From Clostridia bacterium (GTDB lineage: Bacteria; Bacillota; Clostridia; Christensenellales; Aristaeellaceae), in assembly GCA_017447185.1 (NCBI GenBank), contig JAFSOC010000026.1, positions 1 to 64,000 on the forward strand: 64,000 bases of DNA, in the 5' to 3' direction. Below are positions 1 to 64,000 of this stretch, in pieces (position 1 is the first letter of the stretch; the number at the start of each line of letters is the position of its first letter). Both the position numbers and the translations under genes were made by a program. The notes below the pieces were generated by a model, which saw nothing but the letters and a program-made list of their open reading frames with translations, searched no databases and was not told the origin of the DNA.

Positions 1-86
1 CCTAGCTCCATGATGGTTGTAGTATAATTGAATCGGTTCTGGATCAGGCACTTAATTGCAGTCATCCGTTCTTCATGTGAATACAT
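1..86 (-). CDS. IS3-family transposase OrfA, N-terminal fragment cut by the window edge
   Basis: Read leftward from an ATG at 86 with a good ribosome binding site (AAGGAGG, about 95-101), the protein begins MYSHEERMTAIKCLIQ and continues to an MELG motif at the window edge. This matches the start of IS3/IS150-type OrfA proteins, whose N-terminal helix-turn-helix usually begins MYSYEER and carries IRELGYP. Only 28 codons are visible, so whether the element is intact cannot be judged. OrfA binds the element's ends and, fused to OrfB by frameshifting, makes the active transposase. Confidence 0.6.
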   Translation of the reverse strand, partial: MYSHEERMTAIKCLIQNRFNYTTTIMEL

Positions 87-141
87 GTGAGGATCCTCCT
101 TGTCCCGTCATTCGCGGTCCAAGTTTCTGTCCGCACCCCCG
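1..141 (-). mobile_element. One end of an IS3-family insertion sequence
   Basis: Upstream of the OrfA start, the minus strand carries GTGCGGACAGAAACTTGGAC (about 119-138), which looks like the terminal repeat style of IS3-group elements. The outer boundary is placed near 135-141 by this resemblance only. The other end and any target duplication lie outside the window. Confidence 0.45.
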
Positions 142-248
142 TTTTACCTCCTGTATAAAATTGTTACCTCTGCCTTGGCGGCTTCAGCGATATTATAACA
201 TTTTTCCCGAACTCCTCAAGAGGGGTTTCCAGAATATCAGTATTGTTT

Positions 249-298
249 CCCGAAAAGAAAGATCCCGGATCATTCATCCAGGATCTTTCTTTTCGGGG
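249..298 (-). terminator. Long hairpin after the double-glycine peptide gene
   Basis: A nearly perfect inverted repeat (CCGAAAAGAAAGATCC paired with GGATCTTTCTTTTCGG) lies just beyond the stop codon of the minus-strand gene at 305-466. There is no long U tract after the stem, so termination is likely but not certain. Confidence 0.6.
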
Positions 299-304
299 GA
301 ATCT

Positions 305-466
305 TTATTTTCTGCCGAGTCTGGCTATGGTCTTCGGAATTTCGGGTGTCGGAATCAAGGGCTTGGGCAGGAAGATCTTCTTCAGGAAGTCCTCCGCTTC
401 GTCAATTAAGTTTCCGCCGTTTACCAGTTCCATTTCGTTCAGGTTCAGTTCCTTCATCGTATTCAT
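305..466 (-). CDS. Double-glycine-leader peptide (putative RiPP or bacteriocin precursor), 53 aa
   Basis: An ATG at 466 follows GGAGGATAAGGAA, a strong ribosome binding site. The N-terminus MNTMKELNLNEMELVNGG is a typical double-glycine leader with the hydrophobic/acidic pattern recognised by C39 peptidase-transporters. The 35-residue core after Gly17-Gly18 is an acidic amphipathic stretch (IDEAEDFLKKIF), then a proline-rich part (PKPLIPTPEIPK), ending in LGRK. It has no Cys, Ser or obvious lanthipeptide residues, so the modification class is unknown. A hairpin follows the stop. Upstream is a 115-bp block repeated at two more minus-strand peptide loci. No dedicated transporter or modification enzyme lies beside it. 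The leader is clear; the function is inference. Confidence 0.7.
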   Translation of the reverse strand: MNTMKELNLNEMELVNGGNLIDEAEDFLKKIFLPKPLIPTPEIPKTIARLGRK

Positions 467-472
467 TTCCTT

Positions 473-596
473 ATCCTCCATTCAATCCTTTTTGTTTTCG
501 TCCGGGATTCATTTCCCGTGACACCTGTTGATACGCCCTTCTTTCCCCGGCGGCAGCAGGAGACGAAAGAAGCGTATAGCACATGTCTAACAAACC
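473..596 (-). repeat. Upstream cassette repeat A, copy 1
   Basis: About 115 bp, nearly identical to 1887-2006 and 6920-7038. In each case it lies just upstream of a minus-strand peptide gene or relic. Read on the minus strand, it contains a small hairpin (CGGGAAATGAATCCCG) and ends in AAGGATTGAATGG before the ribosome binding site. It could be a promoter plus structured 5' leader. Here it precedes the only intact gene of the three. Confidence 0.75.
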
Positions 597-598
597 GG

Positions 599-626
599 AG
601 GGACCGGAGGAACCGTCCCGGTGGGG
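599..626. repeat. GGGACCGG-type short hairpin repeat
   Basis: GGGACCGGAGGAACCGTCCC folds on itself. The same unit appears in two further copies plus a degenerate one at 7045-7143, in both places beside repeat A. It resembles a small dispersed repeat rather than a gene. Confidence 0.5.
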
Positions 627-639
627 TGCTTTCCAGTTA

Positions 640-667
640 TTGACAATCGGGTATAATTTATGTATTG
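640..667 (+). promoter_or_regulatory. Possible promoter of the secreted protein gene at 760
   Basis: TTGACA at 640-645 is followed after 16 bp by TATTGT at 662-667. An alternative -10 (TATAAT at 652-657) lies too close to pair with this -35. The pairing is therefore uncertain. Confidence 0.3.
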
Positions 668-759
668 TTAGATGGAAGATAATTCCATTGGACAACATGC
701 CGCAATCACATGGACCGGATCTCTTTTAAACTTATATCTGTACAAAGGAGTGAAACAAA

Positions 760-1686
760 ATGAAAAGAATTCTTGCGGTCATCCTTTCGGTTATCATGGT
801 TCTTTCCCTTTCATTCGGCGCGCTGGCGGAAGAAACTTCCTCCGGAAACAAACAGGCACAGGTGTTTGAGGCGATCCGGGCTTTTGAAAGCGAGCATCCG
901 GAGCTGAAGGAAAAGTTCGAACTGATCAACAGGGATATCATGGAGATCTTCACGGACGAATTCGGGATGGCCTTCAAAATTATCCAGGCCCGGTTCGGGG
1001 AAATGCTGGAGGAAAACCGGAAGCAGCTTGGCATTACGGATGAAGCCCATGAAGAAATGAAGCAGAAGCTGGAGATGCTGGCACAGGTGATCAACGCCAG
1101 CTTTATCGCCAACGTGAAGAATTCGGAGATCATGATGGCCGCGACACTGAGCGATCCTGATTACAAGCCGGAAGCATTCGACGCCATGTCCGTGCTGGAA
1201 GCGCTCGTAAAAGAAGACGCGGGAGAAGAAAACACCGCGCGGAGAGCCGCGATCAGCAAAATCCTGGAAAAGGTAAAGAACGAATATAACGGGGACATCA
1301 AAGCCCTCTATCAGGAACTGACCGCCCGTCCGGAGCTGCCCGAGGGAGTCGAAGGCAAGCCCGCGGATGAATCCCGTCCGCCCAGGCCCGGGGAAGGCGA
1401 AGGCAAGCCTGAAGGAGAAAAGCCGGAAAACGGAGGGATCCCGTTCAACGATCATTTCTCCGTGATCCTGGAAGAACTGAAAGCCGCGGCTGCGCGCGTC
1501 GATGAGCGGGTACAGGCCCTGGCGGAGGAAGCACCGGAAAAATACGGAATCGACAAAGCCATCACAGATGAGATGTTCAAACTGCTGAACAGCTTTTTCG
1601 TCGCGGTGAACGAGCAGATTGTGAAAATGCTGGCAGAACAGGATGCTGCCATGCGGGAAGCCATGGGAGGTCCGGAACAGAAGTGA
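760..1686 (+). CDS. Secreted helical protein of unknown function, 308 aa
   Basis: The ATG at 760 follows ACAAAGGAGTGAAACAAA. Residues 1-23 form a Sec signal peptide (KR, hydrophobic core, cleavage after ALA). Residues about 30-195 are charged and predicted alpha-helical, with many Glu, Lys and Met. A low-complexity Pro/Gly/Glu linker covers about 196-225 (PRPGEGEGKPEGEKP). A second helical segment runs to the end. There are no Cys residues, no lipobox and no anchor, so it is probably released or loosely cell-associated. I recognise no family. It stands alone, followed by a hairpin at 1729-1758. Confidence 0.8.
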   Translation: MKRILAVILSVIMVLSLSFGALAEETSSGNKQAQVFEAIRAFESEHPELKEKFELINRDIMEIFTDEFGMAFKIIQARFGEMLEENRKQLGITDEAHEEMKQKLEMLAQVINASFIANVKNSEIMMAATLSDPDYKPEAFDAMSVLEALVKEDAGEENTARRAAISKILEKVKNEYNGDIKALYQELTARPELPEGVEGKPADESRPPRPGEGEGKPEGEKPENGGIPFNDHFSVILEELKAAAARVDERVQALAEEAPEKYGIDKAITDEMFKLLNSFFVAVNEQIVKMLAEQDAAMREAMGGPEQK

Positions 1687-1728
1687 ACCATCCGGGGGAA
1701 GAACCCGGGGGGTTGAAACAGAATGCAG

Positions 1729-1758
1729 AACAGGAGATCCCGATCTGGATCTCCTGTT
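1729..1758. terminator. Hairpin between convergent gene and peptide relic
   Basis: AACAGGAGATCC pairs with GGATCTCCTGTT around a six-base loop. No clear U tract lies on either side. It sits after the secreted protein gene and also at the end of the minus-strand peptide relic, so it may serve both. Confidence 0.5.
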
Positions 1759-1896
1759 CGTCATTTCCTGAAATTGCTTTTTCCGGTCGGAAACTTCCGC
1801 CGCGACGGTGCAGGCCGCCATGACGGCTCCGAAGGCCAGGCCGCAGACCGGTCCGCCGACGACCGCGAGCAGGGGGCCGCCGACTGCTCCATTCAA
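1759..1896 (-). pseudogene. Relic of a glycine-rich, bacteriocin-like core peptide (leader missing)
   Basis: Read leftward from 1896, the frame gives NGAVGGPLLAVVGGPVCGLA and then FGAVMAACTVAAEV, a small-residue, glycine-zipper-like core typical of class II bacteriocins or RiPPs. No leader precedes it: an in-frame TAA lies two codons upstream of a TTG, directly after repeat A. No stop codon occurs before the downstream hairpin. The core motif GGP-V/I-CG-L/I-AFG is shared with the relic at 6735-6923. The simplest reading is a precursor gene that lost its leader by deletion. A leaderless peptide from TTG is possible but the ribosome site would be too close. Confidence 0.5.
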
Positions 1897-2006
1897 TCCT
1901 TCTTATTTTTGTCCGGGATTCATTTCCCGTGACACCTGTTGATACGCCCCGATTTCCCCGGCGGCAGCAGGGAACGAAAGAAGCGTACAGCACATGTCTA
2001 ACAAAG
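1887..2006 (-). repeat. Upstream cassette repeat A, copy 2
   Basis: Second copy of the about 115-bp block, upstream of the glycine-rich peptide relic. It differs from copy 1 at scattered positions only, up to the junction at AAGGATTGAATGGAG, where similarity to the leader-coding sequence of copy 1 stops abruptly. Confidence 0.75.
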
Positions 2007-2021
2007 AATGGAGGGAGCTTT

Positions 2022-2231
2022 TCAATTCCAGGCCAGCTTCAGTTGGCGTTTATTTTTTGCACAGTCCCCCAGATACAGATTGATCAATGTCTGATAAGGA
2101 ATACCGCTGGCAGCTGCCTGCTCCTTGAAATAATCAATGGTCTCCACATCCAGATTAATCGTGATCTGGCTCTTCAGTTTTTTTGCGTACGGATTCGGCC
2201 GCGCATTGGAGAAATCATATTCTTTCTTCAT
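2022..2231 (-). CDS. BrnA/CopG-type antitoxin, 69 aa (orphan)
   Basis: The start at 2231 (MKKEYDFSNARPNPYAKKLK) is chosen because TTAGGAGGG lies 8-9 bases upstream. The sequence QITINLDVETIDYFKEQA then GIPYQTLINLYLGDCA is the ribbon-helix-helix fold of BrnA-like antitoxins: a beta strand that binds DNA, then two helices. Such proteins repress their own operon and neutralise a BrnT-type RNase. No BrnT-like partner is adjacent: the next minus-strand gene upstream (2329-2568) has no recognisable toxin motif. A promoter with a perfect 23-bp palindrome lies directly upstream, consistent with autoregulation. Confidence 0.75.
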   Translation of the reverse strand: MKKEYDFSNARPNPYAKKLKSQITINLDVETIDYFKEQAAASGIPYQTLINLYLGDCAKNKRQLKLAWN

Positions 2232-2271
2232 TGCTTTTAGCCCTCCTAAGACATAATAATCCATACACATA

Positions 2272-2299
2272 ATATAATTATTAAATAATTATATGTCAA
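2272..2299 (-). promoter_or_regulatory. Promoter with palindromic operator for the BrnA-like gene
   Basis: On the minus strand TTGACA (2299-2294) is followed after 17 bp by TATATT (2276-2271). A perfect 23-bp palindrome, ATATAATTATT-A-AATAATTATAT (2272-2294), covers the spacer and the -10 box. A ribbon-helix-helix dimer of dimers bound here would block RNA polymerase. Confidence 0.65.
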
Positions 2300-2328
2300 G
2301 AATCGGGAGTATCAATAAACCCGCCCTG

Positions 2329-2568
2329 TCAGGCGGTCCGGACATTCCAGAATCCGCCCGGGATTTCCCGGGACAGGTCAAACTGTGCCCAGGCCAGGAT
2401 AGCACTGTCGCTGGGATCGGAAACGATATGCTGCCGCTGCCGGCGGTTGCCCCGCACCATCCTGCCGCAGGCCCGGTCGCCCGCAGTCACATATTTCAGA
2501 ACGGATCCACCCAGAACATTCACCCGGATGACCTTCCGGATACCCTTCGTACGCTGCACTTTCTTCAT
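2329..2568 (-). CDS. Small basic hypothetical protein, 79 aa
   Basis: GAAGGAGG lies upstream of two close ATGs. The second, at 2568, has the better spacing and gives MKKVQRTKGIRKVIRVNVLG. The N-terminal half is rich in Lys and Arg. The C-terminal half includes SDSAILAWAQFDLSREIPGG. I recognise no family. The strong ribosome site and unbroken frame argue that it is, or was, expressed. It lies 97 bp upstream of the BrnA-like gene on the same strand and might be its partner, but nothing in the sequence shows toxin activity. Confidence 0.4.
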   Translation of the reverse strand: MKKVQRTKGIRKVIRVNVLGGSVLKYVTAGDRACGRMVRGNRRQRQHIVSDPSDSAILAWAQFDLSREIPGGFWNVRTA

Positions 2569-2649
2569 ACCCATTCCTCCTTCTCTCCGGCCGGGGGTCG
2601 CGTTTAGTTCTGCAATTTCACCACCCGGCATCTACAGCGTACCAACTTT

Positions 2650-2673
2650 GATGATGCATTTTTTCATCATCTC
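2650..2673. repeat. Palindromic element with T6 centre, copy 1
   Basis: TGATGATGCATTTTTTCATCATC is a near-perfect inverted repeat, almost identical to the element at 30415-30439. Both lie some 60-80 bp upstream of a small accessory gene, here the one starting at 2568. Confidence 0.5.
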
Positions 2674-2720
2674 AAAAAATCCGGCAGACCCTGGCCAGAC
2701 TCCCACGCCCCCACCGGAGC

Positions 2721-2757
2721 ACTTCAATGACATTGAAGTAGTTATTGAAGTTGGCTT
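2721..2757. repeat. Short TTGAAGT repeats
   Basis: ACTTCAA, TTGAAGT and TTGAAGT occur with 12-bp spacing between the direct copies. This is the same motif and period as the long array at 7171-7256. Confidence 0.5.
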
Positions 2758-2863
2758 CAATTTTATCCTGTTCCGTTCTTGTTTTCTTTTCCTTTTTTCA
2801 TTATGCTATATAAAGACAACAAAACCACAGATGACTTCCGGAACCATACAGGGAGATGAGACT

Positions 2864-2983
2864 ATGGCAAAAATCCACAGCGTCCCCGGCATCTTCGGCG
2901 GAGAGAATATCCGCCCGAACGATAATCCGTTCGGAACGGATCATTCAGATGGTTTCTGCGATATGAACGCTGACGATCCGTGA
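2864..2983 (+). CDS. Possible 39-aa peptide of unknown function
   Basis: GGGAGATGAG precedes an ATG encoding MAKIHSVPGIFGGENIRPND and ending in Asp-Asp-Pro. The PGIFGGEN motif resembles short glycine-rich repeats seen in clostridial hypothetical proteins, but the match is too short to name a family. It lies about 110 bp after the short TTGAAGT repeats and before a terminator-like hairpin. Confidence 0.35.
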   Translation: MAKIHSVPGIFGGENIRPNDNPFGTDHSDGFCDMNADDP

Positions 2984-3038
2984 CAGACTGAATAACGGCA
3001 GATATCTGACCGGCATGGAAAGAAATAAACACAAAAGA

Positions 3039-3060
3039 GGGGATCCCAATCGGGATCCCC
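3039..3060 (+). terminator. Hairpin terminator candidate
   Basis: GGGGATCCC-AATC-GGGATCCCC is a perfect stem followed by TGTGTCTTTC, a weak U-rich tail. Confidence 0.5.
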
Positions 3061-3217
3061 TGTGTCTTTCACAACGTGAAGATGTCGCACAAAAAGTATA
3101 TCGGATAATTCCCACGATCTTGTTCCCCTTCCTTTTCCGTTTGAGTTGTGCTATGATACAGGCGTGAAATGCAGGAATTATAAGGCATACAGGCGTTTCG
3201 CAGGAGGATTGTCCCGA

Positions 3218-3848
3218 TGGATACAGCACTGAAGATTCCGGATGATCAGTATCGCCAGTGGATTGCTGAACTGAGCAAGCTGAAAAACTGCCCCAAGTTG
3301 GGGCAGAATTACTGAGCATCCCCTGGGGACATATCAAACTGCTGATTGACAAGTGCAAGAGCGAACCGCAGAAGGTGTTGTTTTATTCCCGTAAAACCAT
3401 TGAAAACAACTGGTCCCGTGCAGTCCTCCAGAATTGGCTGGATACAGACCTCTATGAACGTCAGGGCAAAGCAATTACCAATTTCGCTCTGACGCTGCCG
3501 TCACCGCAGAGTGACCTGGCACAGGAAATGACTCGCGATCCATACAGTTTCGATTTTCTCACCATTCGGGCCCAGTATGATGAGAAAGAGCTGAAGGATG
3601 CCCTGATGAATAATGTCCAGCGGCTGCTGATGGAGCTTGGAACGGGCTTTGCCTTTGTCGGCCGGGAATACAGGCTTGTTGTCGGACAGACGGAGCAGTT
3701 CCTGGATCTTCTGTTCTACAATTATCTGTTACATTGTTTTGTAGTTGTGGAAGTAAAAGTGTCTGATTTTGATCCCCGGGATATGGGGCAGCTCGGAACC
3801 GGCAAACTGCCAACGATTGAGGAAATCGAACGCGAATTGAGAGACTAA
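3218..3848 (+). pseudogene. Decayed DUF1016 (YhcG-type) PD-(D/E)XK nuclease gene
   Basis: An ATG at 3218 behind an AGGAGG site starts MDTALKIPDDQYRQWIAELS, a normal DUF1016 N-terminus, but the frame stops at 3315. The next frame (from about 3316) resumes in the middle of the family with PWGHIKLLIDKC, then TIENNWSRAVL, DTDLYERQGKAITNF and LDLLFYNYLLHCFVVVEVKV, the last being the PD-(D/E)XK core. After KVSDFDPRDMGQLGT it jumps to LPTIEEIERELRD, the family's extreme C-terminus. Two internal segments are therefore missing: most of the N-terminal domain and about 80 residues near the end. Intact members are some 330-350 residues. Function is almost certainly lost. Confidence 0.8.
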
Positions 3849-3878
3849 TCACATAACCATCATCGAGCAGGAGGAGTC

Positions 3879-4460
3879 ATGGAATTACGGCCTGAGATAA
3901 CACTCAATCTGAGCAGCTGTACTTTCAGGGAATACTACTATCTGAAGGAAGAACTGGTGGCTTTCTGTCGTGATCATCATTTGCCCACATCCGGCGGAAA
4001 ACAGGAGCTGACAGAGAGGATTGCCTGTTTCCTTGATTCGGGTATGGTTAAGCAGCCGGCGGCAAAACGTACTGTTAAGCATAAAGCCGTCACATCCGAA
4101 ATCACTCCGGAAAGCGTTATTGAAGAAGGCTTTTTGTGTACAGAGACTCATCGGGCTTTTTTCAAAAAGGTTATCGGTAACAATTTTTCCTTTAATGTTC
4201 AGTTTCAGCAATGGTTGAAATCCAACGCAGGGAAAACATATGCGGATGCTGTAACTGCTTACCGCAGGATTCTTGATGAAAAAAAGTCCGGAAAGAGTCC
4301 CATCGCGAAGCAGTTCGAATATAACACCTATATCCACGACTTCTTTGAAGACAATGCAGGAAAAACACTGAATGATGCCATTAAGTGCTGGAAGTATAAA
4401 AAGAGCCTGAAAGGTCATAACCGTTATGAGCAATCAGACCTGGTAGTACTGGATTCCTGA
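3879..4460 (+). CDS. SAP-domain protein with DUF6434-type domain, 193 aa
   Basis: A strong AGGAGG site precedes the ATG. Residues about 20-55 (YLKEELVAFCRDHHLPTSGG, then KQELTERIACFL) form a SAP-like helix-extension-helix, a motif known for nucleic acid binding. Residues about 80-180 (THRAFFKKVIGNNFSFNVQF, later QWLKSNAGKTYADAVTAYRR) match the DUF6434 domain common in Firmicutes, whose function is unknown. It is cytoplasmic, with no signal peptide. It follows the decayed nuclease gene by 30 bp. A nucleic-acid-related role is inferred from the SAP motif only. Confidence 0.75.
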   Translation: MELRPEITLNLSSCTFREYYYLKEELVAFCRDHHLPTSGGKQELTERIACFLDSGMVKQPAAKRTVKHKAVTSEITPESVIEEGFLCTETHRAFFKKVIGNNFSFNVQFQQWLKSNAGKTYADAVTAYRRILDEKKSGKSPIAKQFEYNTYIHDFFEDNAGKTLNDAIKCWKYKKSLKGHNRYEQSDLVVLDS

Positions 4461-4505
4461 ATTTAAATTTAACGGGGCAACAGATCAGTATTTGCGGAGG
4501 AAACT

Positions 4506-4994
4506 ATGGAATTAATCAAGATTGGCATCATGGACGCAGACAAGATTGCTCCCCTGGTAGCAGCATTCCGAACTCAGTTGAAATCCTATAAAGGAATAAA
4601 ATCACAGCCTGATGCTGAAGCAGGGAAAGAAGAAATACTTGAGTATCTGGAATCTGATTTTCCGGTATATGCAGTTGCAGACAGCGGTGCCTTTGTGGGT
4701 TATATCGTCTGCAGAATTGATCACCCTTGCTTGTGGGTCGAGCAGATCTTTGTGTGGGAAGACTATCGAAGAAAAGGCGTTGCCACGTTGCTTTTCAACA
4801 AAGCCGAAGAGATTGCCTCGTCAATGGGCGAAGACACTGTTTACAACTTTGTTCATCCGAACAATGAAAACATGATCCAGTTTCTCCGCTCAAAAGGCTA
4901 TACCGTTCTGAATATGATTGAAATCAGAAAGCCATATAAGGGCGAAAAGTTGTCGACAACTATTCATGTCGAAAAGGAAGCTTTCGATTATTGA
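4506..4994 (+). CDS. GNAT-family N-acetyltransferase, 162 aa
   Basis: GCGGAGG precedes the ATG. The fold is complete: N-terminal strand-helix, WVEQIFVWEDYRRKGVATLL around residues 78-97, which contains the acetyl-CoA-binding R/Q-x-x-G-x-G/A signature (RRKGVA), and FVHPNNENMIQFLRSKGY near the C-terminus, the usual HPNN/N-x-x-A-x-x-F-Y motif. The family moves an acetyl group from acetyl-CoA to an amine. The substrate cannot be told. It lies between the SAP protein and a double-glycine peptide gene, on the same strand. Confidence 0.85.
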   Translation: MELIKIGIMDADKIAPLVAAFRTQLKSYKGIKSQPDAEAGKEEILEYLESDFPVYAVADSGAFVGYIVCRIDHPCLWVEQIFVWEDYRRKGVATLLFNKAEEIASSMGEDTVYNFVHPNNENMIQFLRSKGYTVLNMIEIRKPYKGEKLSTTIHVEKEAFDY

Positions 4995-5082
4995 ATTTAA
5001 ATTTTGCTGGCTAACTGCCAAAGGGAAAATCCGGTACGTATCAACATACGGAATCATCATAGAATCGATGGAGGTATTACCC

Positions 5083-5358
5083 ATGAAAACCAACAGCAAT
5101 CATCTTGAGAACCAGCTTGCGAAAACCAAGGCGGAGAAAACCGGTGAAAAGATTCGCGCCTTCGCAGAGGAAAGCAAAATTGAGCTTTCGCCGGAATTGC
5201 TCGAAGCGATCAACGGTGGTATGGAAGAAATATATTTGGATGATATAAGGACCTGCGAAATATGCGGAAGCCCTAATATTGAATATTATCTGGCCAGACC
5301 AGGTACTTGGTATGGCTGGGCAGTCAAATGCAATGACTGTGGCTGGAGTAAAATCTGA
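5083..5358 (+). CDS. Double-glycine-leader precursor with zinc-ribbon-like core, 91 aa
   Basis: The start at 5083 is chosen from GGAGGTATTACCC. Residues 1-46 form a long helical, Lys/Glu-rich leader ending IELSPELLEAINGG, the double-glycine type. The 45-residue core (47-91) starts MEEIYLDDIRTCEICG and ends VKCNDCGWSKI: two CxxC pairs 27 residues apart, as in a zinc ribbon, with many aromatics between. The pattern differs from known glycocins and lanthipeptides. A family 2 glycosyltransferase starts 15 bp downstream, so the pair is probably co-translated. A secreted, possibly modified peptide is inferred. A small zinc-binding protein with a chance Gly-Gly is the alternative. Confidence 0.7.
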   Translation: MKTNSNHLENQLAKTKAEKTGEKIRAFAEESKIELSPELLEAINGGMEEIYLDDIRTCEICGSPNIEYYLARPGTWYGWAVKCNDCGWSKI

Positions 5359-5373
5359 ATGGAGGAAATCTGC

Positions 5374-6303
5374 ATGCCCCCTGCAGTGAGCATCGTGATT
5401 CCCGCTTTTAACGCAGAAACCACTTTGCCTGATCTGGTAAGTGATTGCCTGGCGCAAACATTCAGGAGTATTGAAGTGATCTGCGTGGATGACGGATCAG
5501 ATGACGGCACGCGTGCATGTATCGAAGAACTATCCCGGAAACATGCAGGTATCCGTGCCCTGTCCATCGAACACGGAGGACCGACTGCCGCCCGGTCAGC
5601 CGGCGCGGATACGGCCCGTGGCGAGTGGGTCATCTTTGCCGACGCGGATGATCGCGTAGATCCTGCCTGGATCGAATCTCTGGTCACAGGCGGACTTGAG
5701 GTGGATCCACTGGGAAAGGCGGACATCATCGCCGGGGCGAATTGCTGGATCAGAGGCGATACGGAACAAAAGAAAACCGATGTGGATCAAAAACGCGCCA
5801 TGTCCGAATTCAGGGGGCTTTTCTCCCGCGGGTCCCGGATGGATGAAGTCTGGAAACGGATGCTCGGCTGTGCGGAAAAAGACGCATCCATATCCCACAG
5901 CATGTGTGACAAGCTCTTTCGCATTGAGCTTGCCAGAAGCGTCTTCAAAGGAATTGACAGATCGATCCGCATCGGAGAGGATACCTGCTTCAATATAATT
6001 GCCTTCGCGCGGGCCCGGGCCGTGGCGCTCATATACGCGACCGGCTACAGGTGGACTGATACACAGAATTCACTCAGTCACACGCCTCAGTTATGCGCGC
6101 TTCAGGATAACCGGACGGTGTATGCCCATGTCAAAAAAGAACTCCTGGCGCACGGATATGGAGAGTATGCCCCATTATTATGGCATGACTGGATGAACCG
6201 TCTCGTGGAAAACCAGTTGTGGTGGGTTTGCGGAGATAAGGAAACCGCAAAACAGCTGGCAGTCCGGTTCATGGCATCCTATGAAGAGGCAGCATCGGAA
6301 TGA
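5374..6303 (+). CDS. Family 2 glycosyltransferase, 309 aa
   Basis: The second possible start (5374) is chosen because GGAGG lies 8 bases before it. The GT-A fold is clear: VSIVIPAFNAETTLPDLV at the N-terminus, VDDGSDDGT (nucleotide-sugar binding) at about residue 39, and VIFADADD with the metal-binding DxD at about 85-92. The C-terminal half (RIGEDTCFNI, then a YRWTDTQNSLSH motif) resembles bacterial EpsJ/WaaE-like members. It has no membrane segment. It transfers a sugar from a nucleotide donor. The acceptor is unknown, but the gene follows a double-glycine precursor by 15 bp and precedes another, so peptide glycosylation should be considered beside polysaccharide synthesis. Confidence 0.85.
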   Translation: MPPAVSIVIPAFNAETTLPDLVSDCLAQTFRSIEVICVDDGSDDGTRACIEELSRKHAGIRALSIEHGGPTAARSAGADTARGEWVIFADADDRVDPAWIESLVTGGLEVDPLGKADIIAGANCWIRGDTEQKKTDVDQKRAMSEFRGLFSRGSRMDEVWKRMLGCAEKDASISHSMCDKLFRIELARSVFKGIDRSIRIGEDTCFNIIAFARARAVALIYATGYRWTDTQNSLSHTPQLCALQDNRTVYAHVKKELLAHGYGEYAPLLWHDWMNRLVENQLWWVCGDKETAKQLAVRFMASYEEAASE

Positions 6304-6363
6304 AACCAATTCAGACATAAGCGATAGTGCATTATTCAGGAAGATAAACTGACAAGGAGGCCC

Positions 6364-6599
6364 ATGACCATGGAAGAAAAAAGCATGCGGGAACTGAGCA
6401 TGGATGAGATGGACAAGGTCAGCGGGGTGTCAGTAAGCTTGAGGAGCTTGATAACATTATAAATAACTCCGGATTAGCACCCACAGTTTATACTCTTCCA
6501 AGAAAACAAGCGGTACAGACCATTATTGCTTATCTTGAACAGCACGGATATGGCTATTTAAATATATATGCAAATGGCCTATATGACTTGTATTATTAA
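6364..6599 (+). pseudogene. Frameshifted double-glycine-leader precursor
   Basis: A strong AAGGAGG site precedes MTMEEKSMRELSMDEMDKVS-G, a double-glycine-type leader. The frame then runs into a stop at 6460-6462 after only a dozen more codons. Adding one G to the GGGG run at the leader end restores Gly-Gly and joins GVSKLEELDNIINNSGLAPT to YTLPRKQAVQ, ending NGLYDLYY at the TAA at 6597. The core is then about 57 residues with many Tyr and Asn and no Cys. One base is missing, by true mutation, phase variation or sequencing error. It lies 60 bp after the glycosyltransferase. Confidence 0.65.
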
Positions 6600-6656
6600 C
6601 ATATGTTAAGATAACAGGCGATAGCCCGCTAACCCGGAAGATAATATTACAAAGAC

Positions 6657-6690
6657 ATCACCCTGGAGCGCTGGTTCTGGGGTGATTTTC
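6657..6690 (+). terminator. Terminator of the precursor/glycosyltransferase unit
   Basis: ATCACCC pairs with GGGTGAT over a 16-base loop and is followed by TTTTC. Confidence 0.5.
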
Positions 6691-6698
6691 CATATCAG

Positions 6699-6727
6699 AA
6701 AAAAGGAACTCCCGGCGTGGGAGTTCC
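6699..6727 (-). terminator. Rho-independent terminator of the minus-strand peptide relic
   Basis: On the minus strand GGAACTCCC-ACGCC-GGGAGTTCC is followed directly by TTTTTT, a textbook terminator a few bases after the peptide stop codon. Confidence 0.8.
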
Positions 6728-6734
6728 GAATTGA

Positions 6735-6923
6735 TCAAGTGCAGACCTGATAGCATAGTCCTTTGTGACCGTCGTAGGTGTTTTCGAACAGAACCAGACC
6801 GCCGTTAGACGGAAAGCCGCTTTCAGTGGTGAAGTAGAACGAGTCTCCGAAGGCGATGCCGCAGATCGGTCCGCCGACGAGGGCGGCCAGCGGGGAGCCG
6901 ATCGCCGCGATTGTGTGGGCAAC
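6735..6923 (-). pseudogene. Leaderless relic of a glycine-rich core peptide, 62 codons
   Basis: The frame opens after a TGA at 6926-6924 with no ATG, GTG or TTG. It encodes IAAIGSPLAALVGGPICGIA, then FGDSFYFTTESGFPSNGG, a short hydrophobic stretch, and ends KGLCYQVCT at a TGA, 8 bp before a strong terminator. The GGPICGIAFG core matches the relic at 1759-1896 (GGPVCGLAFG). Three Cys residues and the small-residue zipper fit a secreted bacteriocin-like peptide. Repeat A lies directly upstream. A proper stop and terminator show that a gene once ended here. The leader and start codon are gone. Confidence 0.55.
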
Positions 6924-7038
6924 TCAATCCTTCTTATTTTCGTCCGGGTTTCTTTCCCCGTGACACCTGTTGATACGCCCCGATTTCCCCGGCGGCAGCA
7001 GAGGAGCGCAGAAGCGTACAGCACATGTCTAACAAAGG
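6920..7038 (-). repeat. Upstream cassette repeat A, copy 3
   Basis: Third copy of the about 115-bp block. It is the most diverged around GGAGCGCAGAAGCG but keeps the hairpin region and the AAGGATTGA end. Similarity to copy 2 stops at a different point than between copies 1 and 2, suggesting independent deletions of the leader. Confidence 0.75.
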
Positions 7039-7044
7039 ATGAAT

Positions 7045-7143
7045 GGGACCGGAGGAACCGTCCCGGTGGGGGAAATGGGACCGGAGGAACCGTCCCGGTG
7101 GGGGACAAAGGGTGGGAGGGAGCCGGGAGAACCGTCCCCATGG
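7045..7143. repeat. Tandem GGGACCGG hairpin repeats
   Basis: Two near-identical units, GGGACCGGAGGAACCGTCCC, at about 7045 and 7080, then a degenerate unit at about 7120-7141. Each folds into a short stem. The region 6924-7286 otherwise holds only repeat A, this block and the TTGAAGT array. Confidence 0.55.
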
Positions 7144-7170
7144 CTCACCCGTGGCTCAGCTTCAACGACA

Positions 7171-7256
7171 GTGAAGTCTTATTGAAGTGACATTGAAGTA
7201 GTCATTGAAGTGATATTGAAGTTGACATTGAAGTTGCATTGAAGTAATATTGAAGT
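7171..7256 (+). repeat. Helically phased TTGAAGT array upstream of the carboxylesterase
   Basis: Seven TTGAAGT copies start at 7182, 7193, 7205, 7216, 7228, 7239 and 7250, preceded by a GTGAAGT at 7171. Spacings are 11 or 12 bp, about one helical turn, so all copies face the same side of the DNA. The array ends 30 bp before the start codon of the esterase, so it may lie in the promoter or the 5' leader. Confidence 0.8.
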
Positions 7257-7286
7257 AACTTCTGAATTTGAAGGAGGAAGAATTCA

Positions 7287-8981
7287 ATGAAGCGTAACTT
7301 TTCGGCAAGGCTCCTGGCACTGACGGTGGCACTGTTGCTGGCGGTGTTCAGCTTTGGCGGGGCGCTGGCCACTGAGCAGGGCGGCATGTTATCCGGAGCG
7401 GACGAGGCAAAGGCGCAGATGGAAGCGCTTTACGGCGAGAACCAGACGATCACCGACGGCAATTACGACGCGGCGCTGGCTGTGAAGTGCGTCAACGGCA
7501 CCTTTGTGGGCAAGAAGACGGATGAAAGCGTCATCGCGTACAAAGGCATTCCCTATGTGGGCGCGCAGCCCGTGGGGGAATACCGCTGGAAAGCTCCGGT
7601 GGATGTGGCGCCGGACGAGGGCGTATATGAGGCGTATTACTTCGGGAAGGTTCCCTGCCAGGTGGCCAATGTGGGTCAGAGGGGTTCCCTCTATCCCCAG
7701 GGCGAGGATTGCCTGCACCTGAACATTTGGAAGGCCGATGACACGGGCGATCAGAAGAAACCGGTCATGGTGTGGATCCACGGCGGCGCCTATGAGCTCG
7801 GCGGCACCCCTGAGCCCCGCGAGGAGGGCACGAACTTTGTGCATGAGAATCCGGACGTCATACTCGTCTCCGTCGAGTACCGGCTCAACGCCCTCGGCTT
7901 CCTCCACCTGTCGCATCTGCCCGACGGCGCGGACTACCCAGACGCCCAGAACCTGGGCCTGATGGATCAGATGGCGGCGCTGAAGTGGATTCACGAGAAC
8001 ATCGCGGGCTTCGGCGGCGACCCCGAACGCGTGACCATATTCGGCCAGTCTGCCGGCGGCGGCTCCGTGACCCTGCTGCCCCTGGTGGAGGGCGCGCACG
8101 AGTATTTCCAGCGCGTCATCGCCCAGAGCGGTTCGCCCGTGTTCAGCCGTTCCACGGAACAGGCCATCGAATGCACGGACGCCATTATGGATGTGCTGGG
8201 CTGCAAGACCGTGGCCGACCTGATGAACACCGACGTCGACAAGATCGTGCAGGCGGCAGGGGCAGTGGCGTCGATGCCCCTCACGACCCCTGAACGCGAC
8301 GGCGTGTTCCTGCCCAGGGAGGCGTTCGACGCCTACGAGAGCGGCGCGGCGAAGGATTTTGACATCATGCAGGGCTGCACCAAGGACGAATGCAGCTACT
8401 TCGTGGCCGTGCTTGGACCGGAGGCCTTCATGTCCATGGCTGAGAAATGCAAGGCCGAGAAGCTCTCCCAGTTGACGGAGGAGGAAAAGGCGCTGGTCGA
8501 GAGCTACCTCGCGGACAGCCAGGGCGAGGACTACGATATCCACAGCCACTTCCTGGATCAGGTCTGGTTCGACGCGCCGCTGATCCGGACGGCGGAGAAC
8601 CAGGTCAAGGGCGGCGGCAAGACCTACGTCTACTACTTCAGGGTGGAATCCTCCGTGCCGCTTTTGAAGAGCGGCCACGCGATCGAGCTTTCCGAGCTGT
8701 TCAACCATCCGGAGGATACCTTCGTCACCGGCAGGCAGTTCGACGAGACCTTCTCCAAAACCATGCGGAGGATGTGGGTGCAGTTCGCCAAGACCGGCAA
8801 CCCGTCCCTCACCGCCGAGCAGTCCCCCGACGGCCAGGCCAAGGAATGGCCGCTCTACGACCTTGAGAACAAGTACGTGATGGTGTTCGATGAATTCGAT
8901 ATCCGCCCGGAAAAGGAAGCCGACATGAATATCGTCGATTGGGACAGGACCTATTTCCTGACCAAGTACTACGTCCGTTAG
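7287..8981 (+). CDS. Secreted type B carboxylesterase, 564 aa
   Basis: GAAGGAGG precedes the ATG. Residues 1-29 are a Sec signal peptide ending GGALAT. The alpha/beta-hydrolase fold of type B carboxylesterases follows: EDCLHLNIW near 145, WIHGGAY (oxyanion hole) near 165, FGQSAGGG with nucleophile Ser255, and GHAIELSELF with the likely catalytic His near 460. Length matches the family (about 500-560). It hydrolyses carboxyl esters outside the membrane. Acetyl or feruloyl groups on plant polysaccharides are plausible substrates in this gut-type genome but not shown. It is a single gene with an unusual repeat array upstream. GC content is higher than in the neighbouring accessory genes. Confidence 0.9.
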   Translation: MKRNFSARLLALTVALLLAVFSFGGALATEQGGMLSGADEAKAQMEALYGENQTITDGNYDAALAVKCVNGTFVGKKTDESVIAYKGIPYVGAQPVGEYRWKAPVDVAPDEGVYEAYYFGKVPCQVANVGQRGSLYPQGEDCLHLNIWKADDTGDQKKPVMVWIHGGAYELGGTPEPREEGTNFVHENPDVILVSVEYRLNALGFLHLSHLPDGADYPDAQNLGLMDQMAALKWIHENIAGFGGDPERVTIFGQSAGGGSVTLLPLVEGAHEYFQRVIAQSGSPVFSRSTEQAIECTDAIMDVLGCKTVADLMNTDVDKIVQAAGAVASMPLTTPERDGVFLPREAFDAYESGAAKDFDIMQGCTKDECSYFVAVLGPEAFMSMAEKCKAEKLSQLTEEEKALVESYLADSQGEDYDIHSHFLDQVWFDAPLIRTAENQVKGGGKTYVYYFRVESSVPLLKSGHAIELSELFNHPEDTFVTGRQFDETFSKTMRRMWVQFAKTGNPSLTAEQSPDGQAKEWPLYDLENKYVMVFDEFDIRPEKEADMNIVDWDRTYFLTKYYVR

Positions 8982-9036
8982 GAACTGTGACGAAATAAGC
9001 TGCGCAGATATACTTCAACAAAGAGAGGTGCGGCCG

Positions 9037-10482
9037 ATGTATCTGGAGGAGCTGACAGGAAGTATTCCGCTGGAAAACCTTGAAGTGGAATGCAAGGCAC
9101 GTCTGGACAGAAACAATCCGCAAAGCTGGATAAAGACAGTCGGCGGATTCTCAAACGCCGCTGGCGGAATCTTCTATATCGGCGCTGAAGACAGGACCTT
9201 CAAGCTGATCGGTTTCACGCGCAAGGATGCTGACAATGAGCGGAACTACTTCAATAACCAGATTAACGAGCATGTTTTACCAAGACCGCTATACACCATT
9301 TCGTTTCTTCGGTATGAGGTGAATCAAAAAGAACTGTTCATTCTCAAAATTGAGGTGGCCGAATCCCAATACAAGCCTGTAATTGTCAGGTATGACGGTG
9401 TACCGTCTATCTATATGAGAAGGCATGGATTTACGAGCGGAGCGACATACGAAGAGATTGTTGAAATGAGCCGCAGCAGTAAAACCGTTCAGTATGATAT
9501 GCTTCCCACAGATGAGGATTATCGGCCGGAAGACTTCCAGGATCTCTTTGCCTTCTGCAAGGAAAGAAATGAAGGGAAAAATACACTGACCGGGAAAACG
9601 CTGGCATCTATGGGTTTTGTCACAGAGAGAGGCAAACTGACAAACGGCGCGCTTCTTTTCCGGGACGGATATCAGGATGGCAAGACGGAGATCCACTGCT
9701 TCGTATTTTCCGGCTTTACAAAGGGCAGTGAAAGAATCATTTCCCTGAACAAATATCGCGGGAACATCACCGGCGGAATCCAATATATGCTGGAATATGT
9801 CCGTCAGCGGATGAATCATTCCATTATAAAACTTGCTGACTCGCGGGTGAATATTGACGCTTTCCCGGAAAGGGCTTTGTTTGAAGGAATCATCAACGCG
9901 ATTGCTCACAGGGATTATGAGATAGACGGCACACAGATCCAGCTGAGCATTTTCCGCGACCGGCTGGAGATCATGTCGCCGGGAGGATTCTATCAGCGCG
10001 AGAAGATACAGAAGACCTATGATTTGTCTTCCATTATTTCAAAGCGGCGGAATGAACTGATTTGCAATGTGCTGGTCAAGTGTAACGCTATGGAGGCAGC
10101 CGGGACAGGGTTTGAAAAGATTGAAGAAGCATATCTTTCCGCAGACGAGCGGCATAAGCCTTATATCTGTACGGAATCAGATCATTTCAAGCTTGTGCTT
10201 CCGGACCTGACATATGAAGCAGGCACACAGGACAGTGATATTCCAGTCCTGGAATTTTACCCTGCAGCTAATGGAACCAGGCATGATAAAGCAGTACTGG
10301 GATACTGTTACGCCACAGCGCGTACAACGAAAGAGATCGCTGGTTATCTGGGTATCAGCGATTCCAGCTATCTGAGAAAAAACATTCTGGAAAACCTGGT
10401 TTCAGCAGGTTATCTGATTGAAATGAAAATCGGCAGAATGAAAGCATATAAAACAAATCCGGAGTCTGTACGTATTCTGTAA
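9037..10482 (+). CDS. AlbA_2-domain protein with RecG-like ATPase domain, 481 aa
   Basis: The ATG at 9037 is preferred over a GTG at 9028 because AGAGAGG then has normal spacing. Residues about 8-125 form the Schlafen AlbA_2 domain (VECKARLDRNNPQSWIKTVG, then GGFSNAAGGIFYIGAED), which binds nucleic acid. Residues about 265-385 match the HATPase_c_4 module (FPERALFEGIINAIAHRDYE, then DRLEIMSPGGF). The C-terminus looks like a winged helix (TTKEIAGYLGISDSSYLRKN). This architecture is usually called a RecG-like putative transcriptional regulator. It lies 42 bp before the Cas4-like gene and opens the defence-like run. Confidence 0.85.
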   Translation: MYLEELTGSIPLENLEVECKARLDRNNPQSWIKTVGGFSNAAGGIFYIGAEDRTFKLIGFTRKDADNERNYFNNQINEHVLPRPLYTISFLRYEVNQKELFILKIEVAESQYKPVIVRYDGVPSIYMRRHGFTSGATYEEIVEMSRSSKTVQYDMLPTDEDYRPEDFQDLFAFCKERNEGKNTLTGKTLASMGFVTERGKLTNGALLFRDGYQDGKTEIHCFVFSGFTKGSERIISLNKYRGNITGGIQYMLEYVRQRMNHSIIKLADSRVNIDAFPERALFEGIINAIAHRDYEIDGTQIQLSIFRDRLEIMSPGGFYQREKIQKTYDLSSIISKRRNELICNVLVKCNAMEAAGTGFEKIEEAYLSADERHKPYICTESDHFKLVLPDLTYEAGTQDSDIPVLEFYPAANGTRHDKAVLGYCYATARTTKEIAGYLGISDSSYLRKNILENLVSAGYLIEMKIGRMKAYKTNPESVRIL

Positions 10483-10524
10483 ATGCATTGACAAGATCAA
10501 TGAACAGAGCAGGTAATAATTCAT

Positions 10525-11229
10525 ATGGGCATCACAAAGACGGATTTCATGCGCGGCATGCAGTGCCGCAAGATGCTGTGGCTGGATAAACATAAGCCAC
10601 AGCTGAAAGTCATTCCCCCGGAAGTCCAGGCCCGCCTGGACGCGGGGAATGAATTCGGCGACAAAGCCATGGCCATGTTCGGTCCTTACGAAGAAATGAC
10701 CGTATACCTCCCGGGAAGGAAAATCCCGGATAAAAAGAAAATGGCGGAGAAAACCCAGGAACATCTCCGCCTGGGAACCCCGGTGATCTGCGAAGCAGCC
10801 TTCATCTACTACAACCATTACTGTGCAGTGGACATCCTGAAAAAGACAGATATCGGATACGACTTCTATGAAGTAAAAAACGCACCGGAGGTCCACGACC
10901 AGTTCATCAAGGACGCTGCTTTCCAGTATTACATCCTGACCCGCAGCTGTGTCAAAGTAGACCATATCTACATCGTGACCCACGGACCGGATGAGGAAAA
11001 CCCCTTCGTCCCCAATGAAATAACCGAAGAAGCCAAAGCCCTGTCCCCCTGGATCAACGACAACATCTGGGACCTGAACCGGATGCAGAAGGAAAGGGAA
11101 GAGATCAAAACAGAACCCGGGGACCAGTGCACCAACCCCTATGAATGCTGGTATTACGGCTACTGCCATAACAGCCCCAAAGAGGAACAGATGAAACTGA
11201 TCCTCGACGAACTGCCCGATCAGACATGA
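10525..11229 (+). CDS. Cas4/DUF2779-like PD-(D/E)XK protein with Fe-S cluster motif, 234 aa
   Basis: The N-terminus (TKTDFMRGMQCRKMLWL) carries the first cluster Cys of Cas4/AddB-like nucleases. Residues about 112-137 (YDFYEVKNAPEVHDQFIKDA, then FQYYIL) contain the E-x-K core and the QxxxY motif. Residues about 200-215 (GDQCTNPYECWYYGYC) supply the three remaining Cys of a [4Fe-4S] site. It thus has the complete nuclease fold but not the long C-terminal half of typical DUF2779 proteins (about 500 aa). No Cas1 or Cas2 and no CRISPR array are present, so a stand-alone defence or repair role is likelier. The ribosome site is weak. Confidence 0.75.
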   Translation: MGITKTDFMRGMQCRKMLWLDKHKPQLKVIPPEVQARLDAGNEFGDKAMAMFGPYEEMTVYLPGRKIPDKKKMAEKTQEHLRLGTPVICEAAFIYYNHYCAVDILKKTDIGYDFYEVKNAPEVHDQFIKDAAFQYYILTRSCVKVDHIYIVTHGPDEENPFVPNEITEEAKALSPWINDNIWDLNRMQKEREEIKTEPGDQCTNPYECWYYGYCHNSPKEEQMKLILDELPDQT

Positions 11230-11292
11230 CGCAAAAATGTCGCATCCCTCGATTTATACTTAAGGGGAACAAACCGGAAAAGAGGGACGAAT

Positions 11293-11550
11293 ATGCCGAA
11301 AACGGTCATCCGCATCAACAGCGTCGCAAACAAAAAGGCAACCGAAGAATACGAAGAAGTGAACCCGGAAATCTGTGACGTCTGCGGCCATGAACTCTTC
11401 GAAGATGATGACTTCTGCCCACACTGCGGTGCAGATGTCGAGAAAGAACTGCGGCCGAAGAAGCCAGCAAAGACCAACACCGGCGGCGGAGGAATCATTT
11501 TCATAATCCTTGTCGCGATCATCGTGATCTGGCTGCTGGCGAAGAAATAA
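11293..11550 (+). CDS. Zinc-ribbon protein with C-terminal membrane anchor, 85 aa
   Basis: Residues 28-47 form a rubredoxin-like zinc ribbon, CDVCG-x8-CPHCG. A Lys/Pro linker and Gly run follow, then a single transmembrane helix at the C-terminus (GIIFIILVAIIVIWLLA) ending KK. This is a tail-anchored topology with the zinc ribbon in the cytoplasm. The gene lies 63 bp after the Cas4-like gene and 15 bp before the methyltransferase. Its role is unknown. Confidence 0.75.
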   Translation: MPKTVIRINSVANKKATEEYEEVNPEICDVCGHELFEDDDFCPHCGADVEKELRPKKPAKTNTGGGGIIFIILVAIIVIWLLAKK

Positions 11551-11565
11551 AAAGGGGAGCGGAGC

Positions 11566-12162
11566 ATGGACTGGAAAGAGACAACCCTTCACTACTACGA
11601 TGTAGATCCGGACCGATATATCCGGACGGCTCTCCAGGCGGATATGTCCGAAACCCGGAGCCGCTTTACGAAGCACCTGCCAGCCCATGCCCAGATCCTT
11701 GACTTCGGCTGCGGTTCCGGCAGAGACACCAAAGCATTCCTGGAAGAGAGATTCCAGGTGGAAGCCATTGACGGATCCGAAGAACTCTGCAAAAAGGCAT
11801 CCGCATATACAGGTATCCAGGTGGAACAGATGCTGTTCAACGACCTGAATGAAACAGATAAATATGACGGGATCTGGGCTAACGCCACCCTCCTTCACCT
11901 GCCTAAAGCAGAACTCAAAGACGTCCTGCAGAAACTCGAAAAGGCCCTGAAGCCAAACGGAATCCTGTTTGCTTCCTTCAAATACGGAACCTTCGAAGGC
12001 ATCCGCACCGAACGCTACTATACCGACTTCACAAAGGATACCCTGAATGAATTCTGGGCAGCATCCACAAGCCTGAAGATCTTTGATGAATGGATCACCG
12101 ATGACACGATCCCGGGAAGGGAGGGATTGCAGTGGATCAATATTTTGGCCCGCAGGGAATAG
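11566..12162 (+). CDS. Class I SAM-dependent methyltransferase, 198 aa
   Basis: AAGGGGAG precedes the ATG. Motif I is ILDFGCGSGRDT at about residues 44-55, motif II VEAIDGSEEL near 65, and motif IV WANATLLHL near 105. The fold is complete and resembles TehB/UbiE-type small-molecule methyltransferases rather than DNA methylases (no DPPY or PC motif). The 3' end overlaps the following HNH gene by 31 bp, so the two are translationally linked. In this context it may act on a nucleotide, small molecule or protein. The substrate is unknown. Confidence 0.85.
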   Translation: MDWKETTLHYYDVDPDRYIRTALQADMSETRSRFTKHLPAHAQILDFGCGSGRDTKAFLEERFQVEAIDGSEELCKKASAYTGIQVEQMLFNDLNETDKYDGIWANATLLHLPKAELKDVLQKLEKALKPNGILFASFKYGTFEGIRTERYYTDFTKDTLNEFWAASTSLKIFDEWITDDTIPGREGLQWINILARRE

Positions 12163-13301
12163 AGATTGACACCTCTTATTACAATCATTTGGATATCCGC
12201 AGCTTTATGCTCATGCTGAAGGATCCGTCCTACTGCTATAAATTCTACTGGCTGGAAGCCATTGTAAACCTGATTTCCGAAGATGTCCGGGAAACGACCT
12301 TCAATGAGATCATCGACGAGATGATCTGCAATGCATGGTATTCCGTCCGGGAATTCCATATTCATCTGAGCGGCCTGGGCCCGAACGGGGAAGTACGGGA
12401 CGGACTGGAACGCGCCGTACTGAAGCTGTCAGAACTGAGCGACCTGCCTTCAAACGCATCAAAGGTGGAAATCAGAAACGCGATCCGGAAACATAACAGT
12501 GAACTGAAACAGGCGAAAGAGCAGCTGACCAATATGGTCCCGTACCGGGCAATGGCAGGATTCTTTGCCAGCGCCGGGGTGGAAAACATTCCGTGGGATT
12601 CCACGGTGAAAATGCGGGAAACCATTTCAGAATTCAACTTTGAAGTAACCGCGTTACCCTACACCCTGGGCGCAAACAGCAAACTGGGAAAAGAAGTCAC
12701 CTTCCATCCCGACTGGATCCGGATGATCCAGGACTATACGGTTTCCATCCTCGGATGGATCCAGTATGAAAAAGTGAAATGGCTCCAGAACAACAACCCG
12801 GAAGTGCCCGGCCTGGTCTACAAACTCCTTCCCATGGACGAGAAAATGCGAAAGCTGGGAAAAGTCCGCACCCTCTGGGAGGCAATCCTCAGCGCACAGC
12901 CTGTCACAGACGTCTTTACCGGAAAACAAATCATTCCGGGAAATTACGACATTGATCACTTTATCCCCTGGTCCTTTGTGATGAACGACGAATTATGGAA
13001 TCTGATGCCGATGGATTCCTCCCTGAATTCATCCAAAAGCAACCGTCTGCCGCAATGGGACCCGTTCTACCGCCGGTTCTCGGACAACCAGTATCTCCTC
13101 TATCAGCAGATTCAGGAGAAACCGGGCATCCACAAACTGTACGAACAGTGCTGGCGTGACAACCTGCACTCCATCTGGGCCGGCCAGGAACTGTACCGCC
13201 CCGGTAACTCCAAAGAAGCCTTCGACGCCATCCTGAGCAAAAACATGCGCCCGGTATATGATTCCGCCCGACGCCAGGGATATGAGATCTGGAAAATCTA
13301 A
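12132..13301 (+). CDS. HNH endonuclease-domain protein, 389 aa
   Basis: GTG at 12132 is chosen: GGAAGGGAGGG lies 7-10 bases upstream, inside the methyltransferase gene. Residues 1-265 are an uncharacterised helical region. Residues about 272-305 are a clear HNH motif of the Cas9/HNH_4 style: YDIDHFIPWSFVMNDELWNL, then MDSSLNSSKSNRLP. The DIDH and N...N residues fit a metal-dependent beta-beta-alpha nuclease. The usual zinc-binding Cys pairs are absent. Similar proteins occur in restriction and anti-phage loci. Coupling to the methyltransferase upstream and closeness to a helicase-nuclease downstream support a defence role. Confidence 0.8.
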   Translation: MDQYFGPQGIEIDTSYYNHLDIRSFMLMLKDPSYCYKFYWLEAIVNLISEDVRETTFNEIIDEMICNAWYSVREFHIHLSGLGPNGEVRDGLERAVLKLSELSDLPSNASKVEIRNAIRKHNSELKQAKEQLTNMVPYRAMAGFFASAGVENIPWDSTVKMRETISEFNFEVTALPYTLGANSKLGKEVTFHPDWIRMIQDYTVSILGWIQYEKVKWLQNNNPEVPGLVYKLLPMDEKMRKLGKVRTLWEAILSAQPVTDVFTGKQIIPGNYDIDHFIPWSFVMNDELWNLMPMDSSLNSSKSNRLPQWDPFYRRFSDNQYLLYQQIQEKPGIHKLYEQCWRDNLHSIWAGQELYRPGNSKEAFDAILSKNMRPVYDSARRQGYEIWKI

Positions 13302-13347
13302 AAGATAGTAAATACAAACAGACACAACTTCGGAAGGGAAGAGAAGA

Positions 13348-15486
13348 ATGAGCAATCATCCCCGTTGCTTATATGAAAACAGCTTCAGCGGATTCCTCCA
13401 TGAATCCCCAATGTCTGTCTTCGGAAAACTTTGTGATCACTTCCATGGTGAGGAACTGACAACATCCCGGGAAGCCTGGAAAGACGAAATCCGTATTATG
13501 CGGGATTTGCTTTCTCCATATGCTGCCGAAGATGGAAAAATCATCTTTGAATACGATATTCCCCGCCTTGGAAAACGGATAGATGTTGTTCTACTCTTTC
13601 GTGGCATCATTTTCTGTATTGAATTCAAGGTGGGGAAAAATCAGATCCTTGAAGCGGATGTGGATCAGGTCCTTGATTATGCGCTGGACTTGAGGAACTT
13701 TCATAAATACAGCCAGGATCATTTAATCGTTCCCATCCTGATTGCCACAGAATATAAGGGCTTCTCTACCATGGTTCAAAAATCAGATTATGACCTTCAG
13801 GTCATGAATCCACTGATAACCGGCGAGGCCCATTTTGCAGAATTGATTCAGAGCATACTGCAGAAATATCCAAATGAAGCACCTATTGATTCCAGATGGA
13901 TCATCAGCCCTTATGCACCCACACCAACGATTATCGAAGCAGCGCGGTCACTCTATGAAAACCATACAGTAGAAGATATCACGAGGCATGAAGCAGACGA
14001 AGTCTATACGGATCGGACGATTCAATATATCCTCGATGTGATCAAGGAAAGCAAAGAACAGCAGAAGAAAAGCATCTGCTTTGTTACCGGTGTACCTGGC
14101 GCAGGGAAGACGTTGGTGGGACTGGAAGTGGCGATCCGGCAGACCTACCAAAATCAAGATAAACCGGTAGAAGATGAAGGTGCTGTTTATCTATCCGGCA
14201 ATGGACCACTCGTGGCGGTACTAACAGAAGCCCTGGCTCAGGACAACTATAAAAAAGCCAAAGAGAAAAACGAAAAGAAAAAGAAGAGTGATTCCCGGAG
14301 AGAAGTGAGTAAATCCATCCAGATGATTCACCGCTACCGGGACAATATGCTGAAGAAGATCAAGAATCCCGTTGAAAACGGGAGACTTGAGATCGATCCT
14401 GAAAAGGCTGTGAAACAGGAAAAAGCCGGATTTGGTGAAGTGGAGCATGTAGCCATTTTCGATGAAGCACAGCGCTCCTGGACCCACAAGCGACTCGCGG
14501 AATACTTGAAACGCGGCGGCACTTATGGCAACAAACTGAAAGTGCCTAATTTCCCTATGTCCGAAGCAGCATTCTTGATCTGGTCCCTGGACCAGCGGGA
14601 AGACTGGGCGGTGATTGTCTGCCTCGTCGGCGGAGGCCAGGAAATCAATACTGGCGAGGCTGGCATTTCAGAATGGATCAAGGCCTTGAACGAAGACTTC
14701 CAGCAGTGGGAAGTACATATTTCCTCCAAACTGACGGAACCGGAATACGCAGAGGGAAAAGTCAACGAGCTGTTACAGGACAACCCGAATGTCATATATT
14801 CAGACAATCTGCATCTGGCAGTTTCCTTACGCTCCTTCCGAGCAGAGAAAGTGTCCGCTTTTGTGCATGCACTTTTGTCCTTTGATGAAAGTACCAGAAC
14901 TATTTACCAGGAGATCAAAGATAAATACCCGATAGTTCTGACAAGAGATATGGCCAAGGCCAGAAAGTGGCTTCATGACAATGTCAGAGGAACAGAGCGC
15001 ACTGGCGTCCTTGTAACAAAAGAATCAGCCAGATTCAAGCCCCTGGCGATCCATATTCTTCCCCCTGGCGATGAAGATACCGTCCACTGGTTCCTGGAAG
15101 ATAAAGCGGACACAAGATCCTCCAACTATCTGGAAGACGCAGCCACAGAAATACAGGTCCAGGGCCTTGAACTGGATTATACCTGCCTGCTATGGGATGC
15201 AGATATGCGCTGCGACAACGGAAAATGGCGCTTCTACACCTTCAATGGAAGAACTGAATGGAACGAGCAAAAAGGAAACACTGAAACTAAACAAGAGAAA
15301 ATGAAATACATGCTGAATGCCTACCGTGTCCTTCTTACCCGTGCCAGGAAGGGCATGGTCATCTGTGTCCCGGAAGGCAACGGCAACAAGACCGCAAGCG
15401 GATTCTGGGAAGACAGCACAAGACTTCCCGAATACTACAACGGGACCTATGAATACTTAAAGAGCATAGGAATAGACGAGATTTGA
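13348..15486 (+). CDS. PD-(D/E)XK nuclease fused to DUF2075 helicase, 712 aa
   Basis: GGAAGGGAAGAG precedes the ATG. Residues about 70-115 look like a PD-(D/E)XK nuclease (KRIDVVLLFRGIIFCIEFKV, then GKNQILEADVDQVLDYALDL; catalytic D, E-x-K and Q). Residues about 225-700 are the DUF2075 ATPase of superfamily I, also found in Schlafen proteins: Walker A GVPGAGKT near 247-254, Walker B VAIFDEAQRSW near 369, and motif VI-like AYRVLLTRARKGM near the C-terminus. A Lys-rich insert lies at about 300-330. The predicted job is ATP-driven nucleic acid translocation with cleavage. Such proteins are repeatedly found in defence islands. Confidence 0.85.
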   Translation: MSNHPRCLYENSFSGFLHESPMSVFGKLCDHFHGEELTTSREAWKDEIRIMRDLLSPYAAEDGKIIFEYDIPRLGKRIDVVLLFRGIIFCIEFKVGKNQILEADVDQVLDYALDLRNFHKYSQDHLIVPILIATEYKGFSTMVQKSDYDLQVMNPLITGEAHFAELIQSILQKYPNEAPIDSRWIISPYAPTPTIIEAARSLYENHTVEDITRHEADEVYTDRTIQYILDVIKESKEQQKKSICFVTGVPGAGKTLVGLEVAIRQTYQNQDKPVEDEGAVYLSGNGPLVAVLTEALAQDNYKKAKEKNEKKKKSDSRREVSKSIQMIHRYRDNMLKKIKNPVENGRLEIDPEKAVKQEKAGFGEVEHVAIFDEAQRSWTHKRLAEYLKRGGTYGNKLKVPNFPMSEAAFLIWSLDQREDWAVIVCLVGGGQEINTGEAGISEWIKALNEDFQQWEVHISSKLTEPEYAEGKVNELLQDNPNVIYSDNLHLAVSLRSFRAEKVSAFVHALLSFDESTRTIYQEIKDKYPIVLTRDMAKARKWLHDNVRGTERTGVLVTKESARFKPLAIHILPPGDEDTVHWFLEDKADTRSSNYLEDAATEIQVQGLELDYTCLLWDADMRCDNGKWRFYTFNGRTEWNEQKGNTETKQEKMKYMLNAYRVLLTRARKGMVICVPEGNGNKTASGFWEDSTRLPEYYNGTYEYLKSIGIDEI

Positions 15487-15550
15487 AAAGTCTACTTGTT
15501 TTCCACATCCTGTTTCTGTATTCTATTAGCATAGATGGAGGTGTCCAAAT

Positions 15551-15757
15551 ATGACGAAGCAAGATTCATTCGACTATCTCAAGGCTATGCAGGATTACGA
15601 CAAATCCCTTGGCAGAAAAGAGGATAAAGATCTTCCCCTGAAATATACAACGACACCGGATGGCGGTGTGGACTATCTGGATGTTTCCCGGGGATATGAA
15701 AAGTACCTGGTTAAGAGTGGCTTTATCAAGGCTCCCGGAAAGAAACAAAAGAAATAA
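15551..15757 (+). CDS. Small charged hypothetical protein, 68 aa
   Basis: GATGGAGGTG precedes the ATG. The protein is hydrophilic with a Lys-rich tail (PGKKQKK) and no membrane or metal motif. DFDYLKAMQ-like N-terminal and VDYLDVSRGYEKYLVKSGF C-terminal segments suggest two short helices. I recognise no family. It lies 64 bp after the helicase gene and 29 bp before the next, so it belongs to the same run. Confidence 0.6.
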   Translation: MTKQDSFDYLKAMQDYDKSLGRKEDKDLPLKYTTTPDGGVDYLDVSRGYEKYLVKSGFIKAPGKKQKK

Positions 15758-15786
15758 GTGAGTAACTACTGAAAGGATAAACTATC

Positions 15787-16089
15787 ATGACCCAGGAACA
15801 CCAGAACGAGCTGATTCTGCTCTCCCAAAAAGTATACGACCAGGCCACGGATGAAATCACCAATTACTGCGCAGCCAAATACTGCGGTGTTGGCAATGAC
15901 ACCACAGAACAACAACTGGAAGATTATCTGTTCGTGGCGGAGGGAACCAGCACTTACCTGCTGGGAAATGCGTTTGCCCTATTGGATCCGGCTTCCAGAG
16001 AAGCGGAAATTGAATCCTTTGTGAAAGAACTTCGCCGGGTGATTACGACCGCGGAGGAGAAATTTCGCCAGGGAGATAAACTGAACTGA
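15787..16089 (+). CDS. Helical hypothetical protein, 100 aa
   Basis: AAAGGAT precedes the ATG. The protein appears all-helical and acidic, with a YCAAKYCG motif near residue 27-34 and a C-terminal helix FVKELRRVITTAEEKF. There is no signal peptide. No family is recognised. It sits in the defence-like run between the 68-aa protein and the macro-domain protein. Confidence 0.6.
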   Translation: MTQEHQNELILLSQKVYDQATDEITNYCAAKYCGVGNDTTEQQLEDYLFVAEGTSTYLLGNAFALLDPASREAEIESFVKELRRVITTAEEKFRQGDKLN

Positions 16090-16140
16090 AGAAACAGGAG
16101 CAACACTGGAAGAACTGTGCAACTATAAAGAGGTGTACTT

Positions 16141-17169
16141 ATGCCATTTGAAATTGTCAACGGAGACATTACCAAACTGAACGTGGACGCCATTGTGAAT
16201 GCTGCCAACAATACCCTTCTTGGCGGCGGAGGCGTGGACGGCGCCATCCACCGGGCCGCAGGACCGGAACTGCTGAAAGAATGCATGACGCTGGGCGGGT
16301 GTGAGACCGGACAGGCGAAAATCACCAAAGGCTATAACCTTCCGGCGAAGTATGTCATCCATACAGTGGGACCGATCTGGCAGGGCGGAAAAGCGAATGA
16401 ACCGGAACTGCTTGCTTCCTGCTACACGAATTCCCTGAAGCTGGCGACACAATACGAATGTGAAACGGTTGCTTTCCCGCTGATCTCTTCAGGTGCCTAC
16501 GGCTATCCGAAGATGGACGCAATGGAAATCGCCGGCGAAACCATCAAGGAATACATCCGGGAACATGATATGCATGTGTTCCTGGTGATCTTCGGGCATG
16601 AGAGCTTCTTCCGGAACAAGCCGCTGTACCAGACCGTGCAGGAATATATTGAGAAGCACTACAACGAATTCGCAGCAGAAGCAATATGCGAGGGCAATTC
16701 CCGGTATTACGCGGAAACGCGCAGGAGAAGGGAATGGGACTTCGAAAATCACCCGCCCCTTGAAAGCAAGAAACTGTCCATTGAAGACGTGGATTGGGAA
16801 GAAGTGATCAACCAGACCGATAAGGGTTTCTCCCAGACGCTCCAGGATATGATTGCCGCGCGGGGCATCAAGGATTCAAAATGCTACAATGATGCCCAGA
16901 TAGACAAACGGCTTTTCAGCAAAATCAAATCAGACCCGCAATACAGGCCGAGCAAACCGACCGTGTTTGCCTTTGCCATTGCACTGCACCTGAACCTGAA
17001 AGAAACGGAAGCACTGCTGGAAACAGCGGGATATTCAATATCGAACAGCAGCAAGTTTGACCTGATCCTGCGATGCTGTATCGGGAACCGGATCTACAAT
17101 GTCGGACAGATCAATGAAGTTCTGTATGAATACGATCTTCCGCAGATGGGATCTGTCGCAAACGAGTAA
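16141..17169 (+). CDS. Macro-domain protein with C-terminal helical domain, 342 aa
   Basis: Residues 1-165 are a complete macro domain of the MacroD/YmdB type: [19 protein letters not shown] with the key Asn residues, [17 protein letters not shown], and [11 protein letters not shown] for the phosphate loop. Such domains bind ADP-ribose and remove it from proteins, nucleic acids or O-acetyl-ADP-ribose. Residues about 200-342 are a separate helical domain ([20 protein letters not shown]) resembling the C-terminal part seen on many Firmicutes macro proteins, possibly a helix-turn-helix. It closes the defence-like run, directly before a strong terminator. In that setting it might reverse ADP-ribosylation or sense an ADP-ribose signal. 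Confidence 0.88.
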
Positions 17170-17190
17170 TTCCCCCAAAATTTTTCAAAA

Positions 17191-17216
17191 GGTCGCATGG
17201 CGTGCGACCTTTTTTA
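17191..17216 (+). terminator. Strong terminator of the 9-17 kb run
   Basis: GGTCGCA-TGGCG-TGCGACC is followed by TTTTTT, 22 bp after the macro-domain stop codon. Confidence 0.85.
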
Positions 17217-17301
17217 TTTCAAATTCGGTTAAGATCTGTTTTGCAGGGCCGAAAGAGACCGCTGCAGACCGGAAGACAGCAGATGAATGGATGTATCCGC
17301 A

Positions 17302-17442
17302 ATGGACGGAAGGACTGTTGTGGCACTCCTGATCGGTGCAATTCGGGCTGAAAGATTCTGCGACGGCGCACTGCTGGACTTCTGCACAGGGGCTGTGCTC
17401 CGGTGACTGAAACGGCTGAAGGAAATCGATAACGGAAAATAA
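17302..17442 (+). pseudogene. Fragment resembling the C-terminus of a DUF6508 protein
   Basis: The frame reads MDGRTVVALLIGAIRAERFC-DGALLDFCTGAVLR, then an in-frame TGA where Trp is expected, then LKRLKEIDNGK and TAA. The ERFCDG and RLKEID words resemble DUF6508-type proteins from memory. The fragment is only 47 codons and no N-terminal part is upstream. The rest of 17217-17455 shows nothing else I can name. Confidence 0.4.
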
Positions 17443-17455
17443 AGGAGGAACAACC

Positions 17456-18109
17456 ATGAGAACGATTCGCGTAACGGGTAAAGGACAGATGAAGGTGCAT
17501 CCGGATACCACCCGGATTACGATTGACCTGGAACGGGTCTGCAAGGAATACGGGGACGCGGTGGAAGCATCCGCGAAGGACACAGAGGCGCTGAAGGATG
17601 AACTGGTTCCGTTCGGATTCGACCGGAAGGACCTGAAGACGCTTCACTTTGATGTGAGCCCGGAGTTTGAAAGCTACAAGGTCAATGATGTGTACAAGCG
17701 GAAACTGATCGGCTACAAATACGAGCATACGCTGAAGCTGGAATTCCCTTCGGACAACAAGCTCCTGGGCAGGCTCCTGTTCGCGCTGGGGATGTGCCGG
17801 CTGAAACCGGAATTCCGGATCAGCTATACCGTCGGGAATCCGGAAGCGGTGAAGAACCAGCTGCTCGGCCTGGCAGTAAAGGACGCCACAGAAAAAGCCG
17901 GCGTGCTCAGCAGCGCGGCCGGACTGACACTGGGAGATATTCAGAGCATGGATTATTCCTGGGGAAGGGTGGAATACGAGGTCCAGTGCATGGACAAGAT
18001 GCTGATGTGTGAATCCATGCCCATAGAAAGCAACAGCTATGACCTGGACATCGAACCGGATGACATCCATACGGAGGACACCGTAACGGTGGTATGGGAG
18101 ATCCGGTAA
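17456..18109 (+). CDS. SIMPL (DUF541) domain protein, 217 aa
   Basis: AAAGGAGGAACAACC precedes the ATG. The start IRVTGKGQMKVHPDTTRITI is the typical SIMPL opening, followed by the family's alternating helix/strand pattern and AVKDATEKAGVLSSAAGLTL near 145-165, a hallmark segment. There is no signal peptide, unlike many SIMPL proteins, so it is cytoplasmic. The family's biochemical role is not settled; some members are periplasmic or interact with signalling kinases. It stands alone between two terminators. Confidence 0.85.
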   Translation: MRTIRVTGKGQMKVHPDTTRITIDLERVCKEYGDAVEASAKDTEALKDELVPFGFDRKDLKTLHFDVSPEFESYKVNDVYKRKLIGYKYEHTLKLEFPSDNKLLGRLLFALGMCRLKPEFRISYTVGNPEAVKNQLLGLAVKDATEKAGVLSSAAGLTLGDIQSMDYSWGRVEYEVQCMDKMLMCESMPIESNSYDLDIEPDDIHTEDTVTVVWEIR

Positions 18110-18159
18110 GCAGCGGGAACGGAGGAGCCCGGAGATGGCAAAGGAAAATGAATCAGTAA

Positions 18160-18197
18160 AGAAGGCGGTATTCCCGGCTATGGGAATACCGCCTGTT
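18160..18197. terminator. Bidirectional terminator between SIMPL and LacI genes
   Basis: GGCGGTATTCCC-CGGCTAT-GGGAATACCGCC. It is followed by TGTTTTAA on the plus strand and TTCTTTA on the minus strand. The same hairpin recurs at 27428-27462. Confidence 0.75.
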
Positions 18198-18275
18198 TTA
18201 AGGTGGGGGAGGGATTGTGTATCTTCTACATCTTAGCCGGTTAAAAGGAGGGAAACCGGCCGGATGGAGATGTTG
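18164..18275. repeat. Repeat B, copy 1 (terminator plus LacI gene 3' end)
   Basis: This 110-bp block is almost identical to 27427-27536. It includes the terminator above, a spacer, and the last codons of the LacI-type gene (SPSGRFPSF then stop). The second copy has no LacI gene, so it is a displaced fragment. Confidence 0.8.
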
Positions 18276-19278
18276 TATTCAAAGCTTTTTCCGATTCCCG
18301 GTAAACCGGTTGTCCGCCCACCACCATCCGTCCGAACGGCTGATCGGTTCCTGCGCAGCGTTCAAGCAGTTTCCTGATGGCCAGGTCAATCATTTCATCG
18401 GTATTGATCCGGAATGTACTGAGTCCGGTTTCGTTTTCCCTGCCCGGCGGATAATCGTCAAACCCGGTTACGGAAATATCTTCCGGAACCCTGAATCCCC
18501 TCTCCTGCAGCCGGTCAATCAGCAGCCTGGCCACAAGATCACAGTTGCATACAAACGCCGTTGGCATTTTCTCCGGAAGCTCCGGCGCCTTCAGGTCGCC
18601 CGCCGGCTCCCGGTCCGGCAGCGTCCATTCTTCCCGGATCGGCAGTCCGTACGTCAGCATGGCCCGGCAGTATCCCAGGTATCGGTCCATGATGCTCGCG
18701 GTTGCCAGTCGGGTTCCCACAAATCCGATCTCCCGGTGCCCCTGCCGGATCAGATGGCTCGTCAGCCGGTAGGATCCGTAACAGTTGTCACCGGCTACTG
18801 CGTCGGCATTGGCCTGCTCGTCATAGAAATCCAGGAAGACCACCGGAGTTCCGGTCAGGGCAATCTTCCTGTAATAAGCCTTTTCCGGCTCTCCCAGCAG
18901 AATCAGCCCGTCCGCGCGGTTTTCCTTCAGCAGGTTCGGCATTGTCAGTTCCTGTTCATCTTTTGCGTTCAGGATCTCCAGCAGTCCGAAATGGCCCTGG
19001 CCCGAAAGCCTCCGGATCAGTTTCCTGTACATCTCCGCATAAAAGGAATCTGCCTGGAAATACCTTTCCGGAATAAGGATTCCGATGTTCATATGCTCCG
19101 GAAGGACCCTCCGCCCGCTTTGGGGATACCGGTATCCCATTTCTTCCGCTTTCCGGAGAATTCTGGTACGCAGCCTGTCACTCATGCCGGTTTTCCCGGC
19201 AAGGGCTTTGGAAACAGTCACTGCGCTTGTCCCGACTGCCCGCGCAATATCCCGCATGGCTGGTTTCTTGGCCGACAT
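18241..19278 (-). CDS. LacI-family transcriptional regulator, 345 aa
   Basis: Residues 5-60 form the LacI helix-turn-helix and hinge (MRDIARAVGTSAVTVSKALA, then LRKAEEMGYRYP). The rest is a periplasmic-binding-protein-like effector domain (NIGILIPERYF, TPVVFLDFYDEQANADAVAG, and AFVCNCDLVARLLI). It lies last in a minus-strand run after a sugar ABC transporter and most likely represses that operon. The palindrome AACAAGT-AA-ACTTGTT in the promoter (22610-22625) is a good operator candidate. Catabolite-type control could also act. The effector sugar is unknown. Confidence 0.88.
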   Translation of the reverse strand: MSAKKPAMRDIARAVGTSAVTVSKALAGKTGMSDRLRTRILRKAEEMGYRYPQSGRRVLPEHMNIGILIPERYFQADSFYAEMYRKLIRRLSGQGHFGLLEILNAKDEQELTMPNLLKENRADGLILLGEPEKAYYRKIALTGTPVVFLDFYDEQANADAVAGDNCYGSYRLTSHLIRQGHREIGFVGTRLATASIMDRYLGYCRAMLTYGLPIREEWTLPDREPAGDLKAPELPEKMPTAFVCNCDLVARLLIDRLQERGFRVPEDISVTGFDDYPPGRENETGLSTFRINTDEMIDLAIRKLLERCAGTDQPFGRMVVGGQPVYRESEKALNTTSPSGRFPSF

Positions 19279-19346
19279 CTTTTCCTGTTCCTTCCTGTTG
19301 GAGTCGGATTCCCGGCAGATCCGCAGCAGTCAGCCGCGGACCCGTT

Positions 19347-20246
19347 TCAGCCCTTGACCGCGCCGGCCACCATGCCCTTGATGATCTGATTGCTGAAGAC
19401 AAAATACAGGACCACGATCGGGCTCATGGTAATCAGCATGGCTGTCATCTGCAGGGGATAGTCGGATCCGAACTGGCCCTTGAACTGGGTCAGCGCCAGC
19501 GGAACCGTCTGCAGATGCACATTCTGGATCAGCACCAGCGCGAAGGAGAATTCGTTCCAGCATCCGAAAATCTGGATAATCGCCACGGTAACAAGGATCG
19601 GCCTGCACAGCGGCATAATGATGGACCACAGGGTCCGGCTGAAGCTTGATCCGTCGATGGCCGCCGCTTCCTCCAGGGAAATGGGAATTCCTTTTACATA
19701 CCCTTCCACCAGGAAGATTCCCATCGGAAGGCCAAAGGAAACATACGGCATCAGGAGGGTATACCACTGGTTGCTGATCCCCAGGTTCCGGAACAGCACA
19801 TACATCGGAACCAGCAGGGAGTGGATCGGAATCAGCATGCCCATCAGGAACATCACGTACAGCGGCCGGTTGAGCCTGAACCGGACCCTGGCAAGGATAT
19901 ACCCGACCACGAAGGTGAACAGGACGATCAGGATGATGCTGATTGCCGTCGTCCGGAAACTGTTCCACATGGACTCACCGAGATGGTAATCCGGATTGTT
20001 CAGGATATCCGTATAATTCTGCAGCGTAGCCGTCCCGAACGGGATGCTGATGACGTCCGCGTTGAACTGGCGTTTCAGCTTCAGGGAAGAATAGAACATC
20101 CATACCAGCGGAAAAATGCAGCTGAGGGAGAAAAGCCACAGCACAATATTGATGCATACCTTGCCCACGTAATAGCCCGCGCCTTTGCCGGAGCGTCCCG
20201 CGGGACTGAAGTTGCTTCCAGCAAGATGTTTCTTTTTGCTCATCAT
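19347..20246 (-). CDS. Sugar ABC transporter permease, MalG-type, 299 aa
   Basis: The start ATG-ATG at 20246 directly follows the stop of the upstream permease, with GGAGG inside that gene's end. After a Lys-rich cytoplasmic start, six membrane segments follow. The EAA loop (LEEAAAIDGSSFSRTLWSII, then MPLCRPI), which docks on the ATPase, lies near residues 195-220. This is a CUT1-type permease for oligosaccharides. No ATPase gene is in the operon, so a shared MsmX-like ATPase elsewhere is expected. Confidence 0.9.
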   Translation of the reverse strand: MMSKKKHLAGSNFSPAGRSGKGAGYYVGKVCINIVLWLFSLSCIFPLVWMFYSSLKLKRQFNADVISIPFGTATLQNYTDILNNPDYHLGESMWNSFRTTAISIILIVLFTFVVGYILARVRFRLNRPLYVMFLMGMLIPIHSLLVPMYVLFRNLGISNQWYTLLMPYVSFGLPMGIFLVEGYVKGIPISLEEAAAIDGSSFSRTLWSIIMPLCRPILVTVAIIQIFGCWNEFSFALVLIQNVHLQTVPLALTQFKGQFGSDYPLQMTAMLITMSPIVVLYFVFSNQIIKGMVAGAVKG

Positions 20247-21146
20247 TTATCCCTCCAGTCCGCGCGTGGCTCTTTTGACGATGGCCTGGCTGCCGCCGAT
20301 CACCAGCAGCGACAGCACAAAGATGCCCACGGAAATCGCACTGCCGTATCCGAGGTTGCTCTGCTGGAAGGATGTGGTATATCCGTACAGCGCCATCACA
20401 TAGGAGGAGTATCCGGGACCGCCCGCTGTCATGGTCCAGATGCTGTCGAAAGCCTTCATGTTGCCGGCAATGCACAGCGTCAGGCAGACCAGCAAGGTGG
20501 GGCGGATCATGGGAAGGGTGATATGGATGGCTTTCTTGAACCCGTTTGCTCCGTCAATCTCCGCTGATTCGAAGATTTCCTGGTCAATGCCTGCGATGGC
20601 AGAGAAAAGAATCACCATGTAATATCCGATGTACTGCCAGACCAGGGGAATGGATACATACAGCATAACGTGGTTCGCGTCTCCCAGCCAGGCCTGCTTC
20701 GTTCCTCCCAGCACGTTTACCACGAACCAGTTCAGCAGCCCGTACTTGGAGTGGAAAATAATACTCCAGATCAGGCCGATGCAGACTGCGGATATGGTGC
20801 TCGGAAAGAAACCGAAGGTACGGTGGACCGCCTTGCCCACCGCAAGCTTGGAGTTGGCAAACAGGACAAAAACAAAGGCGAGGCCGATCTGCCCGATGAT
20901 ACACACAATCACCAGGAAAATGTTATTCCAGAAGGATTTCCAAAAAATAGAATCAGTGATCAGCGCCTTGTAATTTTCCACTCCGTTGAAAACTGCCGTA
21001 TAGATTGTCTGTCCGCTTTTCAGTTCAAAAAAGCTTAGGTAGACCGCTGTCAGCAGCGGTACAAATACAGTGAATACAAACAGCGCCACCGGAATGATTA
21101 AATACAGCCAGATCGTGGTTCTCTTTGGTTTAATGGCATCGAGCAC
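20247..21146 (-). CDS. Sugar ABC transporter permease, MalF-type, 299 aa
   Basis: GTG start at 21146 behind a G-rich site (AAAGGGGGGGG). It has six predicted membrane segments with a large first external loop. The EAA loop is FESAEIDGANGFKKAIHITL-PMIRP near 200-222. Together with the MalG-type protein it forms the membrane channel for the binding protein encoded upstream. It abuts the next gene with no gap. Confidence 0.9.
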   Translation of the reverse strand: MLDAIKPKRTTIWLYLIIPVALFVFTVFVPLLTAVYLSFFELKSGQTIYTAVFNGVENYKALITDSIFWKSFWNNIFLVIVCIIGQIGLAFVFVLFANSKLAVGKAVHRTFGFFPSTISAVCIGLIWSIIFHSKYGLLNWFVVNVLGGTKQAWLGDANHVMLYVSIPLVWQYIGYYMVILFSAIAGIDQEIFESAEIDGANGFKKAIHITLPMIRPTLLVCLTLCIAGNMKAFDSIWTMTAGGPGYSSYVMALYGYTTSFQQSNLGYGSAISVGIFVLSLLVIGGSQAIVKRATRGLEG

Positions 21147-21172
21147 GCCCTGCCCCCCCCTTTGTCTCTTTT

Positions 21173-21208
21173 GAAAAATCGCCCTGTCCGCACAATACGG
21201 GCAGGGCG
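21173..21208 (-). terminator. Intra-operon attenuator after the binding-protein gene
   Basis: On the minus strand CGCCCTGCCCG pairs with CGGACAGGGCG and is followed by ATTTTTC. Placed between binding-protein and permease genes, it would let the binding protein be made in excess, as is common in such operons. Confidence 0.7.
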
Positions 21209-21224
21209 GCCGGCAGTACCGGGA

Positions 21225-22580
21225 TTATTCAGCCTTCAGGTAGTTTTCTTCGTAAGCAGCCTGGGTATCCTCGGCTACCTTTTCAGGATCCATCTGGCCG
21301 TTCAGCATCGCCTGGACTTCCGTGTTGAACACGCTCCAGACAGCGGAATTGATGTAGGAGTCGTAGATTTCGCAGGTGGTGGTGTCAACATAAGACCAGT
21401 TGTAGAAAGCAACGGTAATCGGGTCAAACTTGGAGAAATCAACTTCGCCGGCAGCGGTCAGTCCGCCCAGGGCATAATTCTCTGCAACATAGCTGGAGAA
21501 CGCAGGGCCGGTCAGTTCCTGAGCCAGGTCGATGGCAGCGGCCAGCTTGTCGGGGTCTTCGGCCACCTTGGGGTTGATCGCCACAGCGTAGCCCAGGCCG
21601 ATATTCTGGGAGTTGGGGGCCTCGGTGGCATCCGCGGGCTGCGGCAGCACGGCAAAGGCCATGTTGTTCCACTTTTCTTCGTTGCTGTCCTTCAGGGTCT
21701 GCCAGATGTACGCTTCGTCCCAGTTACCGCCGATGAAAGCGGCAGCATCTCCGGAGATGTAGTACTCACGGGCATCCTCATTCGTCACGGTGTTGAAGTC
21801 ATCATTGAAAATCTTGGTTTCGGTAAAGAGACGCTTGGTCTCCTTCAGGGCTTTCACAAAAGCTTCGTCGGTGAAAGCAGCACCGCTCTTGGCAATCAGG
21901 CTGGCAAACCAGTCGGGGCCGGTGTAGCGGTTGCCCAGGGTGGAAATAAAGTCAGAGTTCATCTGCCACTGACCGCCGTTGCCGAAGGAAATGGTGTCGA
22001 TGTCTTTTCCTTCAAAATACGCGTCAGCCTTTTCAACTTCTTCCCAGGTGGTGGGGAAAGCGTCGTATCCGGCTTCTTTCCACATCGCCTTGTCGTAGAT
22101 CACAACGGTGCAGGTGCCGCCGGTCAGGACGGGATAGCCGTAGATCTTTCCCTCAGAGGTGAAGGGAGTGAAGTAAGCGGTATTGTAATCACTGTAGTAG
22201 GGGGATGCCTTGATGATGTCGGTCAGGTCCATCACCAGGTTGCCCTTTGCCCAGGCAATGGTGTTCATGCCCTGGAGCAGGAACACATCCGGCAGGTCAT
22301 TCGCGGTAGCCCGCGTCGCGATGGTCGTCTTGTATTCGGCGTTGGCCAGTACTTCCTCTTCCAGTTCAATATCCGGATGGGCAGCCTTCCAGGCCGCCAG
22401 GGTGGTGCGGAAACCGTCGGATCCGCCATTGCCTTCGGACTCTTCGGAAGTGGAGAAGTGCATCAGGTGCAGCTTGCCTTTGTAAGCCAGTTCAGTTGCT
22501 GCAACAGGGGTAGACGCAAAAGCGGAAACAATCCCCATCGTCAGGGCCAGGGCCAGGACCAGAGCTACGAGTTTTTTCAT
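21225..22580 (-). CDS. Extracellular sugar-binding protein of an ABC transporter, 451 aa
   Basis: TGGAGGAAA precedes the ATG. Residues 1-28 are a Sec signal peptide ([17 protein letters not shown]). There is no lipobox Cys, unusual for a single-membrane Firmicute. The mature part is family 1 solute-binding: [18 protein letters not shown] near 98-115, [27 protein letters not shown], and a C-terminal helical lobe. The ligand is probably an oligosaccharide. It is the first gene of the minus-strand operon with two permeases and a LacI regulator. Confidence 0.9.
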
Positions 22581-22606
22581 AATCCAGTTTCCTCCATTTT
22601 TATTAA

Positions 22607-22661
22607 GTTAACAAGTAAACTTGTTGTCTGGATTATATAATACTTTTCTGTTGTCTGTCAA
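22607..22661 (-). promoter_or_regulatory. Promoter and operator of the minus-strand sugar operon
   Basis: On the minus strand TTGACA (22661-22656), 18-bp spacer, TATAAT (22637-22632). Just downstream lies the palindrome AACAAGT-AA-ACTTGTT (22610-22625), well placed for a LacI-type repressor. The rest of the 430-bp gap (22662-23010) holds the two hairpins listed separately. Confidence 0.7.
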
Positions 22662-22834
22662 TACGTTGATTTTCCGCTCGTTTTCTCGTGCGTACATCTT
22701 TTCGGAGCCCTCTTCTCCATTTTCTGTAAGATGTTTTTCACATCTTTGGTTAACATTTTAGTTTACATTGTTCGTTTGCGGGAAAAATTTTTTTATTTTT
22801 CTGTCCGTCCCCGATTGCTTCGAAAACCGCATTG

Positions 22835-22863
22835 AAAAAACCGGTTCGCAACCCGCGAACCGG
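22835..22863 (-). terminator. Terminator pointing left, upstream of the sugar operon
   Basis: CCGGTTCGC-GGGTT-GCGAACCGG is followed by TTTTTTC on the minus strand. No minus-strand gene to its right is evident, so it either insulates the operon or ends an unseen short transcript. Confidence 0.65.
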
Positions 22864-22899
22864 TTCCCGGCAGGCTGTATATCTGCACCGAAATAAAAA

Positions 22900-22929
22900 C
22901 GGTGCTCCCGGCTATAGGAACACCGTCTT
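22900..22929 (+). terminator. Hairpin CGGTG...CACCG (repeat C, copy 1)
   Basis: CGGTGCTCC-CGGCTATA-GGAACACCG followed by TCTTT. The same element occurs at 32264-32294. Confidence 0.5.
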
Positions 22930-23010
22930 TATGAGAGGATTAGGAAGATCCTGTATGGAAACGTCTCAGCCTGTTGTTATCCGGATTAATCCAGGCGAAA
23001 TCTAATGACA

Positions 23011-23136
23011 ATGTCTCGACGATTGAGGACGCACGCAGCGGCACGCAGGACCGCAAAAAAGCCCGGTCTCCTGGGCGTGGGCACCCTCGCACTGGGCGGC
23101 GTGATCATTGCCGTGATGAAAGACAAGAAAAAATAA
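23011..23136 (+). CDS. Possible small membrane peptide, 41 aa
   Basis: The ATG frame gives a basic N-terminus (SRRLRTHAAARRTAKK), one hydrophobic segment (GLLGVGTLALGGVIIAVM) and a KDKKK tail. The layout fits a one-pass membrane peptide. No convincing ribosome binding site is visible, so expression is uncertain. Confidence 0.35.
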   Translation: MSRRLRTHAAARRTAKKPGLLGVGTLALGGVIIAVMKDKKK

Positions 23137-23142
23137 AATCCA

Positions 23143-23171
23143 TTGTTTTCCTCCGGATGAAAGTGTATAAT
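23143..23171 (+). promoter_or_regulatory. Promoter of the purine permease gene
   Basis: TTGTTT, 17-bp spacer, TATAAT, about 65 bp before the coding start. I looked for a purine riboswitch in the leader and did not find its conserved core. Confidence 0.55.
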
Positions 23172-23236
23172 TCTTACAGATTCCAGTCTGTACAGCCTGT
23201 TCACTGAAAACACTTCTTTCGGAGGAGGTTTTTGTC

Positions 23237-24559
23237 ATAAAAGCTTTTCTTGAAAAAAGATTTCATCTCTCGGAGTTCCATACGGACGCCAAAACGGAAA
23301 TTCTCGCGGGAATCATCACCTTCATGGCCATGGCCTACATTCTGGTGGTGAATCCCGCGGTTCTGAGCGCCTGCGGCATGGACTACGGCAGGGTCTTCAC
23401 GGCCACGGTCATCGCCTCCGCCGTCGCGACGCTGCTTATGGGTCTGTACGCCAACCTGCCTTTCGCGCTGTCCGCCGGCATGGGGCTGAACGCGTTCTTC
23501 ACCTATACGGTCTGCATCGGCATGGGGTATTCCTGGCGCTGGGCGCTGACGGCGGTCTTCGTGGAGGGCGTCCTCTTCATGCTGATGACCTTCTGCAACA
23601 TCCGGGAAGCCATCGTGAACTGCATTCCCGCCAATCTCAAAAAGGCGATCAGCGCGGGCATCGGTTTCTTCATCGCCTTCCTCGGGCTGCAGCACGCCGG
23701 GCTGATCGTCCGGGATGATTCAACACTGGTCCGGCTGAGCGAAACCTGGTACCGGGGAGGATCCGCCGCGGCGCTGATCGGACTGATTGTGACCGCCGTG
23801 CTGCTGATCAAAAAAGTAAAGGGCGCCATCCTGATCGGGATCTTCGTCACCACGCTGATCGGCATTCCCCTCGGGATCACGCGCTACGCCGGGGGAAATT
23901 TTGTCCCCTCCGCGCCGTATTTCTGCCCCTTTGCCTTTGACGAAATCTTCTCCAGCGGGAAATCCGCCTTCGATTTTCTGATGGTCCTGTCCACCTTCCT
24001 GTTTCTGGACATGTTTGATACCGTAGGCACCCTGATCGGCTGCGCCAGCAGCTCCGGCCTCGTTCGGGAGGACGGGTCCATTCCCCGCTGCAAACGCGCC
24101 CTGATGTCCGACGCCGTCGGCACGACCGCCGGCGCGATGCTTGGAACCTCGACCGTCACCACCTTCGTGGAAAGCGCCTCCGGCGTGGCCGCGGGCGGAA
24201 GAACCGGCCTCACCGCCGTGACGACCGCCGTGCTGTTCCTGCTCGCCCTTTTCCTGAAGCCGCTCTTCGCCTCGGTCCCGATGGTCGCCACCGCGCCCGC
24301 GCTGATCATCGTCGGCGCGATGATGATCAAGCCCCTGCGGGAAATCGATTTTTCCGATTACGCGGAATCCATTCCCGTCTTCCTCTGCGTTCTGTTCATG
24401 ATCTGCGCCTACAGCATCTCGGACGGCATTATGTTCGGGATCCTGTCCTATGTGCTGATTCATGTGTTCACCGGCAAATTCCGGCAGATTGACAAAATGA
24501 TGTGGGTCCTGGCCGCCCTGATGCTGCTGAAATTAGTGGTCAAGCTCTTCATCAAATAA
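23237..24559 (+). CDS. NCS2-type purine (xanthine/guanine/hypoxanthine) permease, 440 aa, apparent AUA start
   Basis: Family members start with a sequence like the one encoded from 23237: KAFLEKRFHLSEFHTDAKTE, then ILAGIITFMAMAYILVVNP. A strong GGAGGAGG lies 8 bases before codon ATA at 23237, where ATG is expected. The next in-frame ATG (23324) would delete the first 29 residues, including part of helix 1. AzgA-type signatures follow: GMGLNAFFTYTVC near 85, FLDMFDTVGTLIG and TSTVTTFVESASGVAAGGRT. It has some 12-14 membrane segments and imports purine bases with protons. The ATA start is what the sequence shows; its use is inferred. Confidence 0.85.
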   Translation: MKAFLEKRFHLSEFHTDAKTEILAGIITFMAMAYILVVNPAVLSACGMDYGRVFTATVIASAVATLLMGLYANLPFALSAGMGLNAFFTYTVCIGMGYSWRWALTAVFVEGVLFMLMTFCNIREAIVNCIPANLKKAISAGIGFFIAFLGLQHAGLIVRDDSTLVRLSETWYRGGSAAALIGLIVTAVLLIKKVKGAILIGIFVTTLIGIPLGITRYAGGNFVPSAPYFCPFAFDEIFSSGKSAFDFLMVLSTFLFLDMFDTVGTLIGCASSSGLVREDGSIPRCKRALMSDAVGTTAGAMLGTSTVTTFVESASGVAAGGRTGLTAVTTAVLFLLALFLKPLFASVPMVATAPALIIVGAMMIKPLREIDFSDYAESIPVFLCVLFMICAYSISDGIMFGILSYVLIHVFTGKFRQIDKMMWVLAALMLLKLVVKLFIK

Positions 24560-24655
24560 GTATCGTATCAAGAAGAAAGTGACAGAATCGAAGGATAAGC
24601 ACCAGGGCCTCTTTTAAGAGGCGGACGGCACGGAATGAAGGGGGAAGCTGAAAAC

Positions 24656-25906
24656 ATGCGGAAGAAACCTGCGGCGGGAAACTATCTGTTCCTTGGGATT
24701 CTGCTGGGGGCTATGGTGATCGGAGGCCTGACCGGATGGCTGGCGCCGGAATTTGCCCGTACGCTCGCGCCCGTCGGGAAAATTTTCATCAACCTGATGT
24801 TCTGCGTCGTGGTGCCGATGGTGTTTGCTTCCGTTTCCGGCTCCGTGGCCGGAATGAAGTCCAGAAAGCGCGCCGGAAAGGTTCTGGGAACGACGATCGC
24901 CGTCTTTATCATCACGGGAACGATCGCGGCGGCGATTATGTTTGTGCTGATGAAACTGTTCCCGCCGGTCCTCCGGCCGTGGAGCGTGATCCCGGCGGAG
25001 AAAATGGGAGAAGCGGCGCCTTTGTCGGATTTAATCGTGAACTTCTTTACGGCGGACGATTTTGTCGGCCTTCTCTCAAGAAAAGCCATGCTTCCGCTGA
25101 TCGTTTTCTCCCTGCTCTTCGGCTTTGCCACAAACGCCGTGGAAAAAGGGGAAGGTCCGGTCACGTCGTTTCTGAATGGACTGACAAACGTTATGCTGAA
25201 GTTCGTGAACATTGTGACTTATTTCGCGCCGGTTGCGTTCTTCGCGATTTTCGCGGGTCTGGTCGCCGATTACGGCTCCATGATCACGGAGTCCTACGGA
25301 AGGGCGATGCTGATTTACTATCCAGTCTGCTGTATTTATTTCTTTACAGCCTTCCCTCTGTTTGCGGCAATCGGCGGGGGAAAGGGCGCCGTGAAAGAGA
25401 TGTTCCGGCATATCGCAAAACCCGCGGTTGTGGCCCTCGGTACGTGCTCCTCCGTTGCCACGATTCCCACCAATATGGAAGTGGCGGAGCAGACGGGAAT
25501 CTCAAGGGACGTTTCTGAAATGGTTGTTCCCCTCGGTGCTTCCATGCATATGGACGGATCGTGCTTTGCGTGCGTGCTGAAGATCGCATTTCTGTTCGGG
25601 GTGTTCGGAAAGGAGTTTTCGTGGACGATGTTTTTTCCCGTCATCGCCGTAGCGGTCCTGTCCTCCGTAGGCATGTCGGGAGTCCCCGGAGGCGGATATA
25701 TCGGGGAATACATCGTCTGTTCCATCTTTTTCCCCGGGCAGATGGAACTCGCTTTTCCGATCCTGGTGGCAATCGGCAATCTTGTGGACCCGATCGCGAC
25801 CATGATCAATTCGGCCGGGGATTACGTGGTATCGTTCCTGGTGTCCCGGTTTGTGGACGGAAAGGACTGGCTGCAGAAAAGGAACCATGATTCGAAGCTT
25901 CTCTGA
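24656..25906 (+). CDS. Dicarboxylate/amino acid:cation symporter (DAACS), 416 aa
   Basis: Two in-frame ATGs occur. The second (24656) is preferred because AAGGGGGAAG lies before it; the first (24635) has no good site. Hallmarks of the GltP/DctA family are present: LMFCVVVPMVFASVSGSVAG, TCSSVATIPTNMEVAE (the serine-rich reentrant loop), PLGASMHMDGSC, and MSGVPGGGYIGEY. It has about eight membrane helices and two hairpins. It imports glutamate, aspartate, serine/threonine or C4-dicarboxylates with Na+ or H+; which one is not readable here. It is convergent with the decarboxylase gene. Confidence 0.9.
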   Translation: MRKKPAAGNYLFLGILLGAMVIGGLTGWLAPEFARTLAPVGKIFINLMFCVVVPMVFASVSGSVAGMKSRKRAGKVLGTTIAVFIITGTIAAAIMFVLMKLFPPVLRPWSVIPAEKMGEAAPLSDLIVNFFTADDFVGLLSRKAMLPLIVFSLLFGFATNAVEKGEGPVTSFLNGLTNVMLKFVNIVTYFAPVAFFAIFAGLVADYGSMITESYGRAMLIYYPVCCIYFFTAFPLFAAIGGGKGAVKEMFRHIAKPAVVALGTCSSVATIPTNMEVAEQTGISRDVSEMVVPLGASMHMDGSCFACVLKIAFLFGVFGKEFSWTMFFPVIAVAVLSSVGMSGVPGGGYIGEYIVCSIFFPGQMELAFPILVAIGNLVDPIATMINSAGDYVVSFLVSRFVDGKDWLQKRNHDSKLL

Positions 25907-25942
25907 CAGGCTCAGAGCCGATCACCGTCCTCAGGTCTTTTT

Positions 25943-27202
25943 TTATTTGCGGGTCAGATTGGCGTACGGCTCGCCCATCAGCAGATGCGCGTAGCCCTCC
26001 CCTTCCGCTTTGGCCAGGAATTCCACGTCGACGCCGGCCTGGAACACCATCACGATATCGCTTCCGCCGAAGAGGAAATAGCCCATGGGGTCGCCCTTCT
26101 GAACAACGGAGCCGACCTCCAGGCCTTCCTCCCAGTTGCAGGAGCAGATCTGGGACATGCCGATGGGCAGCACCGCCACCAGGCCGTATTCTTCGGTGTC
26201 AATGATGACGCAGTCGCGGGTTTCGATCATCTGCCATCCGGGAACCGCGTCGATCAGGATATACCGTTTCTGCTCCGGATCCCACACGGTGACGCCGCCC
26301 GCGGCGTTCACGGCCGGGATCTTCCGCAGCTCGGCGATCCTGCCGCTGACCGGGAAATGATACCGGTGATAATCGTTCACATCCAGGAAGGTATGCGTCA
26401 GCGTGCCGCCCTTGAAGGCGTCCTGATAGGCGGAATCCGGGCCGATCAGCTGGGCGATGGACGTGAAGTTCGCGGACTTGATGGTCACGCCGACCTTCTG
26501 GATCAGGTCCCCGTTTTCGTCGATCTGCCAGATGCCCTGGGGCTTCGAATCGGCAGGGGCGACCACCGTGCTGTCCGCGACAGGACGCACGGACGGATCG
26601 ATGAGATGCCGGGAGAACCATTCGTTGAAGCTCTTCCAGACGTTGGTATCCGCGTACCAGCCGTACTGCATGTTCATGGTGGGGTCGTTTTTGATCCGCT
26701 GATAATACAGATCGTTCCAGCTGTCCTCCGTGGACAGGAAGGCGCCCCAGTCGTCCGAATACTCTTTGCACCAGCTTGCGATCGGCTCATGATACTGGAG
26801 CGAGGGGTAGTAATAGCCTTTCCCCTCCAGCTCGGGCAGGGGCTGGTCCACCAGGAACCAGAAGTAGCAGACGCCCTGATCGATATGGCCGTAGAGCGAG
26901 GGGTATTCTGCGTCCGTCAGCACGTTCCAGGGCATGCAGGTGACGGCCCAGTCGATATAGTCGTACAGCTCCTCCACGCTCTGGACCGGATTGGTGGCCC
27001 GGTCCGGATTGATTTCCGCCGCGGCGGCGATGGATTTTTCCATCATCGCCATCAGCTCCGGATCCGATTTAAGATAATTCATCATGGACAGCGTCGCTTC
27101 CGCTCGCGGAAGATCCACTTCCGGAACAGGCTCCGCAAAACCGGCGGCCGCGAAAACAAGCAGACAGACAACCAGGAACAGGCTTAAAACTCTGGATTTC
27201 AT
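25943..27202 (-). CDS. Secreted phosphatidylserine decarboxylase-like (PsiD-like) enzyme, 419 aa
   Basis: AAAGGAG precedes the ATG. Residues 1-23 are a Sec signal peptide. Motifs of the phosphatidylserine decarboxylase family follow: WGAFLSTEDSW, SFNEWFSRHL-DPSVRPV near 195-212, APADSKPQG, GGTLTHTFLDVNDYHRYHFP near 265, and GYFLFGGSDIVMVFQ near 380, where Gly-Ser would be the self-cleavage site that makes the pyruvoyl group. The order of motifs and the long N-terminal region resemble the PSD-like L-tryptophan decarboxylases more than the lipid enzyme. Secretion is unusual. The substrate (amino acid or phosphatidylserine) is open. Confidence 0.75.
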   Translation of the reverse strand: MKSRVLSLFLVVCLLVFAAAGFAEPVPEVDLPRAEATLSMMNYLKSDPELMAMMEKSIAAAAEINPDRATNPVQSVEELYDYIDWAVTCMPWNVLTDAEYPSLYGHIDQGVCYFWFLVDQPLPELEGKGYYYPSLQYHEPIASWCKEYSDDWGAFLSTEDSWNDLYYQRIKNDPTMNMQYGWYADTNVWKSFNEWFSRHLIDPSVRPVADSTVVAPADSKPQGIWQIDENGDLIQKVGVTIKSANFTSIAQLIGPDSAYQDAFKGGTLTHTFLDVNDYHRYHFPVSGRIAELRKIPAVNAAGGVTVWDPEQKRYILIDAVPGWQMIETRDCVIIDTEEYGLVAVLPIGMSQICSCNWEEGLEVGSVVQKGDPMGYFLFGGSDIVMVFQAGVDVEFLAKAEGEGYAHLLMGEPYANLTRK

Positions 27203-27216
27203 TGTAATACTCCTTT

Positions 27217-27255
27217 GGGAACGAAAGGGCCTGTCCCCCCATCGTTCCCTTTTTT
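27217..27255. other. Hairpin in the 5' leader of the decarboxylase gene
   Basis: GGGAACGA pairs with TCGTTCCC and is followed by TTTTTT on the plus strand. On the minus strand it lies directly before the ribosome site of the decarboxylase gene, so it may be a plus-strand terminator or a leader structure. Confidence 0.4.
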
Positions 27256-27426
27256 ATTTGTTTACCAGCTGTATCCATTATAGCAGAGCGCGCCCCGCGA
27301 TTCAACAACCGGCGTTCCCCTGTTTCCGCTTTTGCAATTTCAAACGTTTCCAGGCAGAGCGAAAAATAATTCATTTCACCGGAAACAGATATGAAAAAGA
27401 ACAGATTGAATGATTAAACGAAAAAA

Positions 27427-27536
27427 TGCGGTATTCCCGGCTATGGGAATACCGCCTGTTTTAAGGTGGGGGAGGGATTGTGTATCTTCTACATCTTAGC
27501 CGGGTAAAAGGAGGGAAACCGGCCGGATGGAGATGC
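27427..27536. repeat. Repeat B, copy 2
   Basis: A near-identical copy of 18164-18275: the terminator hairpin plus the last codons of a LacI gene. Here the LacI stop codon is TAC and no LacI gene adjoins. Apart from this block and the two hairpins, the 659-bp gap 27203-27861 shows nothing I can support as a gene. Confidence 0.8.
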
Positions 27537-27788
27537 TGTTACGGCAATCAGCAGGCGAGTTCGGCTGCCTGAATTTCCCGTTCCGGAATGGAGTGCAGCG
27601 GGGCAAAGAAGGCTTCTCTCGTTTCTATTCGGTGAACGGGCTGTTCAATGCTCGTTTCACATATAGATACGCATCGGCAGGAAAGGGTGGCAGCAAAAAT
27701 GTGACTGAACGATCACTTTTTTTGAAAATAATTTCGCCGGCAGTGAAAAGTGGCGGCCTGAGTACGGAGCAGGACGCCTTGAGAAATC

Positions 27789-27826
27789 GGACCGGAGAGA
27801 GTTTTCCCCCCTTCCGGTCCGTTTTT
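27789..27826. terminator. Terminator near the end of the M13 peptidase gene
   Basis: GGACCGGA pairs with TCCGGTCC across a C-rich loop. TTTTT follows on the plus strand and GATTTCTC on the minus strand. Confidence 0.55.
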
Positions 27827-27861
27827 CGTGCTTCCGCCTGGAAATACAGGCGTTCCGGCTG

Positions 27862-29934
27862 TTATCTGCCCCAGGTTTTCAGACGCTCTTCCGGCTTAAC
27901 ATACATTCCGTCGCCTTCCTTAACGTCGAAGGCTTCATAGAATTCGTCCACCATCTGGAGATTGACGTTGACCCGCAGGTAGGACAGCGCGTGCGGATCG
28001 CTCATCAGCGCCGTTATGACCGCTTCCGGTACGACCGTGGCATAGAGCCTTGCGTTTTCACGGAAGAAAGCCTGCAGGTCCAGTCCCTTTGTTTTCGCCA
28101 GCAGGACGGCCGCTTTCATGCCGGCCAGGTCCGCAGTGTTTTCCACCCGCAGGAAGGTACCCCGGCAGTATACATCCGGCAGAACGGTGATGGCGTTGTA
28201 GTAATCCTCCACTGCTTTTACCTTGCTGAGGAAGATCTCCCGGTCTGCTTCGCTCAGGATCCCGATGCCCCGTCCGTAGGCGTCGCACTGGCTGCCGGCA
28301 TAGTCGAAGGCGTGGCTGATCTCATGGGCGATCACGGTTCCGAGGCCGCCCTGCATCTGTGATTCCGTAGCGTCCTTCGGGCAGTTGTAGGAGAACATGA
28401 AGCCGGGAAGGACATTGACGCTGTTGGAGAACGGATCATAGAAACAGTTCGCCATGAGCGGATTGCATGCCTTCCAGGCCAGGTTCGCTTTGGCGGGCTT
28501 GCCGATTAGGCTGTTCTCCTGCTTGTTGATGCAGGCTTTGAGGGCCAGGTAATTGCTGAAGAGCGTGCCGCCCTCGGAGGAGGGGGTCAGCTTCAGGCCG
28601 GAAAAATCATAATACCCGCCGTCCGGCTCCAGGATGCCCATCCGCATATTGTCCAGTTTTTCCAGGGCCTTTTCCCGGCTTTCCGCGCTGAGCCATTCCG
28701 TTTCGTTCAGGAGCGTGCGGTAGGTATCAACCAGTTCCTGCGTTATGGCGGTCAGCTTTTCCTTCAGTTCGCTTCCCAGGACCTGCTCCGCGTAGATTTT
28801 CCCCAGCAGGTGGCCGAAGGTATCTACCCGGTTGCATACATACCAGGGGTTGGTCGCCTTGTCCAGGGGCGCCTTGCCGGTTTGGGTCCTCATTTCATTG
28901 ACGTAATCGGGACTCAGGAAAGGAGCAACTTCCATCAGAACCTTGAAACGGGTCAGGAGTTTGAGCTTGTCGAGGTTTTCTTTGGTCCAGAGGGCATCCA
29001 GAGCCTTCAGCCAGTCGGGATACAGCACGATATAGGCCGATGCCTTGTCCTTTCCGAACTTTTTCAGCGTTTCAGCCAGCGGGAAACGGCTGCAGAAGCC
29101 AGCCAGCTCTTCCGGGGACAGGCGCTGCGGCGCGTCGGAGATATAACCGTAGTCCGCCAGGGCCGCGGTCGCTTCGCTGTAGGTTTTGCTGATATAGCTG
29201 ACTTCCGTATTGAAGAGGTCCAGGATGGTGCTGTCGATGTTTTCAGCCTCGACGCCGAGGGCGGTCAGCACACCCAGCAGATACTCGGTACGGTCCAGGG
29301 AACTGATCTTCTGGTAGAGCGAGGTCGCGTCCGTCGCCGGCTCGGTATAGTTGTTCATGCCGTTTAAGAAATCGGAGGTCAGCGAAAGGGCGGGATAGAT
29401 CCATACGCCGTTTTCCTCGTTCAGAGACAGCGGCGCAACAGGCATGGTCAGGTAAGGCGAGAAGGGAAAATCCTCCGCCGTCAGCACCGCGTTCAGCTCC
29501 TCCAGGGAGGTGGCCTCACTGATGCGCTCCAGGTACAGGTTCACCTCGGAATACCCGGCAGCACGGAGCGCGTCCATGTCCGCAGCCTGTTCCCAGAAGA
29601 TTTTCAGCTGGGCAATATCGTCACCGGCCGCGGAACCGTCCTGCAGGAGCGCCGTGACAACCGCCTCGACTTCCGCCGCGGCGGTCATCATCGGCATATA
29701 TATGCCGTTCTGGTTGGCTGCCAGCACGTCATAATTCACAGCGGCATAGAAATCATCCTTCAGGTCCGGCGCGGTTTCCGGCAGGTTGCCGATGACCATG
29801 CTGTTGACCCAGGGAGAGCCGAACAGCTCAGCTGGCTCCTCGGCGGGCAGTGCCTCCGCGAAAGCGCCGACGGTCATGACCAGCGCCAGAACCAGCGCTG
29901 CCAGTACAGTAATCCAGTGTTTCATGTGTTTCAT
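27862..29934 (-). CDS. Secreted M13-family zinc metallopeptidase, 690 aa
   Basis: The ATG at 29934 is chosen for its 9-base spacing from AAAGGAG. Residues 1-27 are a Sec signal peptide (TVLAALVLALVMTVGAFAEA). It has full neprilysin/PepO length. The zinc site is VIAHEISHAFDYAG near residue 490, with the third ligand in ENTADLAGMKA near 555. The upstream NAFY-type substrate motif is replaced by VNVLPGFMFS, a weak point. Conserved helical N-terminal lobes are present. It cleaves peptides outside the membrane. It is monocistronic and convergent with nothing nearby. Confidence 0.88.
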   Translation of the reverse strand: MKHMKHWITVLAALVLALVMTVGAFAEALPAEEPAELFGSPWVNSMVIGNLPETAPDLKDDFYAAVNYDVLAANQNGIYMPMMTAAAEVEAVVTALLQDGSAAGDDIAQLKIFWEQAADMDALRAAGYSEVNLYLERISEATSLEELNAVLTAEDFPFSPYLTMPVAPLSLNEENGVWIYPALSLTSDFLNGMNNYTEPATDATSLYQKISSLDRTEYLLGVLTALGVEAENIDSTILDLFNTEVSYISKTYSEATAALADYGYISDAPQRLSPEELAGFCSRFPLAETLKKFGKDKASAYIVLYPDWLKALDALWTKENLDKLKLLTRFKVLMEVAPFLSPDYVNEMRTQTGKAPLDKATNPWYVCNRVDTFGHLLGKIYAEQVLGSELKEKLTAITQELVDTYRTLLNETEWLSAESREKALEKLDNMRMGILEPDGGYYDFSGLKLTPSSEGGTLFSNYLALKACINKQENSLIGKPAKANLAWKACNPLMANCFYDPFSNSVNVLPGFMFSYNCPKDATESQMQGGLGTVIAHEISHAFDYAGSQCDAYGRGIGILSEADREIFLSKVKAVEDYYNAITVLPDVYCRGTFLRVENTADLAGMKAAVLLAKTKGLDLQAFFRENARLYATVVPEAVITALMSDPHALSYLRVNVNLQMVDEFYEAFDVKEGDGMYVKPEERLKTWGR

Positions 29935-30384
29935 TGACATTGACTCCTTTTCTGTTCGGTTGGTTTGCTGAGCCCGACAGGAACCGGCAAACATCCGATT
30001 ACATTTTTGCAGGATGCGTTTCTGATCATGTAATCATCATATCATTTTTCTTTGGTCTGTGTCAAAAACATATCACAAGCCGTCCGTGTCAAGTTGTTAC
30101 GGAGTTTTGGTCAGGAGACCATCTCAAGCAGGGGCTTCAACGCACCGAGGGACTTACGAAGCAGGTAAACACCATCCACCTTGCCAAGGACATCACATGC
30201 CCTACCGGGATGCCATTGAAAAAGTAACCTATGATTCCGTCCGGGAGGTGCTGGTTCACGCCGCGGAATACCTGGGCATGGAAAACTGAACATGTGGTAA
30301 GAATGGAGGAATGTGCAATGTACGGAGCGATTCCGGGGGATATACTCCTTGTATACCCCGTTGTTAAAGCGAACTTAAAGTTTT

Positions 30385-30412
30385 CAGCCTGAAAGAAATC
30401 AGGCTGTTTTTT
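30385..30412 (+). terminator. Rho-independent terminator
   Basis: CAGCCT-GAAAGAAATC-AGGCTG followed by TTTTTT. Confidence 0.75.
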
Positions 30413-30414
30413 CT

Positions 30415-30439
30415 ATGATGACGCATTTTTTCATCATCA
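30415..30439. repeat. Palindromic element with T6 centre, copy 2
   Basis: ATGATGACGCATTTTTTCATCATC, almost the same as 2650-2673, lies about 60 bp before the 66-aa gene. It may be an operator. Confidence 0.5.
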
Positions 30440-30497
30440 AATTTGCGAAAATGAGTACGAAGGGAGCCAGAAAGAACTTTTTCGGAGGTGTTTTGAG

Positions 30498-30698
30498 ATG
30501 GGTGAAGCATTCTACAAAGCGATTACGGAGTTCCGGCGGAAGTATGTGACAAAGGAAGAGCAGGAAAAAGCATTGCGGGAGATGAGCGCGGACCAGATCA
30601 TGCAGCTGTCCAGGTCCTGTGGGAGTTTCCAGGAGGCCTGCTACTATGCCCGGCTGGCACAGGAAGCGGCAATCCGCGAAAGGGGAATGTGCGCATGA
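30498..30698 (+). CDS. Small helical hypothetical protein, 66 aa
   Basis: TCGGAGGTG precedes the ATG. The protein is all-helical and charged (RRKYVTKEEQEKALREMSAD, then QEACYYARLAQEAAIRER). There is no signal peptide. It overlaps the next gene by ATGA, indicating translational coupling. The style resembles accessory genes of plasmids or integrated elements, but no family is recognised. Confidence 0.6.
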   Translation: MGEAFYKAITEFRRKYVTKEEQEKALREMSADQIMQLSRSCGSFQEACYYARLAQEAAIRERGMCA

Positions 30699-31006
30699 TG
30701 ATTTCACCGATGATGTACATAAAGGAAAAAGAAAAACTGCCTTATCTGGAACTGATGAAGGAACGGGAACAGCTGATCAGTTATCTTCATGAATTTGAGA
30801 AGAATGAGCTGATCGGGGACCGGAACTCCCCTGAATGGGAATACCTTCCGAGCCCGGAAGTAAAGTATCAGATGTTTTTCGACTATCTTGCCGAACTGTG
30901 CAAGCTCATGAGCCGCCGCTACAACGAGGAATATGTCGACGGATGCCGCACGTTGCAGCAGGATGCGGAAGAGTACCAGGATGCCAGCATGGAAGGGGAA
31001 ATGTAA
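30695..31006 (+). CDS. Hypothetical protein, 103 aa, coupled to the gene before
   Basis: ATG at 30695 overlaps the stop of the preceding gene (ATGA). The sequence is acidic and helical (KEREQLISYLHEFEKNELIG, then YQMFFDYLAELCKLMSRRYN). No known domain. The pair probably works together. Confidence 0.6.
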   Translation: MMISPMMYIKEKEKLPYLELMKEREQLISYLHEFEKNELIGDRNSPEWEYLPSPEVKYQMFFDYLAELCKLMSRRYNEEYVDGCRTLQQDAEEYQDASMEGEM

Positions 31007-31132
31007 TATGCTGGATCGAAAAATGCTTCGGATGCCTCCGGAAAAATAGCGGGCTCTATTCTGCTTATCTGATCCTGTATTGCGCTGCATGGGTTTGATA
31101 GCTTATGTGTGAGGAGAAAGGAGAAAGCCCAG

Positions 31133-31330
31133 ATGTTCGATTTCAACGGTGACGGCCATACGGATTCCGGAGAACATTATCTCGGCTACAAGATCTTTGA
31201 AGATGTGACCGGATCCGGATCTTCCGGAAACAGCGCGCCGAAAGGAAAGCGTGTGGACGGATTCACGATTTTCATTATTGTGCTTGTTGCATACTGGCTG
31301 TTGAATACGATCTGTGATTGTTTGTACTGA
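31133..31330 (+). CDS. EF-hand-like small membrane protein, 65 aa
   Basis: AAAGGAGAAAGCCC selects the ATG at 31133. The first residues, FDFNGDGHTDSGE, match a calcium-binding DxNxDG loop. A Ser/Gly linker follows and a single membrane helix (FTIFIIVLVAYWLLNTICD) ends the protein. It probably sits in the cytoplasmic membrane. Confidence 0.65.
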   Translation: MFDFNGDGHTDSGEHYLGYKIFEDVTGSGSSGNSAPKGKRVDGFTIFIIVLVAYWLLNTICDCLY

Positions 31331-31345
31331 CGAGGAGGCAGAAGA

Positions 31346-31513
31346 ATGGACAGTCTTGTATTTGCGATTTTGTGCGCAGTAGGTTTTGTGATCTTCATGA
31401 TCTGTCTGAAAATTGCGACCATGCGGATCAATAAGAAACGGATCGCGGAAGGGAAGGACCCGATTCCGGAAGAGGAATATGTACATGTGATTGACATCAC
31501 CAGGAGGAGATGA
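31346..31513 (+). CDS. Small single-pass membrane protein, 55 aa
   Basis: GAGGAGG precedes the ATG by a normal distance. An N-terminal membrane helix (LVFAILCAVGFVIFMICLKI) is followed by a charged cytoplasmic tail (KKRIAEGKDPIPEEEY). It lies 15 bp after the EF-hand-like protein, so the two are likely made together. A further 35-codon frame at 31521-31628 has only a distant ribosome site and is not called. Confidence 0.55.
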   Translation: MDSLVFAILCAVGFVIFMICLKIATMRINKKRIAEGKDPIPEEEYVHVIDITRRR

Positions 31514-31605
31514 CAGATTAATGGCGTTGTTCAACATCAAACCCATGATCATGATCAGTCCAAATGTCCCTGAATTTCCTGTATTTACAAAGGTCATCCA
31601 AAGGG

Positions 31606-31620
31606 ATATACTTTGTATAT
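31606..31620 (+). promoter_or_regulatory. Palindrome upstream of mazEF
   Basis: ATATAC-TTT-GTATAT, a perfect inverted repeat 23 bp before the antitoxin start, is a likely autoregulatory site for the MazE-MazF complex. Confidence 0.5.
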
Positions 31621-31642
31621 ACGCCTGATGGAGGATGTGAAT

Positions 31643-31885
31643 ATGGAAGTTCAGATAAAGGAATGGGGAAACAGCCAGGGGATACGCTTCCCCAAGGCTG
31701 TTTTGCAGGAAGCAGGGTTTAAGCTGGATGAAAAACTGAATGTCAGGGTGGAGGAAGGGAAGATTATCCTGTATCGGCCCCTCCGGCATAAAACGCTGGA
31801 GGAACGCATACGCGAATCCGGCTGCGAGCTTACCGGGATCGGAGAACTGGACTGGGGCGATCCCCGGGGAAACGAGGCCTGGTAA
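31643..31885 (+). CDS. mazE: MazE-type AbrB-fold antitoxin, 80 aa
   Basis: The start at 31643 follows GGAGGATGTG. The N-terminus EVQIKEWGNSQGIRFPKAVL is the swapped-hairpin AbrB/SpoVT DNA-binding domain (KWGNS-G-RIP signature). The acidic C-terminal tail (ELTGIGELDWGDPRGNEAW) is the usual toxin-wrapping part. Its stop overlaps the toxin start (TAATG). Confidence 0.88.
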   Translation: MEVQIKEWGNSQGIRFPKAVLQEAGFKLDEKLNVRVEEGKIILYRPLRHKTLEERIRESGCELTGIGELDWGDPRGNEAW

Positions 31886-32199
31886 TGTTAAAGGCAGAAC
31901 AGGGAGATATATTGAAGATTGTCGGACTGTCCTGGCCGGTCCTGGTGATCAGCAATAACCGGTTCAATGAAATCGGGGAAGTGCTGGCGTGTCCGATCCT
32001 CTCAGACGTCAAACCGAACGCGGTTCACCTGCCGGTTTACATAGCGCTGGCATCCGGGGAATTGCGGGGGACCGTCGTATGTGAACAGGTGAAGCACCTG
32101 GATCTGAATGTAAGGAGATTTGCAAAACTGGGATCCATGCGCCTGGGGGATCTTCCTGACATTTCCGATACGATGACCGCTTTGTTTGAATGTATATAA
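31885..32199 (+). CDS. mazF: MazF/PemK-type endoribonuclease toxin, 104 aa
   Basis: It begins MLKAEQGDILKI and continues WPVLVISNNRFNEIGEVLAC, PIL and LRGTVVCEQVKHLDL, the order of MazF/PemK motifs. The usual Arg before Pro in the first loop (RPALV) is replaced by WPVLV, so activity may be altered. The toxin would cut mRNA at short sites when free of MazE. It is translationally coupled to the antitoxin. Confidence 0.82.
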   Translation: MLKAEQGDILKIVGLSWPVLVISNNRFNEIGEVLACPILSDVKPNAVHLPVYIALASGELRGTVVCEQVKHLDLNVRRFAKLGSMRLGDLPDISDTMTALFECI

Positions 32200-32200
32200 G

Positions 32201-32260
32201 ACAGTTGCTTTCCCGCTGATTTCTTCAGGCACCTGCGGATATCCGGGAATGGAAGCATAA
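32201..32260 (+). pseudogene. Macro-domain gene fragment
   Basis: Twenty codons read [19 protein letters not shown] and stop. At DNA level they match the phosphate-loop region of the macro-domain gene (about 16465-16525) with few changes. This is a scar of a second macro-domain gene. Confidence 0.65.
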
Positions 32261-32263
32261 AAA

Positions 32264-32294
32264 ACGGTGCTCCCGGCTACAGGAGCACCGTCTT
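32264..32294 (+). terminator. Hairpin CGGTG...CACCG (repeat C, copy 2), after mazF
   Basis: CGGTGCTCC-CGGCTACA-GGAGCACCG, followed by TCTTC. It is the better paired of the two copies. Confidence 0.6.
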
Positions 32295-32339
32295 CATGAT
32301 TACGGCGGCGACGCGGAGGTGACAGGGCATTCTATTATT

Positions 32340-32376
32340 CAGGAGCGCAGGGAATATCAAAGCTCCTGCGTTTTTT
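32340..32376 (+). terminator. Rho-independent terminator
   Basis: CAGGAGC pairs with GCTCCTG across a 15-base loop, then CG and TTTTTT. No gene directly before it is apparent, suggesting a lost gene in 32295-32339. Confidence 0.6.
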
Positions 32377-32401
32377 CCTTGAGCCCGGAAGGATCCACCG
32401 G

Positions 32402-32430
32402 GGAGACTATCCTAAATTTTGTGTAAACCT
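32402..32430. mobile_element. Possible IS256-type terminal repeat remnant
   Basis: GAGACTATCCTAAATTTTGT-GTAAAC resembles the ends of IS256-family elements (GAGACTGT...TTTTGTGTAAAC). No transposase is present. The remaining part of the gap to 32555 contains a short tail frame (VNDVYFFELK) and nothing else I can name. Confidence 0.3.
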
Positions 32431-32555
32431 CCAGAGTCGTGTAGAATAGAACACGACAATGGTAACATCATACTGGACGCTTCACTGGGCGTGAACGACG
32501 TATACTTTTTCGAACTGAAATAGAATAACAGAAAGCCCGTTGTATTTTTCGCTCC

Positions 32556-32585
32556 ATATACCCGGTAGTTATACCGGGTATTCTT
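32556..32585 (+). terminator. Hairpin upstream of the double-glycine peptide promoter
   Basis: ATACCCGGT pairs with ACCGGGTAT and is followed by TCTT. It isolates the peptide gene from upstream transcription. Confidence 0.5.
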
Positions 32586-32632
32586 GCGTCCGGATATCGT
32601 GGGTTCGGTTGGTAAGGTCGGTTGGCAAGTGA

Positions 32633-32661
32633 TTGCCAAGTCGCTTTTCCGTACGTATAAT
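32633..32661 (+). promoter_or_regulatory. Promoter of the double-glycine peptide gene at 32713
   Basis: TTGCCA, 17-bp spacer, TATAAT, 51 bp before the start codon. Confidence 0.65.
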
Positions 32662-32712
32662 ATAAGGAGCGTAAGGCTCATATCCATTAAGACGATGAAG
32701 GGAGTAACCATC

Positions 32713-33024
32713 ATGGAAGATCAGAAAAAGGAACTGAACACAGACACACTGGAAGAAGTCAGCGGTGGCTCTTTTGTTCATACGGAAGCCAGCATTCGGG
32801 GGGCCGGCATCGATCTGCTGCTGGATGACGGAAAAACCCCCGGGGAATTCGGCTATCTCTGGAACACCGGTGATTATTATTTCAAAGGAAAGAAACTGAC
32901 AGACAAAGAGATCAAGGCCTTGCAGAAGTACAAGGAGCACTATGGCAAGATTGCTCCTTCCCTGGATGAAGCCTGGGCATATTTCAAAGGCCACAGTAAC
33001 ACAATGAAGAAAATAGTCATGTGA
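32713..33024 (+). CDS. Double-glycine-leader precursor-like protein, 103 aa
   Basis: AAGGGAG precedes the ATG. The leader MEDQKKELNTDTLEEVSGG ends in Gly18-Gly19. The 84-residue remainder is long for a class II bacteriocin: Gly/Asp-rich at first (IRGAGIDLLLDDGKTPGEFG), aromatic in the middle (YLWNTGDYYFKGKKL) and helical at the end (EHYGKIAPSLDEAWAYFKGH). It has no Cys. It has its own promoter, and a secreted protein gene follows within 150 bp. No transporter or modifying enzyme is adjacent. Export by a C39-type transporter elsewhere is inferred. Confidence 0.65.
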   Translation: MEDQKKELNTDTLEEVSGGSFVHTEASIRGAGIDLLLDDGKTPGEFGYLWNTGDYYFKGKKLTDKEIKALQKYKEHYGKIAPSLDEAWAYFKGHSNTMKKIVM

Positions 33025-33174
33025 AGGGTTCCTGCAACAAACTGCAGGGAAATGCTGAACCGGATAAGAAAGATATTGTCTATGGCAATATTGACTTTCA
33101 TCTTCCTTTGGACTATGATTTTCTCCGCTCATGTATGCAAAAATAAGTACATGAACAGAAAGGAATTAAAGCAA

Positions 33175-33726
33175 ATGAAGAAACTGTTGGTAGCGCTGCT
33201 TGCCCTGGTTATGATGATGTCCTTTGCGGTCGCCGAAACCGCTCAGGAAGAAAAGATCGACTACACGCAGATCCCCGAGGATATCTTCGCCAAGGGCGCT
33301 GAAATCTCCATCACGGACTTTGTCGGCCAGCCCGCGAAGGTCTGGATCAGCGACGAGCTCTCCGAAGCTCCCCTGACCGACGACCTGAAGCAGTCCGGCG
33401 TATTCATGGTTCTCGGCATGGCCGAAGGAACCGAAACGGAGCAGGTGGCTTTCCAGTTCCTGACCTCTGATGTGACCATGGAACAGTTCGTCGCTTCCCT
33501 GAAGGAAAATGCCGAGGTCACCACCGTTGAGGAGCCCACCAAGGTGCATGGCTTCGACGCTGTTTCCTACAGTGTTGTAACGGAGGAGGGCAACCTGGCT
33601 TTCGCCACCTACAAGCTGGAAAAGGGCCTGCTGAATATCTATTTCCCGATTTCCCAGAACGCTGATTTCCTCAAGCTGGCTGCCTACATGGCTTCCTCCC
33701 TGCAGGTGGAAGAGAAGGCGGAATAA
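33175..33726 (+). CDS. Secreted protein of unknown function, 183 aa
   Basis: AAAGGA selects the ATG at 33175. An upstream in-frame extension to 33052 would hide the signal peptide. Residues 1-19 are a Sec signal peptide (KKLLVALLALVMMMSFAVAE). The mature part is a compact alpha/beta domain (ISITDFVGQPAKVWISDELS, then EQVAFQFLTSDVTMEQFVAS). There is no lipobox or anchor. It ends at a clear terminator. No family recognised. Confidence 0.78.
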   Translation: MKKLLVALLALVMMMSFAVAETAQEEKIDYTQIPEDIFAKGAEISITDFVGQPAKVWISDELSEAPLTDDLKQSGVFMVLGMAEGTETEQVAFQFLTSDVTMEQFVASLKENAEVTTVEEPTKVHGFDAVSYSVVTEEGNLAFATYKLEKGLLNIYFPISQNADFLKLAAYMASSLQVEEKAE

Positions 33727-33765
33727 GGACGCCGGTTCAGTTTCCGGAATCCTGCCAAAGCAAAC

Positions 33766-33799
33766 CGACTGCCCCTGTGAAAGGGACAGTCGTTTTTTT
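33766..33799 (+). terminator. Rho-independent terminator
   Basis: CGACTGCCCC pairs with GGGACAGTCG, followed by TTTTTTT. Confidence 0.85.
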
Positions 33800-33898
33800 A
33801 GGTTGCTTTTTTTGTCCGTATTGAGTAGTATAACTTAAAGGGTATAAGGGGGCGGTTGTCTGCCCCCGGGTTCAATCTTTGACACAAGGAGGAAGAAA

Positions 33899-35839
33899 AT
33901 GAAAAGGTTTCTTGCCCTGCTGACTGCCCTGGTTCTCTTTGCCGCCTGCGCCGGCGCGGAAAGCACCGCCGCTGAAACCGCGGCTCCCGCCGAAGCGGAT
34001 ACAGTCCTCAACCCGGGAAAACTGGAGTCGAAAACCGTTTCCTGGTATTTCGGAAATAAGGCAAACCTGGTTTCCGATGATCATGCCATGACCCTCTGGT
34101 TCTCCCCCAACGCCCCCGACCTGCCCTATATAGACCTGACGGACTGGGCCTCCATTGCCACCTATGTGGCGACGAACATGGGGACGAAGCCCGGCTACGA
34201 GCTGAAGGTAACAACGGATGACGCCGCGAAAACCGTTACCGTAACCCGTGAAAACGACTATGACGCTGTTTTCAACTTCGCCGACGGAACCGTATCCTTC
34301 CTGGATTATGTGGCTTTTGTAAGTTCCCCTCACATTGCCTACCTGGATGTCGCAGGCGTTGAGAATGAGCCGGGTGAGGATCCCACCCTGCTGAAGGTCG
34401 TCAGCCACCGTTCCCGTTATGGGAATTATACCGTCCTGAATCTCGCCGATTACGACATTCCCATGATCGTCCAGGACGGGAAGTACATTCTTCCCCTGCA
34501 GACGCTTTCAGCCCTGTTCTTTGCGGGAGTCGGCGTGCCCTTCTTCTATAACGGAGTCAACGTCTTTGTCTCCGCGGGTGGTGAAATGCGCAATCCCCTG
34601 ACTGCGCTGCAGCAAAACATCGCCTCTATTGCGACTCCCGAGCTGGAAGCTGCCATGGAAGCCTACCAGGGTTCCGAAGATGAGAAGCTCACCTTCCTCC
34701 TCGATCAGGTCAGCAAGTTCTCCGAAGAAGGCGCCGCCATCGTGGATAGCTTCCGTAAAGCGCTGGCAAACACCCTGTATCCGGTTTATGCCTCCGTGCC
34801 CGCCGCAAAGCGCAGCGAGGATATGATCATTTACGGCTATAATGAACTGTGCTTTGAGCTGGATAACTTCTATGGCCTGAAGGAAGCCCACAGCATCACA
34901 AATTTCAATACCTTCTTCCAGCAGACCGGCCTGATCAAAGGCCTCATGGATCCGGATCCCGCTGTTGCCGATGCCGCGATTGCCGAGCTCACCGGGTACT
35001 GGTTCGATGATATGCACTCCGACTTCAACGCTGCCTCCTGCTACACGGAGGAAACCCCGGATGCCACTTCCGGTTACAGCACTTTAACCTCCTCCCGCTG
35101 GGAAGAATCCGCCAAAGCTGCCCGCAAGCTTTATCCCGATGCCTCCAAACCGTATTTTGAGTGCGGAGATACGGCTTACGTCACCTTCGACGGCTTCGAT
35201 TTTGCTGAAACGGAAGACGGCAGTGAATTCCCGGATTACTACGCACTGCAGAAGGCCGATAAGCTTCCCATGGACACCATGGGCCTGATCATCCACGCCC
35301 ATCAGCAGATCACCCGGGAAAACAGCCCGATCAAAAACGTGGTCATGGACCTGAGCTGCAATGGCGGCGGCATTGCCGCAGCCGCGGCTTTCACCCTCTG
35401 CTGGTTCCTCGGCGATGCCGAGGTTTCCCAGCATCATACCTTCACCGACGCCCAGTCCACCATTACCTACCGCGCGGATGTCAACCTGGATCACGAGTTT
35501 GATGAGAAAGACACCCTCGCCGGCCGCGGCCTGAAGCTCTACTGCCTCATTTCCCCCACTTCCTTCTCCTGCGGCAACCTGGTGCCCTGGGGTTTCAAGG
35601 AAAACGGGGATGTCACCCTGCTGGGCAAAACCTCCGGCGGCGGCTCCTGCGTAGTGCTGCACATGTCCACCGCCTGGGGAACCTACTACCAGATTTCAGG
35701 ACCCAAGCGCCTGGCCTTCGTGAAGAACGGCTCCTACTATGATGTGGACCGCGGCGTCGAGCCGGATCACATCATCGATTCCTATGAGCATTTCTACGAC
35801 CGCGAAGCCCTCACCAAGTATATCAACAGTCTCTATTGA
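33899..35839 (+). CDS. Secreted S41-family (C-terminal-processing-like) peptidase, 646 aa
   Basis: AAGGAGG precedes the ATG. The N-terminus has a signal sequence (LLTALVLFAACAGAES); Cys17 could be lipidated, but Phe at -3 makes this uncertain. The C-terminal third has S41 features: VVMDLSCNGGGIAAAAAF near 480-500, CLISPTSFSCGNLVPWG near 548-565, with Ser of SFSCGN the likely nucleophile, and LLGKTSGGGSCVV near 575-590, with Lys as general base. The N-terminal half is unassigned. It degrades or processes proteins at the cell surface. It is followed by a terminator. Confidence 0.78.
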   Translation: MKRFLALLTALVLFAACAGAESTAAETAAPAEADTVLNPGKLESKTVSWYFGNKANLVSDDHAMTLWFSPNAPDLPYIDLTDWASIATYVATNMGTKPGYELKVTTDDAAKTVTVTRENDYDAVFNFADGTVSFLDYVAFVSSPHIAYLDVAGVENEPGEDPTLLKVVSHRSRYGNYTVLNLADYDIPMIVQDGKYILPLQTLSALFFAGVGVPFFYNGVNVFVSAGGEMRNPLTALQQNIASIATPELEAAMEAYQGSEDEKLTFLLDQVSKFSEEGAAIVDSFRKALANTLYPVYASVPAAKRSEDMIIYGYNELCFELDNFYGLKEAHSITNFNTFFQQTGLIKGLMDPDPAVADAAIAELTGYWFDDMHSDFNAASCYTEETPDATSGYSTLTSSRWEESAKAARKLYPDASKPYFECGDTAYVTFDGFDFAETEDGSEFPDYYALQKADKLPMDTMGLIIHAHQQITRENSPIKNVVMDLSCNGGGIAAAAAFTLCWFLGDAEVSQHHTFTDAQSTITYRADVNLDHEFDEKDTLAGRGLKLYCLISPTSFSCGNLVPWGFKENGDVTLLGKTSGGGSCVVLHMSTAWGTYYQISGPKRLAFVKNGSYYDVDRGVEPDHIIDSYEHFYDREALTKYINSLY

Positions 35840-35865
35840 TCCATTGGAAATATGGTTCCTTACTC

Positions 35866-35895
35866 AGCCGGCTGGTTTCCAGCCGGCTCTTCTTC
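35866..35895 (+). terminator. Terminator of the S41 peptidase gene
   Basis: AGCCGGCT-GGTTTCC-AGCCGGCT followed by CTTCTTCT. Confidence 0.65.
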
Positions 35896-36027
35896 TGCCG
35901 GAATACACTCCGCCAGGTACGCTCCCAGGATCGGAGGGCCTTTGGCGATCCCGGGCATTGATAATTCCGCTGCATTTCGCTATAATTACTTTCAAAGTAG
36001 GGAATCCAGATATTTGGGGAGATGGCT

Positions 36028-37833
36028 ATGCCAATTCATAAAAAAAGGTCTCACGGGCGGCCTGGTAACCACTCCATTGTAGAGGCGGTCTTCAGAAAGA
36101 CACTGATCACATACATAATGAATACGCTGACCTGGGCGGTCGGTATGCTGGTTGATGGTGCCTTTATCGGTAACTTCCTGGGTGTGGATGCCGTGGCAGC
36201 CTACGGTATGATCTGGCCGCTGACATTGCTATTCGGCCTGATCGGCGGCGTCTTGTCCGGAGGGTCACGCAATCTGTATACGAACCTTGCCGGACACGGG
36301 AAAATGGAAGAGGCAAATCATGTCTTTACTCTTGCCTGCCTGATGGCATTCGCTGTATCCGGCCTGATGATCGTGGTAATCCATATGTTTTCAGCTCCAT
36401 TAGCGGGCATCCTTGGTGCAAACGGAGAAAACGCCCATTTGCAGCCTCTGATCAGCAGTTACCTCACAGCCTTTGTGTTTGGCCTGCCTTTTGACAGCAC
36501 CGGGAGGATTCTCTCCGGTTATATGGGCATGGATTCAGACCATTCCCGTGTTATCTATGCCACCGTGGCCATGACGGTCGCGGACATCGCGGGCGATGCG
36601 GTGGCTGTCTTCGTATTCCATGGCGGCTTGTTTGCTATGGGACTTACGACGGCGATCGGTCAGATGGTCTGGTTTTTCGTTCTCTCCACCCACTTCACAA
36701 GGAAAAAGCGTATGCTTCGCTTTACGTTCAGGGGGCTTGGCAGTGAACTGAACAAGATCGGAAAGATCCTGGCCAGCGGTGCACCCGTGGGTGTGACGCG
36801 TATTGCCAGTGCCATCGGCGGAATTGCCATTAACCACATCATAGCGGCCGCGGCCTCCAGCAGCTTTATTGCCGCTTACAGCGTACATAAATCCATGGGG
36901 TCATTGGTTGGTGCCACCTATCTGGGTATTGCAGACACGGTCTGGACACTCTCCAGCATCTATTTCGGAGAAGAGGACCGCAAAGCACTGGACGAGCTCC
37001 AAAGGACAGCGTTTCGATACGGCATCCTGATCACAGGTGTTGCGGCACTGGTATTGCTTTTGTTTCCGCGTCCTTTTGCGTCCATTTACCTGGGCTTGGA
37101 AAACGCGGAGGCTCTGGCCCTGGGCTCAGAGGCATTACGCCTGTTTGCGGTCAGCATACCGTTGTATATGATAGTCTATATGTTCGTCGATTATCTCATG
37201 GGCGTGGAAAAGCTCAGAACCGCCAATATCTACAGCCTGTTTCTGGAATGCGGAGCGATTGTTCCTGTCGTCTGGGTCATGGTGAAACTGTTTGGCGGAC
37301 GCGGGGCGTGGTTTGCCACTCCGGTTACGTTATTTATTATGGTTCTCAGTACCTATCTTATCATTAACCGTCAGGGAAACGGGAACAAATTCAATATAAA
37401 TCGCCTGCTGGTAACTGAGAACTTTGGTCCTGCCGCCGGCAAGGAACTGAATATTACCGCGGACACGATGACCGAAGTCACCGGTATGTCGCGGCTGGCC
37501 GGACTCTTTTGTCAGGAGAATGGAATCAGCAAGAAAAAGGCCTACGCCTTGGCCTTGTGTATTGAGGAGCTGGGCAGCAATGTTATCAAACACGGCTTTG
37601 ATGACGGAAAGCCTCATTCCATTGATATCCGCATGCTCATTAAAGACGATGAACTGATCCTGCGTATCCGTGATGACTGCAGGCCTTTCAACCTTCTGGA
37701 GCAATACGAAATCCTCAGACATCAGCCAGAGGATAAAACCCGGAACGTCGGCATCCGCATGGTGGTTGAATCCTGCAGGGATATCAAGTATCTGAGTACT
37801 ATGAACACCAATAATCTGATTATCCGGATTTAG
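36028..37833 (+). CDS. MATE-family transporter fused to an RsbW-like ATPase domain, 601 aa
   Basis: The second ATG (36028) has the proper distance from GGGGAG. Residues about 15-450 contain 12 membrane helices of a MATE/NorM transporter (VDGAFIGNFLGVDAVAAYGM, then GGVLSGGSRNLYTNLAG), which exports drugs or metabolites with Na+ or H+. Residues about 470-600 are a GHKL-type anti-sigma-factor kinase domain: ALALCIEELGSNVIKHGFDD (N box), ILRIRDDCRPFN (G1) and NVGIRMVVES (G2). The fusion is one continuous frame. The ATPase domain may regulate the transporter or link it to partner switching. Neighbours give no clue. Confidence 0.88.
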   Translation: MPIHKKRSHGRPGNHSIVEAVFRKTLITYIMNTLTWAVGMLVDGAFIGNFLGVDAVAAYGMIWPLTLLFGLIGGVLSGGSRNLYTNLAGHGKMEEANHVFTLACLMAFAVSGLMIVVIHMFSAPLAGILGANGENAHLQPLISSYLTAFVFGLPFDSTGRILSGYMGMDSDHSRVIYATVAMTVADIAGDAVAVFVFHGGLFAMGLTTAIGQMVWFFVLSTHFTRKKRMLRFTFRGLGSELNKIGKILASGAPVGVTRIASAIGGIAINHIIAAAASSSFIAAYSVHKSMGSLVGATYLGIADTVWTLSSIYFGEEDRKALDELQRTAFRYGILITGVAALVLLLFPRPFASIYLGLENAEALALGSEALRLFAVSIPLYMIVYMFVDYLMGVEKLRTANIYSLFLECGAIVPVVWVMVKLFGGRGAWFATPVTLFIMVLSTYLIINRQGNGNKFNINRLLVTENFGPAAGKELNITADTMTEVTGMSRLAGLFCQENGISKKKAYALALCIEELGSNVIKHGFDDGKPHSIDIRMLIKDDELILRIRDDCRPFNLLEQYEILRHQPEDKTRNVGIRMVVESCRDIKYLSTMNTNNLIIRI

Positions 37834-37997
37834 CTTTTTCTCTGTCAAAAAACGCTGGAGCTGATTCTCGGAAAAACGCTGGATGAAATCCCGTGAGATT
37901 TGAGAATGCAGAGAGTGGATGGGATCGGAGCCTGAACGGATGCATATTGACCGCAGCCGGGCTGTGAAGAATTTGGACAAAGAAGGAATCATATTAT

Positions 37998-38951
37998 ATG
38001 ATCTGGTTATTGTTGGTTGTTGGAGCGATTCTGATGTGGTCTGCCACCAGCTTGTTTTACAAAGCCGGCGCACATGATGGGAAAGAGGAACACATCTGCT
38101 TAAAATATTCTGTTTGTGTCGGTCTCGTATTCTTTGTGATCGCTGTCATCTATCTGATCACCCGGGACGAACCGTTCAGCATTTTTGAAAGCGCTGTCAG
38201 ATACTGGCCGATGACGGTATTCGGTATCATATATGCGATCATTAACACAATCTCTTATAAAGGTTATGTCTACAACGAGGCGACGGTGGAGTCCCCCGTA
38301 GAGGGGATCAGCGGCGGTGCGTCCACGATCCTGCTCATCATTGCGTACCTGGCTCTTGGAAGAGCACAATCCGTTGCTCAGCTTCTGACGCCGCTGAGGA
38401 GCGCGGGAATCATTGTGATCCTGATATGCGTTATCCTTTTGTCCGTTATCCGCAACAGAGAGAATCGAAACAAACCACGGAATCAAAAGCAGAAATGGAT
38501 GCTCCGCGGCCTGGGGACGTTGATATTCCCGGTTATCTTCGCTGTGATCGACGGCCTGGAGACGGTCGTAACAGGCGTTTGCCTTGACACCACCTTTGGC
38601 TATGCGATGCCCGAGGGAGACAGTATCATCATCGTCGGCATGGAATACGCGGCATTCGCTCTCGGGTTCTGGATCTATATCCGCATAAAGGAAAAGAAGA
38701 TCTATAATCCCTTTACCAGGAGGAGCGCTCCCAGAATCCTCGGCGCGATCGCGGATAATGTCGGAATCGTTTTATACGCCTATGCAATGGCGATAAACTC
38801 GGTGTCTACCGATCCGCTGCTTGCGGTTTATCCGGTCTTTGTCATGATCGGAGGGCGCATCTTCATGAAAGAAAAGGTCAGCAAAGCGCAGTACATTTTC
38901 CTGCTCGGAATCATCGCGGGGAGTATTCTGGTCGTTATGGGTACGGTATAG
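37998..38951 (+). CDS. DMT-superfamily (EamA-like) transporter, 317 aa
   Basis: GAAGGAATC precedes the ATG. It has ten predicted membrane helices in two halves. The end of the protein, STDPLLAVYPVFVMIGGRIF then MKEKVSKAQYIFLLGIIAGS, is the usual EamA signature. The large cytoplasmic loop in the middle (RNRENRNKPRNQKQKWML) separates the halves. It moves a small metabolite; the substrate is unknown. It lies 164 bp after the MATE fusion, with no clear terminator between. Confidence 0.8.
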   Translation: MIWLLLVVGAILMWSATSLFYKAGAHDGKEEHICLKYSVCVGLVFFVIAVIYLITRDEPFSIFESAVRYWPMTVFGIIYAIINTISYKGYVYNEATVESPVEGISGGASTILLIIAYLALGRAQSVAQLLTPLRSAGIIVILICVILLSVIRNRENRNKPRNQKQKWMLRGLGTLIFPVIFAVIDGLETVVTGVCLDTTFGYAMPEGDSIIIVGMEYAAFALGFWIYIRIKEKKIYNPFTRRSAPRILGAIADNVGIVLYAYAMAINSVSTDPLLAVYPVFVMIGGRIFMKEKVSKAQYIFLLGIIAGSILVVMGTV

Positions 38952-38964
38952 GACGGGTACACAA

Positions 38965-38993
38965 TTGAAACAGTTGAATCCATCAGGTATAAT
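38965..38993 (+). promoter_or_regulatory. Promoter of the surface-protein/foldase/sortase operon
   Basis: TTGAAA, exactly 17-bp spacer, TATAAT, about 70 bp before the start codon at 39066. Confidence 0.7.
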
Positions 38994-39065
38994 GTACTCT
39001 GTCCTGATGAAAAAAAACAGGAAAGTACAACGCATTGTGAGGGACAGAACAGGGGGCAAAAACCT

Positions 39066-42000
39066 ATGAAGAGAAGTATTTCCGCGCTGATGGCCGTGAT
39101 CTTTCTCTGGCTGGCGATGCCTTTGAAAGTGATCGCCGAAGCGATCAATCCGCCGCCCACTGCGGAGGAGCTTTCCGCCGCCATTGCCCTGACGGGCCTG
39201 AGCGAGGATGCGCCGACATATCATTCGGGCATGGAAATCAGCGTAAACATGAATATTCAGCAGCTGCTGGGCTGGATCAACGATTTCACCGATAACAGAC
39301 TGTGCTATGTCATGGACAGCTTTCAGAACTATGACATCCTGCTTTCCGACCTGAAGAAGGATTATCCGGCCAAATACAATCAGATGAACAGTGATCCGGA
39401 CACGGGGATCGGCCTGTTCTATACGGATTATCATTATGCCATGGAAATGCGCGACGAGGTGAACTATTATCGCGACAAGCTGAGCATTGCATCGGGAAGG
39501 ATCCTGGCAAACTCGGAAATGCTGCAGAGCGGCGACTGCACGGAAGAAGAGCAGGCGGTATACGCCTACCAGATCCGGGAAGATCAGAGAAACCTGGCCA
39601 AAGACAAAGAACTTGTGACAGATCTGGCCACTAACTGGATGATGGCCTGCCGGGAGTTTGAGCGCCTGTTCCAGGGGAAATCCGAACCCGGGAACCAGGA
39701 AACCGTTACATGGTTGCTGGATGAAATCGACAGAATCCGCAGCGCGGATACCGCGGCCACTGTGAAAAAAGAACTGACGGTTTCCGCCAATGCTGTGCGC
39801 GTGGAACAGGAGGAGACGGTGTTAACCCGTCTCGCGCGCCTGATGCCGATCGGCAATGCCCTTGCCGATTCCGACCAGAAGATGAGCGTCATGGTCATGG
39901 ACGACAAGAGCTTCTACATCGGCGCGCTGGACGGCAGTACACCGCTTTCCGGAACACAGATCACTGTCAGTGCCAAAAATGTGAGTCCGTCTCAGCAGAC
40001 GACCCGCGGCAGCGGCAATGTTGGCTATCCCATGCGAAATTATCCCAGCGACCGGGACGGCGAGGCGCAGGTTAACCTGACAATCGTTCACAGCGGATAC
40101 CGCAGGCTGGAAGCCTCCGGGATCTGGATCAAAAAAGGCGCCAAGCTGAAGGTGCCCATGTATAAAGACGACGGTACACCCTATCCCGTTTCCTGGAGTT
40201 TCTGGGGAAACGATATGCTGATTGCTGATTATGAGGTTGTACTCAGTCCCTTTAACGATACAAAACAGGAAATCGCCATCAAAATCTCCGGAAACAAAAA
40301 ATACTCCCTTTCCATGTATTTCGCCGACAGCAGCGGGAACAAACAACTGGACGTCGGCACCGGTAAAGGAGACGTTGGAGAGAAAACCTTCAAGTTTTCC
40401 GGCGAGTGGCTCAAGAATGCGCCGACGGGCGGCAAACTGATTGCGGAAATTACCGCTGAGGGCGAACAAAAGCAAACCTACCAGGCTAAAATCAAACTGA
40501 TTGCCCCGAAGCTCCAGAAACCCATCGGCGATCCGAATTTCAAACTGCTGACCACGCCGGGGCTCAGCTTTACGCTGCCCAGCAGCTGGCCTCAGCCTTT
40601 GGGCGGGCTGAATATTTCCTTCAACACGCCGCTGGATGACAAATTCCAGATCCGGGCTTACTTTGACCTGAACGGCAACGGAGCAATCACGATCGGCACC
40701 ACCGCCTTTGACGACCTCGTCAACGAAGCGAACAAGAATACCTGGAAAAGCAAAGACAAGAAAGCGATGGACAAGGCCGTCAAACAGAACGAAGAGAAAG
40801 GCAGGCTGGCCAAAGCCAAGGCGGCCAGCGGAGGAGACTGGGCAGGCCGGAAAAAGACAAACCCCTTCAAACTGGGTTCCATTATGCTAAGCATGTCCTG
40901 GTTCGGGTTTGCCCAGGTGCAATACCGGGAAACCGAAGATCACTACGGACAGATTCTCGGTCAGGGCGGCGCAGGCTTTACGCTGTCTGTGACCGGTGAA
41001 GCAGGGCTGCAGTGGCCTTTGGCGAGCCTCATGCTGACAGCGACGCTTGCCGCCACCATCTTTCCGGAAATCGGTGTGGCAATTGATACCTGCTGGCCGG
41101 AAGGCGACAGAATGTTTTCGGTTCAGCGACTGGACTATATCAAAAAATCATTCAACGTGATTATCCGGCTGGAACTGGGGCTTACGCTGACCCTGGGCCT
41201 CAAGGGTTTCCTGAGTGTTTCCGTGATGGGGCTGGGTTTCCTTGAATTCCAGTTCCGCATGAGCGGCAGCATTGATCTGGGCCGGTGGATGCAAGACAAG
41301 GAAAATCATATCGATAAGTCAGACAGCGATTACCTGAACGGGGATATCAAGCTGGCGCTGTACGGCGGCGCCGCGTTCCGCGTGATTGTTGAAATTCTGT
41401 TTGCAAATATGACGTATACACCTTTCGGACCCGAATGGCGCTGGCGGCTGCTGCCCACCCCGGTTGAACGGGCTGACGCCGATCCGCAGACCCCGGTTGA
41501 ACGGTTCCTTGCATTCCTGATTTCAAACGCCCAGGCTGAGGAGAATATCGGCAAAACCGAGGGCGCCATGCAGGTTGATACAGGCAGCGACGATCTGGCT
41601 CTGGCGGGAGAGGAAATCCGGTATCAGAACAGATATATTCCCGGAGCCTCATCGGGCCGGATCTTTTCCATGCGGACAAGCGTCATCGACTCCAGGGGGC
41701 CCGTGAGCGTCCCTGTCATGCTGTTTATGACCCCCTCCATGGAGGAATACAATGATCCCGGATCCTACGTCCACTGTGAGTCCACGAAACATATCACCCT
41801 TGTCGGCACAGCCCTGGAAGGCAGCGGGCCTGTTTATACACCTATCGCCAAGACAGAGGACGGATTGGAGAAAGATGGGCTGGGTAAGCTTACGGATGAC
41901 AGTTACGACGTGATCGATTATGATTACTGGGTGGAGGATGTGAGCGGGACCGGAGCCAAAGCCTATACATGGTCAAGAAATGGCTATAAACTGACCGATG

Positions 42001-44393
42001 TGCTGTTTGTGGTAACCGTACTCGCGAAAGATTATGAAGAACAGACCATTACCCACGACGACGGAACCAGGGAAACCAGGAAAGTGCCGGTTAAAACCTG
42101 GACAAGGATCAGCTGCTATTCTCTGACACCTCATTATTATGCAGAAAAAAACGAGTTTTCTACCGTGTTTAAATTGAGCTATGTCCTGGAACCGGTGACG
42201 CTCGCATGGGGGGATCACTGGGTTACGGCCTTCAGTGAAATTGATGAGGAAGGTTACCGGTATCCCTGCTATTTACCCCGGATTGCCGGAACGATTATCA
42301 GTAACGATTCCGTATCCATGGCGATCTTCAGGACCGCGTACGCGCCGATCCAATCATCCACGAATGGCAGGCATAAACGGCCCCGTGAAGTTCTCGGCTA
42401 TGTCGATTCGAACGGAAATACATCTTTAACCAAAAGGGTTTTTTCGACAGGCGTACACACAGAAGACAAAGACACCTATCAGGACATGCAGTTTTTCAGC
42501 GATCTGTTCTCTGATAATCCGGATGATTTCATCCACGCCCACAGTGAAGCAGACAGAATGGACAGAATCCGAAGAAGCTATTACAGTTTCTTCCTGAGAC
42601 GCAGCGGGGATGACAAACCGTGCGAGATGACCTATACCAGCAAGCATTCCCGCGATCTTATCTCCGTCGGAGAAAACGTTGCTTCCATGGCTGCATACCG
42701 GCCGGACATCAATCAAAACGCGTCTGCATTTTTTGTCCAGAAGGATGCAAACAGCGATGCTTTCAGGCTGAAAATGGTGCAGCCCGTTCTACTCAGTCAT
42801 GGCACCGAATTCGGCCACAAGGTTACAGACTTTGGCGTTCAGGTGCCCGCCACGCAGATTTTCCAGGCAACGCTGTATGGACGGCCATGCGTTTACTGGA
42901 TGGAGACCGCGGGAGAAACAGACGACGGGATAAACCGGCTCTTCAGGGTTCGGGCTGTGTGGTATGACGATGTTTCCAATACGGTTTCCGAACCCTACAC
43001 CATCGCTACAGTAAAAACGTCCGCCGGCAGCTCCCCGCGCGATTTGATCCTGGGTGATGGCAAAACAGGATATTACCTGCTGTCTGACAGCAATGGAAAA
43101 ATGACGGCGTACCGGTTTACCTTCCACCTGGTACCGGGGATCCGGATGGTGGGCAACCTGCTGACCGAAACACTGGTTTCCCCCGGCGTCTATGATGATA
43201 TGGTGCTGACCGTTTACAACAACGGCAATATTCCTCTCTCCGGCCTGGATCTGGTTGCCTACGACCAGCCGGAGCACGGCAGCGCGACAGCGTTTGAAAC
43301 CATTCATCTGGATGTTCTGCATCCGGAAAATAACCGGGTTACACTGAAGAAGGGGCTGGAGGGCTCCATGAAGGAAAAACAGGGTCAGGCTGTGGCCCGA
43401 CAGGAAGAAAGCAGTTTGAATGTGAGCGGAGCGAACTGGTGGCTGGTGAAGGAAGAAACATTCCGCGGGACTATAAAAGTGTCGTCAAACAGCTCCCTGC
43501 ATAAGACCGATCTGATCATGCCCGGTACCTTTGCGGCTTTCAACATTTCCATGCTGCTGCCCCAGAACTGGAAGGATGAGCATTCCTTCTATCTGCAGGT
43601 GGAGAGATTCTATACAACTTCTGACAACAGCTTCAGCGGTGCGTCCGCATCCGGTCAGCCCAGATTCATGATCCGGGCTGCCGCAGCCGGCTCCGGCACT
43701 GTTTCTGATTCCGGTACGGGAAACGGTTCGTTTATGCTGACAGGGGAACCGGAGATTATCTCCATCGGCCGGGACGGCACGGTTCGGAATGAGAGCGGCG
43801 GGCTTCAGATGTTTACGGCGGGAGACGGCACAGACGATGCGCTCTCTTATACCTCGATGTACAAAAGCGAAGTAACATTTGATTCCGCTAAACTGTATGA
43901 TGAACATAATGATCTTGAAATTGTATCCAGGCGATGGGATTCCAGCGACGGTGTGCCGATGGTGACCCTTACGGTGACAAACAGGAACTATATCGGGAAT
44001 GAAGCCCGCAAAAGCAATATGGTTGTGATGGAGGCCTTCCTGGACGACGAAACGACCCCGGTGTTCCGCTACAGCCTGCCGGAGGAGGTCAGCGACACGG
44101 AAAGCTGGAATTTCGATCTGCCGTTGTCCCTGCTGACCGGAGGACGCAGCGCGGAGAAGGTGACTGTGAAGGTCAGCGGAAAAGACTATGTTGAAATCGG
44201 AGAATTTGACAACAAAACCGAAATCTGGCTGGATCCTCTTCCGCCGGATCCGGAGCCGACGGAGAAACCGATTCCGGTGACCGGAGACGACTCTGCGCCT
44301 TTCCTCTGGATGGCATTCGTTATACTGTCGATGGCAGGAATCGCATTCATTATCATCCTGCGAAAGAAGGACAAGCATGAAAAAACTGATTAA
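39066..44393 (+). CDS. Giant cell-surface protein with PxTG-type sorting signal, 1775 aa
   Basis: Residues 1-25 are a signal peptide (LMAVIFLWLAMPLKVIAEA). The C-terminus has IPVTGDD, a hydrophobic helix (FLWMAFVILSMAGIAFIIIL) and a RKKDKHEK tail: a sortase sorting signal. Between lie an N-terminal helical region (about 30-240), beta-rich Ig-like parts (about 290-500), a Gly- and hydrophobic-rich region (about 600-780: GGAGFTLSVTGEAGLQWPLA and LGLTLTLGLKGFLSVSVMGL) that could form an extended beta sheet, and a long beta-rich C-terminal half with CARDB-like repeats (MVLTVYNNGNIPLSGLDLVA). I find no enzymatic motif. It is probably a wall-anchored adhesin or sheath protein, served by the foldase and sortase downstream. 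Confidence 0.85.
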   Translation: MKRSISALMAVIFLWLAMPLKVIAEAINPPPTAEELSAAIALTGLSEDAPTYHSGMEISVNMNIQQLLGWINDFTDNRLCYVMDSFQNYDILLSDLKKDYPAKYNQMNSDPDTGIGLFYTDYHYAMEMRDEVNYYRDKLSIASGRILANSEMLQSGDCTEEEQAVYAYQIREDQRNLAKDKELVTDLATNWMMACREFERLFQGKSEPGNQETVTWLLDEIDRIRSADTAATVKKELTVSANAVRVEQEETVLTRLARLMPIGNALADSDQKMSVMVMDDKSFYIGALDGSTPLSGTQITVSAKNVSPSQQTTRGSGNVGYPMRNYPSDRDGEAQVNLTIVHSGYRRLEASGIWIKKGAKLKVPMYKDDGTPYPVSWSFWGNDMLIADYEVVLSPFNDTKQEIAIKISGNKKYSLSMYFADSSGNKQLDVGTGKGDVGEKTFKFSGEWLKNAPTGGKLIAEITAEGEQKQTYQAKIKLIAPKLQKPIGDPNFKLLTTPGLSFTLPSSWPQPLGGLNISFNTPLDDKFQIRAYFDLNGNGAITIGTTAFDDLVNEANKNTWKSKDKKAMDKAVKQNEEKGRLAKAKAASGGDWAGRKKTNPFKLGSIMLSMSWFGFAQVQYRETEDHYGQILGQGGAGFTLSVTGEAGLQWPLASLMLTATLAATIFPEIGVAIDTCWPEGDRMFSVQRLDYIKKSFNVIIRLELGLTLTLGLKGFLSVSVMGLGFLEFQFRMSGSIDLGRWMQDKENHIDKSDSDYLNGDIKLALYGGAAFRVIVEILFANMTYTPFGPEWRWRLLPTPVERADADPQTPVERFLAFLISNAQAEENIGKTEGAMQVDTGSDDLALAGEEIRYQNRYIPGASSGRIFSMRTSVIDSRGPVSVPVMLFMTPSMEEYNDPGSYVHCESTKHITLVGTALEGSGPVYTPIAKTEDGLEKDGLGKLTDDSYDVIDYDYWVEDVSGTGAKAYTWSRNGYKLTDVLFVVTVLAKDYEEQTITHDDGTRETRKVPVKTWTRISCYSLTPHYYAEKNEFSTVFKLSYVLEPVTLAWGDHWVTAFSEIDEEGYRYPCYLPRIAGTIISNDSVSMAIFRTAYAPIQSSTNGRHKRPREVLGYVDSNGNTSLTKRVFSTGVHTEDKDTYQDMQFFSDLFSDNPDDFIHAHSEADRMDRIRRSYYSFFLRRSGDDKPCEMTYTSKHSRDLISVGENVASMAAYRPDINQNASAFFVQKDANSDAFRLKMVQPVLLSHGTEFGHKVTDFGVQVPATQIFQATLYGRPCVYWMETAGETDDGINRLFRVRAVWYDDVSNTVSEPYTIATVKTSAGSSPRDLILGDGKTGYYLLSDSNGKMTAYRFTFHLVPGIRMVGNLLTETLVSPGVYDDMVLTVYNNGNIPLSGLDLVAYDQPEHGSATAFETIHLDVLHPENNRVTLKKGLEGSMKEKQGQAVARQEESSLNVSGANWWLVKEETFRGTIKVSSNSSLHKTDLIMPGTFAAFNISMLLPQNWKDEHSFYLQVERFYTTSDNSFSGASASGQPRFMIRAAAAGSGTVSDSGTGNGSFMLTGEPEIISIGRDGTVRNESGGLQMFTAGDGTDDALSYTSMYKSEVTFDSAKLYDEHNDLEIVSRRWDSSDGVPMVTLTVTNRNYIGNEARKSNMVVMEAFLDDETTPVFRYSLPEEVSDTESWNFDLPLSLLTGGRSAEKVTVKVSGKDYVEIGEFDNKTEIWLDPLPPDPEPTEKPIPVTGDDSAPFLWMAFVILSMAGIAFIIILRKKDKHEKTD

Positions 44394-45663
44394 GATTCTG
44401 ATCGTTTTTCTCTGCCTGGCGGCGGCTTTTCCGGCATTTACCGAAGAAGAAACCGACCCGGTCATTGTCCGGGTCGGGCAGGTCGAATACCCATTGTCCA
44501 TGGCGAAATATTCCTATCAGTCCAATCTGGACATGATGGCCTATCAGAACTATACGCCCACTGCCGCGGAAAAGCTGGAGATCATTCAGCAGACCGTTGA
44601 CCACATGGTGGATCTTGCTTTGATTGAAAACAAACTGATCGAGGCGGGAAAGAACGAACTGACGGAAACGGAACAAACCCTGCTGCGTTCTTATGCGGGA
44701 AACGTCTATGACAGCCTGTGGCAGGGATTCCAACAGCGGGTGAAGGAAGCAGGCTATGACGCGACCGAGGAGCAGATTACTTCCTGGCTTTCAGAGCAGG
44801 GATACACGCTTGACATCGTTTATCAGGAAGCGCTGGTGAACGTGCGATACAGCCGTATTTTTGAGCTGTACTGTCCGGATGTGACCGTGTCCGAGGAGGA
44901 AGTGCAGGCTTATCTGGAGAACGAATTCATCACCCCGGACCGGGAAGCTTACGAAAACGACGTTCCGCGGTATGAACGGGAAATTCTGACTCCCGGCAAC
45001 GAAGCATTCTTTACCCCTGCCGGCTACCGGGTGATCCGGCAGATTCTGCTGCCTTTCCCGGCAACCGTGGTCAAAGAGATCAACGCTTTGCAGCCGGATC
45101 TTGAAGAGGGGGCAGCCGCCCTTGAGGACGCATATCACAAGGCAGCAGACGCAGCCATCGCGGGGGGCGACGTGGAAACAGCCCGCCGGGAATATCAGAA
45201 TCAGGCCGATGCTTACGCGGAACTGCTGGGGAAAGTCGTTGAGCTGGAACAAAGCGCGCTGCCGCTGCTGAAGGAGACTACCGAGGAAATCGCCAGACGA
45301 TATAACGACGGGGAATCCTTTGAAAGTTTGATTGAAGCATTCGGCCAGGAAGCGGGAGAAGCGGCGGGCTCGGAACTGCTGTATCATACGGACAGCGAGA
45401 ATTGGGCGGAAACTTTCAAAAAGCACGTCGATGCGCTGCAGAACCCGGGCGAAATTACGGAACCGTTTGTAACCGACCTTGGGGTCCATATCGTCTGCTA
45501 TGTATCCGACTTTCCCGGCGGCATCCATGAGCTGACGGAGGAGGAGAAGAATACACTGCAGGCATCCGCGCTGGAAGCAAAACAGATGAAACGCCTTGAA
45601 ACGTTCCTGCAGGAATGGAGAAAGGAGTTCACGATTGAAACCTATCCGGAACTGCTGCAATAA
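44377..45663 (+). CDS. Exported SurA/PrsA-like foldase (peptidyl-prolyl isomerase), 428 aa
   Basis: It starts inside the giant protein gene, overlapping by 17 bp. Residues 1-22 are a signal peptide. The N-terminal chaperone part is helical (YSYQSNLDMMAYQNYTPTAA, then LIENKLIEAGKNELTETEQT) as in SurA/PrsA. The C-terminal part (ARRYNDGESFESLIEAFGQE, then ITEPFVTDLGVHIVCYV) matches a PpiC rotamase domain. No lipobox Cys is present, unlike PrsA. It likely helps the 1775-residue partner to fold outside the membrane. Confidence 0.82.
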   Translation: MKKLIKILIVFLCLAAAFPAFTEEETDPVIVRVGQVEYPLSMAKYSYQSNLDMMAYQNYTPTAAEKLEIIQQTVDHMVDLALIENKLIEAGKNELTETEQTLLRSYAGNVYDSLWQGFQQRVKEAGYDATEEQITSWLSEQGYTLDIVYQEALVNVRYSRIFELYCPDVTVSEEEVQAYLENEFITPDREAYENDVPRYEREILTPGNEAFFTPAGYRVIRQILLPFPATVVKEINALQPDLEEGAAALEDAYHKAADAAIAGGDVETARREYQNQADAYAELLGKVVELEQSALPLLKETTEEIARRYNDGESFESLIEAFGQEAGEAAGSELLYHTDSENWAETFKKHVDALQNPGEITEPFVTDLGVHIVCYVSDFPGGIHELTEEEKNTLQASALEAKQMKRLETFLQEWRKEFTIETYPELLQ

Positions 45664-45733
45664 TTCCCGTTTGCTGAAGAACGTGCTGACCTGCACTGCT
45701 TTTATGGAACATTTGGAACGAGGGTAAACAACG

Positions 45734-46771
45734 ATGCCATATTATCCGCCACATCCGGAACCGGAACCAAACGGGCCGGAGAAAAAGAGAGGGAAAAAGC
45801 AGGAAAAGGAACCCTTTCGGAGCCATGCACTTCGCACAGGTGCCGTCTGTCTGCTTGCTTCTTTGGCACTTTATGGCGGAATTCGCCTGATTTCTTATAT
45901 AACAGACCTGGCCGCTTCCCGGAAAACAAAATATGAAATGATGTCTGTGATGCATGAAACGGAGAGCAGCCGGGATACGGCCCGGGAGCCTGCAGCAGCC
46001 GAAAGCAGTGAAAACCGCCGGATGAAGCTAAAGCTGCGGGAAATCACCGTTCCGGCTTCTGAAGTGATTGTCGCGAACGGATCAGATGACGAATCGGAGC
46101 AGCCGGATCTTCTGCCTGCGGTGGAATATGAGAACAACTATCAGGTTGTGCCCACTGTTCAGAAACTGAAACAGAAGGATCCGTATGTTACCGGCTGGCT
46201 GAAAATGGGTGATCTGGAGGAGCCGGTTGCGCTGAAGGACAATTCTTTTTTTCTGGATCATGACGCCGCGGGCAAAAAGAATTACAACGGCGCCATTTTT
46301 CTCGATGAGGACACAAACCTGCTGACAAGGCCTTATACACTGTTCCTTTACGGCCATAACATGAAAAGCGGAAACATGTTCGGTAACCTGCGAAAATATA
46401 AAGCGTTCTCTTACTGCCATGCCAATCGGTTTATTCATTTTGACACGATTTTTGAGGAAGGAACCTACGTGATTTTCGCTGTTTCCGAGATCAGTCTGAC
46501 GCCGAATACCCTGAATTATGTAAATCTTTCCGGATTGCAGGGGATATCCCGATCGGAAAGGACGCAGGCATTGAATACAATCATCCGCTGCAGCGATTAT
46601 ACCAGTACACTGGACGTGGCTGCGGAGGATCAGATCCTTCTCTTGATTACCTGCGTCGGAAATCATGATGAACGGCTGATTATCGCGGCCCGCAGACTGC
46701 GACAGGGTGAACAGGAAAACAGCCTGAATCTTGTAGTTCGTCGCCGGTGGCCAGAATCCGGCAGAAATTGA
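45734..46771 (+). CDS. Class B-type sortase, 345 aa
   Basis: A Pro/Lys-rich cytoplasmic N-terminus is followed by one membrane helix near residues 38-55 (GAVCLLASLALYGGIRLISY), giving N-in topology. The catalytic domain has YGHNMKSGNMFG (His208), LLLITCVGNHDERL (Cys307 and Arg314) and YVTGWLKMGDLEEPVALKDN, typical of SrtB-like enzymes. It lies 70 bp after the foldase. The only visible substrate is the neighbouring giant protein (IPVTG). Class B enzymes of some clostridia use PxTG-type signals, so the pairing is reasonable. It cleaves between Thr and Gly and links the protein to the cell wall. Confidence 0.88.
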   Translation: MPYYPPHPEPEPNGPEKKRGKKQEKEPFRSHALRTGAVCLLASLALYGGIRLISYITDLAASRKTKYEMMSVMHETESSRDTAREPAAAESSENRRMKLKLREITVPASEVIVANGSDDESEQPDLLPAVEYENNYQVVPTVQKLKQKDPYVTGWLKMGDLEEPVALKDNSFFLDHDAAGKKNYNGAIFLDEDTNLLTRPYTLFLYGHNMKSGNMFGNLRKYKAFSYCHANRFIHFDTIFEEGTYVIFAVSEISLTPNTLNYVNLSGLQGISRSERTQALNTIIRCSDYTSTLDVAAEDQILLLITCVGNHDERLIIAARRLRQGEQENSLNLVVRRRWPESGRN

Positions 46772-46856
46772 AGCCGAAAATATGGCAGAATACAGCGAAA
46801 TACGTCCAGGGGTTCCTGAAGAGTATCAGACGATGCTCAGGGAAAGTTTATGATCC

Positions 46857-49061
46857 TTATCTTTCGGTCGTGCCTGCTTTCTCAAAATCCTCAACCGGCA
46901 TCGGCTTGTAAAACCAGAAGCCCTGCATTTCGGAGCATCCCTTGCTCCGGAGGAAGCGGGCCTGTTCTTCGGTTTCCACACCTTCTGTAATCATCTTCAT
47001 ACCCAGGTCGCGCACCATCCGGATCATATAGCTGATGATGGTTCGGCCTCTCACCGAATCTCCGGACTCGGTCAGGAAATGAAGGTCGAGCTTGATCCGG
47101 TTCACCGGGACTTCCTTCAGCATATGCAGGGATGAATAACCGCTGCCGAAATCATCCATTTCCACTTCAAAGCCATATTCCTGGAGCTTCCCGGTTAAGC
47201 TGATCAGGTCAGCCGGGTTTTCCACGAAAGCTGTCTCCGTAATTTCGATTCGCAGCTGGTCCGGGGTCAGGTCATAAGCCTTGACGAGATCACGGAAATG
47301 ACCGGGAAGGTCCCGGTTTTTCAGGAGATCACACCGGGACACATTGACGGAGACGGATCGGTGTATGCCCTGTTCGTTCCACCGGTGCAGATCTTCGCAG
47401 ACCCTGTTCCAGACATAGCAGTCCAGGTCATAGATCATGCCGGACTCCTCCAGACTCTCGATAAACGCAGGGGGATACAACCAGCCGAGCTTGTCATGGT
47501 CCCAGCGGCACAGGGCTTCCGCTCCGATGATCTCCCCGGTTTCACCGTTCACCTGGGGCTGGTACCAGACATGGATATTGCCGTCACGGATTGCCGCGGG
47601 CAGGTGGTTGATGATCTCCGCGACCTGTTTTCCTTTATCCCATTGCTCCGGATTGTAGAACTCATAGCCGTCCCTCCGGGTCTCGCGGACTTTTTTCTCC
47701 GCCATCCGGGCATAGTCCAGCATACGGTAAATGTTGATATCCTTGTAATCGTCCGGGGTCAGCACATAGATACCGCCGCAGATCTGGACCCGGACTTCCC
47801 TGCCGCGGTCCGTAAAATAGCTGCGAACTGCGTCGATCACATGCTGATCATACCGTTCCAGTTTTGCTTCTCCTTCTGCGCGGCTGAGCATGGCAAAATG
47901 ATCCGCTGCGATGCGGCAGATAATGTCCCCGTCTGGCAGTGCCTCCCGGCTCTTTTCCGCCCAGAAGCGCAGCAGGTCGTCTCCCCGGTCTTTGCCGAGG
48001 TTGTCGTTGATATACTTGAAGTTCCGGATATTGGCATAGACCAGGACATAGGGCTGTTCCGGATGATTGCGCAGCATGTTTTCAGCCTGTTTCAGGAAGC
48101 CTTCCAGGCTGAGCAGGCCGGTCAGCGAGTCCTGGTCGATCAGCTGCCGCATCTTCTCTTCCTGTTCCAGTTTCATCGTGCGCTGCTTTTCAATCACAAT
48201 CAGGATGACTGCGACAATAAGGCATACGCACAGCAGGATGATCAGCCCGTATGCGCTCAGGTAATCGGAGAGGTCGTACCGGTACAGGCGCCGGGTCGTA
48301 AAGTCCAGGACGATGGCCTGCCGGAACGTATCGGTGATTTCCGCGATCCCGCCGTTCAGCCGGTCCATCATCTCCCGCCCGGCAGGCGTGTCAGGAGCGC
48401 CTGCCCGGAAATCCATGGACAGCATGGCCGACGGCTGGACGGACAGGTCGGAATAGGCGGGTTTCTGCAGCACATAACTCCATACGTAGGAATTATGCAG
48501 CAGCGCGTCGACCTCGCCTTTGCGGAGTGCCTGCACGGCTTCTTCAATGGAGTTGTACAGAACGATCTTAATACCCGGGTACAGTTCCCGGACGGTTTCC
48601 GCGCCGCCTTTCAGGGAAGCGAGCATCCCGACATGGAGGGAGTTCCAGGGCGGCAGGTAGCCGCCGCTTTTTGTAACCAGGGTAAAGGGTGTCCGGATCA
48701 GGTTATCCGAGACAACGGTCGGCCGGCCGGAGGCGCTGCGGACCGCGCTGCCGAAGGGCAGCACCAGGTCATAGGAGTCGCTGTCCAGCGCCTGCGGCAG
48801 CGTTTCTTCCTCTATAACGCGGAAGGATACAGTATATCCGGCCTTTTCAGCGGCGAAGCGCATCAGGTCCACACCGATCCCCGTGATATAGCCGGATTCC
48901 GCATCCCTGTAGAATACCGGACAGCGGTCTGCCGGCACGCCGACGGTCAATACCTCACCGCTTCCTGTTTCCGCCGAAGCGGAAGCAAACAGGAACAGAC
49001 AGGTCAGGATTACTGCCTGGAGGATTGCCAGTATTCGGTTTAACCGGGAAACTCTTTTCAA
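46857..49061 (-). CDS. Membrane c-di-GMP protein: solute-binding domain, degenerate GGDEF, intact EAL, 734 aa
   Basis: TTG start at 49061 behind AAAGGAG. Signal peptide (1-30), then a family 3 solute-binding sensor (LTVGVPADRCPVFYRDAESG, about 38-255), one membrane helix near 275 (YGLIILLCVCLIVAVILIVI), a GGDEF domain whose motif reads RGDDL (about 375), and an EAL domain with all key residues: GAEALCRW, SVNVSRCD, EITETAF, DDFGSGYSS, EGVETEEQ and QGFWFYKP. So the cyclase is probably dead and the phosphodiesterase active, possibly regulated by GTP and by an external amino acid-like ligand. It lowers c-di-GMP. It is convergent with the sortase gene. Confidence 0.9.
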   Translation of the reverse strand: MKRVSRLNRILAILQAVILTCLFLFASASAETGSGEVLTVGVPADRCPVFYRDAESGYITGIGVDLMRFAAEKAGYTVSFRVIEEETLPQALDSDSYDLVLPFGSAVRSASGRPTVVSDNLIRTPFTLVTKSGGYLPPWNSLHVGMLASLKGGAETVRELYPGIKIVLYNSIEEAVQALRKGEVDALLHNSYVWSYVLQKPAYSDLSVQPSAMLSMDFRAGAPDTPAGREMMDRLNGGIAEITDTFRQAIVLDFTTRRLYRYDLSDYLSAYGLIILLCVCLIVAVILIVIEKQRTMKLEQEEKMRQLIDQDSLTGLLSLEGFLKQAENMLRNHPEQPYVLVYANIRNFKYINDNLGKDRGDDLLRFWAEKSREALPDGDIICRIAADHFAMLSRAEGEAKLERYDQHVIDAVRSYFTDRGREVRVQICGGIYVLTPDDYKDINIYRMLDYARMAEKKVRETRRDGYEFYNPEQWDKGKQVAEIINHLPAAIRDGNIHVWYQPQVNGETGEIIGAEALCRWDHDKLGWLYPPAFIESLEESGMIYDLDCYVWNRVCEDLHRWNEQGIHRSVSVNVSRCDLLKNRDLPGHFRDLVKAYDLTPDQLRIEITETAFVENPADLISLTGKLQEYGFEVEMDDFGSGYSSLHMLKEVPVNRIKLDLHFLTESGDSVRGRTIISYMIRMVRDLGMKMITEGVETEEQARFLRSKGCSEMQGFWFYKPMPVEDFEKAGTTER

Positions 49062-49197
49062 CGCAGAGCTCCTTTCTCATCTGACAGGGAACGGGGTTCT
49101 GTCATATTGCCAGAAAATATACGACGCCTTTTTCTGAATTCATTGTAACCGGTTTTCAGGCAAATAGCAACCTTTAGGGGCATGAAATAGAGGAATG

Positions 49198-49219
49198 AGA
49201 AAAGCCCGCTTTCGCGGGC
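49198..49219 (-). terminator. Terminator of the acetyltransferase gene
   Basis: GCCCGC-GAAA-GCGGGC with a tetraloop, followed by TTTTCTC on the minus strand. Confidence 0.75.
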
Positions 49220-49248
49220 CGGGGGTAGGGGATTTATATGTTTGCGGA

Positions 49249-49887
49249 TCATGATCTCACTTCATTGTTGAAGATGTAGCTCCAACTGCCGATGCTCTTT
49301 CCTTTGTAATCAAATCGTCTTTCGTCAAACAGAGTGAATCCATTCTTTTCATAAAATCTACGATTAGGCTCCGAATTGGTAAACAGGGATAAAGATTCTC
49401 CGCCTGCTTTTTGTACATGTGGAATAAGGCACTCATTCAGAAAACGAGTGCCAATGCCCTTGCCTTCATAAGACTTCGCAACGGTCAGCAGACTCAGGTA
49501 CCAGCTTTTTCCGGTCAGTCCATGGCACGGAGCTGATGCCAGTTTTTCCATGTCATTCCACGCGTTTACTTCCTTGACACCACCCTTAAACATTACGCCG
49601 AGCCAACCTGCTCTGATATAATCCAGATCAGACGGCTTTTTATAGTCAGGAGTGCACAGCTGCGCTATAGCAACGATTTTTCCGTTTTCCTTCGCTGTAA
49701 TGAACACAACTTCAGGATTGTTCCAATTTGCCCGGAACTCACTTTTGATCATTGCATCCAGGCATCTTCTCCTGCGTTTTTCGTCCGGAAGATAGATGCT
49801 GAAATACTCATAGTGATAAAAGGCCTCCGCCGCAAGCAAAGCGGACTGGTTCATTTCTTCCCGGGTCATCCTTTCATAAGTAAGCAT
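49249..49887 (-). CDS. GNAT-family N-acetyltransferase, 212 aa
   Basis: TTGGAGG precedes the ATG. The core motif is WYLSLLTVAKSYEGKGIGTR near residues 127-146, with the acetyl-CoA loop EGKGIG, then ESLSLFTNSEPNRRFYEKNG near 168-187, the NxxxRRFYEKNGF signature. The substrate is unknown. It is a single gene with its own terminator. Confidence 0.85.
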   Translation of the reverse strand: MLTYERMTREEMNQSALLAAEAFYHYEYFSIYLPDEKRRRRCLDAMIKSEFRANWNNPEVVFITAKENGKIVAIAQLCTPDYKKPSDLDYIRAGWLGVMFKGGVKEVNAWNDMEKLASAPCHGLTGKSWYLSLLTVAKSYEGKGIGTRFLNECLIPHVQKAGGESLSLFTNSEPNRRFYEKNGFTLFDERRFDYKGKSIGSWSYIFNNEVRS

Positions 49888-49954
49888 GCAACAACCTCCA
49901 AATCACTCACTCCAACACCACATCCGCGTCCTTCAGGATTTCATCCATCGGCCC

Positions 49955-50179
49955 ATGAACCGTATCCTTGCCAACATCAACAAGGTGCTGGAGCCGCTGC
50001 GGGAGATCATGAAAGAGGAAGTGTACGCCCGGTTCCTGGAAAAACTGGAGGAACCGGAGACGGTCACCGATCCGGATGGGAACGAGAAGCTGACCGGGCT
50101 GGACTACAGCGATGTGGCTCTGGCGCTGACGCAGTACAGGGGCGCGATGACGCGGTTCGCCGCGGACCGGCTTATGTAG
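49955..50179 (+). pseudogene. Gene fragment of unknown origin
   Basis: A 74-codon frame (MNRILANINKVLEPLREIMK ... LDYSDVALALTQYRGAMTRF) has a natural amino acid composition but no ribosome binding site. It is squeezed between two minus-strand genes. It looks like the C-terminal remnant of a helical protein; no family recognised. Confidence 0.35.
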
Positions 50180-50183
50180 TGCC

Positions 50184-50975
50184 TTATTTCACCGGCTTCA
50201 GGATCATCTGGGTCTTCAGATTGTCGGCGTGGATCAGAATGCCCATCTTCTCCAGCTTTTCAACCAGTTTGATGCGGATTTTTGCGGCTTCCATCAGGTT
50301 TTTGCAGGCCCTGGACAGTTCGGCGGTATAACAGATTTCGCCTGTTTCGGAAGGAATGGGCCAGACTTCAATGCGGACGCTCTGCTTGCCAAGAGCGCCT
50401 TCATACCGCAGGAACCGGACGGGGCCGACGACCTGGATCTCTTTTTCACTCACTGCGCTGTCAGCATCCCGGTTTTTCACCTCGGGAGGCAGATTATCCA
50501 CGGCCATCTGCAGCGCCTTGTCGGGGGTAAGAAGGCTGAGATCAGGGACTTCCTCCGTTCTGACATCCACATTGGCGGCAAAACTCAGGGTCATTTTTGA
50601 ATATCCCCAGTCGATTTCAGCCGGATACTTATCCTGCTTCAGGGTAAGCCCGTCCGCGCGGGCTGCGTCCAGGGCCGCATCCACATTGCCGTCCTTCACC
50701 GGATAGCGCATCTTATAGGTGAGGGTATAGCGGGACTTTCCTTCCTTTACGCGGATCCGGCTGATCCATCCGGCTTTCAGATAATCCCGCTCCGGCGTAT
50801 CCAGATAGATCACATCGATGCGCCTGGGTTCATCCTCCATCTGAAACCTCTCCAGCATATCCTCTGTCAGCAGATGATCCTCACCCAGCACCATGCTGCT
50901 GTCCAGCAGGAATTTGATTTCGCAGGCAAGGTTTTTCCGTTCGAGCCAGTCTTTGATCTTCTTTAACAGGTTCAT
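50184..50975 (-). CDS. CYTH-like (triphosphate tunnel) protein, 263 aa
   Basis: AAGGGAAAA precedes the ATG. Residues about 15-60 give CEIKFLLDSS (part of the ExExK motif, with the first Glu missing) and IDVIYLDTPERDYLKAGWIS-RIR, a signature of the CYTH fold. YTLTYKMRYP and VRIEVWPIP add further charged strands lining the tunnel. Family members cleave triphosphates or bind nucleotides. The altered ExExK makes the activity uncertain. Confidence 0.65.
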   Translation of the reverse strand: MNLLKKIKDWLERKNLACEIKFLLDSSMVLGEDHLLTEDMLERFQMEDEPRRIDVIYLDTPERDYLKAGWISRIRVKEGKSRYTLTYKMRYPVKDGNVDAALDAARADGLTLKQDKYPAEIDWGYSKMTLSFAANVDVRTEEVPDLSLLTPDKALQMAVDNLPPEVKNRDADSAVSEKEIQVVGPVRFLRYEGALGKQSVRIEVWPIPSETGEICYTAELSRACKNLMEAAKIRIKLVEKLEKMGILIHADNLKTQMILKPVK

Positions 50976-51150
50976 TTGGTTTTTCCCTTCTGTATTTGTT
51001 TTTTCAGGATGTGGCGGTTTATATAATTGTCAGTAACTGTGAAAATCATCATAGCGGTTTTTGCTTCCCATGTCAATTTCGGCGGGGAAGAGCGGGGAAC
51101 GAAAAGGGTCGTCCCCAGCGTTCCCAGAGAAAGCGCCCGCGGGAATGCCA

Positions 51151-52152
51151 TTATTCACAGCTGCCGCGGCAGACGAGCGTCACCGGCAGGACCACCTGCT
51201 GCGGGGGAAGGTCCGGCTGATGGATCCGCCTGCGCAGCAGGTCGATGGCTGTACGCGCCTCCTCCCGCAGATGCGGATCAATGGAGCAGATCGGCTTGGG
51301 AAAGTTGACATAGCGGAGAATATTGTCAAAGCCGACGATCTGCGGCCGGGCGGATTCCGGCAGGCCGGCGTTTTCCATCTGGGTGATCATGCTCCAGGCC
51401 TCGACGTCGCAGAAGGCGAAGAGCGCGGTCATCCCCCCGCCGATCCAGGAGCGCAGGGTGGGCAGGAGATCTTCATCTTTTTCCGGCTCCGTGTAATGAA
51501 TATCCCGGGCGGGAACGCCCGCCTCCAGGCAGGCGCGCTGGAAACCGTCGAAACGCTTGCGAGAGGAGAAGACGACGTGGCGGAAGGAGACCATGCCGAG
51601 ATTGCGGTGGCCTTTCTCAATCAGATGGCGGGCGGCGAGATAGCCGCCCTGCTCGTCGTCGCAGTAAACGCAGTCGTCCTCCGAACCTTCCAGATAACGG
51701 GAGAGCAGGACAAAGGGGATGCCGGAGGAGCGGAGCAGGCCCAGGGCGGGGGAATCGAAGGAGCAGGGGGTGATCAGCACGCCGTCCACCTGCCGGGAGA
51801 GGGCCATCTCCACCATCTGCACTTCGGTATCGGGATCGTCGCGGGAGCAGAGGATCACCAGGCTGTAACCCAGGCGGACCGCCTCCTGCTGGATGAGGTC
51901 GCCGAGGATCGCGTAGAACGGGTTCATCATGGAACCGGCGATCATGGCGATGGTTTTGGTGCGGCCTGAGCGCAGGGAACTGGCGATATAATTCCGGACA
52001 TACCCCATCTCCCGGGCAACCTGCTGGATCCGCTGGCAGGTTTCCCTGGAGATATCATCCTTATTCTTCAGCGCGCGGGAAACCGTATTCACGGTAAAAC
52101 CCGTCGCCTTTGCAATGTCCTGGAGCGTAACCCGGCCGGTGTCCTTCGCCAT
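51151..52152 (-). CDS. LacI-family regulator of the arabinan locus, 333 aa
   Basis: AGAGGGA precedes the ATG. Residues 7-60 are the DNA-binding domain (VTLQDIAKATGFTVNTVSRA, then REMGYVRNYIASSLRSGRT). The rest is the sugar-sensing core (IAMIAGSMMNPFYAILGDLI, DGVLITPCSFDS, ALFAFCDVEAWSMI). It is divergent from the ABC/GH operon across a 346-bp region with LacI-type palindromes (52326-52339 and 52417-52430). It very likely represses the operon until an arabinose-containing inducer binds. Confidence 0.9.
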   Translation of the reverse strand: MAKDTGRVTLQDIAKATGFTVNTVSRALKNKDDISRETCQRIQQVAREMGYVRNYIASSLRSGRTKTIAMIAGSMMNPFYAILGDLIQQEAVRLGYSLVILCSRDDPDTEVQMVEMALSRQVDGVLITPCSFDSPALGLLRSSGIPFVLLSRYLEGSEDDCVYCDDEQGGYLAARHLIEKGHRNLGMVSFRHVVFSSRKRFDGFQRACLEAGVPARDIHYTEPEKDEDLLPTLRSWIGGGMTALFAFCDVEAWSMITQMENAGLPESARPQIVGFDNILRYVNFPKPICSIDPHLREEARTAIDLLRRRIHQPDLPPQQVVLPVTLVCRGSCE

Positions 52153-52280
52153 GGAGCCATCCCTCTGATCTTTTCAAAATCCGGAACATCCTACCATGCA
52201 TCCGGACGGGTGTCAAATAAGGAAAAAAGAACCCGTCAAAATGTTCCGAAAGAAAAATACAAATTATTTTTCAAAAAGGG

Positions 52281-52430
52281 TTGACAGGGGAGACCGGATG
52301 GTGCTATAGTGGCATCAGCAGAGAACATTAACGATAATGTGAACGTTAATTGATACCAGAAAGAACATGATTTCAGGAAACGGACCCGGAAACCCCGCCC
52401 TTTTTTCGGCCTGTTACATTAACGTTAATG
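52281..52430 (+). promoter_or_regulatory. Promoter and LacI operators of the arabinan operon
   Basis: TTGACA (52281-52286), 18-bp spacer, TATAGT (52305-52310). Downstream lie CATTAACGATAATG (52326-52339), a half-matching AACGTTAATT (about 52343) and the perfect 14-bp palindrome CATTAACGTTAATG (52417-52430). Their placement fits roadblock or looping repression. The remainder of 52153-52498 shows nothing else. Confidence 0.75.
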
Positions 52431-52498
52431 ATCAAAGAAACCCTACGGAATGATGAGCGCTGAAAACGCTCTTCAGAATAAAAAGGAGGAACGAAACC

Positions 52499-53965
52499 AT
52501 GAAGAAACTGCTGGCTGTGCTGCTGACCGTATGCATGCTGTCCACGCTGTGGGCGGCGATTGCGGTTGCGGACGAGAAACCCACCATCGTCGTGAACACC
52601 TTTGCCCAGGAACACGAGAAAGCCATGTATGAGGAAGTTATCAAACAGTTCGAGGAAGAGAACAACTGCATCGTCGACTTCCGCGTATCCGGCGACCAGT
52701 ACTGGCCTGAACTGGAAGCTTCCCTGACCGCGGGCAACGCGCCCGACGTGTTCTACCTCGGCCTGGCCGACGTGCGCAAGCGCGTATGGACCGGCGCGGT
52801 AGCCGCCCTGGACGACCTGCTGGACGTATCCACGCTGAACACTATCTGGCCGGAAGCCCTGAACCTCTACAAGTATGACGCCGAAACCAACACCATGGGC
52901 GAAGGCAAGATCTACGGCCTGCCGAAGGACTTCTCCGCGGTTTCCATGACCGTCAACAAGGCGATCATCAAGAAGCGCGACGCCGAGATCAAGCAGGCGG
53001 TTGCCGACGGCATCCTGCCCTTCTATCCCGAAATCGACGCGAACGGCAACCTGCCGGTTTACACCTTCACCGAGTTCGCCGAACTGTGCAAGATCCTGAC
53101 CTTCGAAGATCCCACCCTGCCCGAGACCGCCGGTTCCAAGCAGGTTTACGGCACCCACCTGTGGGAAGACTTCACCCTGCCGCCCTTCATCTGGGGCGCG
53201 GGCGGCGAATACCTGAACGAGGACGCCACCCAGGTGCTGTTCAACAGCGACAAGTTCATCGAAGGCTATGAAGGCTTCATGAAGATCGTCGAGCTGGGCG
53301 GCTCCGGATCCTCCACGGACGAGACCTCCGGCTACCTGAAGTTCCTGGCCGGCCGCTGCGCGTACTTCCCCTGCGGCACCTGGGACGTGGCCGCCTTCCA
53401 GGCGATCGAGGACGACGAAGCGGTCAACCCCGGCAAGAGCTGGTTTGACTTCGACGTGGCTCCCTGGCCGATCAGCGACAGCTACAAGGATCTGAGCATC
53501 GAAGAGCGCCAGGACAAGTGGGCCGGCCGCGTGGACTCCGTCGGATTCTGCGTCAGCGCCCAGTCCAAGTATCCGGAACTGGCTGCCAAGTTCGCCTACC
53601 AGATGAGCGCGAACGAAGACGTGCAGCGCTTCCTGGCCAAGAAGGGCGGCCAGCTGCCGAACATCGTGGCCATGGCTGAAGGCGAATACCTGACCGACGA
53701 CAGCTACTTCCCGGAAACCCGCGTCGTATTCGTACGGATGCTGCAGGGCCAGAACGGCCACCGCGTGCCCACCGTTCCCACCTGGAACGCGCTGTGGTAC
53801 TCCGAAGGCTTCATCAGCGGCGTCGGTTCCGTATGGAGCTACTACGAGAAGAAGGACGCCGGCGTACAGCCCATGAGCTGCCGTGAATACTGCGAATCCA
53901 TCCAGGACAACGCGCAGCAGCTGCTGCAGGATTCCATCGACGACATGGAAGCCATGCGTCCCTGA
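52499..53965 (+). CDS. Extracellular sugar-binding protein of the arabinan ABC transporter, 488 aa
   Basis: AAAAAGGAGG precedes the ATG. Residues 1-23 are a Sec signal peptide ending AVA; there is no lipobox Cys. The mature protein is family 1 solute-binding (TIVVNTFAQEHEKAMYEEVI, APDVFYLGLADVRKRVW, IYGLPKDFSAVSMTVNKAII). It is the first gene of the operon and followed by an attenuator-like hairpin. The context suggests arabino-oligosaccharides as ligand. Confidence 0.9.
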   Translation: MKKLLAVLLTVCMLSTLWAAIAVADEKPTIVVNTFAQEHEKAMYEEVIKQFEEENNCIVDFRVSGDQYWPELEASLTAGNAPDVFYLGLADVRKRVWTGAVAALDDLLDVSTLNTIWPEALNLYKYDAETNTMGEGKIYGLPKDFSAVSMTVNKAIIKKRDAEIKQAVADGILPFYPEIDANGNLPVYTFTEFAELCKILTFEDPTLPETAGSKQVYGTHLWEDFTLPPFIWGAGGEYLNEDATQVLFNSDKFIEGYEGFMKIVELGGSGSSTDETSGYLKFLAGRCAYFPCGTWDVAAFQAIEDDEAVNPGKSWFDFDVAPWPISDSYKDLSIEERQDKWAGRVDSVGFCVSAQSKYPELAAKFAYQMSANEDVQRFLAKKGGQLPNIVAMAEGEYLTDDSYFPETRVVFVRMLQGQNGHRVPTVPTWNALWYSEGFISGVGSVWSYYEKKDAGVQPMSCREYCESIQDNAQQLLQDSIDDMEAMRP

Positions 53966-53980
53966 GTGAACGAATGATCC

Positions 53981-54014
53981 GGAAGGAGGAGGGACACCTC
54001 CTCCTTCCTTGTTC
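53981..54014 (+). terminator. Intra-operon attenuator after the binding-protein gene
   Basis: GGAAGGAGGAG pairs with CTCCTCCTTCC, followed by TTGTTCTT. It is the same arrangement as in the other sugar operon of this window. Confidence 0.7.
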
Positions 54015-54096
54015 TTACCGCAGCGGGTTTTTCGCCGGAGAGCGATGTTTTCACTTCCCTGTATTTACGGGTTACTGATTTGAAAGGATGAAAAAA

Positions 54097-55032
54097 ATGC
54101 AGCAAGCGGTCCGGAAAAAAGTGACGGCGCCTGACCTTCGGCAGCGGGGGCTGAACTACCGCCAGAAGGACGCACTGTGGGGGTATGCGCTGATTGCGAT
54201 CCCGCTGATCGGAATGCTCTTCTTCGTCGTGATTCCCTTCGGCATGTCCGTCTACTCCAGCTTCACGTCCTGGCCGATGGGACAGCCGATCGAAAAAGCG
54301 AAAATGGTCGGCCTGAAGAACTACGTTGACATGTTCAACAACAAGCTCTTCTGGCAGAGCCTCGGGAACACCTTCTTCTACATGATCGGGATCCCGATCG
54401 GCCTGGCCATCTCCCTGATCCTGGCAGCGGCCATGAACCGCGGAACCCGCTCCGAGAAAGTATTCCGGGTCATCTATTACGTCCCGGTTATCTCCAGCGT
54501 CGTGGCGATCACCTTCGTCTTCCAGCAGATTTTCAACGCGGACGTGGGGATCATCAACGAAGGCCTCCGGAGCATCGGCATCGCCGATCCGCCGAACTGG
54601 ATGAGCCACGCGGGCTACACGAAGTGGGTTATCATCATCCTGAGCGTATGGAAAGGCCTCGGCAGCTCCATCATCCTGTACATCGCGGGCATGCAGGGCA
54701 TTTCGCGCTCCTACTACGAAGCGGCCCAGGTGGACGGCGCCAACTGGTGGCAGACCTTCACAAGGATCACGCTGCCGCTGCTGATGCCCGTTACCTTCTA
54801 CCTGATCGTCACCAGCGTCATCGGCGGCGCCCAGATGTACGTCGAGCCGCGGCTGATGTTCACCGGAAACGGCCCGGCCAACTCGACCTTCACGACGGTT
54901 ATCCATCTGTATGACCGGACGTTCGTGAACTCCAAGGCCGGATACGGATCCGCCGTGGCGGTGTTCCTTGCCGTGATCATCTTCATCCTGACGCTGATCC
55001 AGTTCAAGGTGAACGGAAAGGGGGACAAGTAA
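54097..55032 (+). CDS. Sugar ABC transporter permease, MalF-type, 311 aa
   Basis: The second ATG (54097) has the better spacing from GAAAGGA. It has six membrane segments. The EAA loop is YEAAQVDGANWWQTFTRITL, then PLLMP near 205-227. It forms the import channel with the next gene's product. There is no ATPase gene in the operon. Confidence 0.9.
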   Translation: MQQAVRKKVTAPDLRQRGLNYRQKDALWGYALIAIPLIGMLFFVVIPFGMSVYSSFTSWPMGQPIEKAKMVGLKNYVDMFNNKLFWQSLGNTFFYMIGIPIGLAISLILAAAMNRGTRSEKVFRVIYYVPVISSVVAITFVFQQIFNADVGIINEGLRSIGIADPPNWMSHAGYTKWVIIILSVWKGLGSSIILYIAGMQGISRSYYEAAQVDGANWWQTFTRITLPLLMPVTFYLIVTSVIGGAQMYVEPRLMFTGNGPANSTFTTVIHLYDRTFVNSKAGYGSAVAVFLAVIIFILTLIQFKVNGKGDK

Positions 55033-55881
55033 GTGAAGAAGAAAAAACGGATTGTCAATATCGTGATCTTCATCCTGCTGGCCCTCGGATCCATCCTGAT
55101 GCTGTATCCGTTCGTATGGATGATTTTCACCTCGTTCAAGCCGAAACTGCATGTCTACATCGGCGGCCTGCTTCCGCAGGTATGGACGACGGAAAGCTAC
55201 ACCCAGATCTGGGGCGAGATCGACCTTCTGCGCGGTTTCCTGAATACCATCCTGTATTCGATTCCGCCGGTTATTATCGGATCCCTGGTATCCGTCGCGG
55301 CGGCCTACGCCTTCGCGAAGATCAACTTCAAGGGACGGAACGCGCTGTTCCTGATCCTGCTCGGATCGATCATGATCCCGTTCCCGTCCATCATGGTGCC
55401 GCAGTACGTGCTGTTCAGCGGACAGTTCTGGATTTTCAAGGCGAACATGCTGCAGAGCCCCTGGCCGCTGATTCTGCCGAAGATCACGGGCAACGTGATG
55501 ATGATCTTCTTCCTGCGGCAGTACCTGTACGGCGTGCCGGATTCCCTGGTGGAAGCGGCGAAGATCGACGGATGTTCCCATCTGCGGATCTACTGGCAGA
55601 TGATTCTGCCCATCGCGGTTCCCGCGCTGAGCGCCCACGGCGTGCTGTGGTTCATCGGCGCCTGGAACGACTATCTTGCTCCCACGATGTTCATCAAGAA
55701 TCCCGAATGGCATCCGGTGACGGTGATGATCGCGAAGTTCAACGAGCAGTACGCCATCAACAACCACGTACCCCGGATCATGGCGGGCAGCGTGATGCTG
55801 ATTGTGCCGGTGCTGATCATCTACGGCCTGTTCCAGCGCTGGATTATTGAATCCATGATGTTCTCTTCGGTGAAAGAGTGA
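55033..55881 (+). CDS. Sugar ABC transporter permease, MalG-type, 282 aa
   Basis: GTG start directly after the previous stop, with AAAGGGGG before it. A basic N-terminus (KKKKRIVNIVIFILLALGS), six membrane segments, and the EAA loop LVEAAKIDGCSHLRIYWQMI near 173-192. Its last codons overlap the next gene's possible GTG start. Confidence 0.9.
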   Translation: MKKKKRIVNIVIFILLALGSILMLYPFVWMIFTSFKPKLHVYIGGLLPQVWTTESYTQIWGEIDLLRGFLNTILYSIPPVIIGSLVSVAAAYAFAKINFKGRNALFLILLGSIMIPFPSIMVPQYVLFSGQFWIFKANMLQSPWPLILPKITGNVMMIFFLRQYLYGVPDSLVEAAKIDGCSHLRIYWQMILPIAVPALSAHGVLWFIGAWNDYLAPTMFIKNPEWHPVTVMIAKFNEQYAINNHVPRIMAGSVMLIVPVLIIYGLFQRWIIESMMFSSVKE

Positions 55882-55889
55882 TAAGGAAT

Positions 55890-57296
55890 ATGACACAGAC
55901 TATGATCAAACTGCTTGTGCTGCTGATTCTGGCCGCATGCGTCTGCATCCCCGCGACCGGCCTGTGCGCGTCCTTCCGCGACCTGGGGAAGGACGCGCTG
56001 GTCAGCGACCCGGCCTCCTGGGGCGCGGTCAACGCGCACGACCCTTCCATCGTGAAGGGGGACGACGGGAAATGGTACGTTTTTTCCACGGACGCCAGCG
56101 TCGGGGACGTGCACAAATGCGGCGTGCAGGTACGGGTTTCAGAGGATCTCATAAACTGGGAGTACCTGGGCACGGCGTTTGAAGACTACGCGAGAGACTG
56201 CGCGGAGGCCGTCGCCGCCGCCGGACTGAAGCCGGAGGCGCACCAGGGCCTGTGGGCCCCGGAAGCCATCAAAGCCGGGGATCAGTGGCGGCTGTACTAC
56301 AGCGCGTCCACCTTCGGATCGACGCGGTCCGCCATCGGCATGGCCGTATCGGACAGCATCACCGGCCCCTGGGAGGACCGGGGGATCGTGATCCGCAGCG
56401 ACGCCAACGCCGTATCGAAACCCAACGCCATCGATCCCTGCCTGTTTGAAGATCCCTCCGGGAAACAGTACATGACCTGGGGCAGCTTCTTCGGCGGGAT
56501 CTGGCTGACGGAGCTGGACGCGGAGGGCTTCGCGACCGGCGAACCGGTGCGGATCGCCGGATTCCGCGGATGCCGGGCGGAAGGCAGCTACCTGATCTGG
56601 CTCCCGCAGACGGAATACTACTATCTCTTTGTATCCTACGGATCCCTGTCCGAGGACTACAACATCCGCGTCGGCCGGTCGAAGACCATCGAAGGGCCGT
56701 ATCTTGACGCGAACGGAAGGAACCTGGCGGACCTGGTGGCGGCGAACGAGGACCGGATCGGCGTCAAGCTGATGGGCGGATACCAGCTGCTGCACGATCC
56801 CGGACAGGGTTTCTCCAAGGGCATCAAGGCGCCGGGACACTGCTCCGTCGCCGTGGAAGGCGACCGGATCTGGCTGTGCCACCACACGCGGACGCAGTCC
56901 CTGCCGGGATACTGGTTCGCGCTGCAGATCCGCCCGATGGTCCTGTCCCGGGACGGATGGCCGCTGGTGATGCCCATGAGCTACCAGGGCGAGGATTTCG
57001 CGCCGGTGACGGAGATTCCGGAAGGCGGATACAACCTGATCCTGCACGGGACGGACAGCAACAAAGAGCCGAAGCGCTCGGAGCGGATCGAACTCGCGGA
57101 CGGAAAGATCGGCGGGCGGGGAACGTATACGCTGGAAGAGGACAGCCGGGTGTCGCTGGTCCTCGACGGCGTCCGGTATGACGGCGCCGCGCTGAACCAG
57201 TTTGACGACGAGCGGGGCGGGAGAGTCATGAGCATCACCGCCATCAGCGAGGACGGACAGTGCCTCTGGCTCAGCGAAGAAACAAGGCATGAATAG
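55890..57296 (+). CDS. Secreted GH43 endo-arabinanase-type glycosidase, 468 aa
   Basis: The start is uncertain between GTG 55878, ATG 55890 and ATG 55902. All keep the signal sequence (KLLVLLILAACVCIPATG), where LAAC could be a lipobox. The five-bladed propeller of GH43 has its three acidic residues: AHDPSI (Asp51, base), AIDPCLFEDP (Asp182) and RAEGSYLI (Glu231, acid). WAPEAIK and GPGHCS-like segments fit arabinan endo-1,5-alpha-L-arabinosidases. A beta-rich C-terminal domain follows (residues about 370-468). It cuts arabinan outside the cell to feed the ABC transporter. Confidence 0.88.
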   Translation: MTQTMIKLLVLLILAACVCIPATGLCASFRDLGKDALVSDPASWGAVNAHDPSIVKGDDGKWYVFSTDASVGDVHKCGVQVRVSEDLINWEYLGTAFEDYARDCAEAVAAAGLKPEAHQGLWAPEAIKAGDQWRLYYSASTFGSTRSAIGMAVSDSITGPWEDRGIVIRSDANAVSKPNAIDPCLFEDPSGKQYMTWGSFFGGIWLTELDAEGFATGEPVRIAGFRGCRAEGSYLIWLPQTEYYYLFVSYGSLSEDYNIRVGRSKTIEGPYLDANGRNLADLVAANEDRIGVKLMGGYQLLHDPGQGFSKGIKAPGHCSVAVEGDRIWLCHHTRTQSLPGYWFALQIRPMVLSRDGWPLVMPMSYQGEDFAPVTEIPEGGYNLILHGTDSNKEPKRSERIELADGKIGGRGTYTLEEDSRVSLVLDGVRYDGAALNQFDDERGGRVMSITAISEDGQCLWLSEETRHE

Positions 57297-57329
57297 AGGA
57301 GAAGACATGAAGGAGGAGGTGGATGCGCT

Positions 57330-58253
57330 GTGAAGCCGTTTATTGAGCAGCGGGCGGATCCCTACATTATCCTGAAAGACGGCTGGTACTATTTCACGGC
57401 GTCCGCGCCGGAGTTCGACCGGATTATCCTGCGCAGGGCGAGGACCCTGGAGGAACTGCCGGACGCGGTGGAGAAGGTTGTGTGGACCCGGCACGCGGAA
57501 GGCCCCCTCAGCTGCAATATCTGGGCCCCCGAGCTGCACTTCATCGACGGGAAATGGTACATCTATTTCGCGGCGGCACGGGCCGGGGCGGACGAATCCG
57601 GCGTGTTTGACCACCGGATCTACGCGCTGGTCAACGGGGAAGCGGACCCGATGAGCGGCGGATTTACCGAAGCCGGGCGGATCGACACCGGATGGGAATC
57701 GTTCTCCCTGGATTCGACGACGGTGCTGTACGGGGGAAAACGGTATTTCATCTGGGCCCAGCGGGATTACGCGATTCCCGGAAACAGCAACCTGTACATC
57801 GCGGAGATGAAAAACGCCCTGGAGCTGAAGCTGCCGGCGGTGCGGCTGAGCATACCGGAATTCGACTGGGAATGCCAGGGCTTCCTCGTCAACGAGGGAC
57901 CGGGCTGCCTGATCCATGACGGCCGGCTGTATCTGACCTATTCCGGAAGCGCGACGGACGAACGCTACGCTATGGGTCTGCTGACCCTGAAGGAAAACGG
58001 GGATCCGCTGAAGGCGGAGGACTGGATCAAATCCCCGGTGCCCGTCATGGTGACGGAGGAGGAGAACGGGCTGTTCGGACCGGGACACAACTCCTTCACG
58101 AAGGACGCGGAAGGAAACGACATCCTGGTCTTCCACGCCCGGCCGTACCCGGGATTCAAGGGGGACGCGCTGAGCGACCCGAACCGCCACTGCTTCCTGC
58201 GGACGGTCCGGTACGACGAAAAAGGGAATCCTGTTTTTTCAGCGAAAGAATAA
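57330..58253 (+). CDS. Cytoplasmic GH43 arabinofuranosidase-type glycosidase, 307 aa
   Basis: GTG start behind AAGGAGGAGG. It has no signal peptide. GH43 motifs are IEQRADPYIILKDGWYYFTA (Asp10, base), NIWAPELHFIDGKWYIYFAA, WESFSLDSTTVL and FLVNEGPGCLIHDGRLYLTY (Glu, acid). GLFGPGHNSF lies near the C-terminus. This arrangement is seen in exo-acting GH43 alpha-L-arabinofuranosidases. It likely trims imported arabino-oligosaccharides with the GH51 enzyme downstream. Confidence 0.87.
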   Translation: MKPFIEQRADPYIILKDGWYYFTASAPEFDRIILRRARTLEELPDAVEKVVWTRHAEGPLSCNIWAPELHFIDGKWYIYFAAARAGADESGVFDHRIYALVNGEADPMSGGFTEAGRIDTGWESFSLDSTTVLYGGKRYFIWAQRDYAIPGNSNLYIAEMKNALELKLPAVRLSIPEFDWECQGFLVNEGPGCLIHDGRLYLTYSGSATDERYAMGLLTLKENGDPLKAEDWIKSPVPVMVTEEENGLFGPGHNSFTKDAEGNDILVFHARPYPGFKGDALSDPNRHCFLRTVRYDEKGNPVFSAKE

Positions 58254-58288
58254 AGTAAAAAATATCACAGCATACGGAGGAACAGGAT

Positions 58289-59761
58289 ATGGCAAAGATC
58301 ACGATCCGGCGGGATCAGTCGGCGGGAACCATCTCGCGGTATATCTACGGGAACTTTTCGGAGCATCTGGGCAACTGCATCTACGGCGGCATTTTCGTCG
58401 GGGAGGACAGCGACATCCCGAACGTCGCGGGGATCCGGACGGACGTGGTGGAGGCGCTGAAGGCCATTCACCTGCCGGTGCTGCGCTGGCCGGGCGGATG
58501 CTTCGCGGACGAGTATCACTGGCGGGACGGCATCGGCCCGAAGGAACAGCGCCGGAACATGGTCAACACCAACTGGGGCGGCACGACGGAGGACAACTCC
58601 TTCGGCACGCATGAATTCCTGGAACTCTGCCGCCAGGTCGGCTGCGAACCCTATATTACGGGCAACGTCGGCAGCGGAACGGCCCAGGAGATGAGCGAAT
58701 GGGTCGAATACCTGAACTCGGACGGGGACTCCTCCGTGGTGCGGGAGCGGCGCGCGAACGGCCGGCAGGACAGCTGGGGCGTCCGCTTCTTCGGCGTGGG
58801 CAACGAGAGCTGGGGCTGCGGCGGAATCATGCGGCCGGAATACTACGCGGACACCTACCGCCGGTATCAGCACTTCTGCCGGAACTACGGAGACAACAAA
58901 CTGTACAGGATTGCCTGCGGCCCGAACGACGTCGACACGAACTGGACGGAAGTCCTCATGAAGAACGCGGCGTTCTGCATGGACGGGCTGAGCATGCACA
59001 GCTACACGATTCCCGGCGGCTGGGAGCACAAGAACCCGGCCACCGGATTCAGCGCGGAGGACTACTGGGAAACCCTGGTGATCTCCGCGGACATGGAGCG
59101 GAAGATCAAGCTGCACGCGGACATCATGGACAAATACGATCCGGAGAAGCGGGTCGGCCTGATCGTCGACGAATGGGGAACCTGGTTTGAGGTGGAACCC
59201 GGCACCAACCCGGGATTCCTGTATCAGCAGAACACCATGCGGGACGCCATGGTGGCCGCCATCCACCTGGATATCTTCAACCGGCACTGCGACCGGGTCT
59301 ATATGGCGAACATCGCGCAGACGGTCAACGTGCTCCAGGCCGTGATCCTGACAAAGGACGGGAAGATGGTGCTGACGCCGACCTATTACGTGTTCGACCT
59401 GTACCAGAACCACATGGACGCCAGGGAACTCGGCTGCACCATCGAAGCGGCGCAGGCAGGCACGGAGAAGCACACCCTGCCTGGGATCACCGCTTCCGCC
59501 TCCGAAAAGGACGGCGTCGTGACAATCACGCTGACCAACCTCGATCCGGACAGGGCGGAGGAGGTCGAGATCTGCGCGGGCGTCCCGGTGCAGGAAGCGA
59601 AAGGCCGCATCCTGCAGGGAAAGATGGGCGAATACAACGACTTCGATAACGCGCCGCTGAAGACGGAAGCGTTCAGCGATTTCAGCATTCAGGGGGACAC
59701 CCTGCGCGTGAAGATGCCCGGCTGCGCCGTGGCGGAGATCCGCATGAAAGTATCCGAATAA
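58289..59761 (+). CDS. abfA: GH51 alpha-L-arabinofuranosidase, 490 aa
   Basis: CGGAGGAACAGG precedes the ATG. It is cytoplasmic and has full GH51 length. The TIM barrel shows [51 protein letters not shown] (Glu173, acid/base) and [15 protein letters not shown] (Glu295, nucleophile). A C-terminal beta domain follows. It releases arabinose from arabino-oligosaccharides. It is the last gene of the operon, before a terminator. Genes for arabinose metabolism (araA, araB, araD) are not in the window. Confidence 0.93.
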
Positions 59762-59775
59762 AACACCGCGAAGGA

Positions 59776-59802
59776 AAAACGGAGCAGCCGCTCCGTTTTT
59801 TC
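59776..59802 (+). terminator. Terminator of the arabinan operon
   Basis: CGGAG-CAGCCG-CTCCG flanked by AAAA and TTTTTT. Confidence 0.8.
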
Positions 59803-59844
59803 CGCGTTTTGCGCACGGACGTGCGCCGCATCGCGGAAAACGGG

Positions 59845-59873
59845 TTGACAGGCCAAAATATGTATGATAAAAT
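59845..59873 (+). promoter_or_regulatory. Promoter of the flavodoxin gene
   Basis: TTGACA, 17-bp spacer, TAAAAT, about 50 bp before the start codon. The promoter resembles that of the MarR gene at 62370. Confidence 0.65.
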
Positions 59874-59923
59874 ATGATTGTTTCAAAGATACGCAGTAAA
59901 TTCTTTTCAGGGAGGAAACCACC

Positions 59924-60334
59924 ATGAAAGTTGCGGTAAGATACTACACCAAGTCCGGAAACACGAAGCGCCTCGCGGAGGCCGTCGCGAAGGCCGTCGG
60001 CGCGGAAGCGCTGCCGATCAGCACCCCCGTCACGGAGGCCGTCGATATCCTGTTCCTCGGAAATTCCTATTACGCCTTCAGCATCGATCCGGAAGTCCGG
60101 GATTTTGTGCGGACGCTGGACAAGAGCAAGGTGGGCAAAATCGTCAACTTCGGCTCCGCGGCCATGCTGAATTCCACCTGGAAAAAGGTCAAAGCCGAGG
60201 CGGACAAGGTTGGCATCGCCATGGACGAGCGCGAATTCCACTGCAAGGGCGAATTCAAGGGCATGCACAAGGGCCGGCCGAACGAGGCGGACCTGAAGGC
60301 GGCAGCCGAGTTCGCGGCGAAGATTGTGAAATAA
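59924..60334 (+). CDS. Flavodoxin-family protein, 136 aa
   Basis: GGGAGGAAACC precedes the ATG. AVRYYTKSGNTKRLAEAVAK is the FMN phosphate loop (T-x-S-G-N-T). ILFLGNSYYAFSIDPEVRDF is the second FMN contact and VGKIVNFGSAAMLNSTW the third. It is short but complete. It carries electrons through FMN. It is probably in one unit with the hydrolase 26 bp downstream. Confidence 0.87.
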   Translation: MKVAVRYYTKSGNTKRLAEAVAKAVGAEALPISTPVTEAVDILFLGNSYYAFSIDPEVRDFVRTLDKSKVGKIVNFGSAAMLNSTWKKVKAEADKVGIAMDEREFHCKGEFKGMHKGRPNEADLKAAAEFAAKIVK

Positions 60335-60360
60335 AGACTTTGAAATAAAGGAAAAAAGAA

Positions 60361-61137
60361 ATGCGGCATGAAGTGATCAGGCTCCCGGAAACCGGCGCGG
60401 AGCTGGAAACCTATCTGACGGACAACCGGGCGGTGGAAGCGGAAAGACGGCGGCCCGTCGTGCTGGTTTTTCCCGGCGGCGGCTACGCCTGGCGCAGCGA
60501 CCGGGAAGCGGAGCCGGTGGCCTTGCGCCTGCTGGCGCTGGGATTCCAGGCGGTGATCGTCCGCTATTCCGTGGCGCCGGCACGCTATCCGAAAGCCCTG
60601 GAGGAGGCGGCCGAAGCCGTGGTCTACGCCCGGGAGCACGCGGCAGAATGGTCCGGGGATCCGGAGAAAATCGCGGTCATGGGTTTTTCCGCCGGCGGAC
60701 ACGCGGCGGCGCACATCGGCCTGAAGTGGCACCGGATGCCGCAGGGAAGAAAATGCAGGCCGGACGCGATGATCCTGGCCTATCCGGTGATCACCTCCGG
60801 GGAATACGCCCACCGGGGATCCATCGAAAACCTCCTGGGGGAAGCGTATGAAAGCCTGAAGGACGAAGTGTCGCTGGAGCATTTTGTGCGGGAGGATACG
60901 CCGCCCGTCTTCCTTTGGCATACGCGGGAAGACGGAAGCGTTCCCGTAGAAAACAGCCTGCTGATGGCACAGGCCCTCAGCAGGCAGGGGGTTTCTTTTG
61001 AACTGCACATCTGGCAGCGGGGAGAGCACGGTCTTTCCCTGGCCAGCGACCAGGTTTACCCGGCGGGGGCGGACAGGATCCGCCCGGAATGCCAGGAGTG
61101 GATCGATCTGGCGGCCCGCTGGCTGCGGCAGCTCTGA
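60361..61137 (+). CDS. Alpha/beta hydrolase (acetyl esterase/lipase-like), 258 aa
   Basis: AAAGGAAAAAAGAA precedes the ATG. RRPVVLVFPGGGYAWRSDRE gives the oxyanion loop, IAVMGFSAGGHAAAHIGL the nucleophile Ser110, TPPVFLWHTREDGSVPVENS the Asp, and WQRGEHGLSLA the His. There is no signal peptide. It is of the type often found with plant-polysaccharide genes as an acetyl-xylooligosaccharide esterase; the substrate is inferred only. Confidence 0.87.
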   Translation: MRHEVIRLPETGAELETYLTDNRAVEAERRRPVVLVFPGGGYAWRSDREAEPVALRLLALGFQAVIVRYSVAPARYPKALEEAAEAVVYAREHAAEWSGDPEKIAVMGFSAGGHAAAHIGLKWHRMPQGRKCRPDAMILAYPVITSGEYAHRGSIENLLGEAYESLKDEVSLEHFVREDTPPVFLWHTREDGSVPVENSLLMAQALSRQGVSFELHIWQRGEHGLSLASDQVYPAGADRIRPECQEWIDLAARWLRQL

Positions 61138-61189
61138 GACAGGATCAGTCTTCCAGGGAGCCCATGACGCTTTTTATTTCCGGAGCTTG

Positions 61190-61324
61190 ATTGCTCCTTT
61201 CACTTATGTATACGGGGCGGCCGGAAAGGGTCATTTCCTGTCAGACGTCTGCTTCGGTACGCTCATCACCTATATCATTTATACGGTGATCAGTACAGCT
61301 TTCCTGAAAGCGGCAGAAAAGTAA
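61190..61324 (+). pseudogene. C-terminal remnant of a PAP2-type phosphatase gene
   Basis: The frame reads TYVYGAAGKGHFLSDVCFGT, then LITYIIYTVISTAFLKAAEK and stops. G-x-HFLSDV is the last phosphatase motif of PAP2 proteins. The first two motifs are absent. The rest of the gap 61138-61423 holds no gene. Confidence 0.5.
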
Positions 61325-61423
61325 AAATCGATATGGAGAGACCGCGGAATCCACCTGAGAAACGGCCGGAAGCAGGGAACGCGGGCGGCGGGCCGCGTGT
61401 CTTGTCTGCGCGGAGGAATGAAG

Positions 61424-62317
61424 ATGGCGACAAAAAAACGGAATGCAGGACCGCTGCTGATTATCCTTGCCGGGTGTTTCTGGGGAAGCATGGGGATCTT
61501 TGTCCGAAAACTCAGCGAATACGGACTCAGCCCCATACAGATTGTCGCGCTCCGGATCACGGTCGCCGCGCTTGCCTTTTCTCTGCTACTGCTTGTCAAA
61601 GACCGTTCCGGATTCCGGATCGCCCTGCGGGATCTTCCGCTGTTTCTCGGGCTGGGACTCGGAAGCATCCTGTTCTTCACGGTCTGTTATTTTTCCGCGA
61701 TTACTATGATGCCGCTGTCCACGGCGGCCATCCTTCTCTATACGTCTCCCATCTGGATCATGCTGATGTCCGTGCTGTTCTTCCGTGAAAAACTGAATCG
61801 GAACAAACTCATCGCCCTTGCGCTCGCTTTTGCGGGATGCGTTTTTGTTTCCGGGATTTCCGGGGGAGGGCTGACCGTCACCGGCCTGCTGCTGGGACTG
61901 GGCTCCGGGATCGGATACGGGCTGTACAGCATTCTGGGAACGATCGCCCTCCGGAAGTATTCTCCCTATACGGTTACGACCTATACCTTTCTGATTGCCG
62001 CGGCGGGTTCCTGGTTTGTGTGCAGTCCGGCGGATCTGATTTCCAGGTTTGCAGCGGGGAATCCGGTGGAAATCACATTGTTCAGCTGCCTGACCGGACT
62101 GGTAACCGCTGTGATTCCTTTCCTGGCGTATACGCTCGGCCTGCGCACGGTGGAGGCGAGCAAGGCCGGAATCCTTGCGACGATTGAGCCCATGGTTGCG
62201 ACGCTGGTCGGGATGATTGTGTTTTCCGAACCGCTGACGCTGCTTTCCGGACTGGGAATCGTCCTGATTCTGACGGCAGTGATCCTTCTGAACCGAAAAC
62301 AGCCCGCTGAAAAATGA
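61424..62317 (+). CDS. EamA-family (DMT) transporter, 297 aa
   Basis: The ATG at 61424 is chosen for its distance from CGGAGG. Ten helices in two EamA repeats: ILAGCFWGSMGIFVRKLSEY at the N-terminus and GLRTVEASKAGILATIEPMV near 240, both family hallmarks. It is an exporter or importer of a small metabolite, identity unknown. It precedes the MarR gene. Confidence 0.88.
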   Translation: MATKKRNAGPLLIILAGCFWGSMGIFVRKLSEYGLSPIQIVALRITVAALAFSLLLLVKDRSGFRIALRDLPLFLGLGLGSILFFTVCYFSAITMMPLSTAAILLYTSPIWIMLMSVLFFREKLNRNKLIALALAFAGCVFVSGISGGGLTVTGLLLGLGSGIGYGLYSILGTIALRKYSPYTVTTYTFLIAAAGSWFVCSPADLISRFAAGNPVEITLFSCLTGLVTAVIPFLAYTLGLRTVEASKAGILATIEPMVATLVGMIVFSEPLTLLSGLGIVLILTAVILLNRKQPAEK

Positions 62318-62369
62318 GTATTATTTGAATCATCTGAACAATTCCATAAAAAAATTCTGTCAGACGGTA

Positions 62370-62400
62370 TTGACAGGCAGTAAAATGTTTGATAAAACAT
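62370..62400 (+). promoter_or_regulatory. Promoter and likely operator of the MarR gene
   Basis: TTGACA (62370-62375), 17-bp spacer, TAAAAC (62393-62398). The palindrome ATGTTT-GATA-AAACAT (62385-62400) covers the -10 box, a usual MarR target. A weaker form is in the flavodoxin promoter (59857-59875). Confidence 0.65.
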
Positions 62401-62428
62401 ATTTGCATAAAACGCAATTGGAGGATCC

Positions 62429-62899
62429 GTGATGGATTATGATTATCGCGAGGCAATGAAACTGGCCAACCAGCTTTGTTTCCCGCTTTACGCCGCCGCG
62501 AGGAATGTGACCGGCCTCTATACGCCCTGGCTGAAGCCGCTGGGGCTGACGTATACCCAGTACCTTGTTCTGCTGGTGCTCTGGGAAAAGGACGGGGTGT
62601 CCGTGACGGAGATCGGGGAGAAGCTGATGCTGGACAACGGGACGCTTTCCCCGCTGCTCAAGAAGATGGAACAGGCGGGGTATGTGCAGAGAAGCCGGTG
62701 CCGCGAAGACGACCGCGTGGTGGAAATCCGGCTGACCGACGAAGGCAGGGCGCTGCAGGAAAAGGCGAAGGACGTTCCCGGAAACGTGGCCGGCTGTATC
62801 GACCTGGCGCCCGAAAAGGCGCAGACGCTGTACATGCTGCTCTACGAACTGCTCGGGAACCAGAAGAGGAAACTGCAGACGGAGAGGAGCAAAAAGTGA
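62429..62899 (+). CDS. MarR-family transcriptional regulator, 156 aa
   Basis: TTGGAGGATCCGTG precedes the ATG. LGLTYTQYLVLLVLWEKDGV is the first helix pair. VTEIGEKLMLDNGTLSPLLK and MEQAGYVQRSRCREDDRVVE form the winged helix with the wing Arg residues. It binds palindromic DNA as a dimer; its own promoter has one. Its stop overlaps the start of the DUF3990 gene (GTGA). Members of this OhrR-like branch may sense peroxide; a Cys near the N-terminus (QLCFPL) would fit. Confidence 0.88.
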   Translation: MMDYDYREAMKLANQLCFPLYAAARNVTGLYTPWLKPLGLTYTQYLVLLVLWEKDGVSVTEIGEKLMLDNGTLSPLLKKMEQAGYVQRSRCREDDRVVEIRLTDEGRALQEKAKDVPGNVAGCIDLAPEKAQTLYMLLYELLGNQKRKLQTERSKK

Positions 62900-63426
62900 G
62901 GCTGTATCATACGGGAAGAGAGGAAATCCGGAACCCGGATATCCGCCGCGGACGGAAAAACGCCGATTTCGGGCAGGGCTTCTATCTGTCGCCGGACAGG
63001 GAATTCGCTTCCCGGTGGGCCGTCGCGGACGCGGTCATGAATGAATACGAGCTGGATGAAAGCGGCCTGGTGATTCACCGGTTCAGACGGGACGAGGAAT
63101 GGTTCAATTACATCTTTCGGAATCGCAGAGCCATGGACGATCTTCCGGCGGACGTGGTCATCGGACCCATCGCCAACGATACCATCTTTGAAACGTTCGG
63201 CGTCATCAGCAGCGGTTTTCTGAAGCCGGCGGATGCCCTGAAGCTGCTGACGGCCGGTCCGGAGTACACGCAGGTGGCCCTTAAAACAGAGAAGGCGGCA
63301 AGTCAGCTGAAGTGGATCCGGTCGGACAGGATTCCGCAGATGGAGGACAGCCGCCGGAAAGCCGAACAGGAAGCGTACGACGCTTCTTTCGGACAGATTC
63401 TGAAGGAGATCCTCGGCGAGGAATGA
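62896..63426 (+). CDS. DUF3990-domain protein, 176 aa
   Basis: GTG start at 62896 overlapping the MarR stop. RLYHTGREEIRNPDIRRGRK, then NADFGQGFYLSPDREFASRW is the DUF3990 opening: the HTG and GQGFYLS words also occur in ADP-ribosyltransferase-fold enzymes. DVVIGPIANDTIFETF is a second hallmark. DUF3990 proteins often sit in small toxin-like pairs with DUF3791; here the partner is a MarR regulator instead. Transfer of ADP-ribose is a family-level inference, not proven. Confidence 0.82.
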   Translation: MRLYHTGREEIRNPDIRRGRKNADFGQGFYLSPDREFASRWAVADAVMNEYELDESGLVIHRFRRDEEWFNYIFRNRRAMDDLPADVVIGPIANDTIFETFGVISSGFLKPADALKLLTAGPEYTQVALKTEKAASQLKWIRSDRIPQMEDSRRKAEQEAYDASFGQILKEILGEE

Positions 63427-63437
63427 AAGGGGAAACC

Positions 63438-64000
63438 ATGGACAGGAAATTCGATATTCAGGCATATATGACAGAAGGCGTTGAGCGCGTCGTCGGGGAT
63501 ATTGTCAAAGCGACTTTCAGAAATCCAAGGGAAAGCGCGTATATGGCCCGGTTCGCCCTGGCGAGCAAGGCCGCGTCCAGAAAGCGCAGAAAGGCGGAGA
63601 ACGCGGGCGAGCATATCCCGGCGTTTCTGATTGCCAGCATCACCAGCCAGTGCAATCTGCACTGCGCGGGCTGCTATTCACGCTGCAACCACGCGACGGT
63701 GGACGGGGAGCCGGTGCGGCAGCTGACAGCGGAGGAATGGCGGCATATTTTCGAAGAGGCGGACGACCTTGGCATCAGCTTTATTCTGCTGGCGGGCGGA
63801 GAACCCATGATCCGGCGGGAAGTGATCGAAGCCGCGGGAAAGCATCCCAATATCCTGTTTCCTGTTTTCACGAACGGAACCTACATGGACGAACGTTATT
63901 TCAGGCTGCTGGATCAGTGCCGGAATCTGGTGCCGATCATGAGCATCGAAGGGGAAAAGGAAACGACGGACGCCCGCCGGGGCGAAGGCGTCTATGACCG
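63438..64000 (+). CDS. Radical SAM protein, N-terminal 187 aa (cut by window end)
   Basis: AAAGGGGAAACC precedes the ATG. SITSQCNLHCAGCYSRCNHA holds the radical SAM cluster Cys72, Cys76 and Cys79. ISFILLAGGEPMIRREV is the GGEP motif that binds the methionyl amine. PVFTNGTYMDERYF fits too. The N-terminal 60 residues are basic. It continues past the window, so any SPASM domain cannot be seen. It starts 11 bp after the DUF3990 gene, so the two share a transcript. Confidence 0.87.
   Translation, partial: MDRKFDIQAYMTEGVERVVGDIVKATFRNPRESAYMARFALASKAASRKRRKAENAGEHIPAFLIASITSQCNLHCAGCYSRCNHATVDGEPVRQLTAEEWRHIFEEADDLGISFILLAGGEPMIRREVIEAAGKHPNILFPVFTNGTYMDERYFRLLDQCRNLVPIMSIEGEKETTDARRGEGVYD

What the first reader, a model, noticed from the sequence alone, without database searches (positions are those of the whole stretch)
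9037..17169. Compact defence-like run with a Cas4-like protein, methyltransferase-HNH pair, nuclease-helicase and macro domain
Nine same-strand genes with gaps of at most 64 bp (and one 31-bp overlap) end at one strong terminator. They encode an AlbA_2/ATPase regulator, Cas4-like Fe-S PD-(D/E)XK protein, zinc-ribbon membrane protein, SAM methyltransferase, HNH nuclease, PD-(D/E)XK-DUF2075 helicase, two small unknowns and a macro-domain protein. The single families are known from defence islands; I do not recall this exact set as a described system. Two or three nuclease domains plus an ADP-ribose-binding protein suggest restriction of foreign nucleic acid with a signalling or protection component. 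That all nine form one system is inference; it may be two adjacent systems (split near 13.3 kb).
Basis: partly seen in the sequence, partly recalled or inferred. Interest (0 to 1): 0.72.

Follow-up and report, generated by a model that had tools for sequence, protein, structure and literature searches.

The report
Defence island with methyltransferase–HNH nuclease cassette
A gut-type bacterium carries a patchwork of likely anti-virus genes whose heart is a small shared gene pair, a methyltransferase coupled to a Cas9-like DNA-cutting enzyme, that reappears in relatives beside several different known anti-virus systems and whose function is untested.

Summary
The nine ORFs, their spacing and the terminator are real, but the evidence is against one nine-gene system. 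Among the best 80 of 247 loci found with the HNH protein, a small SAM methyltransferase (MTase) gene abuts HNH in 63. In 36 of those genomes 30 of 37 MTase copies lie within 500 nt of HNH, same strand. The HNH protein keeps four Cas9-type catalytic residues; no DNA-MTase motif IV was found in the MTases. The pair re-assorts: in relatives it forms runs with SauUSI-like helicase + NUDIX or DUF2075 + MazG, or stands by PDC-S41 (the window's partner), Wadjet, DISARM-like, Druantia or Zac genes. NUDIX–MTase fusions occur at 8 places. The macro protein is weakly enriched; the other five genes show no support. Best reading: a composite defence island with an apparently undescribed MTase–HNH auxiliary nuclease cassette. 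PADLOC-DB 2.0 matched this HNH family only through Cas9 HNH domains. Function is inferred.

The parts
9037..10482 (+). g1: AlbA_2 (Schlafen) + HATPase_c_4 protein, 481 aa; not shown to belong to the cassette
   Evidence: Pfam PF04326 E=3e-14, PF13749 E=4e-18; not found at the 80 HNH loci
10525..11229 (+). g2: weakly Cas4-like protein, 234 aa; not linked to HNH in relatives
   Evidence: PADLOC Cas4 E=0.014 only; family in 27 of 150 family genomes; not near HNH in the 5 others that hold both
11293..11550 (+). g3: zinc-ribbon protein, 85 aa; no link shown
   Evidence: Pfam Zn_Ribbon_1 E=1e-5; not found at the 80 HNH loci
11566..12162 (+). g4: class I SAM methyltransferase of the cassette, 198 aa
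   Evidence: Methyltransf_25 E=2e-14; conserved SAM motif, no DNA-MTase motif IV found; abuts HNH in 63 of 80 loci
12132..13301 (+). g5: HNH_4 nuclease of the cassette, 389 aa, overlapping g4 by 31 nt
   Evidence: HNH_4 E=3e-11; D275, H276, N290, N299 invariant in 36 sequences
13348..15486 (+). g6: PDC-S41; Schlafen group 3 helicase with an N-terminal region that looks PD-(D/E)XK-like by eye, 712 aa
   Evidence: PF09848 E=3e-67; PADLOC PDC-S41 E=3e-244; 4 of 5 copies within 5 kb of HNH
15551..15757 (+). g7: 68-aa orphan
   Evidence: no family; 1 of 150 family genomes, its own
15787..16089 (+). g8: 100-aa protein of unknown function
   Evidence: 4 of 150 family genomes including its own; one relative precedes a PDC-S26 gene, others lie by WYL-like genes by eye
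16141..17169 (+). g9: macro domain + unassigned C-terminal half, 342 aa; weakly associated
   Evidence: PF01661 E=1e-47; relatives in 119 of 150 family genomes; macro-cluster gene in 8 of 80 HNH loci
17187..17213 (+). terminator-like hairpin ending the run
   Evidence: 12-pair stem, T-rich tail

Best explanation
The stretch is a composite defence island. Its core is a two-gene cassette, a small SAM methyltransferase overlapping a Cas9-type HNH nuclease gene, here next to the nuclease-helicase PDC-S41; the other genes look like separately acquired neighbours, with the macro protein a possible loose associate. Shown: recurrent adjacency of MTase and HNH, intact catalytic residues, repeated re-association with helicase-nucleases, nucleotide pyrophosphohydrolases and known defence systems, and NUDIX-MTase fusions. 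Inferred: the HNH protein is an auxiliary DNA-cutting effector, brought onto or licensed on invading DNA by a partner helicase-nuclease (PDC-S41 in the window), and cuts or nicks it. The MTase modulates this by modifying something other than a classical restriction site, perhaps a nucleotide or a protein; this step has the weakest support. The odds given are for a composite island with a DNA-cutting auxiliary cassette, whether or not PDC-S41 cooperates with it; the rivals are not all exclusive of it.
For: MTase abuts HNH in 63 of 80 loci: 57 upstream and 5 downstream plus L086 as a NUDIX-MTase fusion 17 nt downstream. 53 of the 57 upstream cases overlap when HNH is read from its most upstream start. 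In 36 genomes 30 of 37 MTase copies are within 500 nt of HNH, same strand. L080 has an unrelated class I MTase (21% identity) 3 nt before HNH, a possible substitution. Cas9-type D/H/N/N residues are invariant in 36 sequences and the motif is in 77 of 79 ORFs. Runs: DUF3427-NUDIX-MTase-HNH, D2075b-MazG-MTase-HNH, PDC-S41 before NUDIX-MTase and HNH. Neighbours include Wadjet JetA/C/D, PDC-M27B/C, DrmD-like, DruE1, DrmA/B, MzaC, Orf5/HEC-06 and ZacABC. Run neighbours hit 128 PADLOC models at E<=1e-20 (102 proteins) against 17 for 100 proteins more than 6 kb from HNH. Partner state changes at least 30 times on the HNH tree. NUDIX-MTase fusions at 8 places.
Against: No assay exists. 9 of 39 HNH copies have no MTase within 500 nt and 4 of 36 genomes have no MTase relative at E<=1e-20, so the pair is not obligatory. 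Many loci show MTase-HNH alone with no helicase in the run. In the 150-genome family sample only 3 of 12 genomes with an MTase match at E<=1e-20 have it beside HNH, and only 1 of 5 strong PDC-S41 homologues is with HNH. Order of PDC-S41 and the pair is not conserved, which fits shared residence in islands as well. The MTase has a partial PADLOC match to mad2 (E=2e-14, residues 41-144), which I take as generic MTase similarity. The PADLOC counts are of models, inflated by multi-model families, the tool does not say how many proteins matched, and the control proteins were shorter in total (about 31,000 against 42,089 residues). The 80 loci are not dereplicated.
Confidence: 0.55

Rival explanations
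1. Classical restriction-modification: the MTase methylates DNA sites and protects the host from the HNH endonuclease.
For: MTase first, nuclease second, overlapping genes in most loci; an unrelated class I MTase takes the place in L080.
Against: 0 of 67 proteins of the MTase cluster (which also holds NUDIX proteins) carry a DPPY/NPPF-like or PCQ-like motif; 4 of 36 genomes keep HNH with no MTase relative at E<=1e-20; solved structures matched by sequence are not named as DNA MTases.
Confidence: 0.15
2. Plain defence-island company: MTase-HNH and PDC-S41 are independent systems that merely share islands; nothing functional joins them in the window. (This concerns only the PDC-S41 link and is compatible with the rest of the best explanation.)
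For: Order and spacing vary between loci; of the strong PDC-S41 copies, 4 in the family sample and 1 in the 36 HNH genomes are not near HNH; partners change at least 30 times on the tree.
Against: 4 of 5 PDC-S41 copies in HNH genomes are within 5 kb and same strand; 46-nt gap in the window; 7-nt gap in L086.
Confidence: 0.4
3. Toxin-antidote pair: the MTase neutralises a self-toxic HNH protein and the pair acts as an addiction or abortive module.
For: MTase upstream in 57 of 80 loci, overlapping in 53 of these.
Against: HNH stands without MTase within 500 nt in 9 of 39 copies; the MTase lies downstream in 6 loci (three of these have identical HNH proteins).
Confidence: 0.12
4. One nine-gene system.
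For: Nine same-strand genes with short gaps and one terminator.
Against: Within the flanks held, no other HNH locus has more than four of the nine families; g1, g3, g7, g8 were not seen at the 80 loci; g2 is unlinked in the 5 other family genomes that hold both.
Confidence: 0.03

Closest known systems
PADLOC PDC-S41 (candidate defence gene)
   Same: g6 matches over nearly its full length, E=3e-244
   Different: A one-gene candidate by its name (S for single is recalled); here, and in 4 of the 36 HNH genomes, it lies within 5 kb of HNH. A search for its name found no paper in the held library.
SauUSI-type type IV restriction enzymes (PLD + helicase + DUF3427; PADLOC mREase_IV)
   Same: Frequent partner of the cassette in relatives (13 of 79 runs; E=6e-190)
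   Different: No match in the window; SauUSI works as one polypeptide on m5C/hm5C DNA (PMC3874153, passages seen).
Auxiliary and backup nucleases of BREX and BREX-related loci
   Same: A 2026 survey reports HNH (standalone and fused) and other nucleases attached to BREX operons as auxiliary effectors, and Schlafen proteins fused to a minimal histidine kinase and wHTH, resembling g1 (PMC12839542, passages seen)
   Different: The passages seen do not mention this HNH family with an MTase partner or NUDIX fusion; its supplements were not seen, so overlap cannot be excluded.
Cas9 HNH domain
   Same: Only named match of the HNH part among solved structures; four catalytic residues line up (Cas9 numbering recalled)
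   Different: No RuvC domain hit in Pfam; an unassigned N-terminal part of about 240 aa.
Ssp phosphorothioation clusters
   Same: Distant HNH relatives (23-28%) lie among ssp genes on a Hymenobacter plasmid (SspB, SspC) and Synechocystis pSYSM (SspC)
   Different: No ssp-type match among the nine ORFs; no class I MTase annotated directly beside those two HNH genes, though the plasmid gene tables are incomplete.

Membership tests
PDC-S41 | full-length match to the PADLOC model | tested here: met
   residues 6-712 to model 3-653 of 657, E=3e-244
PDC-S41 | anti-phage activity | not testable with these tools
   needs an assay; no paper found by name
Type II restriction-modification | MTase with DNA-MTase motif IV | tested here: not met
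   0 of 67 cluster members by pattern; Pfam gives generic class I families
Type II restriction-modification | endonuclease accompanied by its MTase | tested here: not met
   9 of 39 HNH copies without MTase within 500 nt
Type II restriction-modification | intact endonuclease residues | tested here: met
   invariant HNH residues; sequence only
Cas4 | convincing match to Cas4 models | tested here: not met
   PADLOC Cas4 E=0.014, no Pfam Cas4 hit
Bacterial Schlafen (AlbA_2) | SLFN_AlbA_2 domain fused to HATPase | tested here: met
   the wHTH of the described type gave no Pfam hit
Bacterial Schlafen (AlbA_2) | RNase catalytic acids | not tested
   not examined
Type IV SauUSI-like | PLD + helicase + DUF3427 protein at the locus | tested here: not met
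   no window ORF matched the DUF3427 reference

The most novel reading that the evidence does not exclude
The MTase, often fused to a NUDIX hydrolase, and the HNH nuclease form a mobile add-on that polices modified nucleotides: NUDIX and MTase act on odd nucleotides in the pool while the HNH protein, docked on whatever helicase-nuclease the host carries (SauUSI-like, DUF2075, PDC-S41, Zac, Wadjet, Druantia, DISARM-like), cuts DNA that contains or lacks them. It would be a plug-in effector shared across otherwise unrelated defence systems.
Probability: 0.15. Interest if true: 0.8.

Novelty: new variant of a known kind. Interest (0 to 1): 0.52.

Why it matters
If right, one small nuclease cassette serves as an exchangeable effector for several defence systems in gut and rumen Clostridia, and PADLOC-DB 2.0 matched its HNH protein only through Cas9 HNH domains. 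The NUDIX–MTase fusions give a directly testable clue to the substrate. It might also explain why helicase-nuclease plus nucleotide-pyrophosphohydrolase pairs travel with it.

Tried and rejected
Rejected: one nine-gene system (only MTase–HNH, PDC-S41 and weakly the macro gene recur). Rejected: Cas4 identity of g2. Disfavoured: phage cargo. The viral-contig scan confirmed 0 of 18 pattern matches (only two exact peptide patterns, so weak), and the single hit in the phage collection (MT836554, unverified) carries the same gene run as the Fusicatenibacter locus L030, its DUF3427 protein being 99% identical. Uninformative: the promoter scan. A profile search of solved structures with the HNH alignment gave Cas9 entries, one entry named '60 kDa protein' (E=0.0067, profile positions 57-249, not followed up) and one weak entry YIII(Dq)4CqI (E=1.2); the N-terminal part stays unassigned. 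Literature: the ten searches listed no paper on this pair, but most were narrow conjunctions, one search matched unrelated strain names, no preprints are held, and of the papers listed I saw passages of only three (PMC7159879, PMC12839542, PMC3874153); absence from print is not shown.

Not done: structure prediction and fold search (switched off), empty-site test of the island, MTase tree, comparison with newer defence catalogues, supplements of the BREX paper.

Limits of the counts. The 80 loci are the best of 247 and not dereplicated (L061 and L070, and L047 and L058, come from the same isolates; L075, L077, L078 have identical HNH proteins). The 36 genomes are 36 of the 80 loci, picked by me mainly for long flanks. 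For one search I kept 39 of the 44 HNH rows: five short fragments were dropped, while the divergent 23% stretch G180:C18 was kept and counts as one adjacent pair; without it the counts are 29 of 38 and 29 of 37. Spacings from my gene caller use the most upstream start, so overlaps may be overstated, and that caller merges or misses genes: it shows the MTase in 53 of 79 runs where tblastn finds more. L066 gave no HNH ORF and is missing and the tree; L076 and L083 (truncated frames) were also left out of the tree. Partner labels were assigned by hand, some within the run and some within about six genes. Two L027 rows were dropped from the control list because they were in the neighbour set.
Full report
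Observation. The nine ORFs are present as described, on one strand, with gaps of 42, 63, 15, -31, 46, 64, 29 and 51 nt, and the run ends at a 12-pair terminator-like hairpin at 17187-17213. The gene after it is a SIMPL-domain gene; the one before looks like an esterase, and the genes further right like sugar transport and a LacI-type regulator (my reading of the ORFs). GC of the run is 0.49 against 0.54 for the window, and third-position GC varies among the genes.

Identity of the parts. [quoted passage not shown] g2 is at best Cas4-like (PADLOC E=0.014). g3 is a zinc ribbon. g4 is a class I SAM MTase; PADLOC gives it a partial match to mad2 (E=2e-14), which I take as generic MTase similarity. 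g5 is an HNH_4 protein whose HNH part matches Cas9 HNH domains. g6 is a Schlafen group 3 helicase and a full-length PDC-S41. g7 and g8 have no family. g9 is a macro protein.

The MTase–HNH pair. A scan of the genome collection with the HNH protein confirmed 247 relatives and kept the best 80 loci, mostly Lachnospiraceae and other Clostridia by their titles. By tblastn the MTase is directly upstream in 57 and downstream in 5; 53 of the 57 overlap HNH when its most upstream start is used. L086, listed there as without MTase, has it 17 nt downstream as a NUDIX–MTase fusion, giving 63 of 80. Of the other 17, L083 has an MTase fragment in frame with HNH and L080 has an unrelated class I MTase 3 nt upstream. 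In 36 whole genomes behind 36 of these loci, 30 of 37 MTase copies (E<=1e-20) lie within 500 nt of HNH on the same strand, and 30 of 39 HNH copies have the MTase (five HNH fragments dropped, one divergent 23% stretch kept; without it 29 of 37 and 29 of 38). Four of the 36 genomes have no MTase relative at that cut-off. In a sample of 150 genomes of the window's own family, HNH occurs in 7 and the MTase at E<=1e-20 in 12, of which 3 are together; so the MTase family is wider than the pairing.

Residues. In 36 aligned HNH proteins D275, H276, N290 and N299 are invariant; they line up with the catalytic D, H, N, N of Cas9 HNH (recalled). A motif pattern passed in 77 of 79 ORFs (the two that fail are the truncated L076 frame and L084). 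A glycine-rich SAM motif pattern was found in 52 of 67 proteins of the MTase cluster, which also includes NUDIX proteins; a DNA-MTase motif IV pattern in none.

Company. In same-strand runs with gaps up to 100 nt, 79 loci gave NUDIX in 14, DUF3427 helicase in 13, DUF2075 (D2075b) and MazG in 7 each, WYL in 5, PDC-S41 in 2, macro in 2, ZacABC in 1. The DUF3427 protein is PADLOC mREase_IV (E=6e-190), the NUDIX is PDC-S07 (E=8e-49). L077 shows D2075b–MazG–DUF3427–NUDIX–HNH–MTase with gaps of 6, 3, 2, -4 and 0 nt. NUDIX and MTase are one protein in L013, L022, L031, L032 and L086 and share one open frame in L074 and in one further copy each of the L075 and L077 genomes. The pair also follows Wadjet JetA/C/D (L039), PDC-M27B/C (L056), DrmD-like and TmtA-like genes (L057), a run starting with DrmA/DrmB (L071), Druantia DruE1 (L085) and an Orf5/HEC-06 gene (L020), and precedes MzaC (L048) and ZacABC (L009). 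These are single loci each. A same-genus genome, G091, has a type II R-M pair, a 44% PDC-S41 relative and ZacABC, then HNH (82%) directly after without MTase. Unlabelled run neighbours matched 128 PADLOC models at E<=1e-20 (102 proteins) against 17 for 100 proteins more than 6 kb away. These are counts of models, inflated by families with many models; the tool does not say how many proteins matched, and the control proteins were shorter. Of the 20 neighbours scanned one by one, 14 had a PADLOC match at E<=1e-10 and 6 had none; these 20 were chosen by me as the larger ones.

Link to PDC-S41 and the rest. PDC-S41 occurs in 5 of the 36 HNH genomes, 4 times within 5 kb and on the same strand as HNH (about 1e-9 under uniform placement, which ignores island clustering). 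In the family sample 5 of 150 genomes have a strong homologue and only the window's own is with HNH. L086 is the best match to the window: PDC-S41, HNH, NUDIX–MTase, macro in one run. Macro-cluster genes lie in 8 of 80 loci at 0.2-7 kb from HNH, but macro relatives are in 119 of 150 family genomes, so this is weak. In the 5 other family genomes that hold both, the short g2 relative is 66 kb or more from HNH or on another contig. g7 was found in its own genome only and g8 in 4 of 150.

History. On a quick tree of 81 HNH proteins (two of them outgroups) the place of the MTase changes at least 19 times, the hand-assigned partner state at least 30 times, PDC-S41 association 5 times and DUF3427 12 times (35 of 76 inner branches have support under 80, and no shuffled control was run). 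The window's smallest starred set of six rows (window, L008, L009, L010, L018, L171) holds PDC-S41, ZacABC, a Cas4-like gene and no such partner, with the MTase upstream, downstream or absent. L080 comes from a spirochaete MAG inside Bacillota, a transfer or a binning error.

Distant kin. Relatives at 23-30% over most of the protein lie on plasmids; in Hymenobacter they sit with SspB and SspC and an annotated cysteine desulfurase, and in Synechocystis pSYSM with an SspC-type and DUF4007 gene and a cysteine desulfurase. An Allochromatium plasmid has a class I MTase 1.2 kb from HNH on the other strand. In same-genus genomes 33-35% relatives lie beside an mREase_IV-type helicase and, by eye, a MazG-like gene (L173) or a DrmD/DpdE-like helicase (L175). 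None of six distant HNH proteins scanned matched a PADLOC model at E<=1e-8, and the window's matched only Cas9 models.

Mechanism. I take the HNH protein to be a DNA-cutting auxiliary effector and PDC-S41 its likely local partner, with the MTase a modulator whose substrate is probably not a restriction site. The first is inferred from residues and company, the second from position, the third from motifs, fusions and the MTase-less copies. Whether MTase–HNH and PDC-S41 cooperate or only share an island is close to even on this evidence.

Verdict.

Noticed in passing
window 7260-9009: The esterase-like block just before the run is 98% identical over 1750 nt to a 4.8-kb contig from another genus of the family (L179), where it again lies next to an MTase (45%) and an HNH remnant (31%); recent transfer or a MAG artefact.
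   Followed up: partly
window 32584-33024: Small ORF containing ...KKELNTDTLEEVSGG..., which looks like a double-glycine leader of a bacteriocin-type peptide (my reading).
   Followed up: no
L172 9056-10610; L120, L122: A relative of the 100-aa g8 protein sits directly before a PDC-S26 gene (L172), others beside genes that look like WYL regulators, so g8 may belong to another small defence unit.
   Followed up: partly
L077, L051, L022: Compact runs stack two helicase + nucleotide-pyrophosphohydrolase pairs (DUF2075-MazG and DUF3427-NUDIX, or DUF2075-MazG and PDC-S41 with NUDIX-MTase) around HNH.
   Followed up: partly
L169 (MT836554.1): A record labelled Bacteriophage sp. carries the same gene run as L030 of Fusicatenibacter, with a 99% identical DUF3427 protein; probably a mislabelled bacterial contig.
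   Followed up: yes
G180:C18:30594-31710: A very divergent HNH stretch (23%) lies beside an MTase copy (37%) in the L075 genome, hinting at an older paired lineage.
   Followed up: no
G034:C53:16402-16980, G038:C5:8923-9495: MTase relatives at 46% and 40% without an HNH match in their genomes; what they pair with was not worked out.
   Followed up: partly
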